A DNA stretch of 64,000 nt from Vibrio sp. CB1-14. Its GTDB lineage: Bacteria; Pseudomonadota; Gammaproteobacteria; Enterobacterales; Vibrionaceae. Each line of letters begins with the position of its first letter. Position 1 is the first letter of the stretch. The notes below the pieces were generated by a model. The model saw nothing but the letters and a program-made list of their open reading frames with translations. It was not told where the DNA came from and searched no databases. Shown here in pieces: positions 1 through 64,000 of the stretch. The stretch spans positions 1,178,001 to 1,242,000 of the forward strand of contig NZ_CP115920.1 of the NCBI RefSeq assembly GCF_040412085.2. Direction: 5' to 3'. A program made the position numbers and the translations under genes.

Positions 1-359
1 CGGACACCAATGTATGGGTGATGCAGCGTAAAGAAGGCCGCGTCGGCAAAGGTCCAGGTAAAACCACAGGTTGGATCCACAAAAAGACCCTTGAGAAGCG
101 CGGCGTCCATCTACTTGGCGGTGTCACTTACGACAAGATTGATGCAGAAGGTCTTCACATCACGGTGAAGGGCGAATCAAAACTCATCCCTGCCGACAAA
201 GTGGTGATTTGTGCCGGACAGGAACAGGTGAAGCCGTTTGAAAATCAATGGCCGGAGTTTGGTGACAAGCTGCATGTCATTGGCGGTGCGGACTATGCGG
301 GTGAACTTGATGCCGTGCGAGCGATTCGACAAGGTGTTGAGCTAGCCGCCAAGCTATAA
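1..359 (+). CDS. fadH: 2,4-dienoyl-CoA reductase (NADPH), C-terminal end
   Basis: This is the last 118 codons of a reading frame that enters from the left edge. It resembles the C-terminal pyridine-nucleotide domain of FadH, which reduces 2,4-dienoyl-CoA intermediates during beta-oxidation of unsaturated fatty acids. Recognisable landmarks are the segments VWVMQRK, GKTTGWIH, VVICAGQE and HVIGGADYAGELDA, in the same order as in E. coli FadH. The FMN and Fe-S portions lie outside the window. The stop codon is at 357-359. Assignment rests on remembered family similarity of this tail only. Confidence 0.88.
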   Translation, partial: DTNVWVMQRKEGRVGKGPGKTTGWIHKKTLEKRGVHLLGGVTYDKIDAEGLHITVKGESKLIPADKVVICAGQEQVKPFENQWPEFGDKLHVIGGADYAGELDAVRAIRQGVELAAKL

Positions 360-521
360 GCAAACTAACACAGTCCGAACCAAAACTTCTGGGCTGACGT
401 GCTTGCTGCTGCACAACTGGCACGTCAATCCAGAGCCACTAAATGAGATCGGTTCTCATTGTTGGTGCGTAAAGGTTAACGTTTTGTTATTATGGCGAAA
501 CGATAATAAGAGGTATGTGTT

Positions 522-1070
522 ATGGATGCTTTAGACCTGTTGCTTAACCGACGCTCAATAGCCAAACTTTCCGACCCCGCACCAGAAGGGGTTGCACTAG
601 AAAATATCATTAAAGCGGGACTACGAGCTCCCGATCATGCTGGATTGACGCCTTGGAGATTTGTTCTCGCTCAAGGAGACGGTCGCCAGAAACTCGCTGA
701 TATACTTGCTAACGCCGCTACTCTTGCGGGAAGTGACACCGCTGTTATAGAAAAAGCACAGAAAGCGCCGTTTCGCGCCCCACTGGTGATCACGGTTATC
801 GCCAAGGTGACGCCGCATGAGAAAGTGCCTGCGTTTGAGCAACACCTATCAGCAGGCTGCGCGGTACAAGCGATGCAAATGGCCGCGGTAGCACAAGGTT
901 TTCAAGCGTTTTGGCGTTCAGGAAAATGGATGTTTGATGACACTGTCCGCCAGGCGTTTGAGCTTGAAGGTGACGATCAAATTGTTGGTTTTCTCTATGT
1001 CGGCACCCCTGGATGCACGCCAATGAAAGTGCCAGAGCGAGAGCTTGGCAAATTTGTGCAGTTTTTATAA
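522..1070 (+). CDS. ydjA: NAD(P)H nitroreductase, YdjA type
   Basis: A 182-residue small nitroreductase-fold flavoprotein, closely resembling E. coli YdjA. The N-terminal MDALDLLLNRRS holds the Arg/Ser segment that contacts FMN in this family, RAPDHAGLTPWRF follows at about 33-46, and SAGCAVQAMQMAAVAQGF at about 110-127 is the other well-conserved block. The family reduces nitro compounds and quinones, but the physiological substrate is unknown. The start is supported by GAGG about eight bases upstream. A strong hairpin follows the gene and probably ends the transcript before topB. Confidence 0.88.
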   Translation: MDALDLLLNRRSIAKLSDPAPEGVALENIIKAGLRAPDHAGLTPWRFVLAQGDGRQKLADILANAATLAGSDTAVIEKAQKAPFRAPLVITVIAKVTPHEKVPAFEQHLSAGCAVQAMQMAAVAQGFQAFWRSGKWMFDDTVRQAFELEGDDQIVGFLYVGTPGCTPMKVPERELGKFVQFL

Positions 1071-1148
1071 CAGCGGCTTTTTATAGCAGCCGTTTTTTGT
1101 AACCGAGATGGATTAACTGGCTATTTATACAGTTTTTTCTTGATTCGC

Positions 1149-1183
1149 AAAGGTAAGCTTAGTTAAGCTTACCTTTATTTTTT
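1149..1183 (+). terminator. Intrinsic terminator after ydjA
   Basis: A perfect 13-bp inverted repeat (1149-1161 with 1164-1176) is followed by ATTTTTT. It lies only 16 bp before the topB start codon, so it should separate ydjA from topB transcription or attenuate read-through into topB. Confidence 0.75.
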
Positions 1184-1199
1184 CGACTCATTTCATTTT

Positions 1200-3164
1200 A
1201 TGACGCGTCTCTTCATTGCAGAAAAACCCAGCCTTGGCAGAGCGATTGCCGCCGCCTTACCTAACCCTCAGAAAAAAGGGGATGGGTTTATTCAATGTGG
1301 GAACGGCGATGTCGTTACTTGGTGTATTGGACACTTGTTGGAGCAAGTTGAGCCAGACGTTTATGACGAGCGCTACAAAAAATGGAATCTCGCCGATCTT
1401 CCGATTGTGCCCGACCAGTGGCAGTTAAGACCGAGAAAAAGCGCCTCCAAGCAGCTTACAGCGGTTAAGAAGTTACTTAAAACCGCGACGCAAATCGTCA
1501 ACGCCGGTGACCCAGATAGAGAAGGGCAACTGCTGGTGGATGAAGTCATCGATTACTGCAAAGTCCCTAAGTCTAAGAAGGAGACCGCTCAGCGCCTGCT
1601 GATCAGCGACCTTAACTTACCTGCGGTAAAAAAAGCGCTCAATAATATGCGCATGAACCGCGAGTTTGTGCCTTTGTCAGTTTCTGCATTGGCGCGTTCA
1701 CGTGCTGATTGGCTCTATGGCATGAACATGTCCCGCGCTTATACTTTGCTTGGTCAAAAGGCTGGTTATCAGGGCGTACTGTCAGTTGGACGTGTGCAAA
1801 CGCCGGTATTGGGATTGGTCGTTCGCCGAGATGAAGAGATTGAGAACTTTGTACCTCGTGATTATTTTACTTTGCACGCCTTGATCCCATACCAAGACAA
1901 TGGCCCCGCATTCGATATTCGCGCCAAATGGCGACCGAGTGAAGCGTGTAAGCCATGGCAAGATGAAGAAGGGCGTGTTCTTAATCGTAAACTGGTCGAG
2001 AACGTGGCACAGCGTATTCAAGGTCAGCCCGCTAAAGTTATTAAGTCCGAGCATAAGTCAACCAAACAAAACGCGCCGCTGCCTTATTCTCTGTCAGCGC
2101 TGCAAATTGACGCCGCGAAACGCTACAACATGAGTGCGCAACAAGTGCTGGATGTGTGTCAGGCGTTGTATGAGAAGCACAAGCTGATTACTTATCCGCG
2201 CTCAGACAACCGCTACTTGCCAAAAGATCACTTCTATCAAGCCAAGGACGTACTCGCGGCGATCAAAAACAACAGCCAAGAGTATTCCGCAGCGGTTGAT
2301 GGTGCAGACAGCAGTCGCAAGTCTAAAGCTTGGAATGACAGTAAAGTGGATGCCCACCACGCGATTATCCCAACGCCTAAAAAGACAAGCATGGTGCTCT
2401 CTGGATTTGAAGAGAAAGTCTATGGCTTAATTGCACGACAGTATGTGATGCAGTTTTATCCGGCCGCCGTGTATGCCGAAGCCATGTTGGAGTTCGATAT
2501 TCAGGGTGGTCAGTTCGTCGCAAAGGGCAAGCGTCTGCAAGAGCCTGGGTGGCGAGTATTGCTAGGTAATAGCGCTAATGATCAAGAAGAAGGTGTGGAT
2601 GCCGTTCCACCGCTTGAGGTCGGCACCGTTCTCACGTGTCGTGAGGGGCAAATTGGTGAGAAGAAAACCGAGCCACCGCGCCACTTTACTGAAGCCACTT
2701 TGCTGCAAGCGATGACCGGCATCAGCCGTTTCGTTGAAGATAAATCACTGAAAAAGATCTTGCGTGATACCGATGGTATCGGCACAGAAGCGACTCGCGC
2801 AGGCATTCTAGATACGCTATTTAAACGCCAGCTACTAAGCCGTCAGGGCAAGTCTGTGATGTCGACACCCGCAGGTCGAGGTCTTATCCATGCGCTGCCT
2901 GATGAATCAACCTATCCAGATATGACGGCGCATTGGGAGTTTCAGCTACAAGGTATGACGGAAAAGACCCAGTCGTATGGGCCTTTTATGTCGGATTTGA
3001 ATGTAAAGCTGGATCAGTTGATGGGGCAAGTGAAAACTGGCCCGATTCCAGACTCGCTGCGTAATCTACCGAAAGTGGAAAAGCCAGCTTTCAAAAAGTA
3101 CAAAAAGCGCCGCGCCGCAGGTAGCTCAACAGGAAAGCGCCGCAGTAAACCTAAAGCGAGCTAA
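1200..3164 (+). CDS. topB: DNA topoisomerase III
   Basis: 654 residues, the usual length of bacterial TopB. The N-terminal TOPRIM domain begins RLFIAEKPSLGRAIA and carries the acidic metal site DPDREG at 104-109. The active-site tyrosine is Y332 within ITYPRSDNRYLP. The end is a basic tail (KKYKKRRAAG onward) typical of the nucleic-acid-binding C terminus. The enzyme is a type IA topoisomerase that decatenates and relaxes DNA through single-strand passage. The ATG at 1200 has no strong ribosome-binding site, but the conserved TOPRIM strand begins two residues later, so the start is constrained. Confidence 0.95.
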   Translation: MTRLFIAEKPSLGRAIAAALPNPQKKGDGFIQCGNGDVVTWCIGHLLEQVEPDVYDERYKKWNLADLPIVPDQWQLRPRKSASKQLTAVKKLLKTATQIVNAGDPDREGQLLVDEVIDYCKVPKSKKETAQRLLISDLNLPAVKKALNNMRMNREFVPLSVSALARSRADWLYGMNMSRAYTLLGQKAGYQGVLSVGRVQTPVLGLVVRRDEEIENFVPRDYFTLHALIPYQDNGPAFDIRAKWRPSEACKPWQDEEGRVLNRKLVENVAQRIQGQPAKVIKSEHKSTKQNAPLPYSLSALQIDAAKRYNMSAQQVLDVCQALYEKHKLITYPRSDNRYLPKDHFYQAKDVLAAIKNNSQEYSAAVDGADSSRKSKAWNDSKVDAHHAIIPTPKKTSMVLSGFEEKVYGLIARQYVMQFYPAAVYAEAMLEFDIQGGQFVAKGKRLQEPGWRVLLGNSANDQEEGVDAVPPLEVGTVLTCREGQIGEKKTEPPRHFTEATLLQAMTGISRFVEDKSLKKILRDTDGIGTEATRAGILDTLFKRQLLSRQGKSVMSTPAGRGLIHALPDESTYPDMTAHWEFQLQGMTEKTQSYGPFMSDLNVKLDQLMGQVKTGPIPDSLRNLPKVEKPAFKKYKKRRAAGSSTGKRRSKPKAS

Positions 3165-3219
3165 TTGATCGCCCGCTGCTAGTATTTTTAGTTATTAATA
3201 GCGCTACCAAAGTGGAGAG

Positions 3220-3906
3220 TTACCAGGGTAGCTCTTCACCTTCAAAGTTCAAAAACTTACCAGAATCATCCAGAGAAGCATTGCGGATCACCTTGTACAA
3301 ACCGCTTGCTGATGCTGAGGTGGAAATAAGCGCATGTGGTCCGCCCATCTCGGTTTGCACCCAGCCAGGGTGGAGCGCCAGTACGGTAAAGCCTTGCGAG
3401 GTGAGATCGTTACTCAAGCTTTTCACGACAGAGTTAAGCGCTGCTTTTGATGAGCGATAGACATAACCGCCACCGGAGGTATTTTCTGTCATGCTGCCAA
3501 CCTTCGATGACAAGCAGGCAATGATTTTCACCGACGAATTGATGAGTTTTGGATACAGCAATTCAGTAAGTTTAAGCGGTGCGATACTGTTGATTTCAAA
3601 TACTTTGCGCCATTCTTCGACATCGGTATTACCGAAGCCGTAGCCTTTCGGACCGTAGTAGCCTGCGTTATTGATGAAGATGTCGATGTCCGGCAACGTT
3701 TGCACTAATTTCGCTACCGCGCCGTAATCAGTCACATCCAGCGTGTGCGTGGCTAGGTTCGATTCGCTCACTTCCAGAGAAAGCAGCTCGTGAGCGGAAC
3801 TGGCGCTGCGGTAGGTGGCATGAACCTTAAAGCCGGACTCTAAGTACTTTTTCGTCAAAGCGAGGCCGATACCTCGATTGGCTCCGGTTATGAAGACGGT
3901 TTTCAT
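3220..3906 (-). CDS. Short-chain dehydrogenase/reductase
   Basis: A 228-residue classical SDR. The cofactor motif TGANRGIG is at 7-14, NNAG at 79-82, and the catalytic set S133, Y150 and K154 (Y-R-S-S-K) is intact. It therefore should be an active NAD(P)H-dependent oxidoreductase, but the substrate cannot be deduced. The length and the NNAGYYGPKG region recall the C-factor/sniffer-like subgroup. GGAG lies eight bases upstream of the ATG. It converges on topB and diverges from the deacetylase-family gene at 3966. Confidence 0.85.
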   Translation of the reverse strand: MKTVFITGANRGIGLALTKKYLESGFKVHATYRSASSAHELLSLEVSESNLATHTLDVTDYGAVAKLVQTLPDIDIFINNAGYYGPKGYGFGNTDVEEWRKVFEINSIAPLKLTELLYPKLINSSVKIIACLSSKVGSMTENTSGGGYVYRSSKAALNSVVKSLSNDLTSQGFTVLALHPGWVQTEMGGPHALISTSASASGLYKVIRNASLDDSGKFLNFEGEELPW

Positions 3907-3965
3907 GTTGCTCTCCTAACGCTACTATGTTTTTGTGTCTTTGATTTAATTGAGAATAGAATACT

Positions 3966-4877
3966 TTGATTCCACTCATCTATCACCCTATTTACTCTGC
4001 GCTGCCATTGCCTGATGGGCATCGTTATCCAATTCGTAAATATCAGCTGCTTTATGAGGCGGTCGCAGAGCGCTATTCCAACTCGTCGCTATTTCGATTT
4101 GTCGAACCCCAAGCGCTTAGCGTGGCTGATATTAAACAGACCCATTGTCATACCTACACCGATAATTTAGTGTCTGGACTCCTGCCAGCTGCGAACATGC
4201 GCCGTATTGGCTTTCCTTGGAGTGAGAAGCTTATCGAGCGCACGCTGATTTCAACGGGTGGCACGGTACTCGCCGTTAAAGAAGCACTCGAAAATGGCTT
4301 AGCCATTCACTTAAGTGGCGGGTATCATCATGCCCATTTTGATTATGGTAGCGGTTTTTGTCTGTTTAATGATTTAGCCGTTTCGGCGCAGCACGCGATA
4401 TCGCAGGGCATCGATAAGGTACTGATTATAGACAGTGACGTTCACCATGGTGACGGCACCGCATCGTTGATGGCACAAAACTACCAAATCATCACACTCT
4501 CACTGCACTGTGATAAAAACTTCCCTGCGAGAAAACCCGATTCTGATTTCGACGTGCCATTTATTAAAGGTGCTGAGGATGACGATTTTTTGCAGAGCTT
4601 TAAGCAAGTGGTGCAATTTGCTCTCGATATTCATCAGCCTGACTTGGTGATCTTTGATGCTGGCGTTGATATCCACCAAGACGACGAACTTGGTTTCTTA
4701 AATGTCACCCTTGATGGCATACGTGAGCGAGACCGCTGGATGCTCGCTACTTGTCAGAAGCGTAACATTCCGATTGCGTGTGTGATTGGTGGTGGTTATC
4801 GCAGTAATCACGCAGATTTAGTGCCGATTCATATGTCGCTCATAGAAGCTGCGGCTAAGTTAAAGGAGTTAACATGA
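3966..4877 (+). CDS. Histone-deacetylase-family hydrolase
   Basis: 303 residues with the arginase/deacetylase-fold signature. H121-H122 lie in GYHHAHFDYGSGFC, zinc ligands D158 and H160 in DSDVHHGDGT, and the third zinc ligand D235 in DAGVDIHQDD. The bacterial relatives (AcuC and HDAC-like proteins) remove acetyl groups from lysines or small amines; which applies here is not visible. The start is TTG at 3966 with only a weak GAG upstream, chosen because the conserved segment LIYHPIYSA follows at once. Its end overlaps the Nudix gene by 4 bp (ATGA), so the two are co-transcribed. Confidence 0.85.
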   Translation: MIPLIYHPIYSALPLPDGHRYPIRKYQLLYEAVAERYSNSSLFRFVEPQALSVADIKQTHCHTYTDNLVSGLLPAANMRRIGFPWSEKLIERTLISTGGTVLAVKEALENGLAIHLSGGYHHAHFDYGSGFCLFNDLAVSAQHAISQGIDKVLIIDSDVHHGDGTASLMAQNYQIITLSLHCDKNFPARKPDSDFDVPFIKGAEDDDFLQSFKQVVQFALDIHQPDLVIFDAGVDIHQDDELGFLNVTLDGIRERDRWMLATCQKRNIPIACVIGGGYRSNHADLVPIHMSLIEAAAKLKELT

Positions 4878-5368
4878 AACATCGCATTCGCGCCGCAGGG
4901 ATAGCGGTTAACGACAATCGCATTTTGATGCTGCGCGTAAAAGATCCCTACTCTGGCGAATACTGGATCCCACCAGGTGGCGGCTTTGAAGCAGGAGATA
5001 TCAGTACTAAGCAGAGTTTGGTACGTGAGTTCAAAGAGGAAACGAACCTGGATGTCGATGTTGGCGAGCTCATTTGCGTGCGTGAGTTTTATGAGACTTC
5101 GGCAGAGCGCTACCATGTTGAGCTGTTTTATCACATTCCTGATTGGCAAGGTGAGCCTGGCCTTGGAAATCTCGTGGGGCTTAATGATGAAAGCTATATT
5201 CAAGAAGTGAAGTGGCTTGCTATTGATGAACTGTCGACCTTAAAAGTTTTCCCAGCAAACTTGGCGCAAGATGTGCTGCCGATAATTGAAGATCAGCGTT
5301 TTGCAACGCACCTTGGCAGCTACGTACAAGGTAAAGGGGATGAGATTAATGTTCTCGATGGCGAGTAA
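4874..5368 (+). CDS. Nudix hydrolase
   Basis: 164 residues with a Nudix box at 37-59 (GGFEAGD to REFKEETNL). The catalytic REUxEE core is complete, but the usual Gly after EEx is Asn57-58 region (EETNL), a tolerated change. Nudix enzymes cleave nucleoside diphosphates linked to another group. The substrate is unknown. Its ATG overlaps the stop of the deacetylase-family gene, implying translational coupling and perhaps a shared role in acetyl or ADP-ribose-type metabolism, which is inference. Confidence 0.85.
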   Translation: MKHRIRAAGIAVNDNRILMLRVKDPYSGEYWIPPGGGFEAGDISTKQSLVREFKEETNLDVDVGELICVREFYETSAERYHVELFYHIPDWQGEPGLGNLVGLNDESYIQEVKWLAIDELSTLKVFPANLAQDVLPIIEDQRFATHLGSYVQGKGDEINVLDGE

Positions 5369-5449
5369 TAGTGCTTAGCAGTGGATTAACACCCAAGAGA
5401 GCGCTATCATGCGCAGCCCATGAAAACCCGCTAGAGAATAGAGCCGTTT

Positions 5450-5647
5450 ATGAACAGAAAGAAGAAGGTCATCCAGATCCTGAAAGCGAAAGCGAAAAAA
5501 GGCAACGCTAAAAATCAGAAAAGCAACAAGCCGCGCTATATCTCAAAAGCTGAGCGCGCCAAAATGGAAGCGGAGCAAGCGGCGAATTCAGAGCAAGCTG
5601 AAGTGGTTGAAACGGTAGAAGCTACGGAAGGAACTGCAGATTCGTAG
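5450..5647 (+). CDS. Small basic DUF2986-family protein
   Basis: A 65-residue protein starting MNRKKKVIQILKAKAKK, with the block KPRYISKAERAKME at about 28-41 and an acidic tail. The pattern is that of DUF2986, a small protein family of Vibrio and relatives with no known role. The lysine-rich first half suggests nucleic-acid or ribosome contact, but this is only inference. It stands alone between the Nudix gene and a secreted protease. Confidence 0.75.
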   Translation: MNRKKKVIQILKAKAKKGNAKNQKSNKPRYISKAERAKMEAEQAANSEQAEVVETVEATEGTADS

Positions 5648-5903
5648 GTGTTTCAATCATCCTACTTTTCTCAAGCTATCCCGACGTCCTAACTTCACCT
5701 CGTCATCGTCACTTTGGCTGAACGTAGCTAGATTCAAATCACAGAGCCTGTAATTCGAGTAACATATCAGTTACGGTTGAGCCTATATCAACTCGTAAAA
5801 CCTCATACTCACCACCAAATCATCCGTTAGGTTCCAATAAGCCTGACTACTGTGAATGTGTAACACCTAGGTGTTTAACTCATTCACAGTAAGGAACCTT
5901 TTC

Positions 5904-7562
5904 ATGGATCGACCACTATCTGGCTCACGCTTGACTATTTGGCAAGGGTTGAGCTTAGCGCTAGCCGTGTCTAGCTTGAGTTTTTCTTCCCACGCACTGG
6001 TTAATGGCCAAACTGAGCTGCCTAGCGTTTCTAGCATAAGTACAACCAATCACACCCTAAGCGTGAGCTCTGAACAAACGGAATCGGCTCTTGTTACCTC
6101 AGAAGTGTTTGGTTTTTCTGAGCCAGGTGCGAGCTTTATCAAAGTGCATTTTCGCGATGTGGTATTGGCTGAAGGCGCAGCGATTGAAGTCGTGAGCAGT
6201 GACGGGAGTGAGCGTTATGTCTATAGCGCGAAGCACAACACCCCGATGACAATTGATAGTAGTCAAGGTGATGACGGCGTAACGCAGTTCGCTGCCATGT
6301 CGATAGCCGGTGATGCGGTTGAAGTGGCACTGATAGGCGAGGGCAGTGCGGTCGTTGACTATATTCAAGTTGGCTTACCTCAAGGCCAGCTTGAGCAAGT
6401 GATCAACGCGAGTCCTTCCGGAGAGGAGTCAATCTGTGGCTCGGATAACAAGCAAGCTGTAGCGTGTTTTGATGATAAATATGGGAAAGAGGTGGAGCAC
6501 AGTAAACCTGTTGCGCGCATTCTCATTGGTGGTAGAAGTCTATGTACCGCGTGGCGTGTTGGTCCCAACAACCATATGATGACCAACAATCACTGTATTG
6601 AGTCGGCGAGTGAAGCTGCAAACACTGAAGTATGGTTTAACTATCAGCTCAGTCAATGTGGTGGCAGCCGAGGCACGGTAGTGAAGGTGCAAGCCGACAA
6701 GCTGCTGGAAACGGGCTACGACTTGGACTTTAGTCTGTTTACTGTTAAAAACTTTTCGACCATTCAATCCTTCGGTTATCTTGGCCTCGACCCACGTATT
6801 CCAAGCTTGTTAGAGACCATTTACATACCTCAGCACCCAGGTGGTCGTTTGAAAGAGCTTGGCGTAGAAACAGACAGCGGTGCACGTTGTGTGGTAGACC
6901 GACCGGTAACCAACGGTCGCGGCAGTAATACGGATTCTGGCTATCTTTGTGATACCGAAGGCGGCTCGTCGGGCTCTCCGGTACTGGCCGCGAGCAGCCA
7001 TCGTGTTGTTGCCTTGCACCATTTGGGCGGCTGCTACAACAAAGGCGCCCACATCAGCAAAATTTGGCCTTTAGTTTCCTCGCACTTTCCGGCTGGTGTC
7101 CCTACTAGCAATGTCGGCAGCCCATCGGGTGGTAATCAGGCTCCTATCGCTCAAATGGATGTGAATTGCACCGCACTCTCTTGCCAGTTTAACGCCAATC
7201 AATCTAGCGACTCTGATGGCAACATTGCCAATTACAGCTGGCGATTTGGTGATGGGGCGAGCAGTCAAGGCGTAAGCGTCAGCCATAGCTACGTATCATC
7301 GGGGCAATACACAGTGGCACTAACTGTTACCGACAATCAAGGCCTGTCAGACTCTACAACTCAGGTGGTCAGCGTACAAGACAGTTCCAATGGCACTTGT
7401 GGTGCGCTCACTTCGTGGTCGGCTTCTCAAACTTATTTAGGCGGTGATAACGTGCAACATCAAGGCTCTAAATATCAAGCTAAATGGTGGACACGCGGTG
7501 ATAACCCTGCTGATATCTCAGCGCAGTGGGATGTGTGGACGTTGGTCGGGGCTTGTCAGTAG
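5904..7562 (+). CDS. Secreted trypsin-like serine protease with PKD and chitin-binding-like domains
   Basis: 552 residues from the ATG at 5904, which has AAGGAA eight bases upstream; a GTG at 5871 in frame lacks a site. A signal peptide ends near SFSSHA at about residue 31. The catalytic triad can be read as H230 (TNNHC), D275 (LDFSLF) and S356 (GGSSGSP), with many cysteines, like the lysyl-endopeptidase type of S1 proteases. A PKD domain follows at about 415-490 (NQAPIAQ to VSVQD), and the end (about 500-552, CGALTSWSASQTYLGG) resembles a CBM5/12 chitin-binding module. It is probably exported to degrade protein in chitin-rich matter. Confidence 0.85.
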   Translation: MDRPLSGSRLTIWQGLSLALAVSSLSFSSHALVNGQTELPSVSSISTTNHTLSVSSEQTESALVTSEVFGFSEPGASFIKVHFRDVVLAEGAAIEVVSSDGSERYVYSAKHNTPMTIDSSQGDDGVTQFAAMSIAGDAVEVALIGEGSAVVDYIQVGLPQGQLEQVINASPSGEESICGSDNKQAVACFDDKYGKEVEHSKPVARILIGGRSLCTAWRVGPNNHMMTNNHCIESASEAANTEVWFNYQLSQCGGSRGTVVKVQADKLLETGYDLDFSLFTVKNFSTIQSFGYLGLDPRIPSLLETIYIPQHPGGRLKELGVETDSGARCVVDRPVTNGRGSNTDSGYLCDTEGGSSGSPVLAASSHRVVALHHLGGCYNKGAHISKIWPLVSSHFPAGVPTSNVGSPSGGNQAPIAQMDVNCTALSCQFNANQSSDSDGNIANYSWRFGDGASSQGVSVSHSYVSSGQYTVALTVTDNQGLSDSTTQVVSVQDSSNGTCGALTSWSASQTYLGGDNVQHQGSKYQAKWWTRGDNPADISAQWDVWTLVGACQ

Positions 7563-7618
7563 ATAGAAGCTGAAAATTGCAGTATGTCTGACAATAGTAG
7601 AGATGCTAATGCTCGTTT

Positions 7619-7647
7619 AAATGCCTCACGTTTGTAAGGCATTTTTT
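7619..7647. terminator. Terminator between convergent protease genes
   Basis: AAATGCCT (7619-7626) pairs with AGGCATTT (7637-7644), followed by a T run. It lies 3' of both the S1 protease gene and the convergent gene at 7660, and can serve the plus strand at least. Confidence 0.65.
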
Positions 7648-7659
7648 AGTCATTAAGCG

Positions 7660-8103
7660 CTACTGCTGCAAATATTTACTACTATTGAGCTCAATCTTTG
7701 ATGCTTTCACGCGACTATCCGCATTGAGGTAATCGCTGATCGCGAGTAGATCTTGGCCTTGTGATGCACGAAGCACTGCTGACTCACCTTGTGCGAAGAC
7801 CACTTCAAGCTTTAGCTCGGTAGCAACTGCTTTGGCATCTTTGGCATTGTCGACGGTAATAAACACCAGCCCAGTCGCCTTGGAGACGTTACTGAATGGG
7901 TTTTTAAACACTTCATCACCCACGTGGAGTTCAGCCACGTTAGCAATTTCGTCGACGGATAGCGTGCGATACGGTTCGCCATTGACTTCTAGCGCATTAG
8001 AAGGAGCAAAGAGATCGGGTGTTGCTTGTTCGGCTAGCTGTTTTGCATTCGCACTGGAGACTGCCATCGTTAGCGCAAGAATTGAGAATGTAATTGTTTT
8101 CAT
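7660..8103 (-). CDS. VvsB/ORF2-like secreted chaperone for the adjacent subtilase
   Basis: 147 residues with a clear signal peptide (MKTITFSILALTMAVSSANA). It lies 12 bp downstream of a kexin-like subtilase gene on the same strand. In Aeromonas ASP and Vibrio VvsA systems, a small secreted protein encoded just downstream (ORF2, VvsB) is needed for folding of the protease. Size, export signal and position fit that role. The assignment comes mainly from context, since no catalytic motif is expected. An inhibitor role is the alternative. Confidence 0.65.
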   Translation of the reverse strand: MKTITFSILALTMAVSSANAKQLAEQATPDLFAPSNALEVNGEPYRTLSVDEIANVAELHVGDEVFKNPFSNVSKATGLVFITVDNAKDAKAVATELKLEVVFAQGESAVLRASQGQDLLAISDYLNADSRVKASKIELNSSKYLQQ

Positions 8104-8115
8104 GAGGTGGGCTCC

Positions 8116-9894
8116 TTAATGACCGAAGATACGCATAGACCAGTTTTTGAGAACGCCTGGTTGTGTGTTGTTGGCCATTGGCACTTCAAAAATAGTGGAC
8201 GAGTTGAAGTAAGCTAAGTATGAGAACACTTCATCACCGTTGGTATCGATAGCGCGCAGTGTCCATTCGCCTTTCGCACTTTCACCATAGAATTGGTTCG
8301 ATAACATGAGCTGATTCTCGTAACCCGCTACGCCTGGCTCAAGCGATTGGCCAACTAAGCCATTACGAGGGGTTTGCAGTACTGAGCGAGTACCGGAAGG
8401 GGAGATAAGCTCAATGGCTAGGTCTGGTAGGCGAGTATGATCGAGTGTTAGCTTGACCTGTACTGACTCGACCGTGAGTTCATCGGAAACGCTAATTGAT
8501 GACTCGCCTCCTGCTAGGCTCGCATCTGGCACTGTGACTTTAGAGGCATTGTTAACCCATGGCGTGATGATCTGCGGTGGTAGGACATTGTTAGTCATAC
8601 GAGCGCGTTTCATCGCTTCATCTAGGTTAACCGCACCAAACCCATAGAAGGCATGAAAATCAACACCAGCCGCGTTTTTCTGCCACGGGGAGATCGCTTG
8701 GTAGCTCACCAGTTGACCTTCGCTGTTCACAAAGTCCAGTGACACGCCGGGATCGTCTGCATCGGTAACACTTGCGGTCTCTGCGAGTAAAGCACGGACA
8801 TCGCGCGCGGTTAACGCGTGGTTGGTTGACATGATTGTTGCAATCGCACCGGAAGTATTCGGCGCCGCAGAAGAGGTACCGTTCATGGTGCTGGTGTAGT
8901 TACAGTTTGGATCGAACTCAGTGCCACCATGCAGGCCATTGATACCTAAGTCGCTGCTGGTGTTTTGTCCTTGCTCACAGCCCATTAGGTCTGTGGTGAC
9001 CATTGCAGGGTAATCTTGACCGTATTCACCGGCAGGTGCCGCTACCCAGACGTTCGTACCGACAGAAGAGTAGCTAGTGCGAGTGCCATCGGCTCTGAGC
9101 GCACTGGTAACGAGGTTGTAGTAGTTGGCGTTGTCGTAAGACTGCTGAGAGTTGTGCATTGGCAGTCCCAGATTATTGCCTCCGGCAAAGAAATCTTTAG
9201 GCAGAACAAAGAAGCGACCGGTATTGAAGTAGCGATAACCATTGCCCGCTGATTTAACGAATATTGCCCCGCGTCCCCATGCGTTATAGCTGCTGACATC
9301 TTTCATCACGTCCAGTTCAAGCTTGAACTCAGGATCAGTCTCATCAAATGGAATCGGTGTGGTAGGGCTAAAGCCATAGCTTTGGTTAAACACGCGAACA
9401 TCGCTGGTAGACGGGTCTGCACCGTGAGATATCAGCCAGCCCTCGACGGTTTGGCTATCAAGCCAGTTAAAGCTCACTAATGAAGAGCGAGAAGCAACGC
9501 CACGGCCGCCTTCACCATTATTGCCCACAGCGCTTATCAAACCAGCAACAGCGGTGCCGTGACCATTTTCATCAATAGGGTAGTCAATTGGAAATTCGGA
9601 GTCCTCGACTAGGTTTCGGCTACCGGCAACCACGTTGGCAGCTAGATCTGGGTGATCAATTTGCACCCCGGTATCAATCACGGCGACCTTCACACCAACA
9701 CCAGCAATTCCCATCGCTTGGGTGAGCTGTGTATTTAGGTCATTGCCGACAACACCAGGATTGGCAGCAAAGGAGGTTTGCCCGGTGTTATTTAAATGCC
9801 ATTGTTCAGAATAGAGTGGATCGTATGCGGATGCTGTAGGGACAATCCCTACGGTCAGCATCGCCGCAAATAAACGACTAATGCGAATTTTCAT
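8116..9894 (-). CDS. Kexin-like secreted subtilase (S8) with P domain
   Basis: 592 residues from the ATG at 9894, which has GAGG at the right spacing; an ATG at 9906 is in frame but less well placed. A signal peptide ends at about PTASA. The subtilisin triad is D74 (AVIDTGV), H112 (NGHGTAVAG) and S341 (NGTSSAAPN), with the oxyanion Asn at 218 (KSAGN). The last 140 residues (from about NNASKVTVP) form a proprotein-convertase P domain. This is the architecture of Aeromonas ASP and Vibrio VvsA/PrtA exoproteases. The next gene is the probable chaperone. Confidence 0.88.
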   Translation of the reverse strand: MKIRISRLFAAMLTVGIVPTASAYDPLYSEQWHLNNTGQTSFAANPGVVGNDLNTQLTQAMGIAGVGVKVAVIDTGVQIDHPDLAANVVAGSRNLVEDSEFPIDYPIDENGHGTAVAGLISAVGNNGEGGRGVASRSSLVSFNWLDSQTVEGWLISHGADPSTSDVRVFNQSYGFSPTTPIPFDETDPEFKLELDVMKDVSSYNAWGRGAIFVKSAGNGYRYFNTGRFFVLPKDFFAGGNNLGLPMHNSQQSYDNANYYNLVTSALRADGTRTSYSSVGTNVWVAAPAGEYGQDYPAMVTTDLMGCEQGQNTSSDLGINGLHGGTEFDPNCNYTSTMNGTSSAAPNTSGAIATIMSTNHALTARDVRALLAETASVTDADDPGVSLDFVNSEGQLVSYQAISPWQKNAAGVDFHAFYGFGAVNLDEAMKRARMTNNVLPPQIITPWVNNASKVTVPDASLAGGESSISVSDELTVESVQVKLTLDHTRLPDLAIELISPSGTRSVLQTPRNGLVGQSLEPGVAGYENQLMLSNQFYGESAKGEWTLRAIDTNGDEVFSYLAYFNSSTIFEVPMANNTQPGVLKNWSMRIFGH

Positions 9895-10157
9895 TTGTGA
9901 CCTCATGTCTTTATTTAGAATGTTCCTGTCTGATACTCCTTAAGACAGGCGAGACTAAATTAACGAGGAAACATGGCTGCGAAAACCGTTCACATTGTGT
10001 TTACATTCGTTTTTCGAGGCATCACATTGTATTTTGTTGAAATGTGCCCTGTTGCATACTGGAGTTGCATGAAATCAGCGGATTAGAGGAGGGGAAAGTT
10101 CATTAGGTAACAACGTTAACAGTCAGTCAATGAGTGTTAGTTACACGCAACAATACT

Positions 10158-10204
10158 CATCACGTTGGCCTACAGCTGAAGAGTTACTGTAGGCCAACGT
10201 GATG
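10158..10204 (-). terminator. Long perfect hairpin downstream of ppiB
   Basis: An 18-bp perfect inverted repeat (10158-10175 with 10187-10204) with an 11-base loop lies 10 bp past the ppiB stop. It probably ends the ppiB transcript, although the T tract on that strand is poor. The rest of the 320-bp gap (9895-10214) holds no recognisable gene and should contain the subtilase promoter. Confidence 0.55.
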
Positions 10205-10214
10205 TGTTTTGGGG

Positions 10215-10709
10215 TTAGTCAACGATGGTGACTTTGTTGATTTTAATCGTGTCTAGCGGCACATCATCATGACCTTTTTTTATGCCAGTCATGGCTTTAC
10301 CAATGTTGCTGACCACGTCCATTCCCGCCGTCACTTTGCCAAACACCGCATAGCCCCAACCGGAGTTTGTCTTACCGGTGTGATCCAAAAAGTCATTATT
10401 ATCTAAGTTGATAAAAAACTGAGCTGTCGCCGAGTGCGGCGCATCGGTGCGAGCAAAGGCAATGGTGCCGGTTAGGTTTTTAAGACCACGGTTTGCTTCA
10501 TTAACGATAGGTGCGTGAGTCTCTTTTTCGGTCATGTCTTCGGTATGACCACCACCTTGGATCATAAAACCGTCAATAACACGATGGAAAATGGTGTCTT
10601 CATAGAAGCCTTCTTGGCAATAGCGCAGAAAGTTTTTTGAACTGACAGGCGCTTTGTCCATGTTAAGTTCAATTTCAATGTCGCCATAGGTCGTCGTTAA
10701 GATAATCAT
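10215..10709 (-). CDS. ppiB: Peptidyl-prolyl cis-trans isomerase B (cyclophilin)
   Basis: 164 residues, the standard length of cytoplasmic PpiB. It begins [16 protein letters not shown] and carries the cyclophilin core [14 protein letters not shown] at about 41-54, [12 protein letters not shown] at about 94-105 and [15 protein letters not shown]. The enzyme speeds proline isomerisation during protein folding. There is no signal peptide, which separates it from periplasmic PpiA. It stands alone with its own hairpin terminator. Confidence 0.93.
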
Positions 10710-10803
10710 GGTGGTACTCTAGCTGGTTGAAGTTATGATCGGTTGAATTAACGTTGATTGTAGCAGGTTTCAGATTCGAACTAATGGGTTGTATTTAGAA
10801 TAA

Positions 10804-12282
<1,479 letters not shown>

Positions 12283-12298
12283 GTTTTGCGGTTAGCGA

Positions 12299-12328
12299 TA
12301 AAAGGGCTGTCAGGCGCAGTCCTTTTTA
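12299..12328 (+). terminator. Probable terminator after the GH1 gene
   Basis: AAAGGGCTG and CAGTCCTTT form a 9-bp stem with one G-T pair, followed by TTT. The fit to an intrinsic terminator is moderate. Confidence 0.5.
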
Positions 12329-12375
12329 GTTTCAGCATTTAGCTGCAACACTTCGTGGGCCTGGATTGCTAAAAC

Positions 12376-12407
12376 GAAAAAAGCCGCTGAATTATCAGCG
12401 GCTTTTT
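12376..12407. terminator. Terminator of the tRNA-Ser transcript
   Basis: AAGCCGCTGA (12381-12390) and TCAGCGGCTT (12395-12404) flank a four-base loop, with A and T runs on either side. It can end transcription in both directions and lies just 3' of the minus-strand tRNA. Confidence 0.8.
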
Positions 12408-12413
12408 AGAATG

Positions 12414-12504
12414 TGGCGGAGAGATAGGGATTTGAACCCTAGAACCGCTATTAACGGTTGCCGGTTTTCAAGACCGGTGCTTTCGACCACTCAGCCATCT
12501 CTCC
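12414..12504 (-). tRNA. tRNA-Ser (TGA)
   Basis: A 91-nt class II tRNA on the minus strand. The acceptor GGAGAGA pairs with TCTCTCC, CCA is encoded, and the anticodon loop CTTGAAA gives TGA. The long variable arm (about 12447-12463) confirms serine. TTCAAATC forms the T loop. Confidence 0.95.
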
Positions 12505-12630
12505 GTGTTGATGCGCATAATAATGGGCATCTTACTGTTTGTAAACCCTTATTTTTACTGTTTGCTCTATTTATAAGCAACTGATTCAAAATAATGGTTT
12601 GGGTGTCTAAAAACTACACATTTAAGTAGT

Positions 12631-12659
12631 AAAAAGCCCTAAGACGAGTCTTAGGGCTT
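12631..12659 (-). terminator. Terminator of the tRNA-Pro transcript
   Basis: AAGCCCTAAGAC (12634-12645) pairs perfectly with GTCTTAGGGCTT (12648-12659), and the minus strand continues into a T5 run. It lies just 3' of tRNA-Pro. Confidence 0.8.
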
Positions 12660-12664
12660 GAATA

Positions 12665-12741
12665 TGGTCGGACTGACAAGATTTGAACTTGCGACCCCCG
12701 ACACCCCATGACGGTGCGCTACCAAGCTGCGCTACAGTCCG
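12665..12741 (-). tRNA. tRNA-Pro (GGG)
   Basis: A 77-nt tRNA on the minus strand. CGGACTG pairs with CAGTCCG, the D arm is GCGC-AGCTTGGTA-GCGC, the anticodon loop ATGGGGT gives GGG, and CCA is encoded. The anticodon arm sequence is the same as remembered for E. coli proL. Confidence 0.93.
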
Positions 12742-12806
12742 ATGGGTTTAATCTAAACCAGAGTGTTTTACTGGTCAAGGGCAATTCATGTGATTAACTG
12801 CTTGAT

Positions 12807-14627
12807 TTACTGACTTTTAGCGTAGAAACGTTGCAGTTCCGTGAAGCCTTGCATCAAGATAGGAAGCTTCGGATTCGTGTTATCAAGCTTGTTGTAATCT
12901 TTATCATACAGGCTGTAGTTACCAAACTTGTCGACTACCGTGGTGTCATTTGCAGTCACCAAAGCGAGCTCTCTTGTATCACCTGCGATGATCCACTTAC
13001 GTTTTCTTTCATCAAACAGGTTGCGTCCGCTGCTGAAGTTCTTCACATTGGTGGACACACCGCTAAGATCTTCCAATATGGTCGCAGCAAGATCGAGGTG
13101 ACTGGTCATATGTCCGTAGTCGGCAGCAAGTTTACCTGGCCAATGAATAACCATAGGCACACGCAACTGATATTGACTGTAGTTGGTATTCGAACCCCAA
13201 CTTCGAGTCTTCGTTTCGTTGAACTCGGTACCGTGGTTTGACGTCAAAATCACGATGGTACTTTCTAGCAAGTCTTGATCAACTAACGCTTGCAGAATTT
13301 TGCCAAACTCGGCATCAGCAGCGGTAGCTGCGGCTGAGTAAGCACTCACAAAGCGCTCTTCGGCTGTTTGCGCATTACTTTGTGATTGGTAGTCGCTAAA
13401 GTTATCAACAGTGGACAACTCAATAAAGCCAAACCATGGTTTGTTTGAACCATTAATAATGGCATCGCTCCACTGCTCAATGGCCGCATTGTCAGAGATG
13501 GTTTTATCCAGCGTTTCCGACTTGGTTGCGGTTAAATCAACCATTGGGAATTTTCTGAAGATGGTCTCGCTGTAGAGGTCGTCTTCAAAGTTATCACCAC
13601 TATAAAGCTCAAATCGGTAACCTTGATTAGCAAGTACAGACATCAGCAAGGGTTCAGTTCCCTGAGACTTAATGCTGCTGGCGTAGCTGCTTGGAAGACC
13701 ATAAAGCAAGCCGAAAGCGCCAAAGTCGTCATTGCTTGAGCTGTAGTGGTTAATGAAGTTTTGATTGTTGAGAGCAAATCCGTACGCGACAGGCATGGTC
13801 TCTGGATTCAGCATGTCACTGCGAAGGTTATTGATACTGACAATCAGTACATTCAAATTCTCAGAGCGGCGATTGAACTCAATTTCTGTTAGCGGGTAGC
13901 GAACCAAATCCGCAGCGCCTTCGTTATCTTTAAGTTTCTGCAGGTATTCTTCTCTGTCCAGTAAGCCATGTTTCTCCATAAATGACTTCGCTGTCATCGG
14001 GTAGGAGAGAGGGAAATTGGCTTTTTGCACGGTGACAGGGTTATAGAAAAACGCGTCCGCCCAAATGAAAATTAGGTGGCTAGCGATAAAGCACACGAAA
14101 AACAGCGCAGCCAATGGGCGGCCGACATGCTTATGAGACAGTTTGCGCTGTTTGCGCCATACCCATTCCGCGAGCGCAAGCTCAGCTAAGAAAATCGGTG
14201 GCAGGACAATGAACAGGTGCTGTAAATCGGAGCTAATGGTGCTGTTTTCGTCGCTAAATAGCAGATCCCAAACCACCGGAGACAAGTGCAAATTGATGGT
14301 TTGATAAGCCTGGGTATCAATTAATAGGACAGTGAGGCCAAATGTAGCAAAACACACCGCAATCAATCGAAACAGTTTTCGCGAGGGAACAATAAAGGTC
14401 AGCGGAAACAGCACTAACAGATAGAGGGCAAATACCAAAAAGCCAAAGTGGCCGATCCACGATGCGAACAAGTAAAACTGTCCCAGCAACGTATCAGGCC
14501 ACGGAGAAGAGGCGATATAGCGGGTACCGACCAGCATTGCCGCAATTATATTAAAGAACGCAAACCAGTGACCCCAGCCCACTAGGCGGGAGACCTTTTC
14601 TCCGTATGAATTTTCGCTATCTACCAT
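12807..14627 (-). CDS. yejM: Inner-membrane sulfatase-fold protein YejM (PbgA/LapC)
   Basis: 606 residues: about five transmembrane segments in the first 190 residues, then a large periplasmic alkaline-phosphatase/sulfatase-like domain (LNVLIVSINNLRSDML, IVILTSNHGTEFNET). This is the YejM/PbgA/LapC architecture, which in enterobacteria senses lipopolysaccharide and restrains LpxC degradation. The canonical sulfatase catalytic Ser/Cys motif is absent, which is normal for this family. The downstream-in-operon order yejL-yejM with divergent yejK is conserved in gamma-proteobacteria. The gene begins 28 bp after yejL. Confidence 0.92.
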   Translation of the reverse strand: MVDSENSYGEKVSRLVGWGHWFAFFNIIAAMLVGTRYIASSPWPDTLLGQFYLFASWIGHFGFLVFALYLLVLFPLTFIVPSRKLFRLIAVCFATFGLTVLLIDTQAYQTINLHLSPVVWDLLFSDENSTISSDLQHLFIVLPPIFLAELALAEWVWRKQRKLSHKHVGRPLAALFFVCFIASHLIFIWADAFFYNPVTVQKANFPLSYPMTAKSFMEKHGLLDREEYLQKLKDNEGAADLVRYPLTEIEFNRRSENLNVLIVSINNLRSDMLNPETMPVAYGFALNNQNFINHYSSSNDDFGAFGLLYGLPSSYASSIKSQGTEPLLMSVLANQGYRFELYSGDNFEDDLYSETIFRKFPMVDLTATKSETLDKTISDNAAIEQWSDAIINGSNKPWFGFIELSTVDNFSDYQSQSNAQTAEERFVSAYSAAATAADAEFGKILQALVDQDLLESTIVILTSNHGTEFNETKTRSWGSNTNYSQYQLRVPMVIHWPGKLAADYGHMTSHLDLAATILEDLSGVSTNVKNFSSGRNLFDERKRKWIIAGDTRELALVTANDTTVVDKFGNYSLYDKDYNKLDNTNPKLPILMQGFTELQRFYAKSQ

Positions 14628-14655
14628 CTGCCGTGTAATCTATCCGTTGTCGAGA

Positions 14656-14883
14656 TTAGTGTTGATCTTTAGTTTCTAATGATGAAATCAAAGCTTTAGA
14701 GAATTTTTCCGCAATTGCTTGGCGTTGTGAAGGAGCAACGTTTTGATTTAAGACATTGGTTGCGATATTACCTGCAATCATAAGTGAAAGTTCCGCGCTT
14801 GCACCGTGCTTGTCTAGAACAGCGGCAACTTCGGCAAGGATGTCTTCAACTTGTTGATCGGTATATTTAGATGTAATTGGCAT
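14656..14883 (-). CDS. yejL: YejL (DUF1414) small protein
   Basis: 75 residues beginning [18 protein letters not shown], matching the YejL/DUF1414 family, whose function is not known. It is upstream of yejM on the same strand and divergent from yejK, the standard gamma-proteobacterial arrangement. Identification relies on both the sequence and this conserved order. Confidence 0.9.
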
Positions 14884-14967
14884 AAAGACTCTGCTAATGA
14901 TAATGAAAGCGGCTTATGATACCCTACTCTGCATCACAAACGAAACAGCAACCATGATAAATTCACA

Positions 14968-15966
14968 ATGAGTTTGAACCTATCTAACGTTATTTTACAC
15001 CAGTTAGCGATAAATGAGCAGGAAGAGCTTGTCGTTCAGTATCGCGAAGAGATGTTGCACAACGACAATTCAACCGAAACCTTAGTGGCTGAACTGCATC
15101 GTGTGTTTAATTCGAAAGCGGGAAAAGGATTTGGTTCCTTTACCAGTGAGAGTGATTTTCAGATTTGGCTAAGTGAGCTACTTAAAGGTGAGAAAGACTT
15201 TTACAGCTTCTCTCAGCAAAGTGCCGAGCGCCTTAAAACCGAACTAGCAAAATACCCATTTGCGGAAGCGGGCACACTGGTTATGGCTCAGTATCAATCG
15301 TTAGCAACGGATTACTTGTTTATCGGTTTGCTGCCATCGTACAACAGCTTGCAAGTGACGGAAGGCTTAAACATCGGTTCAATCGACTACCTTGATATCG
15401 CAAAAATGGATATCGCGGCACGTATCGATCTAACCAGCTACGATTTGGACAAAGGCTCAAATCGTTACCTCACTTACATTAAGGGTCGCGTTGGACGCAA
15501 AGTAGCGGACTTCTTCCTAGACTTTTTACAAGCCGAAGTAGGGCTTGATACTAAGCAGCAGAACTCTTTGTTGATGCAAGCGGTAGAAGATTACTGTGCC
15601 GACGCTCAGCTTGATAAAGATGAAACCGTCAACTACAAAAAGCAGGTCTACGATTACTGTAATGATCAGCTAAAAACAGGCGACGAAGTGCAAATCAAAG
15701 AGTTATCTGGTGAGCTTCCAAGCAATGAAGGTTCGAGCTTTTTAGATTACACTCAAGAACAAGGCTATGAATTGGAAGAGAGTTTTCCAGCTGATCGCTC
15801 GACTGTACGCAAGCTCACAAAGTTTGTTGGTGCCGGTGGCGGATTGAATCTTAGTTTTGATAGCCTGCTTCTAGGTGAGCGCGTGTTTTACGATCCAGAT
15901 ACCGATACTCTTACTATCAAAGGCACACCGCCAAACCTAAGAGATCAACTGACTCGAAATCGTTAA
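14968..15966 (+). CDS. yejK: Nucleoid-associated protein YejK/NdpA
   Basis: 332 residues with the NdpA landmarks: an N-terminal SNVILHQLAINEQEEL, the central SYDLDKGSNRYLTYIKGRVGRKVADFF region (split here at its middle by the family's conserved IKG) and the C-terminal basic LTRNR. YejK is an abundant DNA-bound protein of the nucleoid. It is divergent from yejL-yejM, with an 84-bp shared upstream region. A clear terminator follows directly. Confidence 0.92.
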   Translation: MSLNLSNVILHQLAINEQEELVVQYREEMLHNDNSTETLVAELHRVFNSKAGKGFGSFTSESDFQIWLSELLKGEKDFYSFSQQSAERLKTELAKYPFAEAGTLVMAQYQSLATDYLFIGLLPSYNSLQVTEGLNIGSIDYLDIAKMDIAARIDLTSYDLDKGSNRYLTYIKGRVGRKVADFFLDFLQAEVGLDTKQQNSLLMQAVEDYCADAQLDKDETVNYKKQVYDYCNDQLKTGDEVQIKELSGELPSNEGSSFLDYTQEQGYELEESFPADRSTVRKLTKFVGAGGGLNLSFDSLLLGERVFYDPDTDTLTIKGTPPNLRDQLTRNR

Positions 15967-15972
15967 GCAGAT

Positions 15973-16000
15973 AAAAAGCGCTACTTTGTAGCGCTTTTTT
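15973..16000 (+). terminator. Terminator after yejK
   Basis: AAAAAGCGCTAC, loop TTT, GTAGCGCTTTTTT: a 12-bp stem with a T run. The next reading frame formally opens inside it, which argues against that early start. Confidence 0.88.
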
Positions 16001-16055
16001 GCAGGGTCAAGAAAGGCCAGGGATAAGCCTTATTGTTGTTGAGAGGGAACGACGG

Positions 16056-17408
16056 TTGAATGTATTAAAACGTCTTAATGGCTTTGCCGTAACCATCGTG
16101 CTGCTATGGTCTATTGCCGTGACTACAGTGGTGTATATTTCGTCGCAAGAAGAGAAAATTACTCATCTCATTGACGAGATCTCGTTTAGCATCGACAAGC
16201 TAAGACAAACCCTTTTCTTAGCCCAACCTTATCGCTCACGTTTCTCTGAGCAACTCGAGCTTGAAATACAGCTTATACATGCCCAAACCGTGCAGCTCAA
16301 ATCATTGACTCAATCGGATTTGCTCTCGGATGTTTCTCATACCGTCTATCTACTCGAACGATTTGTAGAGCAGGCTCAGCTTCTAGCGCAAGATGAAGCG
16401 CGTATGGATACTTTTGTTTCCAGCATTAATGCCAAACCAACACGGTTAAGCCAAGCGGCGATTTCGCTTAGTGACCGACTCTCTGCGGTGGTGCTGGATA
16501 CCTTATTCAATGACACGGTTGAACCGCGTCAGGTGTATTTGAAGCTTGAAGATATTCAGCGCGAAGCTTATGGGCTTTCTGGTGGTGACCGCGTACACGT
16601 TTTGGAGCTTAACTCTCAAGCATCGGTGCTGTTGTCACAAGCGGCGAATACTGAGTTTCTGGTCGAGCGTGTGGTTAACCACCCTGTTATGACAGAGCTA
16701 TCGCTGCGCGAACTGCAATCTGAACGCATAGTGAATGAACAAGTACTGATCGTCGTATTGGTCAGCCTTGTGGCGATTGTTTGTTTATTGCTGTGCAGTT
16801 TCAAAAAACAGTCTGAACCACTGCTGGCAAGTGGCCGTGATGACTTGGATGGCTATGAACCTGTTTCGGTGACTCGCGAGCCACAATATGCACGGGCAAA
16901 TAGCGCGAATGAAACATCAAAGGGACAAGCCGAAGAAGTCACACAACCGCATGACGTGACGCCGTCTTTTTCAAAGATAGAGCCGGTGAATGAAACAGAA
17001 CAAGTAGAGCTAGAAGTCGTTCGTGACGAGGGTATCTCCGCACCATCAGAGGCGGCTGAAGAGGGCGCGCCGATCCAGTTTTCTGAAATGCTCAATACCT
17101 TGGATGGAGACAAAGAGTCGATGCTGCTACTGCTAGGCGTTTTTGTTTCCGAGCACAGTCAAGATGCAGATAAACTACGCAGTCTTGCTGATAGCGATAT
17201 TGACCAAGCGACCCGCGTCGCACATACCCTAAAAGGGGTCTCTGGCAGCATCTTCGCAGAGCAGCTCCGTCAAACCGCAATCACCGCTGAGCTGCAACTA
17301 AAGCAAACCCAATCCATAGACTCTGAGGCGATAGAGAAACTAGAGCTGCGTCTTAAACAAGCGATTGTGTCGGCTGAAGACTACATCTCCAACCAAAGTC
17401 AACAATAA
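16056..17408 (+). CDS. Membrane protein with C-terminal histidine phosphotransfer (Hpt) domain
   Basis: 450 residues from TTG at 16056, which has GAGAGGGA upstream; an earlier TTG at 15999 falls inside the yejK terminator. The first membrane helix is at about 7-32 (GFAVTIVLLWSIAVTTVVY), then a helical periplasmic region, a second helix at about 230-250 (VLIVVLVSLVAIVCLLL) and an acidic linker. The C-terminal Hpt domain carries the phosphoacceptor H390 in VAHTLKGVSGS. No kinase or receiver domain is present, so it should relay phosphate from a hybrid kinase encoded elsewhere. The partner is unknown. Confidence 0.8.
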   Translation: MNVLKRLNGFAVTIVLLWSIAVTTVVYISSQEEKITHLIDEISFSIDKLRQTLFLAQPYRSRFSEQLELEIQLIHAQTVQLKSLTQSDLLSDVSHTVYLLERFVEQAQLLAQDEARMDTFVSSINAKPTRLSQAAISLSDRLSAVVLDTLFNDTVEPRQVYLKLEDIQREAYGLSGGDRVHVLELNSQASVLLSQAANTEFLVERVVNHPVMTELSLRELQSERIVNEQVLIVVLVSLVAIVCLLLCSFKKQSEPLLASGRDDLDGYEPVSVTREPQYARANSANETSKGQAEEVTQPHDVTPSFSKIEPVNETEQVELEVVRDEGISAPSEAAEEGAPIQFSEMLNTLDGDKESMLLLLGVFVSEHSQDADKLRSLADSDIDQATRVAHTLKGVSGSIFAEQLRQTAITAELQLKQTQSIDSEAIEKLELRLKQAIVSAEDYISNQSQQ

Positions 17409-17562
17409 CGTCTAGTAAATCGCGAAATTTAGACTATAAATATCAATAGTTAACGTGAATTTTACCTGGGTTATTTATAGTGGCGATAATATATGGCTAA
17501 GTGACTTCACCATACAGGTGAAGTGACTAGACAATCGCTACTTTTCAACGTTGAGGCTTACG

Positions 17563-18765
17563 ATGAAACCAATGCACCGCTTGTGCTGCGCACTTCTAAT
17601 GCTGTTTATTTCTCTAATTTCTGGCTGTTCATTGCTAGAAGTTCAGCTCGATAGCCAAACTACGCCACTGACGAAACAAGAACTCAATATGCGCTTAATG
17701 ACGCGCGAGTTTAGTCGTGAGTTCTTCACTCAAGTTGAAGCGACATCCGATTCTTTAGCCGCCAAGTACGATGAAACTGACATTGTGAATCAATCTCATA
17801 TTTTACTATGGAAGATTCATGCTGAAGAAGGGTTAGGGCAGTCAGCCTATCAAGTGTCTCCTACCGCTGGCCTAATTGATACTTGGGTATTCACGGTTCA
17901 GATGGAGCAGTTTTTCACGAAAGGTAACGGCAAAACACTGTTTGTCACTGAAGAGGCTACACAAACGGCGACTAAGTTGAGTCAAGAAATCGATCAGTTG
18001 GCAAAGTCGTTATTTAAATCGGATAGTTATGGCACAACCAAAGTCTTTGTTGACCAATTTGCGGCGCTGCATCCGTTTGAAAACTTGAGCTTTGCTCGTG
18101 TGCCGGCTTATCGCGAGTGGTTAAAAGCTCAGGGTATTGATGAAAGTGAAGTGACGACAACCCTTGGCACCATGCCAGAAGCGCTTTCCGATGTGTCTGA
18201 TAGATTGTCGTTGATGTCGGAGCAAACACCTAAGCTGATGACGTGGAAAGCCCAGCTTATCGCACTCAATAGCAATGTCAGTGGCGATGATATCCACGGC
18301 GCGATTAAGAGCTTCCAAATCAGTGCCGATGCGTTTAAAGACTTTGTTGAAAATAACCCTGAATACATGCGCGATTTAGCTCAAAAAATGGCGATTGAGC
18401 TTCAGCCGCTACTCAACGATTTAGACGTTAAGACCCAAGATAAGCTCACACAGCTCAGTGCAGAGCGACAAGCACTGGATGACATGGTGGCGCGTGAACG
18501 TGAAGAGCTTATCAAGATGATTGAGCGTGAGCGTAAAGAAATAGCGGTCATCGTAAACAGCGAGCGAGAGTTGTTTGCTCAAGATCTCGATAAAATATCT
18601 CAAGATGTCTTAACTCTTGCTGTCGAAAAGCTCATTCAGTTGATTAAGAGCACTATAGTCTATTTCATTCTGTTTATTTTAGTGATCTTCTTTGCTCCCT
18701 TAGGACTTGGTTATGCCCTAGGTAAAAGGGCTCAGTTGAGAAAAGAAACCAAAATAACAAGCTAG
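17563..18765 (+). CDS. Lipoprotein with coiled coil and C-terminal membrane helix
   Basis: 400 residues from the ATG at 17563, with GAGG seven bases upstream. The signal ends in a lipobox LISGC at about residue 23. A helical body follows, with a strongly charged coiled coil at about 280-345 (AREREELIKMIERERKE), a transmembrane helix at about 365-387 (TIVYFILFILVIFFAPLG) and a basic cytoplasmic tail. I do not recognise the family. A protein tethered to both lipid anchor and inner membrane suggests an envelope structural or sensory role. It is followed by a strong terminator. Confidence 0.75.
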   Translation: MKPMHRLCCALLMLFISLISGCSLLEVQLDSQTTPLTKQELNMRLMTREFSREFFTQVEATSDSLAAKYDETDIVNQSHILLWKIHAEEGLGQSAYQVSPTAGLIDTWVFTVQMEQFFTKGNGKTLFVTEEATQTATKLSQEIDQLAKSLFKSDSYGTTKVFVDQFAALHPFENLSFARVPAYREWLKAQGIDESEVTTTLGTMPEALSDVSDRLSLMSEQTPKLMTWKAQLIALNSNVSGDDIHGAIKSFQISADAFKDFVENNPEYMRDLAQKMAIELQPLLNDLDVKTQDKLTQLSAERQALDDMVAREREELIKMIERERKEIAVIVNSERELFAQDLDKISQDVLTLAVEKLIQLIKSTIVYFILFILVIFFAPLGLGYALGKRAQLRKETKITS

Positions 18766-18770
18766 TAGTA

Positions 18771-18795
18771 AAAGGGCTCCGAAAGGAGCCTTTTT
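18771..18795 (+). terminator. Terminator after the lipoprotein gene
   Basis: GGCTCC-GAAA-GGAGCC with flanking A and T runs forms a compact GNRA-loop hairpin followed by TTTTT. Confidence 0.85.
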
Positions 18796-18940
18796 ACTAA
18801 TTACTAAACGGTTATGGAGTACTAACTGGTTGGGTTTGTGAAAAAAGTTACTTTAATTTGTGAATTAGCTCTTGTGTTATGGCTCGGAAAATTTTATAGA
18901 TGGGGGAGCCTTTATTTCAATTCACACGGAGAGTAATTCA

Positions 18941-20059
18941 ATGAGAGTAGGTTTAGTCGGTTGGCGTGGCATGGTGGGTTCGGTACTAATGCAGCGCATG
19001 GTCGAAGAAAAAGACTTTGATGTCATCGAGCCCGTATTCTACAGCACATCTCAAATTGGCATCCCTGCACCAAACTTTGGTAAAGATGCTGGTCTTCTGC
19101 AAGACGCTTTTGATATTGAAAGCCTAAAACAACTGGACGCTGTGATTACCTGTCAGGGTGGTAGCTACACTGAGAAAGTCTACCCAGCGCTTCGTCAAGC
19201 TGGTTGGAAAGGGTACTGGATTGATGCTGCTTCTACTCTCCGTATGGACAAAGATTCAATCATTACCCTAGATCCAGTGAACCTTGGTCAAATCCAAGAT
19301 GGCCTTATTAAAGGTACCAACACCTTTGTTGGCGGTAACTGTACGGTTAGCTTGATGCTTCTTGGTCTTGGCGGTCTTTATGAGAAAGGCATGGTTGAGT
19401 GGATGAGCGCGATGACTTACCAAGCAGCCTCTGGCGCAGGTGCTAAGAACATGCGTGAGCTTATCTCTCAAATGGGTGTAGTAAATGACTGTGTGACTTC
19501 TGAACTCGCCAATCCTGCAAGCTCTATTCTTGATATTGACCGTAAAGTGGCTGAGACTATCCGCTCTTCTTCGTTCCCAACGGATCAGTTCGGTGTGCCA
19601 CTAGCAGGCTCGTTGATCCCATGGATCGATGTGAAGCGTGAAAACGGCCAAAGTAAAGAAGAGTGGAAAGCCGGCGTTGAAGCGAACAAGATCCTAGGCT
19701 TGCAAGACAGCCCAGTTCCAATTGATGGCACATGTGTGCGTATTGGTGCAATGCGTTGTCACGCACAGGCGCTTACTATTAAGCTTAAGCAAGATGTACC
19801 GATGGATGAGATTGAAGAAATCATCGCTACGCACAACGATTGGGTGAAAGTGATTCCAAACGATCGCGACATCACTGCACAAGAGCTTACACCTGCGAAA
19901 GTGACGGGTACGATGTCTATCCCTGTTGGCCGCCTAAGAAAAATGGCAATGGGTAACGACTTCCTAAACGCATTCACTGTGGGTGACCAACTATTGTGGG
20001 GCGCGGCAGAGCCGTTACGTCGTACATTGCGCATTGTCTTGGCTGAGAAGGCCAGTTAA
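18941..20059 (+). CDS. asd: Aspartate-semialdehyde dehydrogenase
   Basis: 372 residues from ATG 18941, with GGAGAG upstream; the frame opens earlier at 18872 but without conservation. The NADP-binding start [16 protein letters not shown] and the nucleophile C134 in [10 protein letters not shown] are diagnostic, as is [16 protein letters not shown]. The enzyme reduces aspartyl phosphate to the semialdehyde for lysine, threonine, methionine and diaminopimelate synthesis. It is a single gene ended by a bidirectional terminator. No lysine riboswitch was recognised upstream. Confidence 0.96.
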
Positions 20060-20088
20060 GCGTCATAGCTTGGTTGAACCTAAGTTTG

Positions 20089-20114
20089 AAAAAGCCCTCT
20101 TCTGAGGGCTTTTT
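20089..20114. terminator. Bidirectional terminator between asd and the channel gene
   Basis: AAAAAGCCCTC, loop TTCT, GAGGGCTTTTT. The A and T runs flank the stem symmetrically, so it can serve both convergent genes. Confidence 0.88.
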
Positions 20115-20122
20115 AGTGTCTG

Positions 20123-20977
20123 CTATTTTAAATCTTCGGAGTCTACTTCAACCACTCTCTTTTCTGGTGTTGCTAACTCACTCCCACAGTGCTTGCAGTG
20201 CAGCGCATCACTCTCATGGCCGGATTTCGAGCAGTTTGGGCATTTCACTAAGTTTCGGTGAGTTTTCATTTCCTGGTTGAGCTCTGCGGTAATTATCCCG
20301 GTAGGAACGGCCAGAATGGAGTAACCAAGCAGCATAGTCAGTGAAGCTAGCCCTTTGCCAAGTGGTGTACTTGGCACCAAGTCTCCATAGCCAACAGTCG
20401 TAATGGTCACAATCGCCCAATAGATACTTTGTGGAATGCTGGTAAATCCGTTCTCAGGTCCTTCTATGACAAAGATCAAAGCACCAAAAATTGTCACCAA
20501 TATCGCGACGGTACTGAAGAAAACGAGGATCTTACGGCGTGACATTAACAGTGAACGCAGCAGAATATTGGAGTCTTGCAGGTAGCGAACCAACTTGAGG
20601 ATACGGAATATTCGCATGACACGAAGTAGACGTATCACCCCCATAAAGGTGGCCGATGGGAAAAGCAGTGCCAAGTAGGTTGGGAGAATCGATAGTAAGT
20701 CGACTACACCATAGAAGCTGGTGGCGTAGGCCTTAGGTTTTGGTGAGCAATATAAGCGCAATAAATACTCAACGGTAAATATCGCGGTGAAGAAATATTC
20801 AAGCATCACAAAGGTCTGATCCCACTCTGTAGCTAACCCTTCGATAGAGTGCAGCACTAACACCGTTAGCGAAATCAGAATGGCAATGATAAGGGCAATA
20901 TCAAAAATTCGACCCGCTCGGGTGTGATGACCAAAGATAATGATGTAAAGCTTGTGCTTTAAGCGGTTGTTTTCCAT
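20123..20977 (-). CDS. Voltage-gated potassium channel with C-terminal zinc ribbon
   Basis: 284 residues with six transmembrane segments. S4 carries regularly spaced arginines (RLLRVMRIFRILKLVR, about 117-132), and the pore loop has the K+ selectivity filter TVGYGD at about 191-196. The C terminus has two CxxC pairs, CPNC and CKHC, about 15 residues apart, forming a zinc-ribbon-like tail. The channel core follows bacterial Kv proteins; the cytoplasmic zinc tail is less common and could mediate assembly or sensing. It is convergent with asd. Confidence 0.88.
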   Translation of the reverse strand: MENNRLKHKLYIIIFGHHTRAGRIFDIALIIAILISLTVLVLHSIEGLATEWDQTFVMLEYFFTAIFTVEYLLRLYCSPKPKAYATSFYGVVDLLSILPTYLALLFPSATFMGVIRLLRVMRIFRILKLVRYLQDSNILLRSLLMSRRKILVFFSTVAILVTIFGALIFVIEGPENGFTSIPQSIYWAIVTITTVGYGDLVPSTPLGKGLASLTMLLGYSILAVPTGIITAELNQEMKTHRNLVKCPNCSKSGHESDALHCKHCGSELATPEKRVVEVDSEDLK

Positions 20978-21173
20978 AGCAAGAGTCTATAAGCCTTCAA
21001 TATGGCTAGTATATACCCAAGTAGCGCGAAGGGGCAGTTTTGCTATATCTAGTGCTACGTCTGGTGCTCTGTCGGTATGTCAGATGCAGCCATACGGTGT
21101 ATAGAGGCAAATCAAGCATCCTTGGAAAAGAATGCTTGAAGAATTTAAACAAGTGATGAAATTGAAGGGTAGG

Positions 21174-21812
21174 TTAAGCGAGGCCAGGGAAAAGAGCTTT
21201 TAGCCCGTTGGCCATAAATTCAATGCCCAGCGCACCGAGGATCAGACCCATGATACGCGTGATCACGTTGATACCTGTTTGTCCCAAGAAGCGAACAATG
21301 AGCGGAGCCGAGCGATACAGTAACCATGAGCAAAGAGCAAAGACGATGATACTGATAATGATGCCAACCGTTTCCACCATGTCTGGATACCGAGCACCAT
21401 AAACAATGGTCGAACTGATTGCACCAGGACCCGCCATCAAAGGCATGGCTAGGGGCACAACACCAATCTGCTCTTTACTGACGTACTCCGACTTTTCTTG
21501 TTTATTCTGTTTATCTTCACCGAGCTTACCCGACATCATCGAAAAAGCGATGCTGAGAAGTAGCAAGCCGCCCGCAACTCGGAACGAATCGAGAGAAATA
21601 CTGAACATATCCAAAAGTATCTGACCTGCCAGTAACGAGGTGATCAGAATAACGGCAACGGCAATATTGGCCGTCGCAGCCGTTTTGTTCTTGTCTTCTG
21701 GAGACATGTGGCTGGTTAAAGACACAAAAATTGGCATGATCCCAACAGGGTTTACCGCAGCGACCAAACCTAAGAAAAACTGCAAATAGATTGCAAATTC
21801 GATGCTACTCAT
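21174..21812 (-). CDS. MarC-family integral membrane protein
   Basis: 212 residues from an ATG at 21812; the frame continues to another ATG at 21854, but the conserved first helix starts FAIYLQFFLGLVAAVNPVG right after the later one. Six membrane helices and the motifs NPVGIMPIF, MPLMAGPGAISSTIVYG and RIMGLILGALGIEF mark MarC/YhgN proteins. Despite the name, the family's transport or resistance function is not established. It is a single gene, divergent from adhE across a long intergenic region. Confidence 0.85.
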   Translation of the reverse strand: MSSIEFAIYLQFFLGLVAAVNPVGIMPIFVSLTSHMSPEDKNKTAATANIAVAVILITSLLAGQILLDMFSISLDSFRVAGGLLLLSIAFSMMSGKLGEDKQNKQEKSEYVSKEQIGVVPLAMPLMAGPGAISSTIVYGARYPDMVETVGIIISIIVFALCSWLLYRSAPLIVRFLGQTGINVITRIMGLILGALGIEFMANGLKALFPGLA

Positions 21813-21854
21813 AGACGAATCTCGATGATAGAAGAGGGACACAATGCAAGGCAT

Positions 21855-22469
21855 CTATGCCCGGGTAAAAAGTGCGGCTAATGTACGACATTGTGGGCAG
21901 AGAATCGACTAAAACTTGATGACTATTTTTAACGTATAACACCAATGAATCAGCCCTTCGGAGTGATGTGAAAATATGAATGGAATATGAAGGAAAAGTT
22001 CGTGCCACAACTGAGGTAACATACCTTTTTGTTGCCAAAGTGTTGCGCTTGTCTAATTTTGATTATTTTTGCGTCATGGGTTGAAAGGAACCAATGTCAT
22101 CTACATATACTTAGTAGCACGATGGCGACGTTTTACTTGTTTTTCTGGTACGAAAGTGAAAATTTTTTACACAATTTGCTAGGGTTATGAAAAAAAAATA
22201 CTGATCGGTGTTTTTTTGTTCTTGGTATTTTACCCGGGTAACACCTTAAAAAACAATGTCTTACGTCACGAAACCCTTTGGGGTTACTACTATGTAGGTA
22301 AATTACTTTTCAGAACTGATCTGAGTCAATTTTTTTCAAAGCGTGAAAGATTATACTCAGCTCTGAAAGCAGTTTACTAAGTAGAGTTGTTCTGTAGTTA
22401 AGAGTTTCATTAGCAGAAGTAGCTAACTTACTAAAAAGTTTTTAGTTTTTTTATTTTAGGAGATTCCTT
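21855..22469 (+). promoter_or_regulatory. Long adhE upstream region
   Basis: A 615-bp AT-rich gap without a gene. Just before adhE, ACTAAAAAG-TTTTTAGT (22430-22446) and a following T run form an attenuator-like hairpin directly ahead of the TAGGAG ribosome-binding site. Long leaders are known for adhE in E. coli. I cannot place a promoter or a regulator site with confidence. Confidence 0.4.
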
Positions 22470-25169
22470 ATGCCTGTAACAAATATGGCTGAACTAGATG
22501 CAATGGTTGCACGCGTTAAAGCGGCACAAGCAGAATTTGCAACTTACTCTCAAGAGCAAGTTGACAAGATTTTCCGCGCAGCGTCTCTAGCAGCTAACCA
22601 AGCTCGTATCCCTCTTGCACAGCAAGCGGTTGAAGAGTCTGGTATGGGTATCGTTGAAGATAAAGTTATCAAGAACCACTTTGCATCTGAGTTCATTTAC
22701 AACAAATACAAAGATGAAAAGACGTGTGGCATCCTTGACGAAGACGACAACCTAGGTACTATGACTATCGCAGAGCCTGTAGGCATCATCTGTGGTATCG
22801 TTCCAACAACTAACCCAACTTCTACTGCAATCTTCAAATCTCTAATCTCTTTGAAGACTCGTAACGGTATCATCTTCTCGCCACACCCACGTGCGAAGAA
22901 CTCTACTAACGACGCAGCGAAACTAGTACTAGACGCAGCAGTAGCAGCAGGTGCTCCAAAAGACATCATCGGTTGGATCGACCAACCATCTGTAGAGCTT
23001 TCTAACGCTCTTATGAAGCACGACGACATCGCTCTTATCCTTGCAACTGGCGGTCCAGGCATGGTTAAAGCAGCATACTCTTCTGGTAAGCCAGCAATCG
23101 GTGTAGGTGCAGGTAACGTTCCTGTAGTTATCGATGAAACTGCTGACATCAAACGTGCAGTGGCTTCTATCCTTATGTCTAAAACGTTCGATAACGGCGT
23201 AGTTTGTGCTTCTGAGCAGGCTGCAATCGTTGTTGACTCTGTATACGACGAAGTTAAAGAGCGTTTCGCTTCACACAAAGCATACGTTCTAAACAAAGCT
23301 GAAGCTGAGAAAGTACGTAAAGTTCTTCTAATCGACGGCAACCTAAACGCTAAGATCGTAGGTCAACCAGCTCCAGCAATCGCTGAGATGGCAGGCGTTA
23401 AAGTTCCAGCTGACACTAAAGTTCTAGTTGGTGAAGGTCTAGGTAAAGTTTCTTACGACGACGCATTTGCTCACGAGAAACTATCTCCAACTCTAGGTCT
23501 ATTCCGCGCTGACGACTTCGAAGACGCAGTTGCTCAAGCGGTAACTATGGTTGAAATCGGTGGTATCGGTCACACATCTGGTCTGTACACTAACCAAGAC
23601 GTAAACGCTGACCGCATCCGTTACTTCGGTGACAAGATGAAGACTGCACGTATCCTTGTAAACATCCCAACTACTCACGGTGGTATCGGTGACCTTTACA
23701 ACTTCAACGTAGCGCCTTCTCTAACTCTAGGTTGTGGTTCTTGGGGTGGTAACTCTATCTCTGAGAACGTAGGTCCTAAGCACCTAATCAACAAGAAAAC
23801 TGTAGCGAAGCGAGCTGAAAACATGTTGTGGCACAAACTACCTAAGTCTATCTACTTCCGTCGTGGTAGCCTTCCAATCGCAATGAGCGACCTAGAAGGT
23901 AAGAAGCGCGTATTCCTAGTAACTGACCGTTTCCTATTCAACAACGGCTACAGTGATGAAGTAGTGAAGCTGCTTAAAGCTCAAGGCATGGAAGTTCAAA
24001 CTTTCTTCGACGTAGAAGCGGATCCAACGCTATCTGTAGTTAAGAAAGGTGCAGAAGCAATGCAAAGCTTCCAACCAGACGTAATCATCGCTCTAGGTGG
24101 TGGTTCTCCGATGGATGCTGCTAAGATCATGTGGGTAATGTACGAGCACCCAGAAACTCACTTCGAAGAGCTTGCAATGCGCTTTATGGACATCCGTAAA
24201 CGTATCTACAAGTTCCCTAAAATGGGTCAAAAAGCTGAGCTTGTATGTATCACTACAACATCTGGTACTGGTTCTGAAGTTACTCCATTCGCAGTTGTTA
24301 CAGACGACGAGACTGGTGCTAAGTACCCACTAGCTGACTACGAACTAACTCCTAACATGGCTATCGTTGACGCGAACCTTGTTATGAACATGCCTAAGTC
24401 TCTAACAGCATTCGGTGGTTACGATGCAGTAACTCACGCTCTAGAAGCTTACGTATCAGTTCTAGCGAACGAATACTCTGACGGTCAGGCTCTACAAGCA
24501 CTTAAGATGCTTAAAGAGTACCTACCTTCAAGCTACGCGAACGGTGCAAACGACCCTATCGCTCGTGAAAAAGTACACAACGCGGCAACTATCGCTGGTG
24601 TAGCATTTGCGAACGCATTCCTAGGTGTTTGTCACTCAATGGCTCACAAGATTGGTGCTGAGTTCCACCTACCACACGGTTTGGCGAACGCACTACTAAT
24701 CTCTAACGTTGTTCGTTACAACGCGAACGACAACCCAACTAAGCAAACTGCGTTCTCTCAATACGACCGTCCACAAGCACGTCGTCGTTACGCTGAAGTA
24801 GCTGACCACCTAGGCCTAAGCCAAGCTGGTGACCGTACTGCTCAGAAGATTGAACGTCTACTAGCATGGTTGGAAGAGCTTAAGAAAGACCTAGACATCC
24901 CAACTTCTATCCAAGCTGCAGGTGTTGCTGAGTCTGACTTCCTAGCTAAGCTTGATGAGCTAGCGGTTGAAGCGTTCGATGACCAATGTACTGGTGCGAA
25001 CCCACGTTACCCACTAATTTCTGAGCTTAAAGAAGTTCTGAAAGCGGCTTACTACGGTAGCGCATTCGTTGAAGGCGAAACTTTCGAAGGTACAACTGTT
25101 ATCAAGAAGAAAGCAGACCAAGAAGCGAAGCCAGCTGCTAAAGCTAAAAAAGAGAAAGCTGAAGCTTAA
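22470..25169 (+). CDS. adhE: Bifunctional acetaldehyde-CoA/alcohol dehydrogenase
   Basis: 899 residues, the AdhE length. The N-terminal half is a CoA-acylating aldehyde dehydrogenase with nucleophile C246 in NGVVCASEQA. The C-terminal half is an iron-dependent alcohol dehydrogenase with GGGSPMDAAK, TTSGTGSEVTPF, AVTHALEAYVS and the metal-binding HSMAHKIGAEFHLPHG. Together they reduce acetyl-CoA to ethanol in fermentation and assemble into spirosomes. Codon use is very biased to a few codons (for example CTA/CTT Leu, GTA/GTT Val), as in highly expressed Vibrio genes. It has a lysine/alanine-rich tail and a strong terminator. Confidence 0.97.
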   Translation: MPVTNMAELDAMVARVKAAQAEFATYSQEQVDKIFRAASLAANQARIPLAQQAVEESGMGIVEDKVIKNHFASEFIYNKYKDEKTCGILDEDDNLGTMTIAEPVGIICGIVPTTNPTSTAIFKSLISLKTRNGIIFSPHPRAKNSTNDAAKLVLDAAVAAGAPKDIIGWIDQPSVELSNALMKHDDIALILATGGPGMVKAAYSSGKPAIGVGAGNVPVVIDETADIKRAVASILMSKTFDNGVVCASEQAAIVVDSVYDEVKERFASHKAYVLNKAEAEKVRKVLLIDGNLNAKIVGQPAPAIAEMAGVKVPADTKVLVGEGLGKVSYDDAFAHEKLSPTLGLFRADDFEDAVAQAVTMVEIGGIGHTSGLYTNQDVNADRIRYFGDKMKTARILVNIPTTHGGIGDLYNFNVAPSLTLGCGSWGGNSISENVGPKHLINKKTVAKRAENMLWHKLPKSIYFRRGSLPIAMSDLEGKKRVFLVTDRFLFNNGYSDEVVKLLKAQGMEVQTFFDVEADPTLSVVKKGAEAMQSFQPDVIIALGGGSPMDAAKIMWVMYEHPETHFEELAMRFMDIRKRIYKFPKMGQKAELVCITTTSGTGSEVTPFAVVTDDETGAKYPLADYELTPNMAIVDANLVMNMPKSLTAFGGYDAVTHALEAYVSVLANEYSDGQALQALKMLKEYLPSSYANGANDPIAREKVHNAATIAGVAFANAFLGVCHSMAHKIGAEFHLPHGLANALLISNVVRYNANDNPTKQTAFSQYDRPQARRRYAEVADHLGLSQAGDRTAQKIERLLAWLEELKKDLDIPTSIQAAGVAESDFLAKLDELAVEAFDDQCTGANPRYPLISELKEVLKAAYYGSAFVEGETFEGTTVIKKKADQEAKPAAKAKKEKAEA

Positions 25170-25215
25170 TTCAGTAGTAGATTTTCGCTAGCACGAAATT
25201 TACGGGAAAAATGAC

Positions 25216-25245
25216 AAAGCCCCTTCAGAAATGAAGGGGCTTTTT
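25216..25245 (+). terminator. Terminator after adhE
   Basis: AAAGCCCCTTCA, loop GAAA, TGAAGGGGCTTTTT: a 12-bp perfect stem with a T run. Confidence 0.92.
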
Positions 25246-25293
25246 ACGTTTAAGGAGAGTAGGAGTACAGCCGTATTATTTGCGTTGGTTTAT

Positions 25294-25968
25294 CTAAGTT
25301 TCTGCGCTCACTACACGTCCGCTAAAGTAGTCGTTGCTGACTATGTATTCTGTAGTCCGTGTCAATTCATCTTGGATCTGAGACCAGTTGCCATTGGCAT
25401 GATGGCTATGGCTACTTACAGGTATCACACCACCCACTCGAATGTTGTGCTGCTTCAGCTCTTTCGCCCAGCTCTTAGTAAATCCAGTCACCATCGATGT
25501 GGTATTGTCTAAATCACTGTAATACTGATCGGGCTCCTGGGCGACCACATTGACAATCACGCCTGATTGGCTTTGTGACATTCGCTCTGCGGCGACTTGG
25601 CCAAACAAGAATAGGTTGGATGCCAGTAAGGAGAACTGGGTAATGAATTTACCGCCCGAGTGCCCACCGGTCAGGGTCTGTTTCGGTAGGGAAGTCCAAT
25701 GGTTAACTAGAACGTTCGGGGCTCGGCCTAGTCTGGATTCGATAGAGGAAAATAATGTCTCGATGGTTTGAAGCGATAGGTCACTCACGTGTGCCTTTTC
25801 CACTTGCTCAGTGACCTCTAAGCAGCGTCGGTAGGCTGAGGTCAAATTGCTTTCATCGATATCGCATAAGACGACATAAGCGCCAAGCCTAGCGAAATGC
25901 AGAGCGATCATCGCACCTAAGCTGGTACCAGCAGATGTCACTAACACGACTGAATTTTTAATGATCAT
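25294..25968 (-). CDS. SDR-fold protein with degenerate active site
   Basis: 224 residues from the ATG at 25968 (GGGG upstream; a TTG four codons earlier is possible). The Rossmann start IKNSVVLVTSAGTSLGAMIALHF is SDR-like, and VLCDID at about 35-40 would suit NAD. However, NNAG is replaced by VNHW, and in the region aligned by GFTKSWAKEL the catalytic Tyr and Lys of YxxxK are absent (Leu and Thr sit there). It may be non-catalytic or use another mechanism. Function is unknown. Confidence 0.65.
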   Translation of the reverse strand: MIIKNSVVLVTSAGTSLGAMIALHFARLGAYVVLCDIDESNLTSAYRRCLEVTEQVEKAHVSDLSLQTIETLFSSIESRLGRAPNVLVNHWTSLPKQTLTGGHSGGKFITQFSLLASNLFLFGQVAAERMSQSQSGVIVNVVAQEPDQYYSDLDNTTSMVTGFTKSWAKELKQHNIRVGGVIPVSSHSHHANGNWSQIQDELTRTTEYIVSNDYFSGRVVSAET

Positions 25969-26194
25969 GTTTATCCCCAAAAAGTAGGCTACTAATTACG
26001 TATGCCATTCCTTAGGTAATAACTTGGTAGAAAAACTGTGATTCAAATGTGAATAACTTCAAGTTTTTGTGTATAGAAAGCAGAAAGGTTTGGTAACTTT
26101 GCATTGAATCACACTCTGAACAGAAAGAGTGGTCAGCGTTACATTAGAAGCCACTAAAGAAATGTGGTTTTAAGAGAGGGTTGTAGTGAGGGAA

Positions 26195-26698
26195 CTAAAG
26201 TTGAATGGATAGCGCGTCTTTTCGATTAGCCGTGGTCAATTGGTTGTATAGCACATCAACGGTCGGTTTTGGCAATGATTTCTGACCCAGTTGACGTCGT
26301 GTATGACCTGATAGGTTGTGATACACCTCTTCCGCAAGACCATGGGTATCAGTTGGACTATAGTTCAAAGGCTCTGGTGTGCTGTAGTGCTGAAGCTTCG
26401 CACTAGAGAGGCCGCCATCATGAAATTGTTTAGCGATAGAGGCAGACACTGCGTAGTCATCTAGCTCACCTTGCAGTTTCTGAGCTGTGGGTACGTCAAA
26501 GCGTTTTCTTAATATTGCTTCATCGGTGACGTTGGTATCGACATCCTCGGTGACTGCCGTCTCACGCGAGTCTTGAGAAAACATAGAGAGCATTAGAGCA
26601 AAGTCGGCACGTCTGCCTTGTTCTACGGCGCGATTCAGCGACGTACCACATTGCAGTTCGTTAATTAAATTTGCTTTGTCTAAGTGATGAATTTGCAT
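26195..26698 (-). CDS. Uncharacterised protein near sodB
   Basis: 167 residues, soluble and polar, with no signal peptide or membrane segment. It begins MQIHHLDKANLINELQCGTS and contains a TRRQLGQKSLPKPTVDVLYNQL stretch whose halves I do not recognise. The start has CTTTATG context with GAGAGGG upstream. It lies downstream of sodB on the same strand, separated by a strong terminator, so it probably has its own promoter. No function is proposed. Confidence 0.6.
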   Translation of the reverse strand: MQIHHLDKANLINELQCGTSLNRAVEQGRRADFALMLSMFSQDSRETAVTEDVDTNVTDEAILRKRFDVPTAQKLQGELDDYAVSASIAKQFHDGGLSSAKLQHYSTPEPLNYSPTDTHGLAEEVYHNLSGHTRRQLGQKSLPKPTVDVLYNQLTTANRKDALSIQL

Positions 26699-26758
26699 AA
26701 AGCCCTCTCGTTACAATGACTTTATCGGCAAGAGGGGAGGGAGCTTTAGCCTAGAAAT

Positions 26759-26786
26759 AAAAAAAGACCTGTCGAGACAGGTCTTT
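26759..26786 (-). terminator. Terminator after sodB
   Basis: AAAGACCTGTC and GACAGGTCTTT form an 11-bp perfect stem. The minus strand continues into a T7 run, so it ends the sodB transcript. Confidence 0.88.
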
Positions 26787-26809
26787 AAAAGAAACTTAGG
26801 AAGAGCTGA

Positions 26810-27394
26810 TTACTTAGCTAGGTTTTCTTCTACGAATGCCCAGTTAACGAGTGCCCAGAAACCATTCATGTAGTCTGGACGAACGTTACGGTAATCGATG
26901 TAGTAAGCGTGTTCCCATAGATCTACTGTTAGTAGTGGAGTTACGCCTTCTTCTGTTAGTGGAGTCGCTGCGTTAGACGTGTTAACGATGTCTAGAGAAC
27001 CGTCAGCTTTCTTCACTAGCCAAGTCCAAGAAGAACCGAAGTTGTTGATTGCTGAATCAGTGAACTTCGCTTTGAACTCTTCGAAAGAACCGAATGCTGC
27101 GTTGATTGCGTCTGCTACTGCACCTGTTGGTTCGCCGCCCGCGTTTGGCGCTAGGCAGTGCCAGTAGAACGTGTGGTTCCAGATTTGAGCTGCGTTGTTG
27201 AATACGCCACCAGAAGAGGTTTTCACGATCTCTTCTAGAGTTTTACCTTCAAACTCAGTACCAGGAATTAGGCCGTTTAGCTTAACCACGTAAGTGTTGT
27301 GGTGCTTGCCGTGGTGGAAATCTAGAGTCTCTGCTGAGATGTGTGGTTCTAGAGCATCTTTTGCATAAGGAAGTGCTGGTAGTTCGAATGCCAT
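26810..27394 (-). CDS. sodB: Iron superoxide dismutase
   Basis: 194 residues from the ATG at 27394, with GGAGAAG eight bases upstream; an ATG five codons earlier is in frame but unsupported. It starts [19 protein letters not shown] and carries the metal ligands H26-type ([12 protein letters not shown]), NHTFYWHCL, and [11 protein letters not shown]. These match Fe-dependent SodB, which converts superoxide to oxygen and hydrogen peroxide. It is divergent from grxD, as in many Vibrio. RyhB/Fur control is known for the family but was not seen here. Confidence 0.95.
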
Positions 27395-27693
27395 TGCTCG
27401 CTTCTCCATTGATTATTAGAGGGTTTTTACCCTGATTGCTTCCAAGTATATTTATTGTTGAGTCATGTGATGACCGACTGCTTGCTATTTTAGCAAGTTT
27501 TTACTTTATTAAAAGAGTCCGTGATAAAATAATTGTGATGATTTGTTTACATCACCTTTGTTTGCAAGGTATTTGGGTATACTACATCACAACCTAGTAA
27601 CAAAGATATAACCACACTATTAATGTGCTTTTTATTCTGCGGCGATTCGCTAGAATGTGAACACATTCGCAGTACAAGTATTTCGAGGACGTA

Positions 27694-28032
27694 ATGGAAA
27701 CGATCGACAAAATTAAGCAGCAAATCGAAGAGAACACGATTCTTCTTTACATGAAAGGTTCACCTAAGCTACCAAGCTGTGGTTTCTCTTCTCAAGCGGC
27801 TCAGGCATTGATGGGTTGTGGCGAAAAATTCGCTTATGTAGATATCCTACAAAATCCAGATATCCGTGCTGAACTTCCAAAATACGCACAATGGCCAACT
27901 TTCCCACAACTATGGGTTGAAGGTGAGCTAATTGGCGGCTGTGACATCATTATGGAGATGTTCCAGAAGGGTGAACTTCAGCCGATCATTAAAGAAGCTG
28001 CAGCGCGTAATGCTGAGGAAGGGGACGCTTAA
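27694..28032 (+). CDS. grxD: Monothiol glutaredoxin Grx4
   Basis: 112 residues with the monothiol active site CGFS starting at C29 (PKLPSCGFSSQA). WPTFPQLWVEGELIGGCDI follows at about 69-87. These are the GrxD features. The protein binds and transfers a [2Fe-2S] cluster with glutathione, supporting Fe-S assembly and iron sensing. A GAGGACGTA context precedes the ATG. Divergent sodB lies about 300 bp away. Confidence 0.95.
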   Translation: METIDKIKQQIEENTILLYMKGSPKLPSCGFSSQAAQALMGCGEKFAYVDILQNPDIRAELPKYAQWPTFPQLWVEGELIGGCDIIMEMFQKGELQPIIKEAAARNAEEGDA

Positions 28033-28056
28033 TTCCTTTAGGCTTTTAAGTATTCC

Positions 28057-28268
28057 GGCTACCGCCGCATCGCCAGCGAAAACATAAGTGAGGCGCAGCG
28101 AGCCAGTAGCTCCTCCCCTTAAAAGCGGGGCGCGTAGCCGGGAGGTTGGGAGGGGTGCTTTTGTTTTTTAACTTACTGAAACGCAAGTGAAAAACCTAAG
28201 AGCACCCCCTCTAACTCCCCCTTGTAAAGGGGGAGAATAGCAGGCTAGCGGCTACCGCCGCATCGCCA
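28057..28268. repeat. Intergenic hairpin repeat flanked by direct repeats
   Basis: The 397-bp gap between grxD and the MCP gene contains two copies of GGCTACCGCCGCATCGCCA (28057-28075, 28250-28268), followed in both by near-identical GAAAACA. Between them, a long imperfect palindrome (about 28146-28226) pairs GGGAGGGGTGCTTTTG with a later GAGCACCCCCTCTAAC arm, and its centre GTTTTTTAACTT pairs with AAGTGAAAAAC. It looks like a miniature interspersed element. Dispersal elsewhere in the genome cannot be seen from this window. Confidence 0.6.
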
Positions 28269-28429
28269 AAGAAAACACTCACCCAACACCCCTCAAGTCC
28301 ATACCCTATTCGGGTGATACCACCGTCCCCCAATCACAACTTACTCTTCCAGCCATTTTCATTTCCCGCATCAATGCTACCGTTATAAGACAATAACGAT
28401 AAATAAAGCACGAACCGAAAAGTGGTCTT

Positions 28430-29524
28430 ATGTTTGCATCAAAAAAACAAGTACAACAACTCCAGCAGCAGTTGCAGTCTGAAACCGAACAGAAAGATGC
28501 CTTCGCTTGCCAACTGGCGCAATTGCAACAAGAGTTAGCTGACAAAGAGCAGCAGATACACAAATTAGAATCCCAGCTAGAGAAGCAAAAACAGCGCTCG
28601 CGACTGTTTTTAAGTAGTGTGACTTCACAGCTTGTTGGCGCCACAGCCAATATCGAGCAGGCTAATAATCAACTGATCAACCAAAGCGATCAATTGCAGG
28701 CCAATCTGGGTGTGTTTGATAGCACTCAACAGCAGTTGGAAGAGATGTATCAATCTTTGGATCAAGTGTCGCAATCGGCAATGGCGAGCAAAGAAACCGT
28801 CGCTGCGCTTCAAGTGCTTACTGGTGATATCACGCAATTTATTAGCATCATTCACCAGATCTCTGAACAAACTAACTTGCTTGCGCTTAATGCTGCTATT
28901 GAAGCGGCTCGAGCGGGTGAACATGGCCGCGGATTTGCCGTGGTTGCAGATGAAGTGCGCTCATTGGCGGGTAGAGCGAATGAAGCTGCCAGCGAGATCT
29001 CGGGTTTGGTCGAGCGAATTGAAAGCAGCACCAACAAAGCGGGTGAAAATATCGAACTCGTGTCGGCTCAGGTGGCGGATGCCTCTACGGGAGCCGCTGA
29101 TATCGTAAGCGATACTCAATCGATTCTGTCGCTTTCTTCTGACACTGTTGATGTGATTTACACCACCACAGTGGACATTTATGCCTCAAGCGCCATCGCG
29201 CAATACACCAACATGTGGGCGACTGCGCATTCTAAACTGATTGGCGCTGACTTTGATGCATCACTGCTGACGTTAGGTGAACACGACACGATTTTTGGTC
29301 AAATGATTGCTGGCCATGAGGAAACACAGCAGTTGGCATCGGTTGGTGATCCATTAGAGTACTTCCATATTAAGGCAACCGCGCTTCACGATGGGCTGAG
29401 AATGGTTGCCGATGGCAGTCATGATGTAGGTATTGTGGAGCAAATGGATATTGCGTATCGCGATTTAGTTTCTTACATCGCTCTAGCGCAGGATAAAGTG
29501 AAAGCGTCTTACGAACATAAATAA
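28430..29524 (+). CDS. Soluble methyl-accepting chemotaxis-type protein
   Basis: 364 residues with no membrane segment. A glutamine-rich coiled coil occupies about 5-60. The MCP signalling hairpin is at about 125-210, with the tip sequence [17 protein letters not shown] then [20 protein letters not shown] that contacts CheA/CheW. The C-terminal 110 residues contain several His ([30 protein letters not shown]), a possible ligand- or metal-sensing four-helix region like CZB domains, although a CZB signature is not clear. It should feed cytoplasmic signals to a chemosensory array. Confidence 0.82.
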
Positions 29525-29594
29525 CGCATGGAAAAAAGGGAGTGACGAATCACTCCCTGCCAACTGATGGTTTTTATTTAGTTAAAGACCGCTG

Positions 29595-30662
29595 TTAAGC
29601 CAACTCACCGGTCGCTTCGAATGTCTCGAGCTTATCCAGGTAAGGTCGCAGATCGCCAATATTGTTATTAATCCACTCGTGGTTGTAGTAAGTATCCAGA
29701 TAGCGCTCGCCACTGTCACACAGTAGAGTCACAATTGATCCCGTTTCACCACGCTTTTTCATTTCACTCGCCAGTTGCAGTACGCCATAAAGGTTAGTAC
29801 CAGTAGACGCGCCGACTTTACGACCTAAGGTTTTCTCTAGCCAATGAATCGTTGCAATACTTGCCGCATCCGGAATGGTGCGCATTTCGTCTACTACACT
29901 AGGGATAAAGCTTGGTTCAACACGTGGACGACCAATGCCTTCAATCTTGCTGCCACAGTCGCCAGTGATGTTGGCATTGCCTGTTTTGAAGTAGTCATGG
30001 AACACTGAGTTCTCAGGATCAACCACACACAGTTTGGTGTCGTGCTGCTGATAACGGATAAAGCGTCCAATGGTTGCAGACGTGCCACCTGTACCTGGGC
30101 TCATCACAATCCAGCTCGGTACCGGATGATCTTCCATCTTCATTTGGCTGAAAATAGAGTTAGCAATGTTGTTGTTACCACGCCAGTCAGTCGCACGCTC
30201 AGCATAAGTAAACTGGTCCATGTAGTGACCGTCTAACTCTTCAGCAAGTCGGCGTGACTCAGCATAGATTTGATCTGAACGATCAACCAGGTGTGCTTTA
30301 CCACCGTAAAACTCAATTTGTTCGATCTTTTTGCGTGCAGTGCACTTTGGCATCACAGCAATAAATGGCAGCCCAAGTAGACGCGCAAAGTACGCTTCTG
30401 ATACAGCGGTACTGCCAGAAGAAGATTCAATGACTGTTGTCTCAGGGCCAATCCAACCATTACAAATCGCGTACAGAAACAGGGAACGTGCTAAACGGTG
30501 TTTCAGTGAGCCCGTCGGATGTGTGCTCTCGTCTTTTAGATAAACATCAATCCCATCAATGCTAGGCAAATCCAGTTTGATTAGATGTGTGTCAGCTGAG
30601 CGTTGAAAGTCAGCTTCAAGTTTACGAACAGAGTTGTTAATCCATTGATGGTCAGTACACAT
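29595..30662 (-). CDS. PLP-dependent cysteine synthase/desulfhydrase-family enzyme
   Basis: 355 residues from ATG 30662 (AGGAAA upstream; an in-frame GTG at 30683 is possible). The pyridoxal lysine is about K54 in PTGSLKHR. The phosphate-binding loop is [11 protein letters not shown] and the fold-type II segment [13 protein letters not shown] holds the substrate-binding Ser/Thr. It differs from CysK/CysM in length and flanks, so the reaction (cysteine synthesis or breakdown) is uncertain. It is divergent from an Lrp-type regulator, which likely controls it. Confidence 0.8.
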
Positions 30663-30756
30663 GGCGGCGGTTTCCTGCTTCACGATTTCGATGATGATAA
30701 TTTACCTACTAACTGGGAGAAAAACTTTGCTATATTTACTTTGTTTTCGCTAATTG

Positions 30757-30773
30757 GTAGAAAAATTTTCTAC
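30757..30773. promoter_or_regulatory. Palindromic operator candidate for the Lrp-type regulator
   Basis: GTAGAAAAATTTTCTAC is a perfect 8-bp-arm palindrome in the 123-bp region between the PLP enzyme and the regulator, ending 12 bp before the regulator's start. A partial copy, GGAGAAAAACTTTGC, lies about 40 bp upstream (30716-30730). Two helically spaced sites fit binding by an Lrp/AsnC octamer. Confidence 0.55.
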
Positions 30774-30785
30774 ATTGGAGCTATT

Positions 30786-31247
30786 TTGGATATAGATAGT
30801 ACAGATAAGAAGCTGTTGTCGCTGCTCCAGCAAGATGGCACGTTGTCATTGAACGATCTTGCTGAAGCCGTAAACCTCACGACAACGCCGTGCTGGAAGC
30901 GCCTCAAGAAGCTTGAAGAGAGTGGTGTGATTGATAAACGCGTCGCGCTTGTAGATCCTGAGAAACTGGGGTTGTCGTTTACCGCGTTCGTGCAAATAAA
31001 GACCACAAATCACTCTCATGAATGGTATCGAGCGTTTGTCGAAACGGTGTCATTGTTCCCAGAAGTAATGGAGTTCTACCGGATGGCGGGGGAGTATGAC
31101 TATATGATGAAAGTATTGGTAAAAGACATGAAGTGCTTTGATGAGTTCTATAAGAAATTGGTCAACAGCATAGATGGATTGTCTAATGTCACATCAACCT
31201 TTGCGATGGAGCCATTGAAATACACGACGGCGCTGCCAATACGTTGA
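30786..31247 (+). CDS. Lrp/AsnC-family transcriptional regulator
   Basis: 153 residues from the TTG at 30786, which has GGAG at a 5-base spacing; the frame is open further upstream, but that extension crosses the promoter region. The N-terminal winged helix is [18 protein letters not shown] to [19 protein letters not shown] (recognition helix at about 28-45), followed by an AsnC ligand domain with [16 protein letters not shown]. It probably senses an amino acid, plausibly cysteine, and controls the divergent PLP gene (inference from position). Confidence 0.88.
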
Positions 31248-31419
31248 TTCGCCAATACGTCACTTTGCCAATATATTGATTTGGTAATAGTTCTCAACTT
31301 AGACTCGGCAGCCTTGCCAGCTCTGAGTAATCACTCTATAACCTATAAACAGTTCTACCTATCAGTTGATAGTAGCGGCTCAAATATAGGTTGATTGGTA
31401 AAGACAAAGGAGTGTTTTT

Positions 31420-32595
31420 ATGCTGCATCAGATGTTGGTCTCGGTGAAAAAACCGTTTATCAAAATGGTGCCTGTTCCCGAGCCTCAGTGTATAGTTGGT
31501 AATGGTAAAGTGCTTGATATAGCGAGCTATTGCCGTGATTTTTCTGTGACCAACCCCTTTATCGTTACAGACAGCGTCCTACGTGGCCTAGGATTGCTTG
31601 ATGGTATGCTAGAAGCATTAAAGCACGCCGATATGCCCTTTACCGTGTTTGATGAAGTAAAGCCCGATCCTGACTACGCGACGGTTCGCGCTGGGGCAGA
31701 ACGTTATCGTCATTCTGGCTGTGATGGGATTATAGCGTTTGGTGGTGGTTCTCCCATTGATTGCGCGAAAGCCATTGCGGCAAGTGTAAGAACCAAGAAA
31801 GATGTCGCAAAGCTTCCTGGCTTACTGAAAGTGCATCGCCCAATTATGCCGTTAATTGCCATCCCGACAACCTCAGGTACTGGCTCTGAAGGGACGGTTG
31901 CTGCGGTTGTCAGTGATATAGAGTCCAAGGCCAAACGCGCCATAACCGATCCATTTTTAGTTCCTAAGGCAGCTGTGCTTGATTCACAGATCATGCTAGG
32001 TCTTCCGCCGAAAATCACTGCAGAAACCGGTATCGACGCACTCACGCATGCGATTGAATCCTATCTAAGCCAATACGCCAACGCCAAAACCGAAACCTTG
32101 TCGCTAAACGCGATTACCGCGATTTTTGAATACTTGCCTCGGGCGTACCAAAATGGTCAAGACAGCGAAGCAAGAGAGAAAATGGCCGTGGCCAGTTTTG
32201 AAGCGGGTTTGGCGTTTACTCGCACCTACATCGGTTACGTCCATGCCATCGCCCATCAGCTTGGCGCGTTTTATCACGTGCCTCATGGTAGAGCGAATGC
32301 CATGGTGCTGCCACATGTTCTCAAGTTTATTGTACAAAGAGATAACCAGAGGCTGACAACGCTGGCGCATAGCCTCGGTTATAACAACAGTCAGGCGTTG
32401 ATACAGGATGTCGAGCAGCTTTTGGATTTACTGAACATCCCAAAACACATTGCTGAGTTAAGAGCAGAGGACATCCCGGCGCTTGCCCAGCAAGCAATTA
32501 AAGAAGCCTTCGGAGAATATCCGGTTCCCGAAGAGATGAACGTTCACCAATGCCAACAATTATTAGCAGCGTTACTTGTTAAAGGAGCACAATAA
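31420..32595 (+). CDS. Iron-containing alcohol dehydrogenase
   Basis: 391 residues of the group III Fe-ADH family. The NAD-binding GGGSPIDCAKAIA is at about 107-119, TTSGTGSEGTVAAVVSD at about 149-165, and the metal-binding region ETGIDALTHAIESYLS followed by YVHAIAHQLGAFYHVPHG supplies the Asp and three His ligands. It abuts the aldehyde dehydrogenase gene with no gap, so the pair should oxidise an alcohol to an acid or the reverse. AAAGGAG precedes the ATG. Confidence 0.9.
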   Translation: MLHQMLVSVKKPFIKMVPVPEPQCIVGNGKVLDIASYCRDFSVTNPFIVTDSVLRGLGLLDGMLEALKHADMPFTVFDEVKPDPDYATVRAGAERYRHSGCDGIIAFGGGSPIDCAKAIAASVRTKKDVAKLPGLLKVHRPIMPLIAIPTTSGTGSEGTVAAVVSDIESKAKRAITDPFLVPKAAVLDSQIMLGLPPKITAETGIDALTHAIESYLSQYANAKTETLSLNAITAIFEYLPRAYQNGQDSEAREKMAVASFEAGLAFTRTYIGYVHAIAHQLGAFYHVPHGRANAMVLPHVLKFIVQRDNQRLTTLAHSLGYNNSQALIQDVEQLLDLLNIPKHIAELRAEDIPALAQQAIKEAFGEYPVPEEMNVHQCQQLLAALLVKGAQ

Positions 32596-34044
32596 ATGAG
32601 TATGGTTACCCTAAATGAACAGCAAATGATGACGCGACTGCAAGAGCAGCAAGCTGCGTTTAAAGAAGCGCCGTTTATCAGTCGTGAGCTAAGAAGGGCG
32701 AACTTACTCAAGCTCGAAAAAGTATTGCGAGATAACCAAGAAGCCATTTGTGGGGCGATTGGCAAAGATTTTGGTCACCGCTCGTCAACTGAGACGGCGT
32801 TGCTCGAACTGTTTTCCTCCATTGAAGGTATCGTCGATTCTCGTAAGCAGCTTAAGAAGTGGATGCGTGACAAAAAACGTCATACCTCGATTTGGTTCTG
32901 GCCGGCAAAAAACAAAGTGGTTCCTCAGCCTCTGGGGGTCGTGGGGATCATCGTGCCATGGAATTACCCACTCTTTCTAGCGATTGGGCCAATGACGGCA
33001 GCGCTAGCTGCGGGCAACCGTGTGATGGTCAAAATGTCAGAAAATTCCCAGCACCTTTGCGAAACGCTAGCCAAAATCTTTTCGAGCGCGTTTACCCAAG
33101 ATGAGATTTGCTTTATTGCTGAAACGGGCGGTACCGGACAAGCGTTCGCTAAGCTTCCTTTTGACCATCTGATTTTTACCGGCTCTGGTGGTACGGGGCG
33201 TAAGGTAATGGCTGCCGCCGCCGAAAACCTAACACCAGTGACTTTAGAGCTTGGCGGTAAATCGCCGACTATCATTGGTCCCGATTACGATGTTAAAAAA
33301 GCCATCAAACGGATTTTAGGGGGGAAAGTTTATAACGCAGGGCAAACCTGTGTCGCCCCCGACTATTTGTTGGTGCCAGAAGAAAAACTGAACCAGGTAG
33401 TGAAAGCCGCGAAATCGGTGATGAAAAGCCGCTTTAAAACCATCGACCATCCTGATTACACCGCAGTGATTGATACTGTCTCTTTTGACCGTTTACAGGA
33501 AACTCTAACGCTTGCAAAAGAGGGGCAGGGGGAGGTGATTAACCTTATCCCAGCGAGTGAGCCGGATCCTGAGACGCGCCGTTTTCCTCTTCATCTGGTT
33601 GTTTCACCAAGCACCGATGAAGCTGTGATGACGCGTGAAATCTTTGGACCGATATTACCGGTGATCACTTACAAGTCGATGGACGATGTTTATCACTTCA
33701 TTGGAGAGCGTGATAGACCATTGGCACTGTACCTATTTTCTGATGACAAAGAGCTGCAACATGCAGTGATGGAAAACACCATGTCTGGCGCGTTGACCAT
33801 TAATGAGGTGATGATGCATGTGGCTCAGCATGACTTGCCGTTCGGTGGTGTAGGACCAAGTGGGATGGGACATTATCACGGTAAAGAAGGGTTTGAGACT
33901 TTTTCAAAAATGCGCCCAGTGATGCAGCAAGGTAAGTGGGCGTCGACAGGCTTTTTGTATTCTCCGTATTCTGGGTTTGCAAGACGCGTTATTAACTATC
34001 TGATTAATCGAAAGTTTGGTAAATATCCAAATCCGAAACAGTAA
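32596..34044 (+). CDS. Aldehyde dehydrogenase, coniferyl-aldehyde-dehydrogenase-like
   Basis: 482 residues starting immediately after the alcohol dehydrogenase stop, with AAAGGAGC as its ribosome-binding site within that gene. The NAD-site VGIIVPWNYPLFLAI, the catalytic Glu in LELGGKSP and the nucleophilic Cys in AGQTCVAPDY are intact. The C terminus lacks an N-terminal-type extension and has a hydrophobic/basic tail (YSGFARRVINYLINRKFGK) like membrane-associated class 3 ALDHs and CalB. Substrates are probably medium or long aliphatic or aromatic aldehydes. Confidence 0.88.
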   Translation: MSMVTLNEQQMMTRLQEQQAAFKEAPFISRELRRANLLKLEKVLRDNQEAICGAIGKDFGHRSSTETALLELFSSIEGIVDSRKQLKKWMRDKKRHTSIWFWPAKNKVVPQPLGVVGIIVPWNYPLFLAIGPMTAALAAGNRVMVKMSENSQHLCETLAKIFSSAFTQDEICFIAETGGTGQAFAKLPFDHLIFTGSGGTGRKVMAAAAENLTPVTLELGGKSPTIIGPDYDVKKAIKRILGGKVYNAGQTCVAPDYLLVPEEKLNQVVKAAKSVMKSRFKTIDHPDYTAVIDTVSFDRLQETLTLAKEGQGEVINLIPASEPDPETRRFPLHLVVSPSTDEAVMTREIFGPILPVITYKSMDDVYHFIGERDRPLALYLFSDDKELQHAVMENTMSGALTINEVMMHVAQHDLPFGGVGPSGMGHYHGKEGFETFSKMRPVMQQGKWASTGFLYSPYSGFARRVINYLINRKFGKYPNPKQ

Positions 34045-34064
34045 CGCGAATCACGGTAAACTAA

Positions 34065-34099
34065 AAAACGCGCCTTATCGATTTGATAAGGCGCGTTTT
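34065..34099. terminator. Bidirectional terminator between the ALDH gene and tesB
   Basis: AAAACGCGCCTTATC and GATAAGGCGCGTTTT form a 15-bp perfect stem around GATTT, with T runs on both strands. Confidence 0.92.
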
Positions 34100-34103
34100 C
34101 GTT

Positions 34104-34964
34104 TTACTCGTTAAATCGAAGCACACCTTCTTGAATCGTCGAGGCAACCAGTTCACCTTTCTGGTTAAAGATCTCGCCTCGTACTAACCCACGGGAATTG
34201 CTCGCGTTAGGACTATCAATGGCATACAGCAACCACTCGTTAGTGTTCACTGGACGGTGGAACCACATGGAGTGGTCAATGGTTGCCATCTGGAATTTAG
34301 GCGCGAAGATAGAGACGCCGTGAGGGTGCAGAGCGGTAGTGAGGAAGCGCCAGTCAGAAGCGTAACCGAGCACATACTGGTGAATGAGCTCATTGTTTGG
34401 AACCTCACCGTTAGCACGGATCCAAAGATATTGCTTGGCTTCAATCTTCTCAGGTTTCAACGGGTTAACAACGTGTACCGGACGCACTTCTATCGCTTCT
34501 TCGCTGCAGAACACTTCACGGATTTGCTCTGGCAAGAAATCGGCAATGCGCATCGCCAGCTCTGATTCAGAGGCAAAGTTCTCAGGTCCTGCTACTTCTG
34601 GCATTGTGCTTTGGTGTTCAAAGCCTGGCGCCTCACAGTGATAGCTAGCCGTAAGATAGAAAATAGGGCGACCATTTTGAATCGCTTTTACGCGACGGGT
34701 ACTAAAACTGCGGCCATCTCGAAGATTCTCAACATCGTAGATAATCGGTTTTAGCGGATCGCCCGGGTAAAGAAAGTAGCTGTGGAATGAGTGCACGGTG
34801 CGATCTTCTGCCACTGTATAGCGCGCAGCAGACAGTGCCTGACCAATGACTTGGCCGCCGTACACTTGAGGTAAGCCTAAGTGCTGGCTTTGACCTCGAA
34901 ATAGCCCTTGCTCTAATTGTTCCAATTGCAACAGTTCGAGTAATTCAGTTAATGGTTTGCTCAT
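34104..34964 (-). CDS. tesB: Acyl-CoA thioesterase II
   Basis: 286 residues with a double hot-dog fold typical of TesB. It begins [16 protein letters not shown], contains [15 protein letters not shown] and [12 protein letters not shown] in the first half, and in the second half [23 protein letters not shown] around the catalytic Asp. It hydrolyses a broad range of acyl-CoA esters. The neighbourhood tesB, ybaY, ATL and ffs is the same as in enterobacteria, which supports all four assignments. Confidence 0.94.
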
Positions 34965-35186
34965 AGATAGGTCTTTTTCTTGTACGTAATGGGCAAAGTG
35001 TGGATTTTACTGATGGATTCGTCAAGGGATACGGAGGTTTGTAGGAATAGAGTGGTTTTTTCCGCAAAATGACCGAGCTTGAGCGTCGCAACTGTAGAAT
35101 TCTGTTATCTTTATTGCATAACGTAGCGATGTGTTTCTAATAAAACTATCGCTAACAGAGTTAATCGCCCCATCAAGTGAGGTTTC

Positions 35187-35660
35187 ATGAAACTAATAAA
35201 ATTTGGCGCATTGGCGCTTATCCTTGGCCTAGCTGGCTGCCAAACTGCACCTCAATCAAACCCGCAAACGGAAGTCGAAAAACCAACCTCTGCGGAGCAA
35301 GAAACTACTGTCTCAGAGCAAGAAACAATGGCATCAGTAAAAGGCACCATCGCTTACCGAGAAAGAATTGCGCTACCGGCTGATGCTGTTGTAACGGTGA
35401 AACTTCAAGACGTATCGCTACAAGATGTGGCGGCGAAAGTGATCAGTGAGCAAACCTTCACAACGGATGGTGCGCAAGTGCCGTTCGATTTTGAATTAAG
35501 CTACGACACTCAAGAGATCAATCCAAAGCATACCTACAGTGTGAGCGCACGTATCGAAGTGGAAGGTAAGCTGCGTTTCATCTCTGACACCTCTTACCCG
35601 GTTATTACCGATGCGAATAGCACTGAGCAAGTGAACTTGTTGCTGGTGGGTGTGAGATAA
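35187..35660 (+). CDS. ybaY: YbaY-family lipoprotein
   Basis: 157 residues with a lipobox at C18 (LGLAGCQ), a Gln/Glu-rich linker to about 50, and a single YbaY domain beginning VKGTIAYRERIALPADAVVTV. This beta-sandwich recurs in META/HslJ-neighbour lipoproteins and its role is not known. The position between tesB and ffs is conserved with E. coli ybaY. GAGG occurs eight bases before the ATG. Confidence 0.88.
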   Translation: MKLIKFGALALILGLAGCQTAPQSNPQTEVEKPTSAEQETTVSEQETMASVKGTIAYRERIALPADAVVTVKLQDVSLQDVAAKVISEQTFTTDGAQVPFDFELSYDTQEINPKHTYSVSARIEVEGKLRFISDTSYPVITDANSTEQVNLLLVGVR

Positions 35661-35679
35661 CGAACATGCGTTGGCAGTC

Positions 35680-35982
35680 TTAGGGCTGCCAACCAAATTC
35701 TTTTAAGCGCACTCGCCCCTTCACTGAAAACTCCACGCCTTCTTCCATTAATATCGATCTCTGTCTCAAAAACGAATCTCCCTTTAGAGAGATTTCTCCC
35801 TTGCCGTTGATGACACGGTACCAAGGTAAGCGGCTACCTTCAGGCAAGCTACCAAGCGCCTTGCCAACATGCCTTGCGTAGCCCGGATAGCCCGCCATTT
35901 TTGCAATCTGACCGTAAGTTGCTACTTTCCCAAATGGAATTTGGTGAATTACTGCAAAGATTTGCGCCTTGAATTGATCCAT
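35680..35982 (-). CDS. ybaZ: Alkyltransferase-like protein (ATL)
   Basis: 100 residues homologous to the C-terminal domain of O6-alkylguanine-DNA alkyltransferases: IPFGKVATYGQIAKMAG, the arginine-finger-type YARHVGKAL, and LPWYRVI. In true transferases this last motif is PCHR; here the reactive Cys is Trp, the mark of ATL proteins, which bind O6-alkylguanine and hand it to nucleotide excision repair. It is convergent with ybaY and close to ffs, as in E. coli. Confidence 0.92.
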   Translation of the reverse strand: MDQFKAQIFAVIHQIPFGKVATYGQIAKMAGYPGYARHVGKALGSLPEGSRLPWYRVINGKGEISLKGDSFLRQRSILMEEGVEFSVKGRVRLKEFGWQP

Positions 35983-36033
35983 ACTGAAACTGTCCCAGAT
36001 TTATTTGCCATGGAAAGGTATGAGGGGGGAGCT

Positions 36034-36774
36034 ATGGTATTTTCGGTGTTTCAATTCGTAATCACAAGTGTGCTGGCGATGATTTGTGCTAGAACCATTG
36101 GTGTTACTGAAGGGGATATCCCCGTCCTTGCGGTGATGATTCCTGCTCTATGGTTACTGCCTCAAGGCGGTGTCGCTGGTCTAATGCTGCTCGCATCTAT
36201 GATTGTTTATGGCCTCACGCTTCCACTGCAATCTATTGCGATGTCAGTGGCGGTGTGGATATTACTCCCGGTCTTTATGGTTGCGTTCTCTAAGCGCAGT
36301 AATGTTTGGGTAGTCAGTATTGTTGGGCTTATCGTCCTCACTCTGAATGTCGGTATTATGCTGACGCAGTCAGCAGGCAAACTAGGCGGAACTCCGATGG
36401 TGACACTTGTACAGGGGTTCTCGGTTTTTGTTGCTTGGTTCGCGGCGAGAAACTGGAAGGGCTCAACGGAACACAGCTGGTGGTCACTGCTCCTAATCTT
36501 ACCCATGTGGGCTGCGGGTTTGCCTTATGCGGCATTAATCTCGCTATGTATGACGGGTATGCTCGCATCAATGGAAAGCCTAGGCAGGCTAAAAACCTTT
36601 AAGTGGAATAAGCTACTTTGCTGGACGCTACCAACGGTTGGTTTCGCGGCGATAGTTGTGGTTCCAACGATTGATGTTCCTAAACCTGTCTTCGTTGTTT
36701 GGCTGTGTCTGCTTGGCACTGCGTGGATGACTGACTACATCATCAACATTGATGAAGAGCACCAAGGGACATAA
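36034..36774 (+). CDS. Uncharacterised multi-pass membrane protein
   Basis: 246 residues from the ATG at 36034, preceded by GAGGGGGGA; the frame is open to 35869 but that extension overlaps the ATL gene antisense and is not hydrophobic. About eight transmembrane helices follow each other with short loops (VFSVFQFVITSVLAMICAR, ALWLLPQGGVAGLMLLA, WILLPVFMVAFS). No charged motif that would identify a transporter class is visible. It precedes ffs on the same strand by 212 bp. Confidence 0.7.
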   Translation: MVFSVFQFVITSVLAMICARTIGVTEGDIPVLAVMIPALWLLPQGGVAGLMLLASMIVYGLTLPLQSIAMSVAVWILLPVFMVAFSKRSNVWVVSIVGLIVLTLNVGIMLTQSAGKLGGTPMVTLVQGFSVFVAWFAARNWKGSTEHSWWSLLLILPMWAAGLPYAALISLCMTGMLASMESLGRLKTFKWNKLLCWTLPTVGFAAIVVVPTIDVPKPVFVVWLCLLGTAWMTDYIINIDEEHQGT

Positions 36775-36903
36775 TCGTGTTAAGCAAGGGACATCGATGG
36801 GGATAACCTGCGCTCAGCAGCTTCACAAACGAAGCAATGTTGGGCGCTTTGTTTAATCTGTAAGCACTTAACAGATAAAGCAAACAGTTTTGCTCGCAAG
36901 CCC

Positions 36904-36932
36904 TTGCAATCATCGCCCCGATACCAGATAAT
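36904..36932 (+). promoter_or_regulatory. Promoter of ffs
   Basis: TTGCAA (36904-36909), a 17-bp spacer and GATAAT (36927-36932) form a good sigma-70 promoter. The predicted start near 36940 would give a precursor with a 5' leader of some 45 nt before mature 4.5S RNA. The rest of 36775-36986 shows no gene. Confidence 0.55.
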
Positions 36933-36986
36933 CCTCCCACGCTTTGCAGCAGTGAACCTTCACAGCGCAACAGCAACAAAATCTAT

Positions 36987-37094
36987 GGAGGCCCTGGTCC
37001 TCCCGCAACAATAGCTCGTGAACTCGGTCAGGTCCGGAAGGAAGCAGCCGCAGCGAGTGACTTGTGTGCCGGGATGTGGCTGGGGCTTCCACCC
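36987..37094 (+). ncRNA. ffs: 4.5S signal recognition particle RNA
   Basis: A 108-nt RNA folding into the single SRP hairpin: the 5' GGAGGCCC pairs with the 3' GGGGCTTCC, and the apical domain carries the conserved GGTCAGGTCCGGAAGGAAGC segment with the GGAA tetraloop, then CAGCC and GTGTGCCGGGATGT. It binds Ffh for co-translational membrane targeting. The gene is intact. The transposon begins only 7 bp beyond its end, a known safe attachment site for I-F3 CASTs. Confidence 0.96.
37030..37049 (+). other. Protospacer in ffs matched by the element's second spacer
   Basis: AGGTCCGGAAGGAAGCAGCC in ffs matches spacer 2 (51770-51789) at 17 of 20 positions. The three mismatches fall exactly at 6, 12 and 18. 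The flanking PAM-position dinucleotide is TC (37028-37029) rather than the canonical CC of type I-F. From position 21 on, identity drops to chance. The transposon lies 47 bp (to the target duplication) beyond the end of this match. Confidence 0.85.
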
Positions 37095-37096
37095 AT

Positions 37097-37101
37097 CTAG
37101 C
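37097..37101. repeat. Target-site duplication, left copy (CTAGC)
   Basis: CTAGC directly precedes the element's TGT terminus and recurs directly after its ACA terminus at 63152-63156. A 5-bp duplication is the norm for Tn7-like transposition. Confidence 0.92.
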
Positions 37102-37168
37102 TGTTGTTAAAAGCATAACCTGTCCCAATAAAACCATAACTTGTCCTTTTAAAACCCTTAAAGTGTCC
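37102..37168 (+). repeat. Transposon left end with TnsB-binding repeats
   Basis: Three related repeats run in one direction: CATAACCTGTCCC (37114-37126), CATAACTTGTCC (37135-37146) and CTTAAAGTGTCC (37157-37168). The shared core (c)ATAA-N2-TGTCC also occurs inverted in the right end. Spacing of about 21 bp fits TnsB binding on one DNA face. Confidence 0.82.
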
Positions 37169-37210
37169 TAAGCTTATTTTGGTTGTTTTGCTACAACAAA
37201 AGGGACGCAT

Positions 37211-37837
37211 ATGTATATTCGTAATCTTCGCAAGCCATCGCCTAATAAGAACATCTACAAATTCTCGAGTCTCAAAAACCGAGATGCTGTCATGTGTGAG
37301 GGTAGTCTGGAGAGAGACTGCTGCTATCATTTCGAATATGATCCAGATGTAGTTCACTACGAATCTCAGCCAGAGGGTTTCTACTATGACTTCCATGGGA
37401 AAAAGCGCCCTTACACTCCTGATTTCCTAGCTACCTATGTTGACGGTACATTCAAGTATGTGGAAGTCAAACCACACTCGAAAACGTTATCTAAGACGTT
37501 TAAACAAGAATTTGCTGCTCGTAAAGAGGCTGCCAATCGAAGAGGATTTGGTCTTGTTTTGGTGACTGATAAGCAAATCAGAGATGGGTACTTTCTCAAA
37601 AACTCAGAGTTGGTACATCGGTATAGTGGATGTATCGAAGGCGATGAGCTTGCATTCAAAGTGCATTCGTATCTGATTTCACAGGAAACAATGAAAATCA
37701 GTGATCTAGCCGTCTCAATTGGAGAGTCCGTCGGTCGGGTGTTCGCTTCTGTTTTAAAACTGATTGCAGTAGGAAAAGCCGGTGTTGATTTAGATATCGC
37801 TATGTTGAGTGAAAGTACAACTGTTTCGGTGAGATGA
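37211..37837 (+). CDS. tnsA: Transposase subunit TnsA (5'-strand endonuclease)
   Basis: 208 residues with a PD-(D/E)XK restriction-type fold. The catalytic residues read D71 (YTPDFL), E85 and K87 (VEVKP); E33 in GSLERD upstream is the usual additional acid. A small winged-helix-like C-terminal domain follows (SDLAVSIGESVGRVFASVL). TnsA cuts the 5' ends of the element, allowing cut-and-paste movement with TnsB. AGGGA precedes the ATG. It is the first gene inside the left end, and tnsB starts one base after its stop. Confidence 0.93.
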   Translation: MYIRNLRKPSPNKNIYKFSSLKNRDAVMCEGSLERDCCYHFEYDPDVVHYESQPEGFYYDFHGKKRPYTPDFLATYVDGTFKYVEVKPHSKTLSKTFKQEFAARKEAANRRGFGLVLVTDKQIRDGYFLKNSELVHRYSGCIEGDELAFKVHSYLISQETMKISDLAVSIGESVGRVFASVLKLIAVGKAGVDLDIAMLSESTTVSVR

Positions 37838-37838
37838 A

Positions 37839-39755
37839 ATGGTTGGTCGATTCCATGATGAGTTCGAGCCAGAGTACAACGAAGATTCTGAAACAGAACA
37901 TGAGCTTTTGCCTGAAACTCAGACCGAACGTCTTAAATACTCGAGATTACAGTCGACACAGATTATTGAGCGAGATCTCTCTTCATATCCTGAGGAGCAG
38001 AAGAGCAAAGCGCTCGAAAGGTATAAATTGCTATCCTTAGTTGCGAATGAACTGAGCGGAGGTTGGACTCCTAAAAACCTCAACCCCCTAATTGAAAAAC
38101 ACTTCTCCAAAACACGTCTTACCAAGAAACCTAGCTATAAATCACTGCAACGTTGGCACAATTCATTTGTTGACTCGAATGGAAGTTTTACTAGCTTGGT
38201 CGATAAAAACCACCTTAAAGGTAATCGAGAAGCCAGAGTTATTGGCGATGAAAAATATTATGATGAAGCTCTGAAGATGTTCTTAGACGCAAGGCGACAG
38301 TCGATTAGAGCGGCATTCATCTTTTACAGCGACAGGATAACAGTAGCTAACGATAAGATAGTCGCCGGAAAAATACCCAAAGTCTCATATGAAGCGTTTA
38401 AGAAACGTATTCGCAAAGAGGAGCCATACAGCGTCGCGCTCGCTCGGCATGGGAAATACTACGCAGATAAGCTCTATAACTATTATCAATCTGTGGATAT
38501 GCCGACTCGAATTTTGGAACGAGTCGAAATGGATCATACCCCCTTGGATTTGATTCTATTGCATGATGACCTCATGGTGCCGTTGGGTAGAGCACATTTG
38601 ACACTGCTCGTAGATGTTTTTAGTGGGTGCATAATCGGCTTTCATCTAGGCTTTAAAGCTCCTAGTTATGTGTCGGCATCCAGAGCCGTTATTCATGCGA
38701 CAAAAAGTAAGAGCTACATTTCTGAAATGCCTATTTCATTCAACAATGAATGGCTTTGCGAGGGGAAAATAGAGAACTTGGTGGTCGACAACGGTGCGGA
38801 GTTTTGGTCAAAAAGCTGGGAGGATGCATGCTTGGAGGTTGGGATAAATGTCGTTTATAACAAGGTTCGCAAACCATGGTTAAAGCCATTTGTTGAACGT
38901 AAATTTGGTGAAATTGTTCAAGGGATTGTTGGCTGGGTGCCGGGTAAAACATTCTCTAACGTGCTGGAAAAAGAAGACTACAAACCAGAAAAAGATGCAG
39001 TCATGCGTTTTAGTACCTTCGTAGAAGAGTTTCACCGTTGGATAGTAGACGTGCACAATGTTAATGCTGATAGTCGTCATAAAAGAATACCAAACCTTTA
39101 CTGGGAGAAAAGCTATGACGTTTTACCACCATTAAAACTCTTACCCGATCAGGAGCAAGCATTTAGTGTCGTTATGGGGATTCTTCAGTATCGAAAACTG
39201 ACAGATAAAGGCATTAAGTTCATGCATATAGACTATGACTGTGTAGCGTTGTCTGATTATAGGAAGACGTACCCCCAAACAAAAGAGTCGTTGAAAAAGA
39301 AAATAAAAGTAGACCCAGATGATTTATCCGCTATCTACGTATACCTCGAGGAGCTTAAAGGATATGTGAAGGTTCCAAGTAAGGATCCAATTGGTTACAC
39401 CGTTAGATTGAGCGTTTGCGAGCATGAAAAGATTTTGGCGGCTCATAGAACCTATATAAAAGGCGAAATGGATGTACTGTCATTAGCAAAAGCTCGACTA
39501 GCTCTGCATGACCGAATTGAGTCAGAACAAGCAGACTTAATGCAGTTAACGCATTCTGAACGCAAGCGAAAAGTGAAATCGACTAAGAAAGTTGCAGAGA
39601 TATCCAGTGTTAACAGCGATACCCCTCACTCCAAGCTGAGTGATAGAGCGTCAAAATCAAGCTTTGGTATCTCAGAGCAGGAAACCAATTCTCAAACAAT
39701 TCCGCTAGAGAACTTTAGGTCTAAATGGAACGAGCGCAAAAACCGGAGGGAATAG
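37839..39755 (+). CDS. tnsB: Transposase TnsB (DDE family)
   Basis: 638 residues with the retroviral-integrase-type catalytic core. The DDE triad is D232 (EMDHTPLD), D317 (VVDNGAEFW) and E353 (KPFVERKFGE). N-terminal helix-turn-helix domains (about 50-200) should recognise the repeats in both ends, and a basic C-terminal tail contacts TnsC. TnsB performs 3'-end cleavage and joining. The start used is ATG 37839 right after tnsA, and the stop lies 2 bp before the tnsC start, so tnsABC forms one tight operon. Confidence 0.95.
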   Translation: MVGRFHDEFEPEYNEDSETEHELLPETQTERLKYSRLQSTQIIERDLSSYPEEQKSKALERYKLLSLVANELSGGWTPKNLNPLIEKHFSKTRLTKKPSYKSLQRWHNSFVDSNGSFTSLVDKNHLKGNREARVIGDEKYYDEALKMFLDARRQSIRAAFIFYSDRITVANDKIVAGKIPKVSYEAFKKRIRKEEPYSVALARHGKYYADKLYNYYQSVDMPTRILERVEMDHTPLDLILLHDDLMVPLGRAHLTLLVDVFSGCIIGFHLGFKAPSYVSASRAVIHATKSKSYISEMPISFNNEWLCEGKIENLVVDNGAEFWSKSWEDACLEVGINVVYNKVRKPWLKPFVERKFGEIVQGIVGWVPGKTFSNVLEKEDYKPEKDAVMRFSTFVEEFHRWIVDVHNVNADSRHKRIPNLYWEKSYDVLPPLKLLPDQEQAFSVVMGILQYRKLTDKGIKFMHIDYDCVALSDYRKTYPQTKESLKKKIKVDPDDLSAIYVYLEELKGYVKVPSKDPIGYTVRLSVCEHEKILAAHRTYIKGEMDVLSLAKARLALHDRIESEQADLMQLTHSERKRKVKSTKKVAEISSVNSDTPHSKLSDRASKSSFGISEQETNSQTIPLENFRSKWNERKNRRE

Positions 39756-39757
39756 TT

Positions 39758-40741
39758 GTGACCACAGTGAGAAGGAATTTGGAGCGGGATGAAGTTTTAG
39801 CAAACTATCATGACTCTTTTTCAATTTACCCAGAGGTTGAAAAAGTCCTCTCTGGACTCGAGTGGATAATGAGACGCAGGAAGTTTGGCACTTTTGCGCC
39901 ATCAATGCTTCTGACAGCTGGCACCGGTGCAGGAAAGACAGCCACAATTAATCATTTTATCGAGAAAAACTTATCAAGGAATGAAGTTCTTATTACTCGT
40001 GTAAGACCCACGTTACTTGAGACTTTACTATGGATGGCCAAAGAACTTGGAGCTTATAGAAATAGCAGAGCTAAGCCTTCAGAGATCGGGTTAACGGATT
40101 GTGTGATTGAAACATCGAAAAGAGTTGGGCTTAAATTATTAGTGATTGAGGAGTGCCAAGAGTTGTTTGAACGAACCAGTCATAACCAGAGGCAGGATAT
40201 TAGAGACCGTCTCAAAATGATTAGTGATGAGTGTCATTTGCCGATTGTGTTTGTAGGACTTCATAGTGCTGGACTAATTTTAGAAGACTCTCAGTGGAAT
40301 AGGCGAATTATGGTTCGACGCACACTCCCTTACATTAAGATCACAGATGAGCCTGCAATTGACAATTATTTAGATGTTTTAGATGCTCTCGAAAAGGCAG
40401 TGCCTTTAAGATTCAAGGTGCCGTTGACAGACGTTGATTTCGCAATGAGATTGTTATCGGCAAGCAAAGGTGTACTTGGTGAGATTAAAGAGTTAATTGC
40501 AGCCGCACTAGAGGTCGCTTTGGAGAAAAAGAAGGACTGTATTGACGAGGAGGACTTTGCTGCTGTTTACGAGAAAATTAACGATCCCAATGATACAAAT
40601 CCTTTCACTGTGCAGATAGATGCTCTAACTATTGAGCAAATAGCTTCTTATGAAAATTATGTCACCGATGCCGAGACTGGTGAACTTTGTTTTGTAAAGC
40701 AGGTGTTTAGCAAATTATCGATACAGCAACTTGTTGGTTAG
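39758..40741 (+). CDS. tnsC: AAA+ transposition regulator TnsC
   Basis: 327 residues from the GTG at 39758, which has GGAGGG at a 7-base spacing and follows the tnsB stop by 2 bp; an ATG at 39725 inside tnsB lacks a site. Walker A is GTGAGKT with K60, Walker B is LLVIEECQEL, and a sensor-type segment LPIVFVGLHS follows. TnsC is the ATPase that links the TniQ-Cascade target complex to the TnsAB transposase. It ends the left operon and is convergent with xre. Confidence 0.94.
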   Translation: MTTVRRNLERDEVLANYHDSFSIYPEVEKVLSGLEWIMRRRKFGTFAPSMLLTAGTGAGKTATINHFIEKNLSRNEVLITRVRPTLLETLLWMAKELGAYRNSRAKPSEIGLTDCVIETSKRVGLKLLVIEECQELFERTSHNQRQDIRDRLKMISDECHLPIVFVGLHSAGLILEDSQWNRRIMVRRTLPYIKITDEPAIDNYLDVLDALEKAVPLRFKVPLTDVDFAMRLLSASKGVLGEIKELIAAALEVALEKKKDCIDEEDFAAVYEKINDPNDTNPFTVQIDALTIEQIASYENYVTDAETGELCFVKQVFSKLSIQQLVG

Positions 40742-40760
40742 TGAGCCATCTTGCTTAGAG

Positions 40761-41069
40761 TTAACTAGGTTGTGTCAGTTTTTCTAATAGGGTCGCCTTC
40801 TCTTCATCACTCAGCTTATCAATCGCACACGCCAACTCAGCACTCAACTCATTCCTACAGAAAAAGTAATTCAGCGGCACATCTAACTCTTCAGCCATGC
40901 GTTCAAGCGTACCAATGTCTGGCACGTGCCTACCTTTCTCATAATGGTTCATTCGCCCGCTAGCAGAGCTTGGTTCCATACCAATTTTCACCCCTAAATC
41001 TTTTTGGGTGATCTTGGCTTTTTTACGCGCAGCTTTGAGCCTCGCTGGGATTGGGTTGTCTTTTTGCAC
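40761..41069 (-). CDS. xre: Xre-family helix-turn-helix regulator of the CAST
   Basis: 102 residues with a HTH_3 domain at about 7-65 (IPARLKAARKKAKITQKDLG, then NHYEKGRHVPDIGTLERMA) and a short helical tail. I-F3 elements often carry such Xre-type repressors controlling their targeting genes or homing guide. Two ACTTAG-N5-CTAAGT palindromes lie just upstream of its start, and a third, more perfect copy lies before tniQ, so it probably represses itself and the tniQ-cas operon (inference from shared sites). Confidence 0.88.
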   Translation of the reverse strand: MQKDNPIPARLKAARKKAKITQKDLGVKIGMEPSSASGRMNHYEKGRHVPDIGTLERMAEELDVPLNYFFCRNELSAELACAIDKLSDEEKATLLEKLTQPS

Positions 41070-41096
41070 TTAGACATTTCTTATCAACTTTTCGAT

Positions 41097-41148
41097 AACT
41101 TAGATTGTCTAAGTTTTACTGATTTTTGTATACTTAGCAATCCTAAGT
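41097..41148. promoter_or_regulatory. Two Xre operator palindromes upstream of xre
   Basis: ACTTAG-ATTGT-CTAAGT (41098-41114) and ACTTAG-CAATC-CTAAGT (41132-41148) lie 34 bp apart, about three helical turns, starting 28 bp upstream of the xre start codon. The same half-sites recur before tniQ. Confidence 0.8.
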
Positions 41149-41152
41149 TTTG

Positions 41153-41239
41153 ATGCGTATGAATGATCAAATGACACAGCCCCAAAAAATCAATGTCTAC
41201 ATGTTTAACCTCATGATTAAAAAGGAGAAAAGCAAGTAA
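41153..41239 (+). CDS. Possible 28-residue leader peptide divergent from xre
   Basis: An ATG right after the second Xre palindrome opens a 28-codon frame (MRMNDQMTQPQ onward, Lys-rich end). No ribosome-binding site is convincing and nothing similar is recognised. It could be a relic or a leader for the decayed genes that follow. Another frame, 41246-41434, encodes 62 unrecognised residues and also lacks a good start. Confidence 0.2.
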   Translation: MRMNDQMTQPQKINVYMFNLMIKKEKSK

Positions 41240-41427
41240 GAAGGTGTGCTTGCTATTGTGCTCAGTGACGTCGAAGAGTATCAATCTTTGATGGAACGAT
41301 TTCTGAAGAAAAAAGATATGTTTCTGACCATGTTTACTGAAAGTAAGGAGTATTCCGCTACGTTGTTGGGCAAGATTATTGCCTTATCTAAGGCTCTATT
41401 GGTGTCCAAAACAGAAGACTCACTCTC

Positions 41428-41674
41428 ATGTTGAGGTTATGGCAGGAAGGGGATGTTGTCGCTGCAATCGAAAAGTATAAGACTTCAACAAGGTACTTTT
41501 TGTCAAGTGACGCTCGGTGGCGGTAAAACGGCGATGGCAGCTGAACTGACGAAGTGCCTAATTCGAGAGGACAAAATTGACCTTGTTCTATGTTTCTCTC
41601 CATCTTTCATCGTCGCACTTGGTATTAAAGAGATGGGGGGCAGCCCATCTCCTATCACTACTAAACCACATTAG
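41428..41674 (+). pseudogene. Frameshifted fragment of a superfamily 2 helicase
   Basis: One frame reads LRLWQEGDVVAAIEKYKTST-RYFL (41431-41500), like the Q-motif region of DEAD/DEAH helicases. A second frame continues FCQVTLGGGKTAMAAELTK with a Walker A motif and DLVLCFSPSFIVALG. The join requires a frameshift near 41495-41510, and the rest of the helicase is missing. It is a remnant of an earlier cargo gene, probably part of a restriction or defence helicase. Confidence 0.65.
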
Positions 41675-41886
41675 TAAACAAATGGGTGACCGATATCGGC
41701 TTAGACAAAACGCAATACGGGACGCACTCATTGCGACGAACTAAAGCTTCTTTGATCTACTCCAAAACCAAGAGCTTACGTGCTATCCAGTTACTTCTTG
41801 GTCATGCTAAGTTAGAAAGCACGATTGAATACCTTGGTGTTGAGATTGAAGATGCGCTGAGGATTTCGGAGAGTTGTGAGACGTAA
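41665..41886 (+). pseudogene. C-terminal fragment of a tyrosine recombinase
   Basis: The frame reads WVTDIGLDKTQYGTHSLRRT, then LLGHAKLESTIEYLGVE. These are the box II HxxR, the GH motif and the nucleophilic Tyr context of phage-type integrases. The N-terminal two thirds are absent and a stop lies at 41662. It abuts the helicase fragment and marks a deletion scar between tnsC/xre and the SIR2 gene. Confidence 0.75.
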
Positions 41887-41979
41887 GAGTCAAGGCCAAT
41901 GGCTTAAGTTGTAAACAAAATGGTCGTCGTTTGTGTCCCCCAACGCTAAATCTTTCACACAAGTATAAGAAGTATATTT

Positions 41980-43398
41980 ATGACTATTCAGCACATTAAA
42001 GTTGGCAGTGTTCCCGATATTATTGAGCTAACACCAAACCCCAATCAGGAAAGTGACTTTCATCCTTTTACCCTATCAACGAATAGCACATGGGGAGAAC
42101 AGGGCTCTGAAGTATCAATAGAGAAATTACGCCAAAATATCGAGCCTTGGTTAACTGCTCTTTTCCAATCCGAACATTTAAATCTATTGATCGGTGCAGG
42201 TTTAAGTACGTCTATTCAAATGTCGGCTACGGGTGCACCACCCGCAGGAATGGGATGGATCAGTGATCTAACTGTCTGTCAAAGCGAAATAAATAGATCC
42301 GCTACAAACGCTGCCACTGCGGCTGGGCGCGCACAGGGAAATATAGAAGATCAAATTAGAGCTATTAATGAACTTATCAAAGGACTTGAGATTCTGACGG
42401 TATTGAATACCCCGCAACCTGTAAACCCTCCAGCTCCATTTGCAGCCTATAGAGACCTAAAAGCTGATTTAGATTCGATTAAGGGGGAGTTGTCTCGATG
42501 CCTAGGTGAGTTCTCAAAATCTGTCAGTACCGGAGAATACTTAATTAAAAGTGCTGAACCAGAACGGAAAGAAGAAACTTTCAATTATCTTGTGAGCTTC
42601 TTAATGAGCTTTGCGAGTAGAACCGCCACACGCGATAGGTTGCATATTTTCACAACGAATTACGATCGAATTATCGAAGTTGGTGCTGAACTTGCTGGTT
42701 TAAGACTCATAGATCGTTTTGTTGGAAGTATCGCTCCCGTTTTTAGATCATCAAGGTTAGAAGTTGATTATCACTATAACCCTCCGGGAATACGTGGGGA
42801 ACCAAGATATTTAGAGGGTGTAGCCCGTTTTACTAAGCTTCATGGGTCTCTTGACTGGCACGAGCAAGAGGGTGCGATAAGGCGTTTTGGTCTACCTTTT
42901 GGAGCACGCTCTGTTGAGCCGTTTCTAGAAGCTGAAGGTCACGAAAGCAGTAGCTATGAACAACTAATGATATACCCTAATTCAGTCAAAGACAGAGAAA
43001 CCGCAGAGTACCCCTATGTTGAGCTATTTAGAGATTTAGCAGCCGCAACTAGTCGTCCAAACAGCACGTTGGTCACGTATGGCTATAGCTTTGGTGATGA
43101 GCACATAAACCGCGTAATTGAGGATATGCTAACAGTTCCATCTACCCACCTAGTAATTATCGCTTTCGGTGACCCACTTGGAAGAATTATGAGTTTCATC
43201 AGAAAAAGTGGAAGAAAAGCGCAAATCACGTTACTGATGGGCGATCACTTAGGAGACCTCAAAACTTTAGTTGACAACTATCTACCCAAACCAGCCATAG
43301 ATAAAGCATCAATAAAGATGGCTGAGCTTCTAAAACAGAGAGGTTTCGTCCAGTCAGAATCCTCAAATAATACAACTACCCCTGAGGTAACACTATGA
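41980..43398 (+). CDS. SIR2-domain NADase of a SIR2-HerA defence system
   Basis: 472 residues. The SIR2-like NAD-binding elements are GAGLS at 72-76, TTNYD with N227, and the catalytic His H288 in KLHGSLDW; YGYSFGDEHINRVIED near 370 completes the family pattern. In SIR2-HerA anti-phage systems the SIR2 subunit depletes NAD+ when the HerA ring partner detects infection. The stop overlaps the HerA start by 4 bp, which means translational coupling. A long insertion at about 110-180 distinguishes it from stand-alone sirtuins. Confidence 0.88.
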   Translation: MTIQHIKVGSVPDIIELTPNPNQESDFHPFTLSTNSTWGEQGSEVSIEKLRQNIEPWLTALFQSEHLNLLIGAGLSTSIQMSATGAPPAGMGWISDLTVCQSEINRSATNAATAAGRAQGNIEDQIRAINELIKGLEILTVLNTPQPVNPPAPFAAYRDLKADLDSIKGELSRCLGEFSKSVSTGEYLIKSAEPERKEETFNYLVSFLMSFASRTATRDRLHIFTTNYDRIIEVGAELAGLRLIDRFVGSIAPVFRSSRLEVDYHYNPPGIRGEPRYLEGVARFTKLHGSLDWHEQEGAIRRFGLPFGARSVEPFLEAEGHESSSYEQLMIYPNSVKDRETAEYPYVELFRDLAAATSRPNSTLVTYGYSFGDEHINRVIEDMLTVPSTHLVIIAFGDPLGRIMSFIRKSGRKAQITLLMGDHLGDLKTLVDNYLPKPAIDKASIKMAELLKQRGFVQSESSNNTTTPEVTL

Positions 43399-45434
43399 GT
43401 TACCTACCAATTGAAAGATTAGAGCAGCTACGAATCGGAACTGTTGGTTTTGTATCACCGAGCGAAATTAGAGTATCCTTAGAAATAGACTCCCCAGATT
43501 CTGTGTCTCTCCAAGGAGGTTCTCCTCGCAATTTCCCGAGAATAAACAGCTATGTCCTGATAAGCAGCGATGAGGGATTTCTTGTTGGACAAGTTGAATG
43601 GATTGCGGTCGAACATTCGCCTTATCCTAAAAGAAAAGGCTTGCAAGATTTTGGCTTGATCGATCTACCTTTCCCACTCAAAAAGCTGAGTATCAATCCT
43701 GTGGGCACATTGAGAATCGATAGAAAAAGTGATGGATTCAAGTTTTCTAGAGGCACTGATGCATTTCCCTCTGTTGGTGATTCAGTCCTCCTGCCAACTG
43801 ACCAACAATTAAGATCGATAATCGAATCAGGTGAGAATAGAAGAGTTAAGATAGGTGATAGTCCTTTAGCCAATAATGCAGAAATTAAAATTGATCCCGA
43901 CAGACTTTTTGGGCGACACGTAGCTGTTTTGGGTAACACCGGAAGTGGGAAATCGTGCTCTGTTGCCGGGTTGATCCAATGGTCGTTAGACGCTGTATTA
44001 CGACAGGAGCAGACTCCGAATGCGCGATTTATAATTTTGGATCCTAATGGTGAATACAATCGAGCATTTGGCCCACTATCAAAATATAAAGGACATTTAC
44101 TACGCGTTGAGGCTAACTCTGAGGCAGGAGAACTAGATTTAAAAGTACCTTCATGGCTATGGAACAGCTCCGAATGGGGAGCTTTCACTCAAGCAAGTTC
44201 AAAAGTGCAGCTCCCTTTACTACGTCGTGCTTTGAGAGCCATGAGAAATGATGTTTTGTCTGCAGATGACATAACAATTCAAGCAAAACACTTTTGCGGG
44301 ATACTTCTCGTTGCTATGAGGCAACTAGCAAGTCAAGGTCAGATATATGTAAGTGGCGGTCATGCCAAGGGCTTGGTTGAGAGCTTGATGTCATGGGAAA
44401 GTAGTCTGTCCACGTTAAACGAGAAAATTGCCAGCCAACCTTTCAACAGCTTACTAAGCACTATAAACACTTTTCTGTCCTCTAGAAGAGGAATACAGTG
44501 GCCTGCTAAGCCAGAAGTCAGTGATACAGACAGGTTGATCGCTGATTTAAAAGAATCTCATGTCGCTCTTGGTGGTGATGAACAAGAACTACTTCCTAAA
44601 AGTGAAGATACACCCGTTCGTTTTGAAGGGGATGACTTTGTCGCATACCTAGAAGCTTTAGCACAAGAAACAGGAACAGAGCAGTTCGTAGAATTTCTTT
44701 TAACTCGAATTCGTACAATGTTAGGTGATACTCGAATTAGTGCTGTCACTAAAGATTCGGATCAACCTATTAGCCTAACAAACTGGTTAGACACTTTTCT
44801 TGGGAAAGACACGCATGGTGCAATAACCGTGATCGATCTCTCTCTCGTTCCAAATGAAATTATTCACCTCGTAACAGCAGTTATCTCTAGAGTAACATTT
44901 GAAGCCCTTCAACGTTACCGGAAAATGAATGGAAAACCACTTCCAACAGTAATGGTTGCAGAAGAAGCCCATACATTCATCAAACGCTATAAGGAAGAAA
45001 GTGAGAGCCAATCTGTCTCCGATGTGTGCTGCAAAGTATTTGAAAAAATCGCTCGTGAAGGGCGTAAATTTGGCTTAGGGCTAGTAGTATCATCCCAGCG
45101 ACCTTCTGAACTATCCCCGACGGTTTTATCTCAATGCAATACTTTTCTATTGCACAGAATCAGCAATGATAGAGACCAAGAACAAGTCCATAGACTTGTT
45201 CCCGATAACATGAGGGGCTTATTAAGGGAGCTTCCTTCGTTGCCATCACGCCATGCAATTTTACTAGGATGGGCTTCGGAGTTACCCGTTCTAGTTCGAA
45301 TGAAAGAACTGACTGAAGAGCAAAGGCCACAGTCTGATGATCCTGATTTCTGGAACGTATGGTCTAATTCAACAGCGGAACCTCGTGAGGTAAACTGGCA
45401 GCTCATTGCAGAAGAATGGCAAAACCGAGACTAA
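43395..45434 (+). CDS. HerA-like hexameric ATPase, partner of SIR2
   Basis: 679 residues. The N-terminal HAS-barrel (about 10-100) precedes a HerA/FtsK ATPase: Walker A LGNTGSGKS with K186, ILDPNGEYNRAFG, Walker B TVMVAEEAHTFI, and the sensor GLGLVVSSQRPSELSPTVLSQ. HerA proteins form rings that translocate on DNA; in this pairing it regulates the SIR2 effector. A large insertion at about 270-480 lies between the Walker motifs. Coupled to the SIR2 gene and within the transposon's cargo. Confidence 0.9.
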   Translation: MSYLPIERLEQLRIGTVGFVSPSEIRVSLEIDSPDSVSLQGGSPRNFPRINSYVLISSDEGFLVGQVEWIAVEHSPYPKRKGLQDFGLIDLPFPLKKLSINPVGTLRIDRKSDGFKFSRGTDAFPSVGDSVLLPTDQQLRSIIESGENRRVKIGDSPLANNAEIKIDPDRLFGRHVAVLGNTGSGKSCSVAGLIQWSLDAVLRQEQTPNARFIILDPNGEYNRAFGPLSKYKGHLLRVEANSEAGELDLKVPSWLWNSSEWGAFTQASSKVQLPLLRRALRAMRNDVLSADDITIQAKHFCGILLVAMRQLASQGQIYVSGGHAKGLVESLMSWESSLSTLNEKIASQPFNSLLSTINTFLSSRRGIQWPAKPEVSDTDRLIADLKESHVALGGDEQELLPKSEDTPVRFEGDDFVAYLEALAQETGTEQFVEFLLTRIRTMLGDTRISAVTKDSDQPISLTNWLDTFLGKDTHGAITVIDLSLVPNEIIHLVTAVISRVTFEALQRYRKMNGKPLPTVMVAEEAHTFIKRYKEESESQSVSDVCCKVFEKIAREGRKFGLGLVVSSQRPSELSPTVLSQCNTFLLHRISNDRDQEQVHRLVPDNMRGLLRELPSLPSRHAILLGWASELPVLVRMKELTEEQRPQSDDPDFWNVWSNSTAEPREVNWQLIAEEWQNRD

Positions 45435-45616
45435 TCATACCTCTCACTTAGCGCTAAAGATGTACCCTTATAATAAATTTAAAAGGTTAACTACTCTAAG
45501 GCGCTTTTGTCCCACAGAGACGAACAATTCGAGTTGTTGTTTGATATTTGTACTGCATGCATAACCACTGGTATAATAAATGTGCAACTTTGCACTTAAC
45601 ATCCAGAGGTGACATT

Positions 45617-45829
45617 ATGGGAAGAAAGCGCGTAAAAGTAACACAAGAATCCAGCTCAGGTCGTAACACTAACTTTCATGATAATTACACTGGTGAAGAT
45701 ATGACGAGAAACCAGTTTGTTAAGAAGATAGAAGGTGGAAATTACGCTAACTACCACATTAGAAAAATCAATGGGGTAAAAACCCCAGTATCAAACCCAG
45801 ACCCCAATAAAGATAACAATTTAGATTAG
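45617..45829 (+). CDS. Uncharacterised 70-residue protein
   Basis: Starts at the ATG 45617 with AGAGGTGA upstream; an earlier in-frame ATG is unsupported. It is polar with a basic start (MGRKRVKVTQ) and the stretch YTGEDMTRNQFVKKIEGG, then YHIRKINGVKTPVSNPDPN. I believe similar small proteins exist but cannot name the family. Located after the SIR2-HerA pair and convergent with another small gene. Confidence 0.6.
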   Translation: MGRKRVKVTQESSSGRNTNFHDNYTGEDMTRNQFVKKIEGGNYANYHIRKINGVKTPVSNPDPNKDNNLD

Positions 45830-45869
45830 ACTCTCAAGGGAAGGGATTCCCATGTTGTTCTGCATTAGA

Positions 45870-46151
45870 TTACTTTCGAGCAAGTCGACAGAATGAGTTT
45901 TTCCCATCATTTTTATATTCAATCCGACCTTGATCTTCCAATGAACGAGCTAAAACAGCAAAAAACCAACCACGTTTGCCTTGTGTTTTACTGCCCTGAG
46001 GGTAGCTATCCTTGTTTAGATCTAGATTGTCTTTGATAAAAGTGATTGGAATCCAACCATCTTGAAAAGACGATGAATGTAGTTCGATAAAAGAAACAAC
46101 TACATCATTCATATCACTCATCAAGCGGTCAATTTGGTTCTTATGATTCAT
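45870..46151 (-). CDS. Uncharacterised 93-residue protein
   Basis: Soluble, 93 residues, beginning MNHKNQIDRLMSDMNDVVVSF and containing GSKTQGKRGWFFAVLARSL then EDQGRIEY, which reads like a small winged-helix (helix, helix, wing) domain. Similarity to known regulators is not clear. A GAGGTAAAAATCG context precedes the start. Convergent with the 70-residue gene. Confidence 0.55.
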   Translation of the reverse strand: MNHKNQIDRLMSDMNDVVVSFIELHSSSFQDGWIPITFIKDNLDLNKDSYPQGSKTQGKRGWFFAVLARSLEDQGRIEYKNDGKNSFCRLARK

Positions 46152-46595
46152 CGATTTTTACCTCACACTCAAAGTTCAAATTCATCTTACCATCGTCCCG
46201 TAACAAATGAAGAGAGAATCGAAAATTGCTTTTGTCCCGAAGCGACCTAGCATTTATTTCTAAATGCTCACTACTAATGCATAGATATTACCAACGTCAC
46301 ATGAGTTAAATTTGGGGAAATCACGATTCATTGAAAATGTGAGTTTGATTGTCGAAGCTGATAATAGGGCGATGTCGTGTTAAAGGTTCCAGCCAACATT
46401 GTACTCTTATAGATAAAAGCAAGCTAAGCTTGTGTGTCAATAGCATTTAGCAACCAGATTATGATAGTCATGAAGATTGTTACAGCTTAGTGTGACGCAC
46501 CAGATCAGGTTAACAGATTTGCAGACTTTAATTTGCTTTTTGTGCCAAGGAATCTAACACTAAAACTTAGATATTCTAAGTTTTAGTGGTGGTGT
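46152..46595. promoter_or_regulatory. Intergenic region upstream of tniQ with hairpin and cargo-boundary motif
   Basis: No gene is seen. It contains TTGCTTTTGTCCCGAAGCGA (46226-46245), similar to motifs at other cargo boundaries, a perfect hairpin AGCATTTA-TTTC-TAAATGCT (46249-46268), and at its right end the Xre palindrome annotated separately. Confidence 0.5.
46560..46586. promoter_or_regulatory. Xre operator before tniQ
   Basis: ACTTAG-ATATT-CTAAGT (46565-46581) extends into a perfect palindrome with 12-bp arms and a 3-bp centre. It ends 9 bp before the tniQ start codon, where a bound repressor would block transcription or translation initiation of tniQ-cas8-cas7-cas6. Confidence 0.82.
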
Positions 46596-47807
46596 ATGGA
46601 TACGAACATTGAGCTTTACCCTGATGAATCGCTTGAAAGCTCTCTGTTGCGCTTGAGTCAGCATCAAGGTTATGAGAGTTACTCTCACTTCGCAGAAGAT
46701 ATTTGGCATGAGACGCTAAACTCAAATGAAGCCATCCCCGGTGCTTTCCCACTAGACCTCAATCGCGTAAATATCTATCACGCTCAAACCACAAGTCAAA
46801 TGCGGGTTAGAGTGCTTATCCAACTTGAAAAGCGACTTCAGCTTAATAATTATGGCATTCTTAGGCTTGCGTTAAACCACTCTAAATCTGGGTTCTCTCC
46901 TGATTATAAAGCTGTTCACCGTTTTGGAATCGATTACCCTTTCTGTTTTCTTCGAAAACGTTTTACGCCGATTTGTCCACGTTGCTTGGCTGAAGCACCT
47001 TACATTCGACAAATTTGGCACTTCGTTCCTATTAAAGCTTGTGAAAAGCACCAATGTGAATTGATTGATCGCTGTCCTGAGTGCAAATCGTTACTCGAAT
47101 ATCAAAATACCGAGAGCATTACACAATGTGAGTGTGGTTTCGACCTGCTAGAAAGCGAGGTTAAAGCAGCACCGAACGCGGAATTAATGACGGCAAAGTG
47201 GCTAAGTGGAGAGAATAGCTTAGAAGCAGGTTTGATGAGCAAAGCAATGACCATATCAGAGCGATTCGGTATTCTACTTTGGTATTTAAATCGGTACGGT
47301 GACACAGATGATATTAGCTTTGACTCATTTGTTGATTATTGCTCGGCTTGGCCTACTGGTCTTGAACAAGAGCTCGATGCGTTGGTTGAAAAAGCGGATG
47401 TTATTAGAATTAAAGACTGGAGTAACGTTTTTTTCTCAGAAGCGTTCGGTAGTGTACTGAAGGGTTGTCGTCATCTACCAAGCCGAGAGTTAGGTAAAAA
47501 TGTAGTTTTGACGGAAGTGCTCAATCACCTTTCTAAGCTTGTTGCGGACAATCCTGTGTCATCGAAGGGAAACATTGCAGATGTGCTATTAAGCCCTTTA
47601 GAGGCATCTACATTGCTTTCTTGCACAACGGATGAGGTGTATCGGTTGTATGAGTTCGGTGAAATCAAGGCGGCTATCAGGCCGCGTATGCACACCAAAA
47701 TAGCCAGCCATGAGTCCGCCTTCTCTCTAAGAAGCATTGTAGAAACAAAGTTAACTCGAATGTGCTCGGAAACCGATGGGCTTAGCGTTTATCTACCGGA
47801 GTGGTAA
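46596..47807 (+). CDS. tniQ: TniQ targeting protein of the I-F3 CAST
   Basis: 403 residues with the TniQ domain: N-terminal PDESLESSLLRLSQHQGY and two zinc-binding motifs, CPRC near 130 with CEKHQC and then CPEC with CECG up to about 190. A helical C-terminal domain follows. In I-F3 systems a TniQ dimer binds Cascade at the Cas6/Cas7 end and recruits TnsC. The start is ATG 46596 with only GGTGG upstream. It is the first gene of an operon with the cas genes. Confidence 0.93.
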   Translation: MDTNIELYPDESLESSLLRLSQHQGYESYSHFAEDIWHETLNSNEAIPGAFPLDLNRVNIYHAQTTSQMRVRVLIQLEKRLQLNNYGILRLALNHSKSGFSPDYKAVHRFGIDYPFCFLRKRFTPICPRCLAEAPYIRQIWHFVPIKACEKHQCELIDRCPECKSLLEYQNTESITQCECGFDLLESEVKAAPNAELMTAKWLSGENSLEAGLMSKAMTISERFGILLWYLNRYGDTDDISFDSFVDYCSAWPTGLEQELDALVEKADVIRIKDWSNVFFSEAFGSVLKGCRHLPSRELGKNVVLTEVLNHLSKLVADNPVSSKGNIADVLLSPLEASTLLSCTTDEVYRLYEFGEIKAAIRPRMHTKIASHESAFSLRSIVETKLTRMCSETDGLSVYLPEW

Positions 47808-47809
47808 GC

Positions 47810-49897
47810 ATGACTAAACTAGCAGATTTGCTGGTAATCGAAGATGTTGCGGTAAAACAAGCGGCAATGAAAAAATGGTTTATGCCGTACACCGCAGATG
47901 TGGAAGTTGATGGGTTTGAGGAAGCGGCGTTAACGGTACTAGTTAACTTAAGCTCTCATCAAAAAGGTGATAAATGCAATGATTGGTTAGATAAAGTCCG
48001 TGCGAAGCAGCATTTAAACGACTCGGATAACATAGAGTCATCACTGGCTGAATTGAAATGGCTTCACTCGCATAATCTGAAGTTTCCGGACTGCCGCGTA
48101 AGAGAGCAAAGGCTCATCGCAAAACCGCTTCCAACGGAAGAAGTGTTTATTTCGGGAAGAAGTCTTGAACCGAGTTTAGGCTGGGCACACAACTCAGCAT
48201 ACTACCGACATGTATTGTGGTTATTGAATCCTTTTCGTTGGCAATCCAAATCAACCAATGTTCTCACGTTGGTGCGAGAAGGACAGCCGATTTGGTTGGC
48301 GTTGTTGCAAGAATTTGGATTAGAGGTCAAATCGCTCGTCGCTTTGCAAAAGGCGATTAACGCACAAGTTCCAGATTCAACCTTTCCAACATCAGTCAGT
48401 CCGTATAGTAAGCAAATGCGATTTCCGTGCGGTGATGATTATGTTTCTATCACGCCAGTCGTGAATAATTCAATACAGCGAGAGTTAGAAGTTCGGGCTC
48501 GTGATAAAAACCGTAAGCTTAGTTTTGTGACGTCATCACTGCCTAATTCTGCCAGTATTGGTAGCTTGTGTGGGAGCCTTGGCGGCTTTATGAAAGTGAT
48601 GAACTATCCGCTTGAGATTAAACCAACACAGCAAGCTACGTTGGCAGCAAGCCGCAGCAAAAGTGGGCGTTACCTTGATGACTATCAGGTGACGAATTAT
48701 CAGATTTGTCAGGTGCTCAATAGGATGATTGGCGCCGAACCCCTTAAAACCAAAAAGCAAAGAGACAAAGCGCGTAACGTTCAAAGCAAGATCCTAAGAA
48801 AGCAGATAGCGCTATGGATGCTGCCATTGATTGAACTGCGAGACCGAGCCGATTTAACCCCAAGCGAACGCCTTTTAAAACATGACGATCCTTTAGCCTA
48901 TGATTTTTTGACGCTGCCAGAAGTAGAGCTGAAATCACTCGCAACGCAATTCAACCATCGGCTTCACTATGCGTTTCAGGAGAATAAATTTACTCATAAG
49001 TTCGCCTACCACCCAAGGCTGCTACAAGTTGTTAAAGCTCAGATAGTGTGGGTACTTAGCCAATTGAGCAAACCAAGCACTAGTAATGAGATGGTCCAAA
49101 GCGAGCAATACATTTATCTTTCTTCCATGCGAGTTCAAGATGCCGTGGCGATGAGCTGCCCATATTTGTGTGGCGCACCATCACTTACGGCCATTTGGGG
49201 CTTCATGCACCACTATCAAAGAGAGTTTAATCGGTTGATTGGAAGCGACTCATCGTTTGAGTTTTCAAGCTTCTCATTTTTCGTTCGAAGTGAAGGTATA
49301 CGGTCTACTGCAAAACTGACCGAGCCGAACTCAGTGGCAACCAAACGAACGGTTTCTAACGCCAAACGCTCAACGATTCGCAGTGAGAGGTTAGTCGATT
49401 TAGAGATAGATATGGTGATTCGAGTCCATGGTAGCGAGCGATTGTCGGACTACGTATCTGAGTTAAAAGCAACGTTACCAACGGCATTTGCGGGAGGATA
49501 TTTATTTCAGCCGCAGATTTCAGCTGAAGTTAATTGGTTGACAACGTTTAGCAGCCAATCTGAACTGTTTCATATTATCAAGGGCAATCCGGCTTACGGG
49601 CGTTGGCTGTACCCTATTGAGCAGCAACCGATTAACTTTGATGAACTTGAGGAAATGATTGTCGATGATAGCGATAACATCCCTGCTTCCCTTGGTTATC
49701 ATTTGTTAGAGAAACCGGCAGTCCGTGCGAACTCTATAATGGAACATCATGCCTATGCTGAGAATGCGTTAGGGATTGCGAAGCGAGTAAATCCGATTGA
49801 AGTTCGATTTAGTGGGCAAGGTCACTATTTTGAGCGAGCGTTTTGGTCGATAGAATCCAGTGGCGAAACTATTCTTATAAAAAACTATAGGAATTAG
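47810..49897 (+). CDS. cas8f: Cas8f-Cas5f fusion protein
   Basis: 695 residues from the ATG at 47810, three bases after the tniQ stop, with GGAG nine bases upstream; a GTG at 47801 overlaps tniQ. The natural Cas8-Cas5 fusion of this length is diagnostic for I-F3 CASTs. Visible stretches are SLGWAHNSAYYRHVLWLLNP, a basic region at about 320-350, and the late PTAFAGGYLFQPQISAEV. It should hold the 5' handle of the guide and read the PAM. Assignment is by size, order and overall resemblance. Confidence 0.9.
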   Translation: MTKLADLLVIEDVAVKQAAMKKWFMPYTADVEVDGFEEAALTVLVNLSSHQKGDKCNDWLDKVRAKQHLNDSDNIESSLAELKWLHSHNLKFPDCRVREQRLIAKPLPTEEVFISGRSLEPSLGWAHNSAYYRHVLWLLNPFRWQSKSTNVLTLVREGQPIWLALLQEFGLEVKSLVALQKAINAQVPDSTFPTSVSPYSKQMRFPCGDDYVSITPVVNNSIQRELEVRARDKNRKLSFVTSSLPNSASIGSLCGSLGGFMKVMNYPLEIKPTQQATLAASRSKSGRYLDDYQVTNYQICQVLNRMIGAEPLKTKKQRDKARNVQSKILRKQIALWMLPLIELRDRADLTPSERLLKHDDPLAYDFLTLPEVELKSLATQFNHRLHYAFQENKFTHKFAYHPRLLQVVKAQIVWVLSQLSKPSTSNEMVQSEQYIYLSSMRVQDAVAMSCPYLCGAPSLTAIWGFMHHYQREFNRLIGSDSSFEFSSFSFFVRSEGIRSTAKLTEPNSVATKRTVSNAKRSTIRSERLVDLEIDMVIRVHGSERLSDYVSELKATLPTAFAGGYLFQPQISAEVNWLTTFSSQSELFHIIKGNPAYGRWLYPIEQQPINFDELEEMIVDDSDNIPASLGYHLLEKPAVRANSIMEHHAYAENALGIAKRVNPIEVRFSGQGHYFERAFWSIESSGETILIKNYRN

Positions 49898-50845
49898 ATG
49901 CTTATGGATTTGTGTAGCCAGCTTAATTATGTTCGTTCTCTGTCCTCAGGGAAGGCGTATTTTTACTACTTATCAAAGAATGATGAGATGTGTCCTATTG
50001 GTGTTGATAGAACACGATTACGAGCACCAAAAGGAGGATATGCTGAAGCGTACAAAGGCAGTAATTTCTCTCCTAGAAACGTGGCACCTCAAGATTTAGC
50101 TTACGCTAACCCCCAGTATATTGAAGAGTGCTACGTTACACCCGGGGTAGATGATATTTATTGCGCTTTTTCTCTTCGTATTCGAGCCAATTCCCTAAGC
50201 CCTGAGGTTTGCAATGACAATGGTGTTCGCGATGCGTTGCTGTCGCTGGCCGCTACCTATAAAGAGCTTAATGGCTACCAAGAGCTGGCGCACCGTTACG
50301 CCAAAAATATTTTGTCAGGTAAATGGCTGTGGCGAAATAAAGAATGTCGAGGTTTGTCTATTGAGGTGACGACGAGCGACAAAGGAAACATAGTGGTGGA
50401 GGATGTCACTAGGCTCTCTTGGTATGGTAAATGGGATGAACCATCTGCGCAAAGCCTTGAGCTGTTGACGGCTTATCTGACTCGTGCGTTGTCAGAGCGT
50501 TCTGAGTATTTCTACATGGATATTCGAGCCAAACTGTCTGTTGGATGGGGAGATGAAATATACCCGAGCCAAGAATTTCTAGACAGCAAAGAAGATGGGG
50601 TGCCGACTAAAAAATTAGCAACGATAGAACTGCAAAATGGTAAAGAAACCGTTGCGTTTCACGGACAGAAAATTGGTGCTGCACTGCAATCAATCGATGA
50701 TTGGTGGCATGAAGATGCAGACAAACCTCTACGGGTGAATGAGTATGGTGCTGATCGAGAGTATGTGATTGCGAGAAGGCATGTTGCGTTAGAAAATGAC
50801 TTCTATCATTTGATCAAAGACACGGAGGCTTGGACCAAAAAATGA
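49898..50845 (+). CDS. cas7f: Cas7f (Csy3) Cascade backbone
   Basis: 315 residues, slightly shorter than commonly seen for Csy3. It begins immediately after the cas8f stop with TAGGAAT as the ribosome-binding site. Family landmarks include SGKAYFYYLSKNDEMCPIGVDRT near the start, NPQYIEECYVTPGVDDIYCAFSLRI, and YREW-like WLWRNKECRGLSIEV. Copies polymerise along the guide RNA, each covering six nucleotides and flipping out every sixth base, a rule that the ffs match obeys. Confidence 0.9.
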   Translation: MLMDLCSQLNYVRSLSSGKAYFYYLSKNDEMCPIGVDRTRLRAPKGGYAEAYKGSNFSPRNVAPQDLAYANPQYIEECYVTPGVDDIYCAFSLRIRANSLSPEVCNDNGVRDALLSLAATYKELNGYQELAHRYAKNILSGKWLWRNKECRGLSIEVTTSDKGNIVVEDVTRLSWYGKWDEPSAQSLELLTAYLTRALSERSEYFYMDIRAKLSVGWGDEIYPSQEFLDSKEDGVPTKKLATIELQNGKETVAFHGQKIGAALQSIDDWWHEDADKPLRVNEYGADREYVIARRHVALENDFYHLIKDTEAWTKK

Positions 50846-50948
50846 ACGAAACCCAAGTTATTTCTAATGAGGTTCACTTCATTATGTCCGTATTGGTCAA
50901 GGGAGGTCTATTCAATGGTTCAAGTAGTAAGGCTAAGTGAGGACGAGT

Positions 50949-51551
50949 ATGAAGCAACGGTATTACTTCTATATACGCTACCTTCCATCAGAGGCAGACT
51001 GTGGCCTACTTGCAGGGCGGTGTATCAGTCAAATGCACAAGTTTATGGTCAATAATAAACAGGCCATGAACCAAATAGGAGTGAATTTCCCGAGCTGGAG
51101 AGTCGATTCCATCGGTCATACCATTGCTTTTGTTTCCGAAGATAAAGAGCTTTTGATTGGATTGTCTTTTCAACCTTACTTTTCTGTTATGAAAGAAGAA
51201 GAGCTATTTGAACTATCAGCTGTTAGCGAGGCTCCAGAAGGAGCTGCTGAAGTGAGGTTTGTCAGAAACCAGACGATAGGTAAAAGCTTCATTGGCTCTA
51301 AAAAGCGAAGAATGAAACGCAGTATGATTAGAGCAGAACAAACAGGTGCTGAGCCATTACCCGAAGCAGATGAAGAGCGCGAGGTTGAACATTTTCATCG
51401 AATTCCAATTTCTAGTGGCTCATCTATGCAGGACTTCATTTTACATGTTCAAAAAGAACATGTTGGCGAGCGCGTCCGTGCTAGTTTTAACAGTTATGGC
51501 TTCGCCACCAACCAAGATAAACGAGGAACCGTACCTGATATTCACTTTTGA
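50949..51551 (+). CDS. cas6f: Cas6f (Csy4) guide-RNA endoribonuclease
   Basis: 200 residues from the ATG at 50949 with GAGGA upstream; a GTG at 50937 is the only earlier start. The catalytic His should be H30 (SQMHKFM), aligning with H29 of Pseudomonas Csy4. An arginine-rich helix (SKKRRMKRSMIRAEQ, about 118-132) fits recognition of the repeat hairpin major groove, and the terminal RASFNSYGFATN resembles the conserved YG loop. It cuts at the 3' base of the repeat hairpin and stays bound. Confidence 0.9.
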   Translation: MKQRYYFYIRYLPSEADCGLLAGRCISQMHKFMVNNKQAMNQIGVNFPSWRVDSIGHTIAFVSEDKELLIGLSFQPYFSVMKEEELFELSAVSEAPEGAAEVRFVRNQTIGKSFIGSKKRRMKRSMIRAEQTGAEPLPEADEEREVEHFHRIPISSGSSMQDFILHVQKEHVGERVRASFNSYGFATNQDKRGTVPDIHF

Positions 51552-51681
51552 CCCTTTTTTAAGACAAGTATTTTATCTCTAATGAAAACAGAGAGTTACA
51601 AAGGTGGTGTAAAAAAGGGTATTTTTGGATTTCTGTGACGTAAATATAGGACTATCAGGCGGTTATGGTCTAAAGTTTACA

Positions 51682-51815
51682 GTGATCTGCCGCATAGGCA
51701 GCTAAGAAAGGATGTTCAATTGACGCCGAACGCGCCTCATTGTGATCTGCCGCATAGGCAGCTAAGAATAGGTCAGGAAGAAAGCAACCTACCTGCTGAA
51801 CAAGCAGTAGATAAT
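51682..51815 (+). CRISPR. Minimal I-F3 CRISPR array: three repeats, one full and one truncated spacer
   Basis: Repeat 1 (51682-51709) and repeat 2 (51742-51769) are 28 nt with the hairpin CTGCC-GCATA-GGCAG; they differ only in the last base (A to T). Spacer 1 (51710-51741) is 32 nt and matches nothing I can see here. Repeat 3 (51788-51815) is strongly diverged but keeps a 5-bp stem, CTGCT-GAACA-AGCAG, in which the loop-closing pair changed on both sides. Spacer 2 between repeats 2 and 3 is therefore only 18 nt (51770-51787), with two further bases of ffs identity running into repeat 3. A terminator follows at once. It lies 130 bp after cas6f on the same strand. Confidence 0.93.
51762..51807 (+). 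ncRNA. Predicted short homing guide RNA (46 nt)
   Basis: If Cas6f cuts after each hairpin, the second guide would consist of the 8-nt handle from repeat 2 (51762-51769), the ffs-matching 18-20 nt, and the repeat 3 hairpin ending at 51807. That is 46 nt compared with 60 nt for the first guide. Processing at the diverged repeat is inferred from its compensated stem. Confidence 0.7.
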
Positions 51816-51816
51816 C

Positions 51817-51848
51817 AAAACCATTGAGTTTCGGCTCGATGGTTTTTT
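51817..51848 (+). terminator. Terminator of the CRISPR array
   Basis: AACCATTGAG and CTCGATGGTT (one G-T pair) form a 10-bp stem around TTTCGG, followed by TTTT. It starts right after repeat 3, confirming that the array ends there. Confidence 0.82.
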
Positions 51849-52591
51849 GTTAGGTAGTGGCGCAATTCCATGAAGAGTGAGGCGTATTGAGTGTTGCTGA
51901 CCGAACAGTGAATGTGGATGTTCTTTGGCCAATGTGCTGACGCATTTATGCCACATTATGAGTTTACACTTGTCGAACTCGTTCTCCTGCGATTTGCCGC
52001 ATGATTTAGTTTTGCTAATACCTGAATGAACAAAAGATGGGTTTTACCAAATTAGCCTTTTTTGGATAAACGGATTTGCCTGCTCAGGCCTACTCCCTGA
52101 AACATACTACGAATCGTACGCTGATAGTTCACTAGAGTGCATAAACTCACACCTTAGGTATGAAAATGCGCAATTGAGTAAACCACATGGTTCACTGTTG
52201 TCCGCCATTGTCCATCATTGTCCATGCGTGGACAACAGTGGACAATGAAGAACAATGGCTCCATAAAGTCGTCTGTTAAAGTCACTGGCACGCTTTTGCC
52301 TCGAAACGTGTTTCACACCATCCCAACCACCATTGAGCAGATTCTCCACGCAATAAGTCAATATTTACCCACTTGTCTGTATCAACAAAATATCAATACG
52401 CATTTATAGATACAGCCTATAAAACAACAACTTAACCAACCCACTATATGATAGTGACTATAACGTAGTGGGTGCGGTTCATTGTCAATAATGTATGATT
52501 GTTTGTGCCCTGAGTCGCAAAAGAGTTAGTAGCCCCTACAACCCAATTAATTCACTAGTAGGCTGCTCCTTCCAAAACACAGGGGGTATGA
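51849..52591. other. Intergenic region after the array, no supported gene
   Basis: About 740 bp without a convincing gene. The one strong feature is a cluster of TTGTCC/GGACAA motifs forming a near-perfect inverted repeat at 52206-52247, annotated separately. A GGGGG ribosome-binding site at its right end serves the gene at 52592. Confidence 0.5.
52206..52247. repeat. Inverted repeat built from TTGTCCA units
   Basis: CATTGTCCATCATTGTCCA (52206-52224) and TGGACAACAGTGGACAATG (52229-52247) form arms of 19 bp with three mismatches around a TGCG loop. Another TTGTCC precedes at 52197-52202 region. The TTGTCC core is the same as in the element's TnsB-type repeats, but spacing is 10-11 bp rather than 21. 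Confidence 0.65.
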
Positions 52592-52891
52592 ATGTTATTT
52601 TGCGTTAGTGATTGGTCTAACGACGAAATAGTAGAGGCAGGTAGCTCATTAGAGGCAGCCATAATGCTAACAGGTGATGTCAGGTTAAGGGCGATTCTAC
52701 CCAGTGAGTTAAGTGGGGCAACTGTGGTTTGTGCTATGTGTGCTCCCTATGAGGGCTGGTTGGAGGCGACTATGGAGACATGCCGTGATGACATGGCGCG
52801 AGTGCTAATACTAGATTCGTTCGAGTCAACCGAACACTTTACACCACAGCCATTTGGCATTACGTTATCGATTCATCTCACGTTCAAATAA
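52592..52891 (+). CDS. Uncharacterised 99-residue protein
   Basis: Starts at ATG 52592 with AGGGGGT upstream. It is slightly acidic, with a central hydrophobic AAIMLTGDVRLRAILPSELS and ATVVCAMCAPYEGW. No family is recognised. It is an isolated cargo gene; its end overlaps a possible antisense small frame. Confidence 0.5.
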   Translation: MLFCVSDWSNDEIVEAGSSLEAAIMLTGDVRLRAILPSELSGATVVCAMCAPYEGWLEATMETCRDDMARVLILDSFESTEHFTPQPFGITLSIHLTFK

Positions 52892-52975
52892 TTCAATATG
52901 CTCCCCGATAACATGAGCGAATATTAAAATAATGTCATCATGGTCACTGGCCATATCCATGATGAGACCCATCAT
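52865..52975 (-). CDS. Possible 36-residue protein
   Basis: ATG 52975 opens a 36-codon frame (MMGLIMDMASDHDDIILIFA, then HVIGEHIELFEREMNR). GGGCAGAG precedes it. It is in frame with, and 18 bp beyond, the stop of the 44-residue gene upstream, so a nonsense mutation may have split one longer gene. It overlaps 52592-52891 antisense at the end. Low certainty. Confidence 0.3.
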   Translation of the reverse strand: MMGLIMDMASDHDDIILIFAHVIGEHIELFEREMNR

Positions 52976-52993
52976 CTCTGCCCGTTCGAGGAT

Positions 52994-53128
52994 TTATGAT
53001 TCCGTTTCAATAGGTTGGGACGTAAAATGCCTGAGTTTTGCGACACTATCTGGATAGTTGACCGCAACCCTATTCAGGGCATCAAAAAGATCCTTGTACT
53101 CATGCACCGAGAGTTTTTTTGTATTCAT
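52994..53128 (-). CDS. Small 44-residue protein
   Basis: ATG 53128 is preceded by GAGGTGG at ideal spacing. The product is polar and helical (MNTKKLSVHEYKDLFDALNR, then VAVNYPDSVAKLRHFTSQP). No family is recognised. A frame continues past its stop into the 36-residue frame, suggesting a once longer protein. It is preceded by a direct-repeat block. Confidence 0.5.
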   Translation of the reverse strand: MNTKKLSVHEYKDLFDALNRVAVNYPDSVAKLRHFTSQPIETES

Positions 53129-53145
53129 TATCCACCTCAAACTTC

Positions 53146-53268
53146 GAATCGCCGTTTTCGTGTATACACAAAATGGGCGTAACGGCCCCAACAAGGCTAT
53201 GAATCGCCGTTTTTGTGTAGACACATTTTGGGCGTAATGCGCCCTCAAATCTGAGAGTCGCCGTTTTT
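53146..53268. repeat. Direct repeat of about 55 bp, two full copies and one partial
   Basis: Copies start GA(A/G)TCGCCGTTTT at 53146, 53201 and 53255. The first two continue with GTGTA-ACACA and GGGCGTAA palindromic segments. The third copy lies inside the 3' end of the 128-residue gene, so the repeats look like duplications of that gene's end and downstream region. Confidence 0.75.
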
Positions 53269-53631
53269 AGAAAGATTGTGGACGATTGGAGCATCGTCCG
53301 ATAGCACAATCCTGTAGGTTCCATGCTGATAGATGCCCACGATATATGTGTCGCTACCGAACTCTGTCCATTGATTGTGCGAATTAAAATAGGCCACAAT
53401 GCCGATGAGCTTCACTAGGGTGCAATGGGATATGTCGATATCGGAACGATTTACATAGCCACAGAACCTGTAGAACTCTCGTTCTCCATTTTTCCTCAGT
53501 GCCGGGATTTCCGAGCCAGATATAATTGATGATGGCTCGTATTGGCTCCCATCCTCTTCCAACACCTGATATATCCGTTCAACAGTGACACCTAGTGCCT
53601 TCGCTTTTGCTGCCAAAATGTATTGCTCCAT
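53245..53631 (-). CDS. Uncharacterised 128-residue protein
   Basis: ATG 53631 with CTCGGAGATAG upstream. It begins MEQYILAAKAKALGVTVERI, which resembles a short DNA-binding helix-turn-helix start, and continues with SGSEIPALRKNGEREFYRFCG. The family is not recognised. Its last codons fall in the third copy of the 55-bp repeat. It is isolated cargo, facing left. Confidence 0.55.
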   Translation of the reverse strand: MEQYILAAKAKALGVTVERIYQVLEEDGSQYEPSSIISGSEIPALRKNGEREFYRFCGYVNRSDIDISHCTLVKLIGIVAYFNSHNQWTEFGSDTYIVGIYQHGTYRIVLSDDAPIVHNLSKNGDSQI

Positions 53632-54277
53632 AGTTCTATCTCCGAGATAACATGGCTGTATAAATATACAGTAACGTTCCTAGATTCGCTATGGAGAATG
53701 GTGTTAAAGTTTAGAGTAGGGAGGGGTTACTTGGTGTTTATTATGCCCATTATGTTAAATTACTTATTTAGTTGTCATAAATGCCACTTTCATTCCACGC
53801 TGAGCTAAAAAGCTCCAAAAAGGCAACATACAAAGGAGTTGAGCTTTGCTTTTCGAGGCCTTAAATTTGCTTACGAAACGAAACTTATGAATACCTAATG
53901 AGACGAAATGGGGTTAGGGTTGATTAGGAAGGTAAAAGCCCCAGAAGTCTATTTAATGCCAATCACTTTAGATAAATGGGTCTAAACGTAATCTGTCACT
54001 ATCGTTTACTCGATGTGACCATGCCTTACAGGAAGCTCTAAATCAGTTTTGCCCCATTTCGAGTTTCCACAACAATCTTGCAATCTTCCTTATCAGTAAA
54101 TAGCCCTAATTTTCCTAATAGTACGTAACGCAGCAAATGGCTGACTTAAATGCAAAAAAGTTTGGGATATTGGAGAAAAAGCACAGTTTTGTCAGGATAT
54201 CCCCCATAGAATCGCACTTTATGCAACTTGCTGCTATTGTGGCGAGCTTAGATACTGAGCTTTGTATGGGATTTAAT
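53632..54277. other. Intergenic region upstream of the PrrC/RloC-like gene
   Basis: About 645 bp with no supported gene. A frame is open from 54137 but has no ribosome-binding site until 54278. It contains the boundary motif CAGTTTTGCCCCATTTCGAG (54044-54063), related to those found between other cargo modules, and short hairpins such as AGCTAAAAAGCT (53801-53812 region). Confidence 0.5.
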
Positions 54278-56365
54278 ATGCTAATAGACATAACTAACTG
54301 CAATAACATTGACAGTGCCAGCTTAGAAATTGAAAAAGGCAAACTGAACATAAAATTTGCCCCGAACGGCACAGGCAAGAGCACTATAGCCAAAGCTTTA
54401 ATCTCTAATAATGATGAAGACAAGCTTTCTGAGCTGATGCCCTTTAAACTAAGAACTGATAATCCAGATGAGCTAAAGCCTCAGGTGACAGTTACAGAAG
54501 AGTTGAACACGGTAATGTGTTTTAACGAAGATTATGTTAGTCAGTTTACATTCCAGTCAGATGAACTCTTGAGTAATAGCTTCGATATATTTATTCGCAA
54601 TGAAGCATATGTTGAGACTGAGAAAGAGATTGAAGAAATTGTTAATAATATCAAGACGTTGTTCTTGGATAACGTTGAGTTAGACACGTTAATTGCAAAC
54701 CTGAAGGAGTTAGGAGCCGCTTTCAAGCTTACAAAAAAAGGAATTTCAAAGGCCTCGACTGGTATGAAAGGCTTGTCTTCAGGAAATAAAATTGAACATA
54801 TTCCTGCTGGTTTAGAGGTATATCAGCCGTTTATTAGAAGTTCTAGCAACGTAAACTGGATAGATTGGCAGACCAAGGGACAAAAAGAGTTTTCTGAGAT
54901 ATCAAATTGTTGCCCGTTTTGCTCTAGTGACACGCAGGAAAAAAAAGAGCAGATAGAAAAAGTTGGGAAGGAATATGATAAAACAGTCATCAAAAACCTT
55001 GTTGGCATAATCGCTGTCATAGAAAAGCTAGGAGATTATCTTTCAGATGATACTAAAGAAAAGCTAACGGTAATAACCTCTCTACCCAATGGTTTAGGTA
55101 AGGAACACGAACAATTCTTAAGTGATATAAAAAACCAAATTGATAACCTCCTTGAGAAGCTTGAACTACTTAAAAAACTCAATGGGTTCGATTTCAAACA
55201 AGGTGAAAAAGTTAATGAAAAGTTAATTAGTTACAAGTTGGATTTGCAATTTTTCGCCATTATCGACTCAGAAAAGACGCAAGCAGCAATTGTCTCAATT
55301 AATGATTCAATTGATGACGTCAGTAAACAGGCGGGCAAGCTTCAAGGTAAAATCAGTATGCAGCGGGCAGGAATGCAAAAGCTCATTAGTAAGCATCAAA
55401 CAGATATAAACAACTTCTTGTCTTACGCTGGGTATAAGTATGCAGTCGAAATTTCTGGTGAGGATGACCAATCGCAGTTAAAGCTTCGACATATAGATTA
55501 CAATGATTTTGTTAGTGGAGGTGATCAACACCTAAGCTTTGGTGAAAGGAATGCCTTTGCAATCGTCTTATTTATGTATGAATGTTTAGCTAAAAAGCCA
55601 GACTTAATTGTATTGGATGACCCCATTTCATCTTTTGATAAAAATAAGAAGTACGCAATATTAGAGATGTTGTTCCGTAGGAAGTCAAAAGAGTGCTTAC
55701 AAGGTGACACAGTCCTGATGCTAACGCATGATGTTGAGCCAATTATTGATACCGTCAAAGCTGTTTCTGATCAGTTTAATAATACAGTGAGGGCATCTTT
55801 CTTAAAGTTTACTCAAGGGGAATTATACGAGCAGTCAATAACAAAGGCTGATATCAAGACTTTTTCTCAGATCTGTAGTGGAGTAATAGATAAAGAGTGT
55901 GATGTAATCCTCAAGCTCATTTATCTTCGAAGAAATTATGAAATCTTGGATGACAAAGAAGATGCTTATCAAGTGCTTTCGAACTTGTTCCATCTAAGAG
56001 AAGTTCCTGTTGATAAAAGGGAATCTATCGTTGGTGAAGAGTATCCTGAAATGGATGAAGAGAAGTTTGATTTAGGCTGCTCAACTATTGCAAGTAGAAT
56101 CACCGATTTTGACTATGCTGCGACATTGGAACGTTTGAAAAATCAAGTTGCTTTAAAAGAAATTTATGAAGGATGTGGCAACGGTTATGAAAAGCTGCAA
56201 GTATTTAGGCTGTTTAATATGGATGTTAAAAACTCTGTCATACGTAAATTTATTAATGAGACTTACCATATTGAGAATGAGTACATCTGTCAGCTTGATC
56301 CCAGTGAGTTCGACCTCATACCTGAGTATGTCAGGATAGAATGCGATAAATATTTAGAAATATAG
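54278..56365 (+). CDS. PrrC/RloC-like AAA ATPase (AAA_13), putative defence effector
   Basis: 695 residues from the ATG at 54278 with GGGA six bases upstream. Walker A is FAPNGTGKST with K34. A long coiled coil is interrupted by a CPFC motif at C212-C215, the half zinc hook of RloC-type proteins. The ABC signature LSFGERNAF and Walker B DLIVLDDPISSFD follow, then LMLTHD. The last 160 residues end in KFINETYHIENEYICQLDP-like sequence common to AAA_13 proteins. PrrC and RloC are anticodon nucleases used against phage; the catalytic triad here cannot be assigned confidently. Confidence 0.8.
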   Translation: MLIDITNCNNIDSASLEIEKGKLNIKFAPNGTGKSTIAKALISNNDEDKLSELMPFKLRTDNPDELKPQVTVTEELNTVMCFNEDYVSQFTFQSDELLSNSFDIFIRNEAYVETEKEIEEIVNNIKTLFLDNVELDTLIANLKELGAAFKLTKKGISKASTGMKGLSSGNKIEHIPAGLEVYQPFIRSSSNVNWIDWQTKGQKEFSEISNCCPFCSSDTQEKKEQIEKVGKEYDKTVIKNLVGIIAVIEKLGDYLSDDTKEKLTVITSLPNGLGKEHEQFLSDIKNQIDNLLEKLELLKKLNGFDFKQGEKVNEKLISYKLDLQFFAIIDSEKTQAAIVSINDSIDDVSKQAGKLQGKISMQRAGMQKLISKHQTDINNFLSYAGYKYAVEISGEDDQSQLKLRHIDYNDFVSGGDQHLSFGERNAFAIVLFMYECLAKKPDLIVLDDPISSFDKNKKYAILEMLFRRKSKECLQGDTVLMLTHDVEPIIDTVKAVSDQFNNTVRASFLKFTQGELYEQSITKADIKTFSQICSGVIDKECDVILKLIYLRRNYEILDDKEDAYQVLSNLFHLREVPVDKRESIVGEEYPEMDEEKFDLGCSTIASRITDFDYAATLERLKNQVALKEIYEGCGNGYEKLQVFRLFNMDVKNSVIRKFINETYHIENEYICQLDPSEFDLIPEYVRIECDKYLEI

Positions 56366-56423
56366 TGAATTAATTAAGGTTCTACTCCAGTAATACTGAA
56401 CACTTAGTTAAGCGACTTTTGCC

Positions 56424-56570
56424 ATACTTGAATTAATTCATTGAATGTTAAATTAGAGATGGTGCTGACATTCTGTCCATTTTCGAGTCAGCCCATACCT
56501 GGCTGGCTCATTTTTGCCCAACTGCGTGCTGACGGGGTAGATCATCGTAACGCAGATCTGCCCCATTACG
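56424..56570. repeat. Cargo-boundary repeat, copy after the PrrC/RloC-like gene
   Basis: Contains CATACTTGAATTAATTCATT (56424-56443), TGCTGACATTCTGTCCATTT (56463-56482), CTCATTTTTGCCCAACTGCG (56507-56526) and TCTGCCCCATTACG (56557-56570). The same blocks in the same order recur at 60715-60816 and partly at 59401-59464 and 62830-62886. The whole 56366-56902 gap holds no gene. Confidence 0.65.
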
Positions 56571-56902
56571 TGTTTCAACTGATTCAATATACACTGCACC
56601 AAAGCGCAGTTTGACCTACTTTTTTTCATATAATTATGTGGCCAAATTTCCTCATCCACTACAGTGCAGTGTTTTACAAGGGGGAATAGGATGAAGAGTC
56701 ATGCAAGTACAAGGATCGACTACCTGACACACTGAAAAGTAAGTTAAAAGCTAAAGACAGAATACCTCGTTAATGGTATCTGCGACAAACAGATAGCCCT
56801 GAACTGTGGTTAGGTTGTACGTGATTGTCTTAACCGTACTTTATTTTCACAGTAGTACTGCCTATATCTCAGATTTTTTGCAGGTGGCTTGCCATAAGGC
56901 AC

Positions 56903-58423
56903 TTGTTTCATGAAAATTATGTGCTTAAACGTTTACAACTGATTGGCAGACATTTAGTGAAAAGTATAAACATCTTATCGTTAGTTCAAGCTAAAGCATC
57001 TCTGGATGATAACGTCTTTGATGATTTGGTAACTTTCCATAAAATCGGTATCAACGATGCCGAAATTGAGGATCTTAAACAGTTGGTTGAAACTGTTTGG
57101 GGTGAGCTAGAAAACCCAATTCATCTAAATAATTTCTTCGTTGGTTATACTATCCCACAGATTGGGAAGGAATTTGATTTACTTAGGTTTAGTGATGACC
57201 TTGTGGTCAATATAGAGCTTAAACGAGAAAGTACAGAAGAGAAAATTAAAAAGCAGTTGCTAAGAAATAAATATTATTTGAGTTACTTACAGCGTGAAAT
57301 ATATAGTGTTACTTTTGTCTCTACTACTGGCGAGTTCTTCACTCTAAATGATGATGACGAGCTAGAAGCAAGCTCGGTTGAAGAGTTAGCTGAAGTTCTT
57401 GGTGGTCAGGAATCTCTAGAAATAAGAAATTTAGACCAAGAGTTTGACCCGTCTGACTATTTGGTGTCACCATTCAATTCTACTGATAAGTTCTTAAATG
57501 AAAACTATTTCCTAACAAGTCAACAAGAGAACATTAAAAATCAAATATTGAAAGAGCTTGATAAGAATAAAACAAGCTTTATTTCACTGATTGGAAGTGC
57601 TGGTACAGGTAAGACTCTGTTAGCATACGACATTGTGAAAGACTATGTTGATGGTAACTCTGCCCTCATTGTTCATTGTGGACAACTTAATGATGGTCAT
57701 CGGGCTCTTATCGATGCAGGGTGGGATATCATATCGATTAGACACCTCGATTCCAGAAAGCTCTCGGATTACGACGCAATATTCGTAGATGAAGCGCAAC
57801 GAGTTTACAAGAAACAATTTGAAAAAATTGTTGATGAAGTGAAAGCTGAAAAAATTAACTGTGTTTTTTCATATGATCAATTGCAAACTCTGTCAAATTC
57901 CGAAGCTAGAGCGAATATTCATGGGAAGATAAGTAAGATAAAGGGATTGGTTTCTCATAAGCTGTCTGAAAAGATTAGGACAAATAAAGAGATCTCTAAC
58001 TTCATAAAATGTCTTTTCGATAAGAAGCGATATATAGATTTCACCTATTCAGGTGACATTGATTTCGAATACTATGGTGAGATAGATGATGCTCGTGAAT
58101 ATATATCTTCATTAAGAGAAGGAGATTGGGTAGTCGTTAGGTTTACACCTTCGCAATATAATAGAGAACATCACAAAAAATATTCAGATTGTAATTGTCA
58201 AACATCTCATGAAATCATAGGTCAGGAATTTGATAATGTAGTCATCGTATTGGATAAGTTCTTTCATTACAATGACAGTGATAACCTAGACTATAGTGCT
58301 TATGCCTATTACAACCCAGTAAAAATGCTCTTCCAGAACATCACTCGAACTAGGAAAAAGCTAAAACTCATCGTTATAGATAATGATGAGATCTTGGGAA
58401 GATGCATGAAGATCTTGGGTTAA
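56903..58423 (+). CDS. PD-(D/E)XK nuclease fused to a DUF2075-like helicase/ATPase
   Basis: 506 residues if TTG 56903 is used; GTG 56957 is a plausible alternative and neither has a good ribosome-binding site. The N-terminal domain shows a nuclease core: D92 in GKEFDLLRF and E105-x-K107 in NIELKRE. The second domain has Walker A GSAGTGKT (231-238), Walker B FVDEAQ (295-300) and a late NITRTRKKLKLIV resembling helicase motif VI. Such nuclease-helicase proteins occur in prokaryotic defence islands. The gene 147 bp downstream may be a partner. Confidence 0.75.
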   Translation: MFHENYVLKRLQLIGRHLVKSINILSLVQAKASLDDNVFDDLVTFHKIGINDAEIEDLKQLVETVWGELENPIHLNNFFVGYTIPQIGKEFDLLRFSDDLVVNIELKRESTEEKIKKQLLRNKYYLSYLQREIYSVTFVSTTGEFFTLNDDDELEASSVEELAEVLGGQESLEIRNLDQEFDPSDYLVSPFNSTDKFLNENYFLTSQQENIKNQILKELDKNKTSFISLIGSAGTGKTLLAYDIVKDYVDGNSALIVHCGQLNDGHRALIDAGWDIISIRHLDSRKLSDYDAIFVDEAQRVYKKQFEKIVDEVKAEKINCVFSYDQLQTLSNSEARANIHGKISKIKGLVSHKLSEKIRTNKEISNFIKCLFDKKRYIDFTYSGDIDFEYYGEIDDAREYISSLREGDWVVVRFTPSQYNREHHKKYSDCNCQTSHEIIGQEFDNVVIVLDKFFHYNDSDNLDYSAYAYYNPVKMLFQNITRTRKKLKLIVIDNDEILGRCMKILG

Positions 58424-58569
58424 GTGTATGTTGAGAAGGCTATGTAGATTCACACAACAAGTTGATACTGGTTGAGTTTCATAGTAAATAGCATCAACAT
58501 AGACGGGATGTAAAGATGGAAAAGGCCTATCTATAAAGCGTAATGAGCCATCGGTACAAAGGAATTACT

Positions 58570-59340
58570 ATGGAAAATTTAAATAACCCAGCAAAGCGAG
58601 TTTTGCATCTTGTTAATCAGGTGAAAACTAAGAAAGATAATGTTCCTATGTCGGTTGCATGGGGTGAGGTTTTTGGGCTTGATACTGAGCTTGTCAAAAG
58701 AGATCCACATGAAGTGTATGACAAACTAATGTTAGTTCGAAAAGAAGTAGAACTGGTTGAGCGCTTAATGAAACAAACAACATTTAGTAGCAACCTTTAC
58801 CAGCCATATTTGGACCGAGTTAAAAGTACTATCTCATTAACTAATGTTTCAGCTTCATGGAATAATTACAAAAATAAATTGAGTACGGATACGATCTTAG
58901 CATTAGGATACTGTAGTGAGATACTAGAAGACGAAGATCCTGTAGATAAAGAAGAGTTAGAGGCAATTTTAAGTTCTATTCAGACTTTAAGGCAGGATAT
59001 CGAAAATAGCTCTATCTCATCTGGTATGTACGATTTCTTGATGAGTCAGCTCAATATCATTGAAAGTGCTATTCAAAGTTATCCAATCGTCGGTGGGGCA
59101 GCCTTAAAAAAAGCATTTTCTGAGGGCTTTACTGACCTAGCATCGAGAGTCGATGATATCTCTGACGGGGCTGAAAATGATCATGAAAAAGCTTCAAATG
59201 TAGCTAAAGTATGGGGTAACTTGAGAACGGCAGCTAAAGGTATAGCTGAAGCAGACAAAATGGCTAATGCATTACTAGGTTTATACGAAAAAGGACAAAA
59301 TGCAGCAGAACCACTACTAGACCTTCTGTCTGGCTCATAA
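58570..59340 (+). CDS. Uncharacterised helical protein, possible partner of the nuclease-helicase
   Basis: 256 residues from the ATG at 58570 with AAGGAA at a 6-base spacing. It is predominantly helical, acidic at about 130-150 (EILEDEDPVDKEELEAILSS) and has a C-terminal alanine-rich amphipathic region (NLRTAAKGIAEADKMANALL). No family is recognised. It has the same orientation as the nuclease-helicase with no boundary repeat between them, which suggests the two form one module. Confidence 0.6.
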   Translation: MENLNNPAKRVLHLVNQVKTKKDNVPMSVAWGEVFGLDTELVKRDPHEVYDKLMLVRKEVELVERLMKQTTFSSNLYQPYLDRVKSTISLTNVSASWNNYKNKLSTDTILALGYCSEILEDEDPVDKEELEAILSSIQTLRQDIENSSISSGMYDFLMSQLNIIESAIQSYPIVGGAALKKAFSEGFTDLASRVDDISDGAENDHEKASNVAKVWGNLRTAAKGIAEADKMANALLGLYEKGQNAAEPLLDLLSGS

Positions 59341-59400
59341 AAAACGACTATGGTATCAAGATACTTTTTCTAACCTGACGCAAGCACTTTAGAGCATGTG

Positions 59401-59464
59401 CACTAACGCGTTTCTGTCCAGAGGCGTGTCATCATGATCGTCGCTGGCACGTTTGTGCCCCATT
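59401..59464. repeat. Cargo-boundary repeat, copy before 59720
   Basis: CACTAACGCGTTTCTGTCC-AGAGGC (59401-59425) differs by one base in 25 from 60753-60777, and CTGGCACGTTTGTGCCCCAT (59444-59463) matches 60793-60812 apart from three bases. The gap 59341-59719 holds no gene. Confidence 0.75.
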
Positions 59465-59719
59465 CCTGCTTAGAGTAAATGCTTGTTCATAGTTCGTTCA
59501 TCTTAGTTTCCCTTACGTCTTCTTATCATGCTTAACCGATCTAAGCCTCACAGGTTGTTAACACGCAAAAAAATTTCACATTGACAATGGTAAAATAGTA
59601 TGAATTTAAGTGAATGCATAATTTCTTGCATTAAAGTATTCCGATCTCGGAATTTTTTCGCTTGACCATTCCTCGTAATTTACCTTAAGGTAGAAGCTGA
59701 ACGATAAGGAGCTAAAGTA

Positions 59720-60022
59720 ATGTCAATGTACACCCCGCCAGAGACGTCCGTGAGATTAATCGAAGCGATTGAGAAGAGGTTTGATGAGCAGCCTTTCTAC
59801 AGGTTTCAGATGTCGGTGAAAGGGGTTTCTACAATGGCTGAGCGCCCTTGTGTTGACAGCTCCTTTTTGGCCGCATTGGCATCAGAGATGTTCAGTAGGG
59901 GGTGGTGCATGTTTCCTGTATCACATACTTCATACTGCTTTATCAAGTCCGACAAGGCTGAGGGCTGGCGCAAAATTAGCGGCGACCGCATGTGTGAGAT
60001 TCTCGCGGAAGCCGATAAGTAA
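59720..60022 (+). CDS. Uncharacterised 100-residue protein
   Basis: ATG 59720 with AAGGAG at good spacing. It starts MSMYTPPETSVRLIEAIEKR and contains SSFLAALASEMFSRGWCMFP and EGWRKISGDRMCEILAEADK. Compact alpha/beta character, three cysteines, no recognised family. It forms a two-gene cargo unit with the gene 76 bp downstream. Confidence 0.6.
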   Translation: MSMYTPPETSVRLIEAIEKRFDEQPFYRFQMSVKGVSTMAERPCVDSSFLAALASEMFSRGWCMFPVSHTSYCFIKSDKAEGWRKISGDRMCEILAEADK

Positions 60023-60098
60023 ATGGCGGTTGATGCGGCAGGTATAAAATCGACAATTGGGAAAATATTGAAGACTGTATAGTTAAGAGAGGATTGGG

Positions 60099-60515
60099 AT
60101 GGGGATCAACAGACCTACTAAACGAAAAGCGATGAAGGAAGTAGCAAAAAAAAGCAAGCCAAAGAGTACTCTTCGCGGGTTGAAAATTGTCATATCTGAC
60201 TCATCAAGATTTACTCGTGAAGAGCTAGATCAGTTAAGGTATGCTATTGCTAAAGTGTTAATAAAATTCGGCGACAAGAAGATACTTCCTTCGTTCTGCC
60301 GAGCAACAGGGATCACGATAGATTATTTGCAGAACCAATTCGGGAACACCATTTACCTAGCGAGTAAAGAAGAACGCCGACTGGCTAAAGAGATGCTCGA
60401 TAATTTGCAACCTAAAGCAATGGATGGGGCGATTACGCTATCGTCAACTTACAAAGAGGTGAGTGAAGAACAGTTCAAAAGAAGACTGTACACAGTTCGT
60501 ACCCATATAGCATAA
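60099..60515 (+). CDS. Uncharacterised basic 138-residue protein
   Basis: ATG 60099 with GAGAGGATTGGG upstream. The N terminus is very basic (RPTKRKAMKEVAKKSKPKST). A helical middle, YAIAKVLIKFGDKKILPSFC then RATGITIDYLQNQFGN, looks like a helix-turn-helix, so DNA binding is possible. No family is recognised. An 8-bp tandem repeat begins two bases after its stop. Confidence 0.6.
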   Translation: MGINRPTKRKAMKEVAKKSKPKSTLRGLKIVISDSSRFTREELDQLRYAIAKVLIKFGDKKILPSFCRATGITIDYLQNQFGNTIYLASKEERRLAKEMLDNLQPKAMDGAITLSSTYKEVSEEQFKRRLYTVRTHIA

Positions 60516-60517
60516 TT

Positions 60518-60579
60518 TTATGCCCTTATGCCCTTATGCCCTTATGCCCTTATGCCCTTATGCCCTTATGCCCTTATGC
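60518..60579. repeat. Octanucleotide tandem repeat (TTATGCCC)n
   Basis: Seven perfect copies of TTATGCCC (60518-60573) followed by a partial eighth, starting three bases after the stop of the 138-residue gene. The unit contains TGCCC, as in the boundary repeats. It should be hypervariable in copy number by slippage but lies outside coding sequence. Confidence 0.95.
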
Positions 60580-60714
60580 ACCCAGTTAACCTTCATTTAG
60601 GTGAATAGTTTTTTTAAGGGGGCAGTGAATAGATATGTAGTAGAAAGGTGAATTTGGCCACTTTTTCATGGTGAGTTATTTCTCTATTGGCTCCATAAAA
60701 AATAAGCTTAGGCA

Positions 60715-60816
60715 TACCTGAGTTAATTCATGGCTCTCTAATTTAGCAAACTCACTAACACGTTTCTGTCCAGAGGCTTGCTGGTTGAGGCTCTGGCACA
60801 CTTTTGCCCCATTACG
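60715..60816. repeat. Cargo-boundary repeat, copy before the OLD gene
   Basis: CATACCTGAGTTAATTCATG (60713-60732), CACTAACACGTTTCTGTCC-AGAGGC (60753-60777) and CTGGCACACTTTTGCCCCAT (60793-60812). This is the most complete copy. The rest of 60580-61068 shows no gene. Confidence 0.75.
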
Positions 60817-61068
60817 TTTTAAGTATAGATTTTTGTAAACTCCATGCTAGTCCGAGTTGGGCTAGATTTTCTAATGCTCAATACTAACTTACGTGCAGTG
60901 CCACTGGTGGCAATCTGGCTAAAGTGATAAAGTATTTTCTCTATGTATCAATAGTTTCAAGAGAACAATTTTATCTAGAAGTTATGTGGCACAGAAACAA
61001 AATCATGCCCAAGTAACCATCCAATAATTATTGCTTCTCTCAACGGACATCGGGATATTAACTAACAT

Positions 61069-62757
61069 ATGCAGCTTATTTATTTTTCAGTTACAAACTT
61101 TCGAAGCATTACCGCAGCTCATAAGATTTCCCTTCATGAGACAACTGTTCTTATCGGTCGAAACAATGAAGGAAAGTCAAACATCCTAAAGGGCTTGGAT
61201 ACTGCCATGACAATATTGCAGACCCATGCGATCAAGGCAAGAATTGGGCGCGTACCATTTGCTCGTAGTAGAGATGAAAGCTATTGCTGGAGTAGAGATT
61301 TTCCGATTAGCCTTCAAGGCAGGAAGTCGGGACTACAGACCATATTCAAACTGGAATTTACTTTAAATGATGAAGATATTGATTTGTTTAGAGAAAGTGT
61401 GAACTCAAAAATTAATGGTTCTTTGTGTTTAGAAATAAAAATTGGTAAAGATGATGAGCCAAATATTCGTGTTGTAGAAAAAAGAGGTAAAGGTGGTAAA
61501 ACGCTAAACTCCAAGTCTTCTAAAATTGCTGATTTCATAGCTAGAAATATCGTTTTTAACTACATTCCAGCCGTACGAACAGATGCTGAAGCTATGGATG
61601 TTGTACGAAAGATGCTATCTAGAGAGATGCGCATGTTAGAAAAACAGGAAGCTTATAAGAATGCACTTGACACTATACGGAAAATCCAAGAACCTGTTTT
61701 GAAAGAGCTAGGAAATAAAATAAAACTTCCTCTTCAAGAGTTCTTGCCATCAGTTAAAGATGTGACTATTGAAATCCCTGAAGATGCTCGGAGAGTTTCC
61801 CTACGTAGCGATTTTGAAATTATTGTTGATGATGGAACCCCAACGAGTCTAGCTTATAAGGGGGACGGAGTTAAGAGTCTAGCGGCTTTAGGCTTGCTCA
61901 AAGATCGAGCTTCTACTACAGGGGCATCAATAATCGCGATTGAAGAACCTGAGTCTCACTTGCACCCAGCGGCAATACATCAACTAAATTCCGTTGTTAC
62001 GTCATTAGGGAACAATAACCAAGTTGTGTTAACGACGCATAATCCATTATTTGTTGATAGAAATGAGATCAAATCCAACATCATAGTTGATTCAGGAAAA
62101 GCGACACCAGCAAAAAGCACCAAGCAAATAAGAGATATTCTAGGTATTAAAGCTTCTGATAATTTGACTAATGCTAGTTATGTTTTGGTCGTAGAAGGTG
62201 AGGACGATGTTATTGCTCTGAAAGCCATTTTGCCCACACTTAGTGACGTAATTGGTAAAAGTATCAAAAGTAACTTACTTGTAATTGAGCAGATCGGTGG
62301 TGCAGGTAACTTACCCTACAAATTAACCTTATTAAGTAATTCACTTTGTGTTTATCATTGCTTACTTGATAACGATGATGCAGGAAGAGAAGCTTTCGAA
62401 AAAGCGGAAAATGAAAAGCTAATATCTATTAAAAGTAACACCTTTATTACATGTAATGGCTCACCCAACTCAGAGTTTGAGGATTGCCTGAATGTCAGCT
62501 CTTATGCTAAAGCTGTTTTGGATGAATTTGGAGTTGATTTAACAACAAATGCTTTCAAGGGAAACCAAAAGTGGTCAGATAGGGTAAGAAAAGTTTTTCT
62601 TACTAATGGTAAGCCTTGGAATGACAAAGTCGAATCGGACGTAAAATACGTAGTTGCGAATGCGGTTAAGAAAGCGCCTAATGATGCTTTAAATGCGCAT
62701 AAACGAAACTCGATTGATGCATTAGTAGAATGCTTAGAGTCTCTAATAGGGAGCTAG
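61069..62757 (+). CDS. OLD-family ATPase-TOPRIM nuclease
   Basis: 562 residues. The N-terminal ATPase has GRNNEGKS (30-37) and, after a coiled region, LAYKGDGVKSLAALGLL and the Walker B IAIEEPESHLHP. The C-terminal TOPRIM domain shows E376 (VVEGEDDV) and D434 (LLDNDDAG). OLD proteins, including the phage P2 protein and GajA, are nucleases active in phage exclusion. No helicase partner of the GajB type is adjacent, so it is most like the single-gene class 1 OLD proteins. It is the last cargo gene before the right end. Confidence 0.88.
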   Translation: MQLIYFSVTNFRSITAAHKISLHETTVLIGRNNEGKSNILKGLDTAMTILQTHAIKARIGRVPFARSRDESYCWSRDFPISLQGRKSGLQTIFKLEFTLNDEDIDLFRESVNSKINGSLCLEIKIGKDDEPNIRVVEKRGKGGKTLNSKSSKIADFIARNIVFNYIPAVRTDAEAMDVVRKMLSREMRMLEKQEAYKNALDTIRKIQEPVLKELGNKIKLPLQEFLPSVKDVTIEIPEDARRVSLRSDFEIIVDDGTPTSLAYKGDGVKSLAALGLLKDRASTTGASIIAIEEPESHLHPAAIHQLNSVVTSLGNNNQVVLTTHNPLFVDRNEIKSNIIVDSGKATPAKSTKQIRDILGIKASDNLTNASYVLVVEGEDDVIALKAILPTLSDVIGKSIKSNLLVIEQIGGAGNLPYKLTLLSNSLCVYHCLLDNDDAGREAFEKAENEKLISIKSNTFITCNGSPNSEFEDCLNVSSYAKAVLDEFGVDLTTNAFKGNQKWSDRVRKVFLTNGKPWNDKVESDVKYVVANAVKKAPNDALNAHKRNSIDALVECLESLIGS

Positions 62758-63040
62758 TCTAACACGTGGGGATTATCGTTGTGCAATCAGCGCTTAATCC
62801 TTAATGTGACTGAGCTAAAAGCTTTCCAATACTTATATTAATTCATTGATGATCAATTTAAACAATTTACTAACACATAATTGTCCAAAAACGATTTAGA
62901 CAGCTAAACGATTGACTGCTAAGCGATTGAGTGTGATCACCAATCGATTTTGTGGTATCGGTAATGCAACGAATGCAATAGAGCAGCAGTGGCTTTATTA
63001 TGTAACTTTCTTTCAGTGTGGTGCTCAGTTTCGTGTACGT
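62758..63040. other. Intergenic region between OLD gene and right end, with partial boundary repeat
   Basis: No gene is seen. CAATACTTATATTAATTCAT (62827-62846) and ACTAACACATAATTGTCC (62869-62886) are diverged blocks of the cargo-boundary repeat, so the last cargo gene is bracketed like the others. Confidence 0.55.
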
Positions 63041-63151
63041 TTAAAATTGGGACGCTTTATGGTTTTAATTTGGGACATTTTATAGTTTTAACTTGATTCT
63101 AACTTATTGATTTTAATGTGTTTGATTGGACGCCTTATGGTATTAACGACA
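63041..63151 (+). repeat. Transposon right end with TnsB-binding repeats
   Basis: Three inverted versions of the left-end repeat: ATTGGGACGCTTTATGG (63046-63062), TTTGGGACATTTTATAG (63069-63085) and ATTGGACGCCTTATGG (63125-63140), then TATTAACGACA ending at 63151. The terminus reads ACA, complementary to the TGT at the left end. Confidence 0.85.
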
Positions 63152-63156
63152 CTAGC
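63152..63156. repeat. Target-site duplication, right copy (CTAGC)
   Basis: CTAGC directly follows the ACA terminus and equals the pentamer before the left TGT terminus. Confidence 0.92.
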
Positions 63157-63247
63157 GTTTAGTAATTTGTAATCAACGAGTTATAACGCACCACACCTTT
63201 CAAATAGCATAGAAAACGCGACTGGTACTGAACTTAGGTACTGAGCT

Positions 63248-64000
63248 ATGCGCTATCTCACTCAATCTAGTAATCATTCTTGGACTTTCCGTTTCCAATT
63301 TCCTCGGCGTGTTCGTGACTATTTTTATGGTCAATTTGAATATAAATATTCGTTGGGTAAAGTGACGCCAAGAGAGGCTCGTTCGAAAGCTCTAGAGCTT
63401 GAAAAACGGCTTGTTGACGTCATTTGCAGGGTAGAAGACGCGATAGATCGACCGTCGTCTTGTGAAGGAATAGAGCTTGTCACTTGCCAACTGGTTGCCA
63501 GAATGAAAGTGGATATGTTCCTAGCTGTAGACGCATACAAAAGGATTTCAGCTTCGCCAAGGCTTCAAGGCGCACTACGAAGGTTAATGTCAGGTAAGGA
63601 CAAGCAGACCCTCTCCTTATCCGCTTTTAGAGACCTACAATGCATCCATAAGCTGTATCCAAGCACCACATCACCAGATACAAGAGCCCAGCAAATGTGG
63701 GCACTGATTTCCGACGAATGTTTGACCTGTCAGGAACCCTTCAAGAATAAAGCACAAAAGATGCTTGTTCGTCACTATAAATTAATGCTGGAAGCTCGTA
63801 ACAGTTTGGAATATTTCGACTTTTCACGATTTTCGAGAGTACTGAAAGCACTAAGGCAAAACGCTGTCGAGAGTTCAACGGAAGCTGCTCCAGGTGAATG
63901 TTTCGAGGAGTTTGAGCAACATCCCCCATTAAAAAACATTGCAGTTGATACCCCTGCTGACATAACTGCTTCGAAAGCGCATGAAAGAGAAGGTAACACT
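63248..64000 (+). CDS. Integrase-like protein, N-terminal part (runs off the window)
   Basis: At least 251 codons open from ATG 63248 to the window end. It begins MRYLTQSSNHSWTFRFQFPR, then VRDYFYGQFEYKYSLGKVTP and REARSKALELEKRL. A W-x-F-R-x-x-(I/F)-P start followed by YSLG...T..EA is the N-terminal pattern of long tyrosine-recombinase integrases. The catalytic domain would lie outside the window. It is 92 bp beyond the transposon's right duplication, so it belonged to the locus downstream of ffs before the CAST arrived. Confidence 0.6.
   Translation, partial: MRYLTQSSNHSWTFRFQFPRRVRDYFYGQFEYKYSLGKVTPREARSKALELEKRLVDVICRVEDAIDRPSSCEGIELVTCQLVARMKVDMFLAVDAYKRISASPRLQGALRRLMSGKDKQTLSLSAFRDLQCIHKLYPSTTSPDTRAQQMWALISDECLTCQEPFKNKAQKMLVRHYKLMLEARNSLEYFDFSRFSRVLKALRQNAVESSTEAAPGECFEEFEQHPPLKNIAVDTPADITASKAHEREGNT

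Follow-up and report, generated by a model that had tools for sequence, protein, structure and literature searches.

An I-F3 CRISPR-associated transposon from Vibrio with a probably shortened homing guide to ffs, and relatives whose insertion distance goes with guide length

The window, a stretch of 64 kb from Vibrio sp. CB1-14, carries an I-F3 CRISPR-associated transposon (CAST) that spans positions 37102-63151 and lies right behind ffs; all window features described here are on the forward strand. The homing target gene ffs encodes the 4.5S SRP RNA (36992-37088; Rfam RF00169, 76 bits) and contains the matched protospacer of 20 nt (37030-37049), which is preceded by a TC PAM (37028-37029). 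TC is reported to be the predominant PAM (96.6%) in ffs-homing I-F3 elements (PMC12774636). The target site duplication (TSD) CTAGC is present at both ends of the element, at 37097-37101 on the ffs side and at 63152-63156 on the distal side. The ffs-proximal transposon end (37102-37180), which starts with TGTTGTTAA, lies 72 nt from nucleotide 1 of the protospacer and holds CATAAC(C/T)TGTCC repeats as putative TnsB sites; the distal end (63120-63151) finishes with ATGGTATTAACGACA. Between the ends we found tnsA (37211-37837; PF08722, 6.7e-15), tnsB (37839-39755; weak matches to PF09299 and PF00665), tnsC (39725-40741; TniB PF05621, 5.3e-14), a cargo pair encoding SIR2-like and HerA-like proteins (41980-45434; PF13289 and PF01935), tniQ (46596-47807; PF06527, 1.8e-13), a cas8/5 fusion (47801-49897), cas7 (csy3, 49898-50845) and cas6 (csy4, 50937-51551; PF09618, 2.1e-20). 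The cargo pair, assigned here from Pfam matches, presumably represents a known anti-phage arrangement. In the cas8/5 fusion the Csy2 domain (PF09614) was matched, and the Cas8 part was assigned from its length and place.

The element has these features of an I-F3 CAST: tnsA, tnsB, tnsC and tniQ together with cas8/5, cas7 and cas6 (cas7 being frameshifted), defined ends with a 5-bp TSD, and an array guide that matches the conserved gene beside the insertion. As is also asked of such elements, the Cas2/3 nuclease model TIGR02562 had no match in the window's genome. What is usual, but not defining, for I-F3 systems is a 32-nt guide with insertion about 49 bp beyond a 32-bp target; the guide length and insertion distance found here are non-standard, and we take them as a variant feature. 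The cas7 gene ends early: it breaks at an A-run, and the last ~33 residues of its relatives follow in the -1 frame to about position 50936 (50845-50936), whereas its closest relative (95%) is full length. This frameshift near the end of cas7 may reflect real inactivation, slippage or a sequencing error, so the window copy may be idle or mis-assembled.

Downstream of cas6, the array comprises two ordinary repeats (51682-51709 and 51742-51769) that start 60 nt apart and enclose the 32-nt spacer 1 (51710-51741), then spacer 2 (51770-51789), a 3-nt linker with a diverged, atypical repeat hairpin (CTGCTGAACAAGCAG, 51790-51807, the hairpin itself at 51793-51807) and a strong intrinsic terminator of the array transcript (51816-51849; fold of -15.8 kcal/mol, z -6.1, followed by a T-run). 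No credible target of spacer 1 was found in the plasmid collection, in which the single weak match covered 69% of it. Spacer 2, AGGTCAGGAAGAAAGCAACC, is identical to ffs, AGGTCCGGAAGGAAGCAGCC, at 17 of 20 positions. The mismatches are at positions 6, 12 and 18, the guide bases reported to be flipped out at every sixth position (PMC12774636). Our script comparison reproduced this match, which an earlier sequence-only reading of the locus had pointed out, and likewise found little identity beyond position 20. Also in agreement with that reading, the hairpin after spacer 2 begins 14 nt early, 23 nt after the spacer start (51793) compared with 37 nt for spacer 1 (51747), and its loop-closing pair is altered on both sides with the stem kept (CTGCC/GGCAG to CTGCT/AGCAG). 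Such a diverged last repeat with a preserved stem is characteristic of atypical (private) crRNAs, though the longer stretch folds in a shifted register. The hairpin would act as the Cas6 site and form the 3' end of a short crRNA. A guide of 18-20 nt had been proposed; the shortening is supported, and we favour a length of 20 nt because it agrees with both the extent of the match and the 6-nt step. The linker between such a 20-nt guide and the hairpin, 3 nt in the window, is 4-5 nt in other branches.

The 22-nt tail at 51788-51809 folds to a single hairpin (-6.5 kcal/mol, z -3.3, with 1 of 200 shuffles as good). For the longer stretch 51762-51815, the lowest-energy fold has the register-shifted stem CUGCUG/CAGUAG (z -1.6, 14 of 200 shuffles), and the ordinary spacer-1 unit (51710-51769) also lacks its repeat hairpin in the lowest-energy fold (z 0.06). 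Therefore, RNA folding is weak and partly supportive evidence for the early hairpin, and it is conservation that carries the point. The case for the ffs match rests on recurrence: it goes beyond chance because the short unit is found in 51 of 81 ffs-homing elements and because the guides of 42 distinct pairs agree with their ffs genes.

Relatives were sought with an alignment of 47 Cas7 proteins. From named genomes, 80 loci, the best of 104, were taken, and 227 same-genus genomes were searched, 82 of which had some Cas7 match, other I-F types included. Of the 87 elements then examined, chosen by a list drawn up by hand, an ffs-like homing unit is present in 81. The six without it are G021, G115b and G189 with araC-type units, G204 and G135 at contig ends, and G198, for which the stretch was too short; its counterpart, the named locus L007, which its coordinates place on the same contig, carries a short unit. 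The 81 do not include named loci that we took to duplicate same-genus genomes, and L026 (by coordinates G085, in which cas7 is broken up) has a short unit but stands outside this count. The ffs-homing elements divide into 51 with short, five with intermediate (Halomonadaceae) and 25 with full-length units. The hairpin starts 23 nt (37 elements), 24 nt (9) or 25 nt (5) after the spacer start in the short class, 33 nt in all five Halomonadaceae, and 37 nt (1), 38 nt (20) or 39 nt (4) in the long class; 11 of the 81 starts were set by hand (G196, L033, L034, L037, L043, L047 and the five Halomonadaceae), L033 being the weakest. Ordinary repeats keep a spacing of 60 nt in 58 of 62 intervals in short-class arrays and in 52 of 52 in the remaining classes, and 17 I-F3 arrays without an ffs unit show 59-61 nt, except one interval of 121 nt in which a repeat probably escaped detection.

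All 51 short rows fall into one clade of the Cas7 tree (support 100/99), which comprises 59 rows, eight of them with no detected ffs unit, and no long row. The short guide, earlier presented as a property of this element, is therefore shared by a clade and occurs in 51 of 81 ffs-homing elements. An assembly or decay artefact confined to the window genome might be suspected from the cas7 frameshift at the A-run, but is practically out of the question for the guide, since the unit recurs in these elements and a separate plasmid record has it unchanged over 55 nt. The Cas7 obtained is shorter than 335 residues in five of the 51 short-class rows, including the window's, so that some copies may be inactive. 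Photobacterium aquae L006 has two successive short ffs-like units (12010-12090) and the farthest insertion of the short class (75, TSD CTGGC), and the Neptunomonas elements L044 (12067) and L045 (12239) have a second, more diverged ffs-like unit farther downstream.

We compared a chosen set of ten tail hairpins, from which L033, a doubtful case, and two tails whose loops have 4 nt were left out. In this set 98% of the cells are paired and three of the five pairs are changed on both sides, so the covariation that the sequence-only reading had suggested as a check was indeed found. The covariation score was reached by 2 of 500 shuffles, and none of the slid registers attained any of the observed measures; the number of further pair types was ordinary, as 102 of 500 shuffles reached it. 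Four elements, all from one branch, combine ordinary CCGCC/GGCGG repeats with CCGCT/AGCGG tails, as expected if one Cas6 reads both repeat and tail.

Each guide was compared with the ffs of its own genome, giving 42 distinct short-class and 17 long-class pairs. At non-flipped positions, short guides match in 680 of 714 cells at positions 1-20 and in 115 of 420 at positions 21-32, whereas the corresponding values for long guides are 251 of 289 and 136 of 170. At the flipped positions 6, 12 and 18, the bases agree in 2 of 126 cells for short, 6 of 51 for long and 2 of 6 for intermediate guides. The ffs gene itself is more conserved in its first part: among 43 distinct sequences of the loci surveyed, the majority base at non-flipped positions accounts on average for 93% at 1-20 vs 72% at 21-32. 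A short guide, confined to this best conserved part of ffs, could fit a wider range of hosts.

We then determined the distance from the transposon end to nucleotide 1 of the protospacer in the 66 of the 81 elements that had a measurable end. It is 68-75 nt for the short class (n = 47, median 68), 72-73 nt for the intermediate class (n = 3) and 78-84 nt for the long class (n = 16, median 80.5), where L059 can be read as 78 or 81. The short and long distances do not overlap (Mann-Whitney p ~1e-10, a value that overstates independence because of shared ancestry). With 32-nt guides, insertion is reported about 82 nt from the PAM in VchCAST (PMC13345079, a preprint) and about 49 bp past the target in VchCAST and VpCAST (PMC12774636, PMC13345079, PMC11702153); the published 82 less 12 gives an expected distance of about 70 for a short guide. 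The window value of 72 is 4 nt above the commonest short value of 68. In the Halomonadaceae, with hairpin starts of 33 set by hand, the insertion at 72-73 is below the prediction of a strict rule. TSDs were tried in 43 elements, of which 15 were accepted, 14 gave loose matches judged unconvincing and 14 none, the misses being partly due to stretches that end before the distal end. Nine TSD-backed elements are short (the window, 72; G097, G196, G043, G131, G106, L034 and L037, 68; L006, 75), one is intermediate (L053, 73) and five are long (L035 and L039, 79; L048 and L051, 80; L061, 83). L034 and L037 are from Aliivibrio, the first branch within the short clade.

Some further features were seen around the insertion sites. 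In L205 (~14996) and L035 (~14963), the distal end and its TSD are immediately followed by another transposon end of this kind, indicating tandem ffs insertions. The ffs-side end of many TGA-type elements (L114-L117 and others) holds AAGCCTGCAAT...ATTGCAGGCTT, resembling the terminator behind the empty ffs of L138, and in these elements the transposon end may replace the ffs terminator displaced by insertion. L048 (11961-12057), L051 (12021-12117), L064 (12322-12418) and L105 (319-415, minus strand) each have a further SRP RNA gene immediately beyond the array (Rfam RF00169, 59-69 bits), which may be either a spare copy of ffs that belongs to the element or part of the flanking DNA.

The short unit could in principle be an ordinary 32-nt spacer whose PAM-distal part has drifted, the early hairpin being incidental or a degenerate array end; I-F3 systems are reported to tolerate mismatches (PMC11406308), and the shifted stem in the longer fold would be in line with this. 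We consider such drift highly unlikely and reject it on two grounds: the position of the hairpin (23-25 nt) and its pairing are kept across the clade, and the insertion is ~12 nt closer than with full-length guides, which drift would not cause. The matches that long-class guides keep at positions 21-32 also speak against it. According to the sequence-only reading, related elements with the same insertion site but a full-length ffs spacer would have counted against a shortened guide. There are 25 elements with such a spacer, but the 16 measurable ones insert ~12 nt further away, which supports the idea.

As all short ffs units are in one clade, the ffs comparison alone amounts to one event confounded with lineage. 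The distance could therefore be set by the transposase or TnsC spacing of that lineage, or by selection for landing behind the mature ffs end, with guide length as a by-product. The clade contains two transposase modules, with TnsA 48-99.5% identical to that of the window or 34-47% (the label was taken from TnsA, which among the 'other' short elements covers 35 of 37, all but L028 and L037). Their ends differ by ~3 nt, as a lineage effect would predict, but the shift is present in both: 69-75 nt in window-like elements (n = 10, median 71) and 68-69 nt in the others (n = 37, median 68).

Three further cases served as controls for guide length versus lineage. The first is the mobilizable Vibrio plasmid pTHAF190c_c from Vibrio sp. 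THAF190c, with heavy-metal-type cargo, whose CAST (L237, NZ_CP045341.1 47098-85152) has the identical short ffs unit (55 of 55 nt). A plasmid gene annotated as DNA cytosine methyltransferase is matched by the 32-nt spacer 1 of this CAST at 21 of 27 non-flipped positions with a CC PAM, and pieces of this gene lie on both sides of the element. The insertion through this 32-nt spacer has its end at 79, with AAAAG on both sides, whereas TGA-type ends as on this plasmid give 68-69 with short guides. None of 20000 shuffled spacers reached 21 of 27 in the 70-90 nt interval, and we reject a chance origin of the match. The second is G021, inside the short clade, whose ffs is empty and whose 32-nt guide is directed to an araC-family gene (HTH_AraC), with a match at 25 of 27 non-flipped positions; the end is at 83, with GCGTT on both sides. 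The third, G189 from another branch, also has an empty ffs, and its guide targets an araC-family gene orthologous to that of G021 (89% identical protein). A hairpin at 27 cuts this guide short. Of its non-flipped positions, 16 of 17 agree with the target within the first 20 nt (a manual count) and 20 of 27 over 32; the transposon end is at 69, the distal end being off the contig. The tail hairpin of G189, CTACC/GGTAG, differs on both sides from its own ordinary CTGCC/GGCAG, and we infer that this guide was shortened separately from the ffs unit.

The araC-family gene is the homing target of three short-clade elements, G021, the G115 plasmid and G189 (L018, L192, L194, L196, L214), and a review does not name it as one of the four main att sites of I-F3 systems (PMC11406308). 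For the G115 plasmid element, none of three 32-nt spacers had a match above 18 of 27 within 60 kb, and hence no distance was obtained. A pattern of the araC-type unit (≤3 mismatches) matched in 41 of 227 genomes, but reversed controls matched too and the known G021 unit was missed; at known array units it matched in G115 and G189 only, and it therefore carries little weight.

Taken together, the two modules and the three controls allow the effect of guide length to be told from those of lineage and target. On pTHAF190c_c the same short unit and TGA-type ends go with 79 when a 32-nt guide is used, and orthologous araC-family targets within one clade, for which constraints of ffs are irrelevant, give 83 with the full and 69 with the short guide. 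An explanation by the transposase alone is thus rejected, and a distance set by lineage or by selection at ffs has very little probability left.

The reading we prefer, and regard as very probable, is that natural guides of ~20 nt would work in a smaller Cascade with four Cas7 subunits rather than six, the ruler for insertion being anchored at the 3' end of the guide. One array would then encode two guide sizes, the ordinary 60-nt units giving 32-nt guides and the last unit the ~20-nt ffs guide, which would be ended by the early hairpin, diverged in sequence yet still paired and presumably recognised by Cas6. For I-F1 systems, spacer length L and Cas7 number N are reported to follow L=6N-4 (PMC7296934), so that 20 nt correspond to four Cas7, and two Cas7 fewer fit both the 20-nt match and the ~12-nt shift. 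The 32-nt I-F complex is described with six Cas7 (PMC7296934, PMC12774636). The sequence-only reading had proposed a naturally shortened homing guide and a Cascade with three instead of five Cas7 steps. The shortened guide is borne out by sequence and insertion geometry (47 short elements and three controls); the smaller Cascade would follow from it, with the count corrected to four instead of six. The short crRNA would assemble this complex, and TniQ and TnsABC would dock at the 3' (Cas6) end of the guide, placing the insertion ~12 bp nearer the target. Klompe and co-workers reportedly found in 2019 that Tn6677 integrates little or not at all with shortened guides. A review contains an ambiguous sentence on such guides (PMC10188703), and a structure preprint describes rearrangements near guide positions 25-32 (PMC13345079), with which a 20-nt guide, lacking these positions, sits awkwardly. 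The clade may be adapted to this, or it may be the end of the complex that is sensed for licensing.

The advantage of the short guide would be guiding by the most conserved 20 nt of ffs, and perhaps also that the host I-F1 system could not use it to cut ffs. The latter concerns purpose and is compatible with the short-guide mechanism: a 20-nt R-loop would license transposition but be unable to trigger a resident I-F1 Cas2/3, so that ffs stays uncut. The I-F1 Cascade with a 20-nt guide is reported to bind and to form an R-loop of guide length without triggering Cas2/3, and guides shortened by 6, 12 or 18 nt gave no Cas2/3 activation in vitro (PMC7296934). In addition, the guides differ from ffs at the flipped positions in 124 of 126 cells, and of the 47 genomes with an I-F3-type Cas7 that were searched, three have a Cas2/3, all of them with short ffs units. 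However, 44 of the 47 genomes had no Cas2/3 match, 25 elements keep unshortened ffs guides, and the conservation of the first 20 nt of ffs would explain the shortening equally well. We consider such protection of ffs possible but rather doubtful as the purpose.

The element shares with AsCAST from Aeromonas salmonicida the tnsABC, tniQ and cas8/5-cas7-cas6 genes, the ffs att site, the TC PAM, the atypical last repeat, the 5-bp duplication and the tolerance at every sixth base. It differs from VchCAST and VpCAST, which use the 32-nt guides and ~49-bp spacing given above, by its ~20-nt guide and by insertion ~12 bp nearer. Type V-K CASTs likewise keep a shortened homing spacer (~17 nt, with a truncated repeat) apart from ordinary spacers, but their effector is Cas12k, the unit is usually outside the array and the targets are mostly tRNA genes (PMC9938897); the effector genes here are cas8/5, cas7 and cas6, and shortening in V-K implies no change in subunit number, unlike in type I. 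Binding without cutting by short guides is also described for I-F1 -12 complexes (PMC7296934) and for short I-B spacers and crRNA-resembling RNA (PMC10989794). These shortened type I Cascades are engineered or regulatory, whereas the guide in the window is natural, linked to transposition and recorded in the insertion site. Short I-F3 homing guides were not met in a full-text literature search; the primary I-F3 homing papers (Petassi 2020, Klompe 2022) lay outside its coverage and may have noted them, so that priority is uncertain.

To summarize, these elements provide a natural experiment on the transposition ruler, in which the start of the target is the same, the guide length is different and the insertion has moved by the matching amount. 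The 20-nt guide is also relevant to the licensing model, in which rearrangements are placed near positions 25-32 that such a guide lacks, and suggests compact, possibly nuclease-safe guides for CAST tools. For the family, guide length may be an evolved setting, a reading on which we are evenly divided: a four-Cas7 homing complex would license transposition without positions 21-32, with the ruler at the 3' end, and would be unusable by a resident I-F1 nuclease on ffs. One array would thereby serve two Cascade sizes, and this arrangement would have arisen at least twice in the same clade, for ffs and for the araC-family gene, and perhaps partly a third time in the Halomonadaceae.
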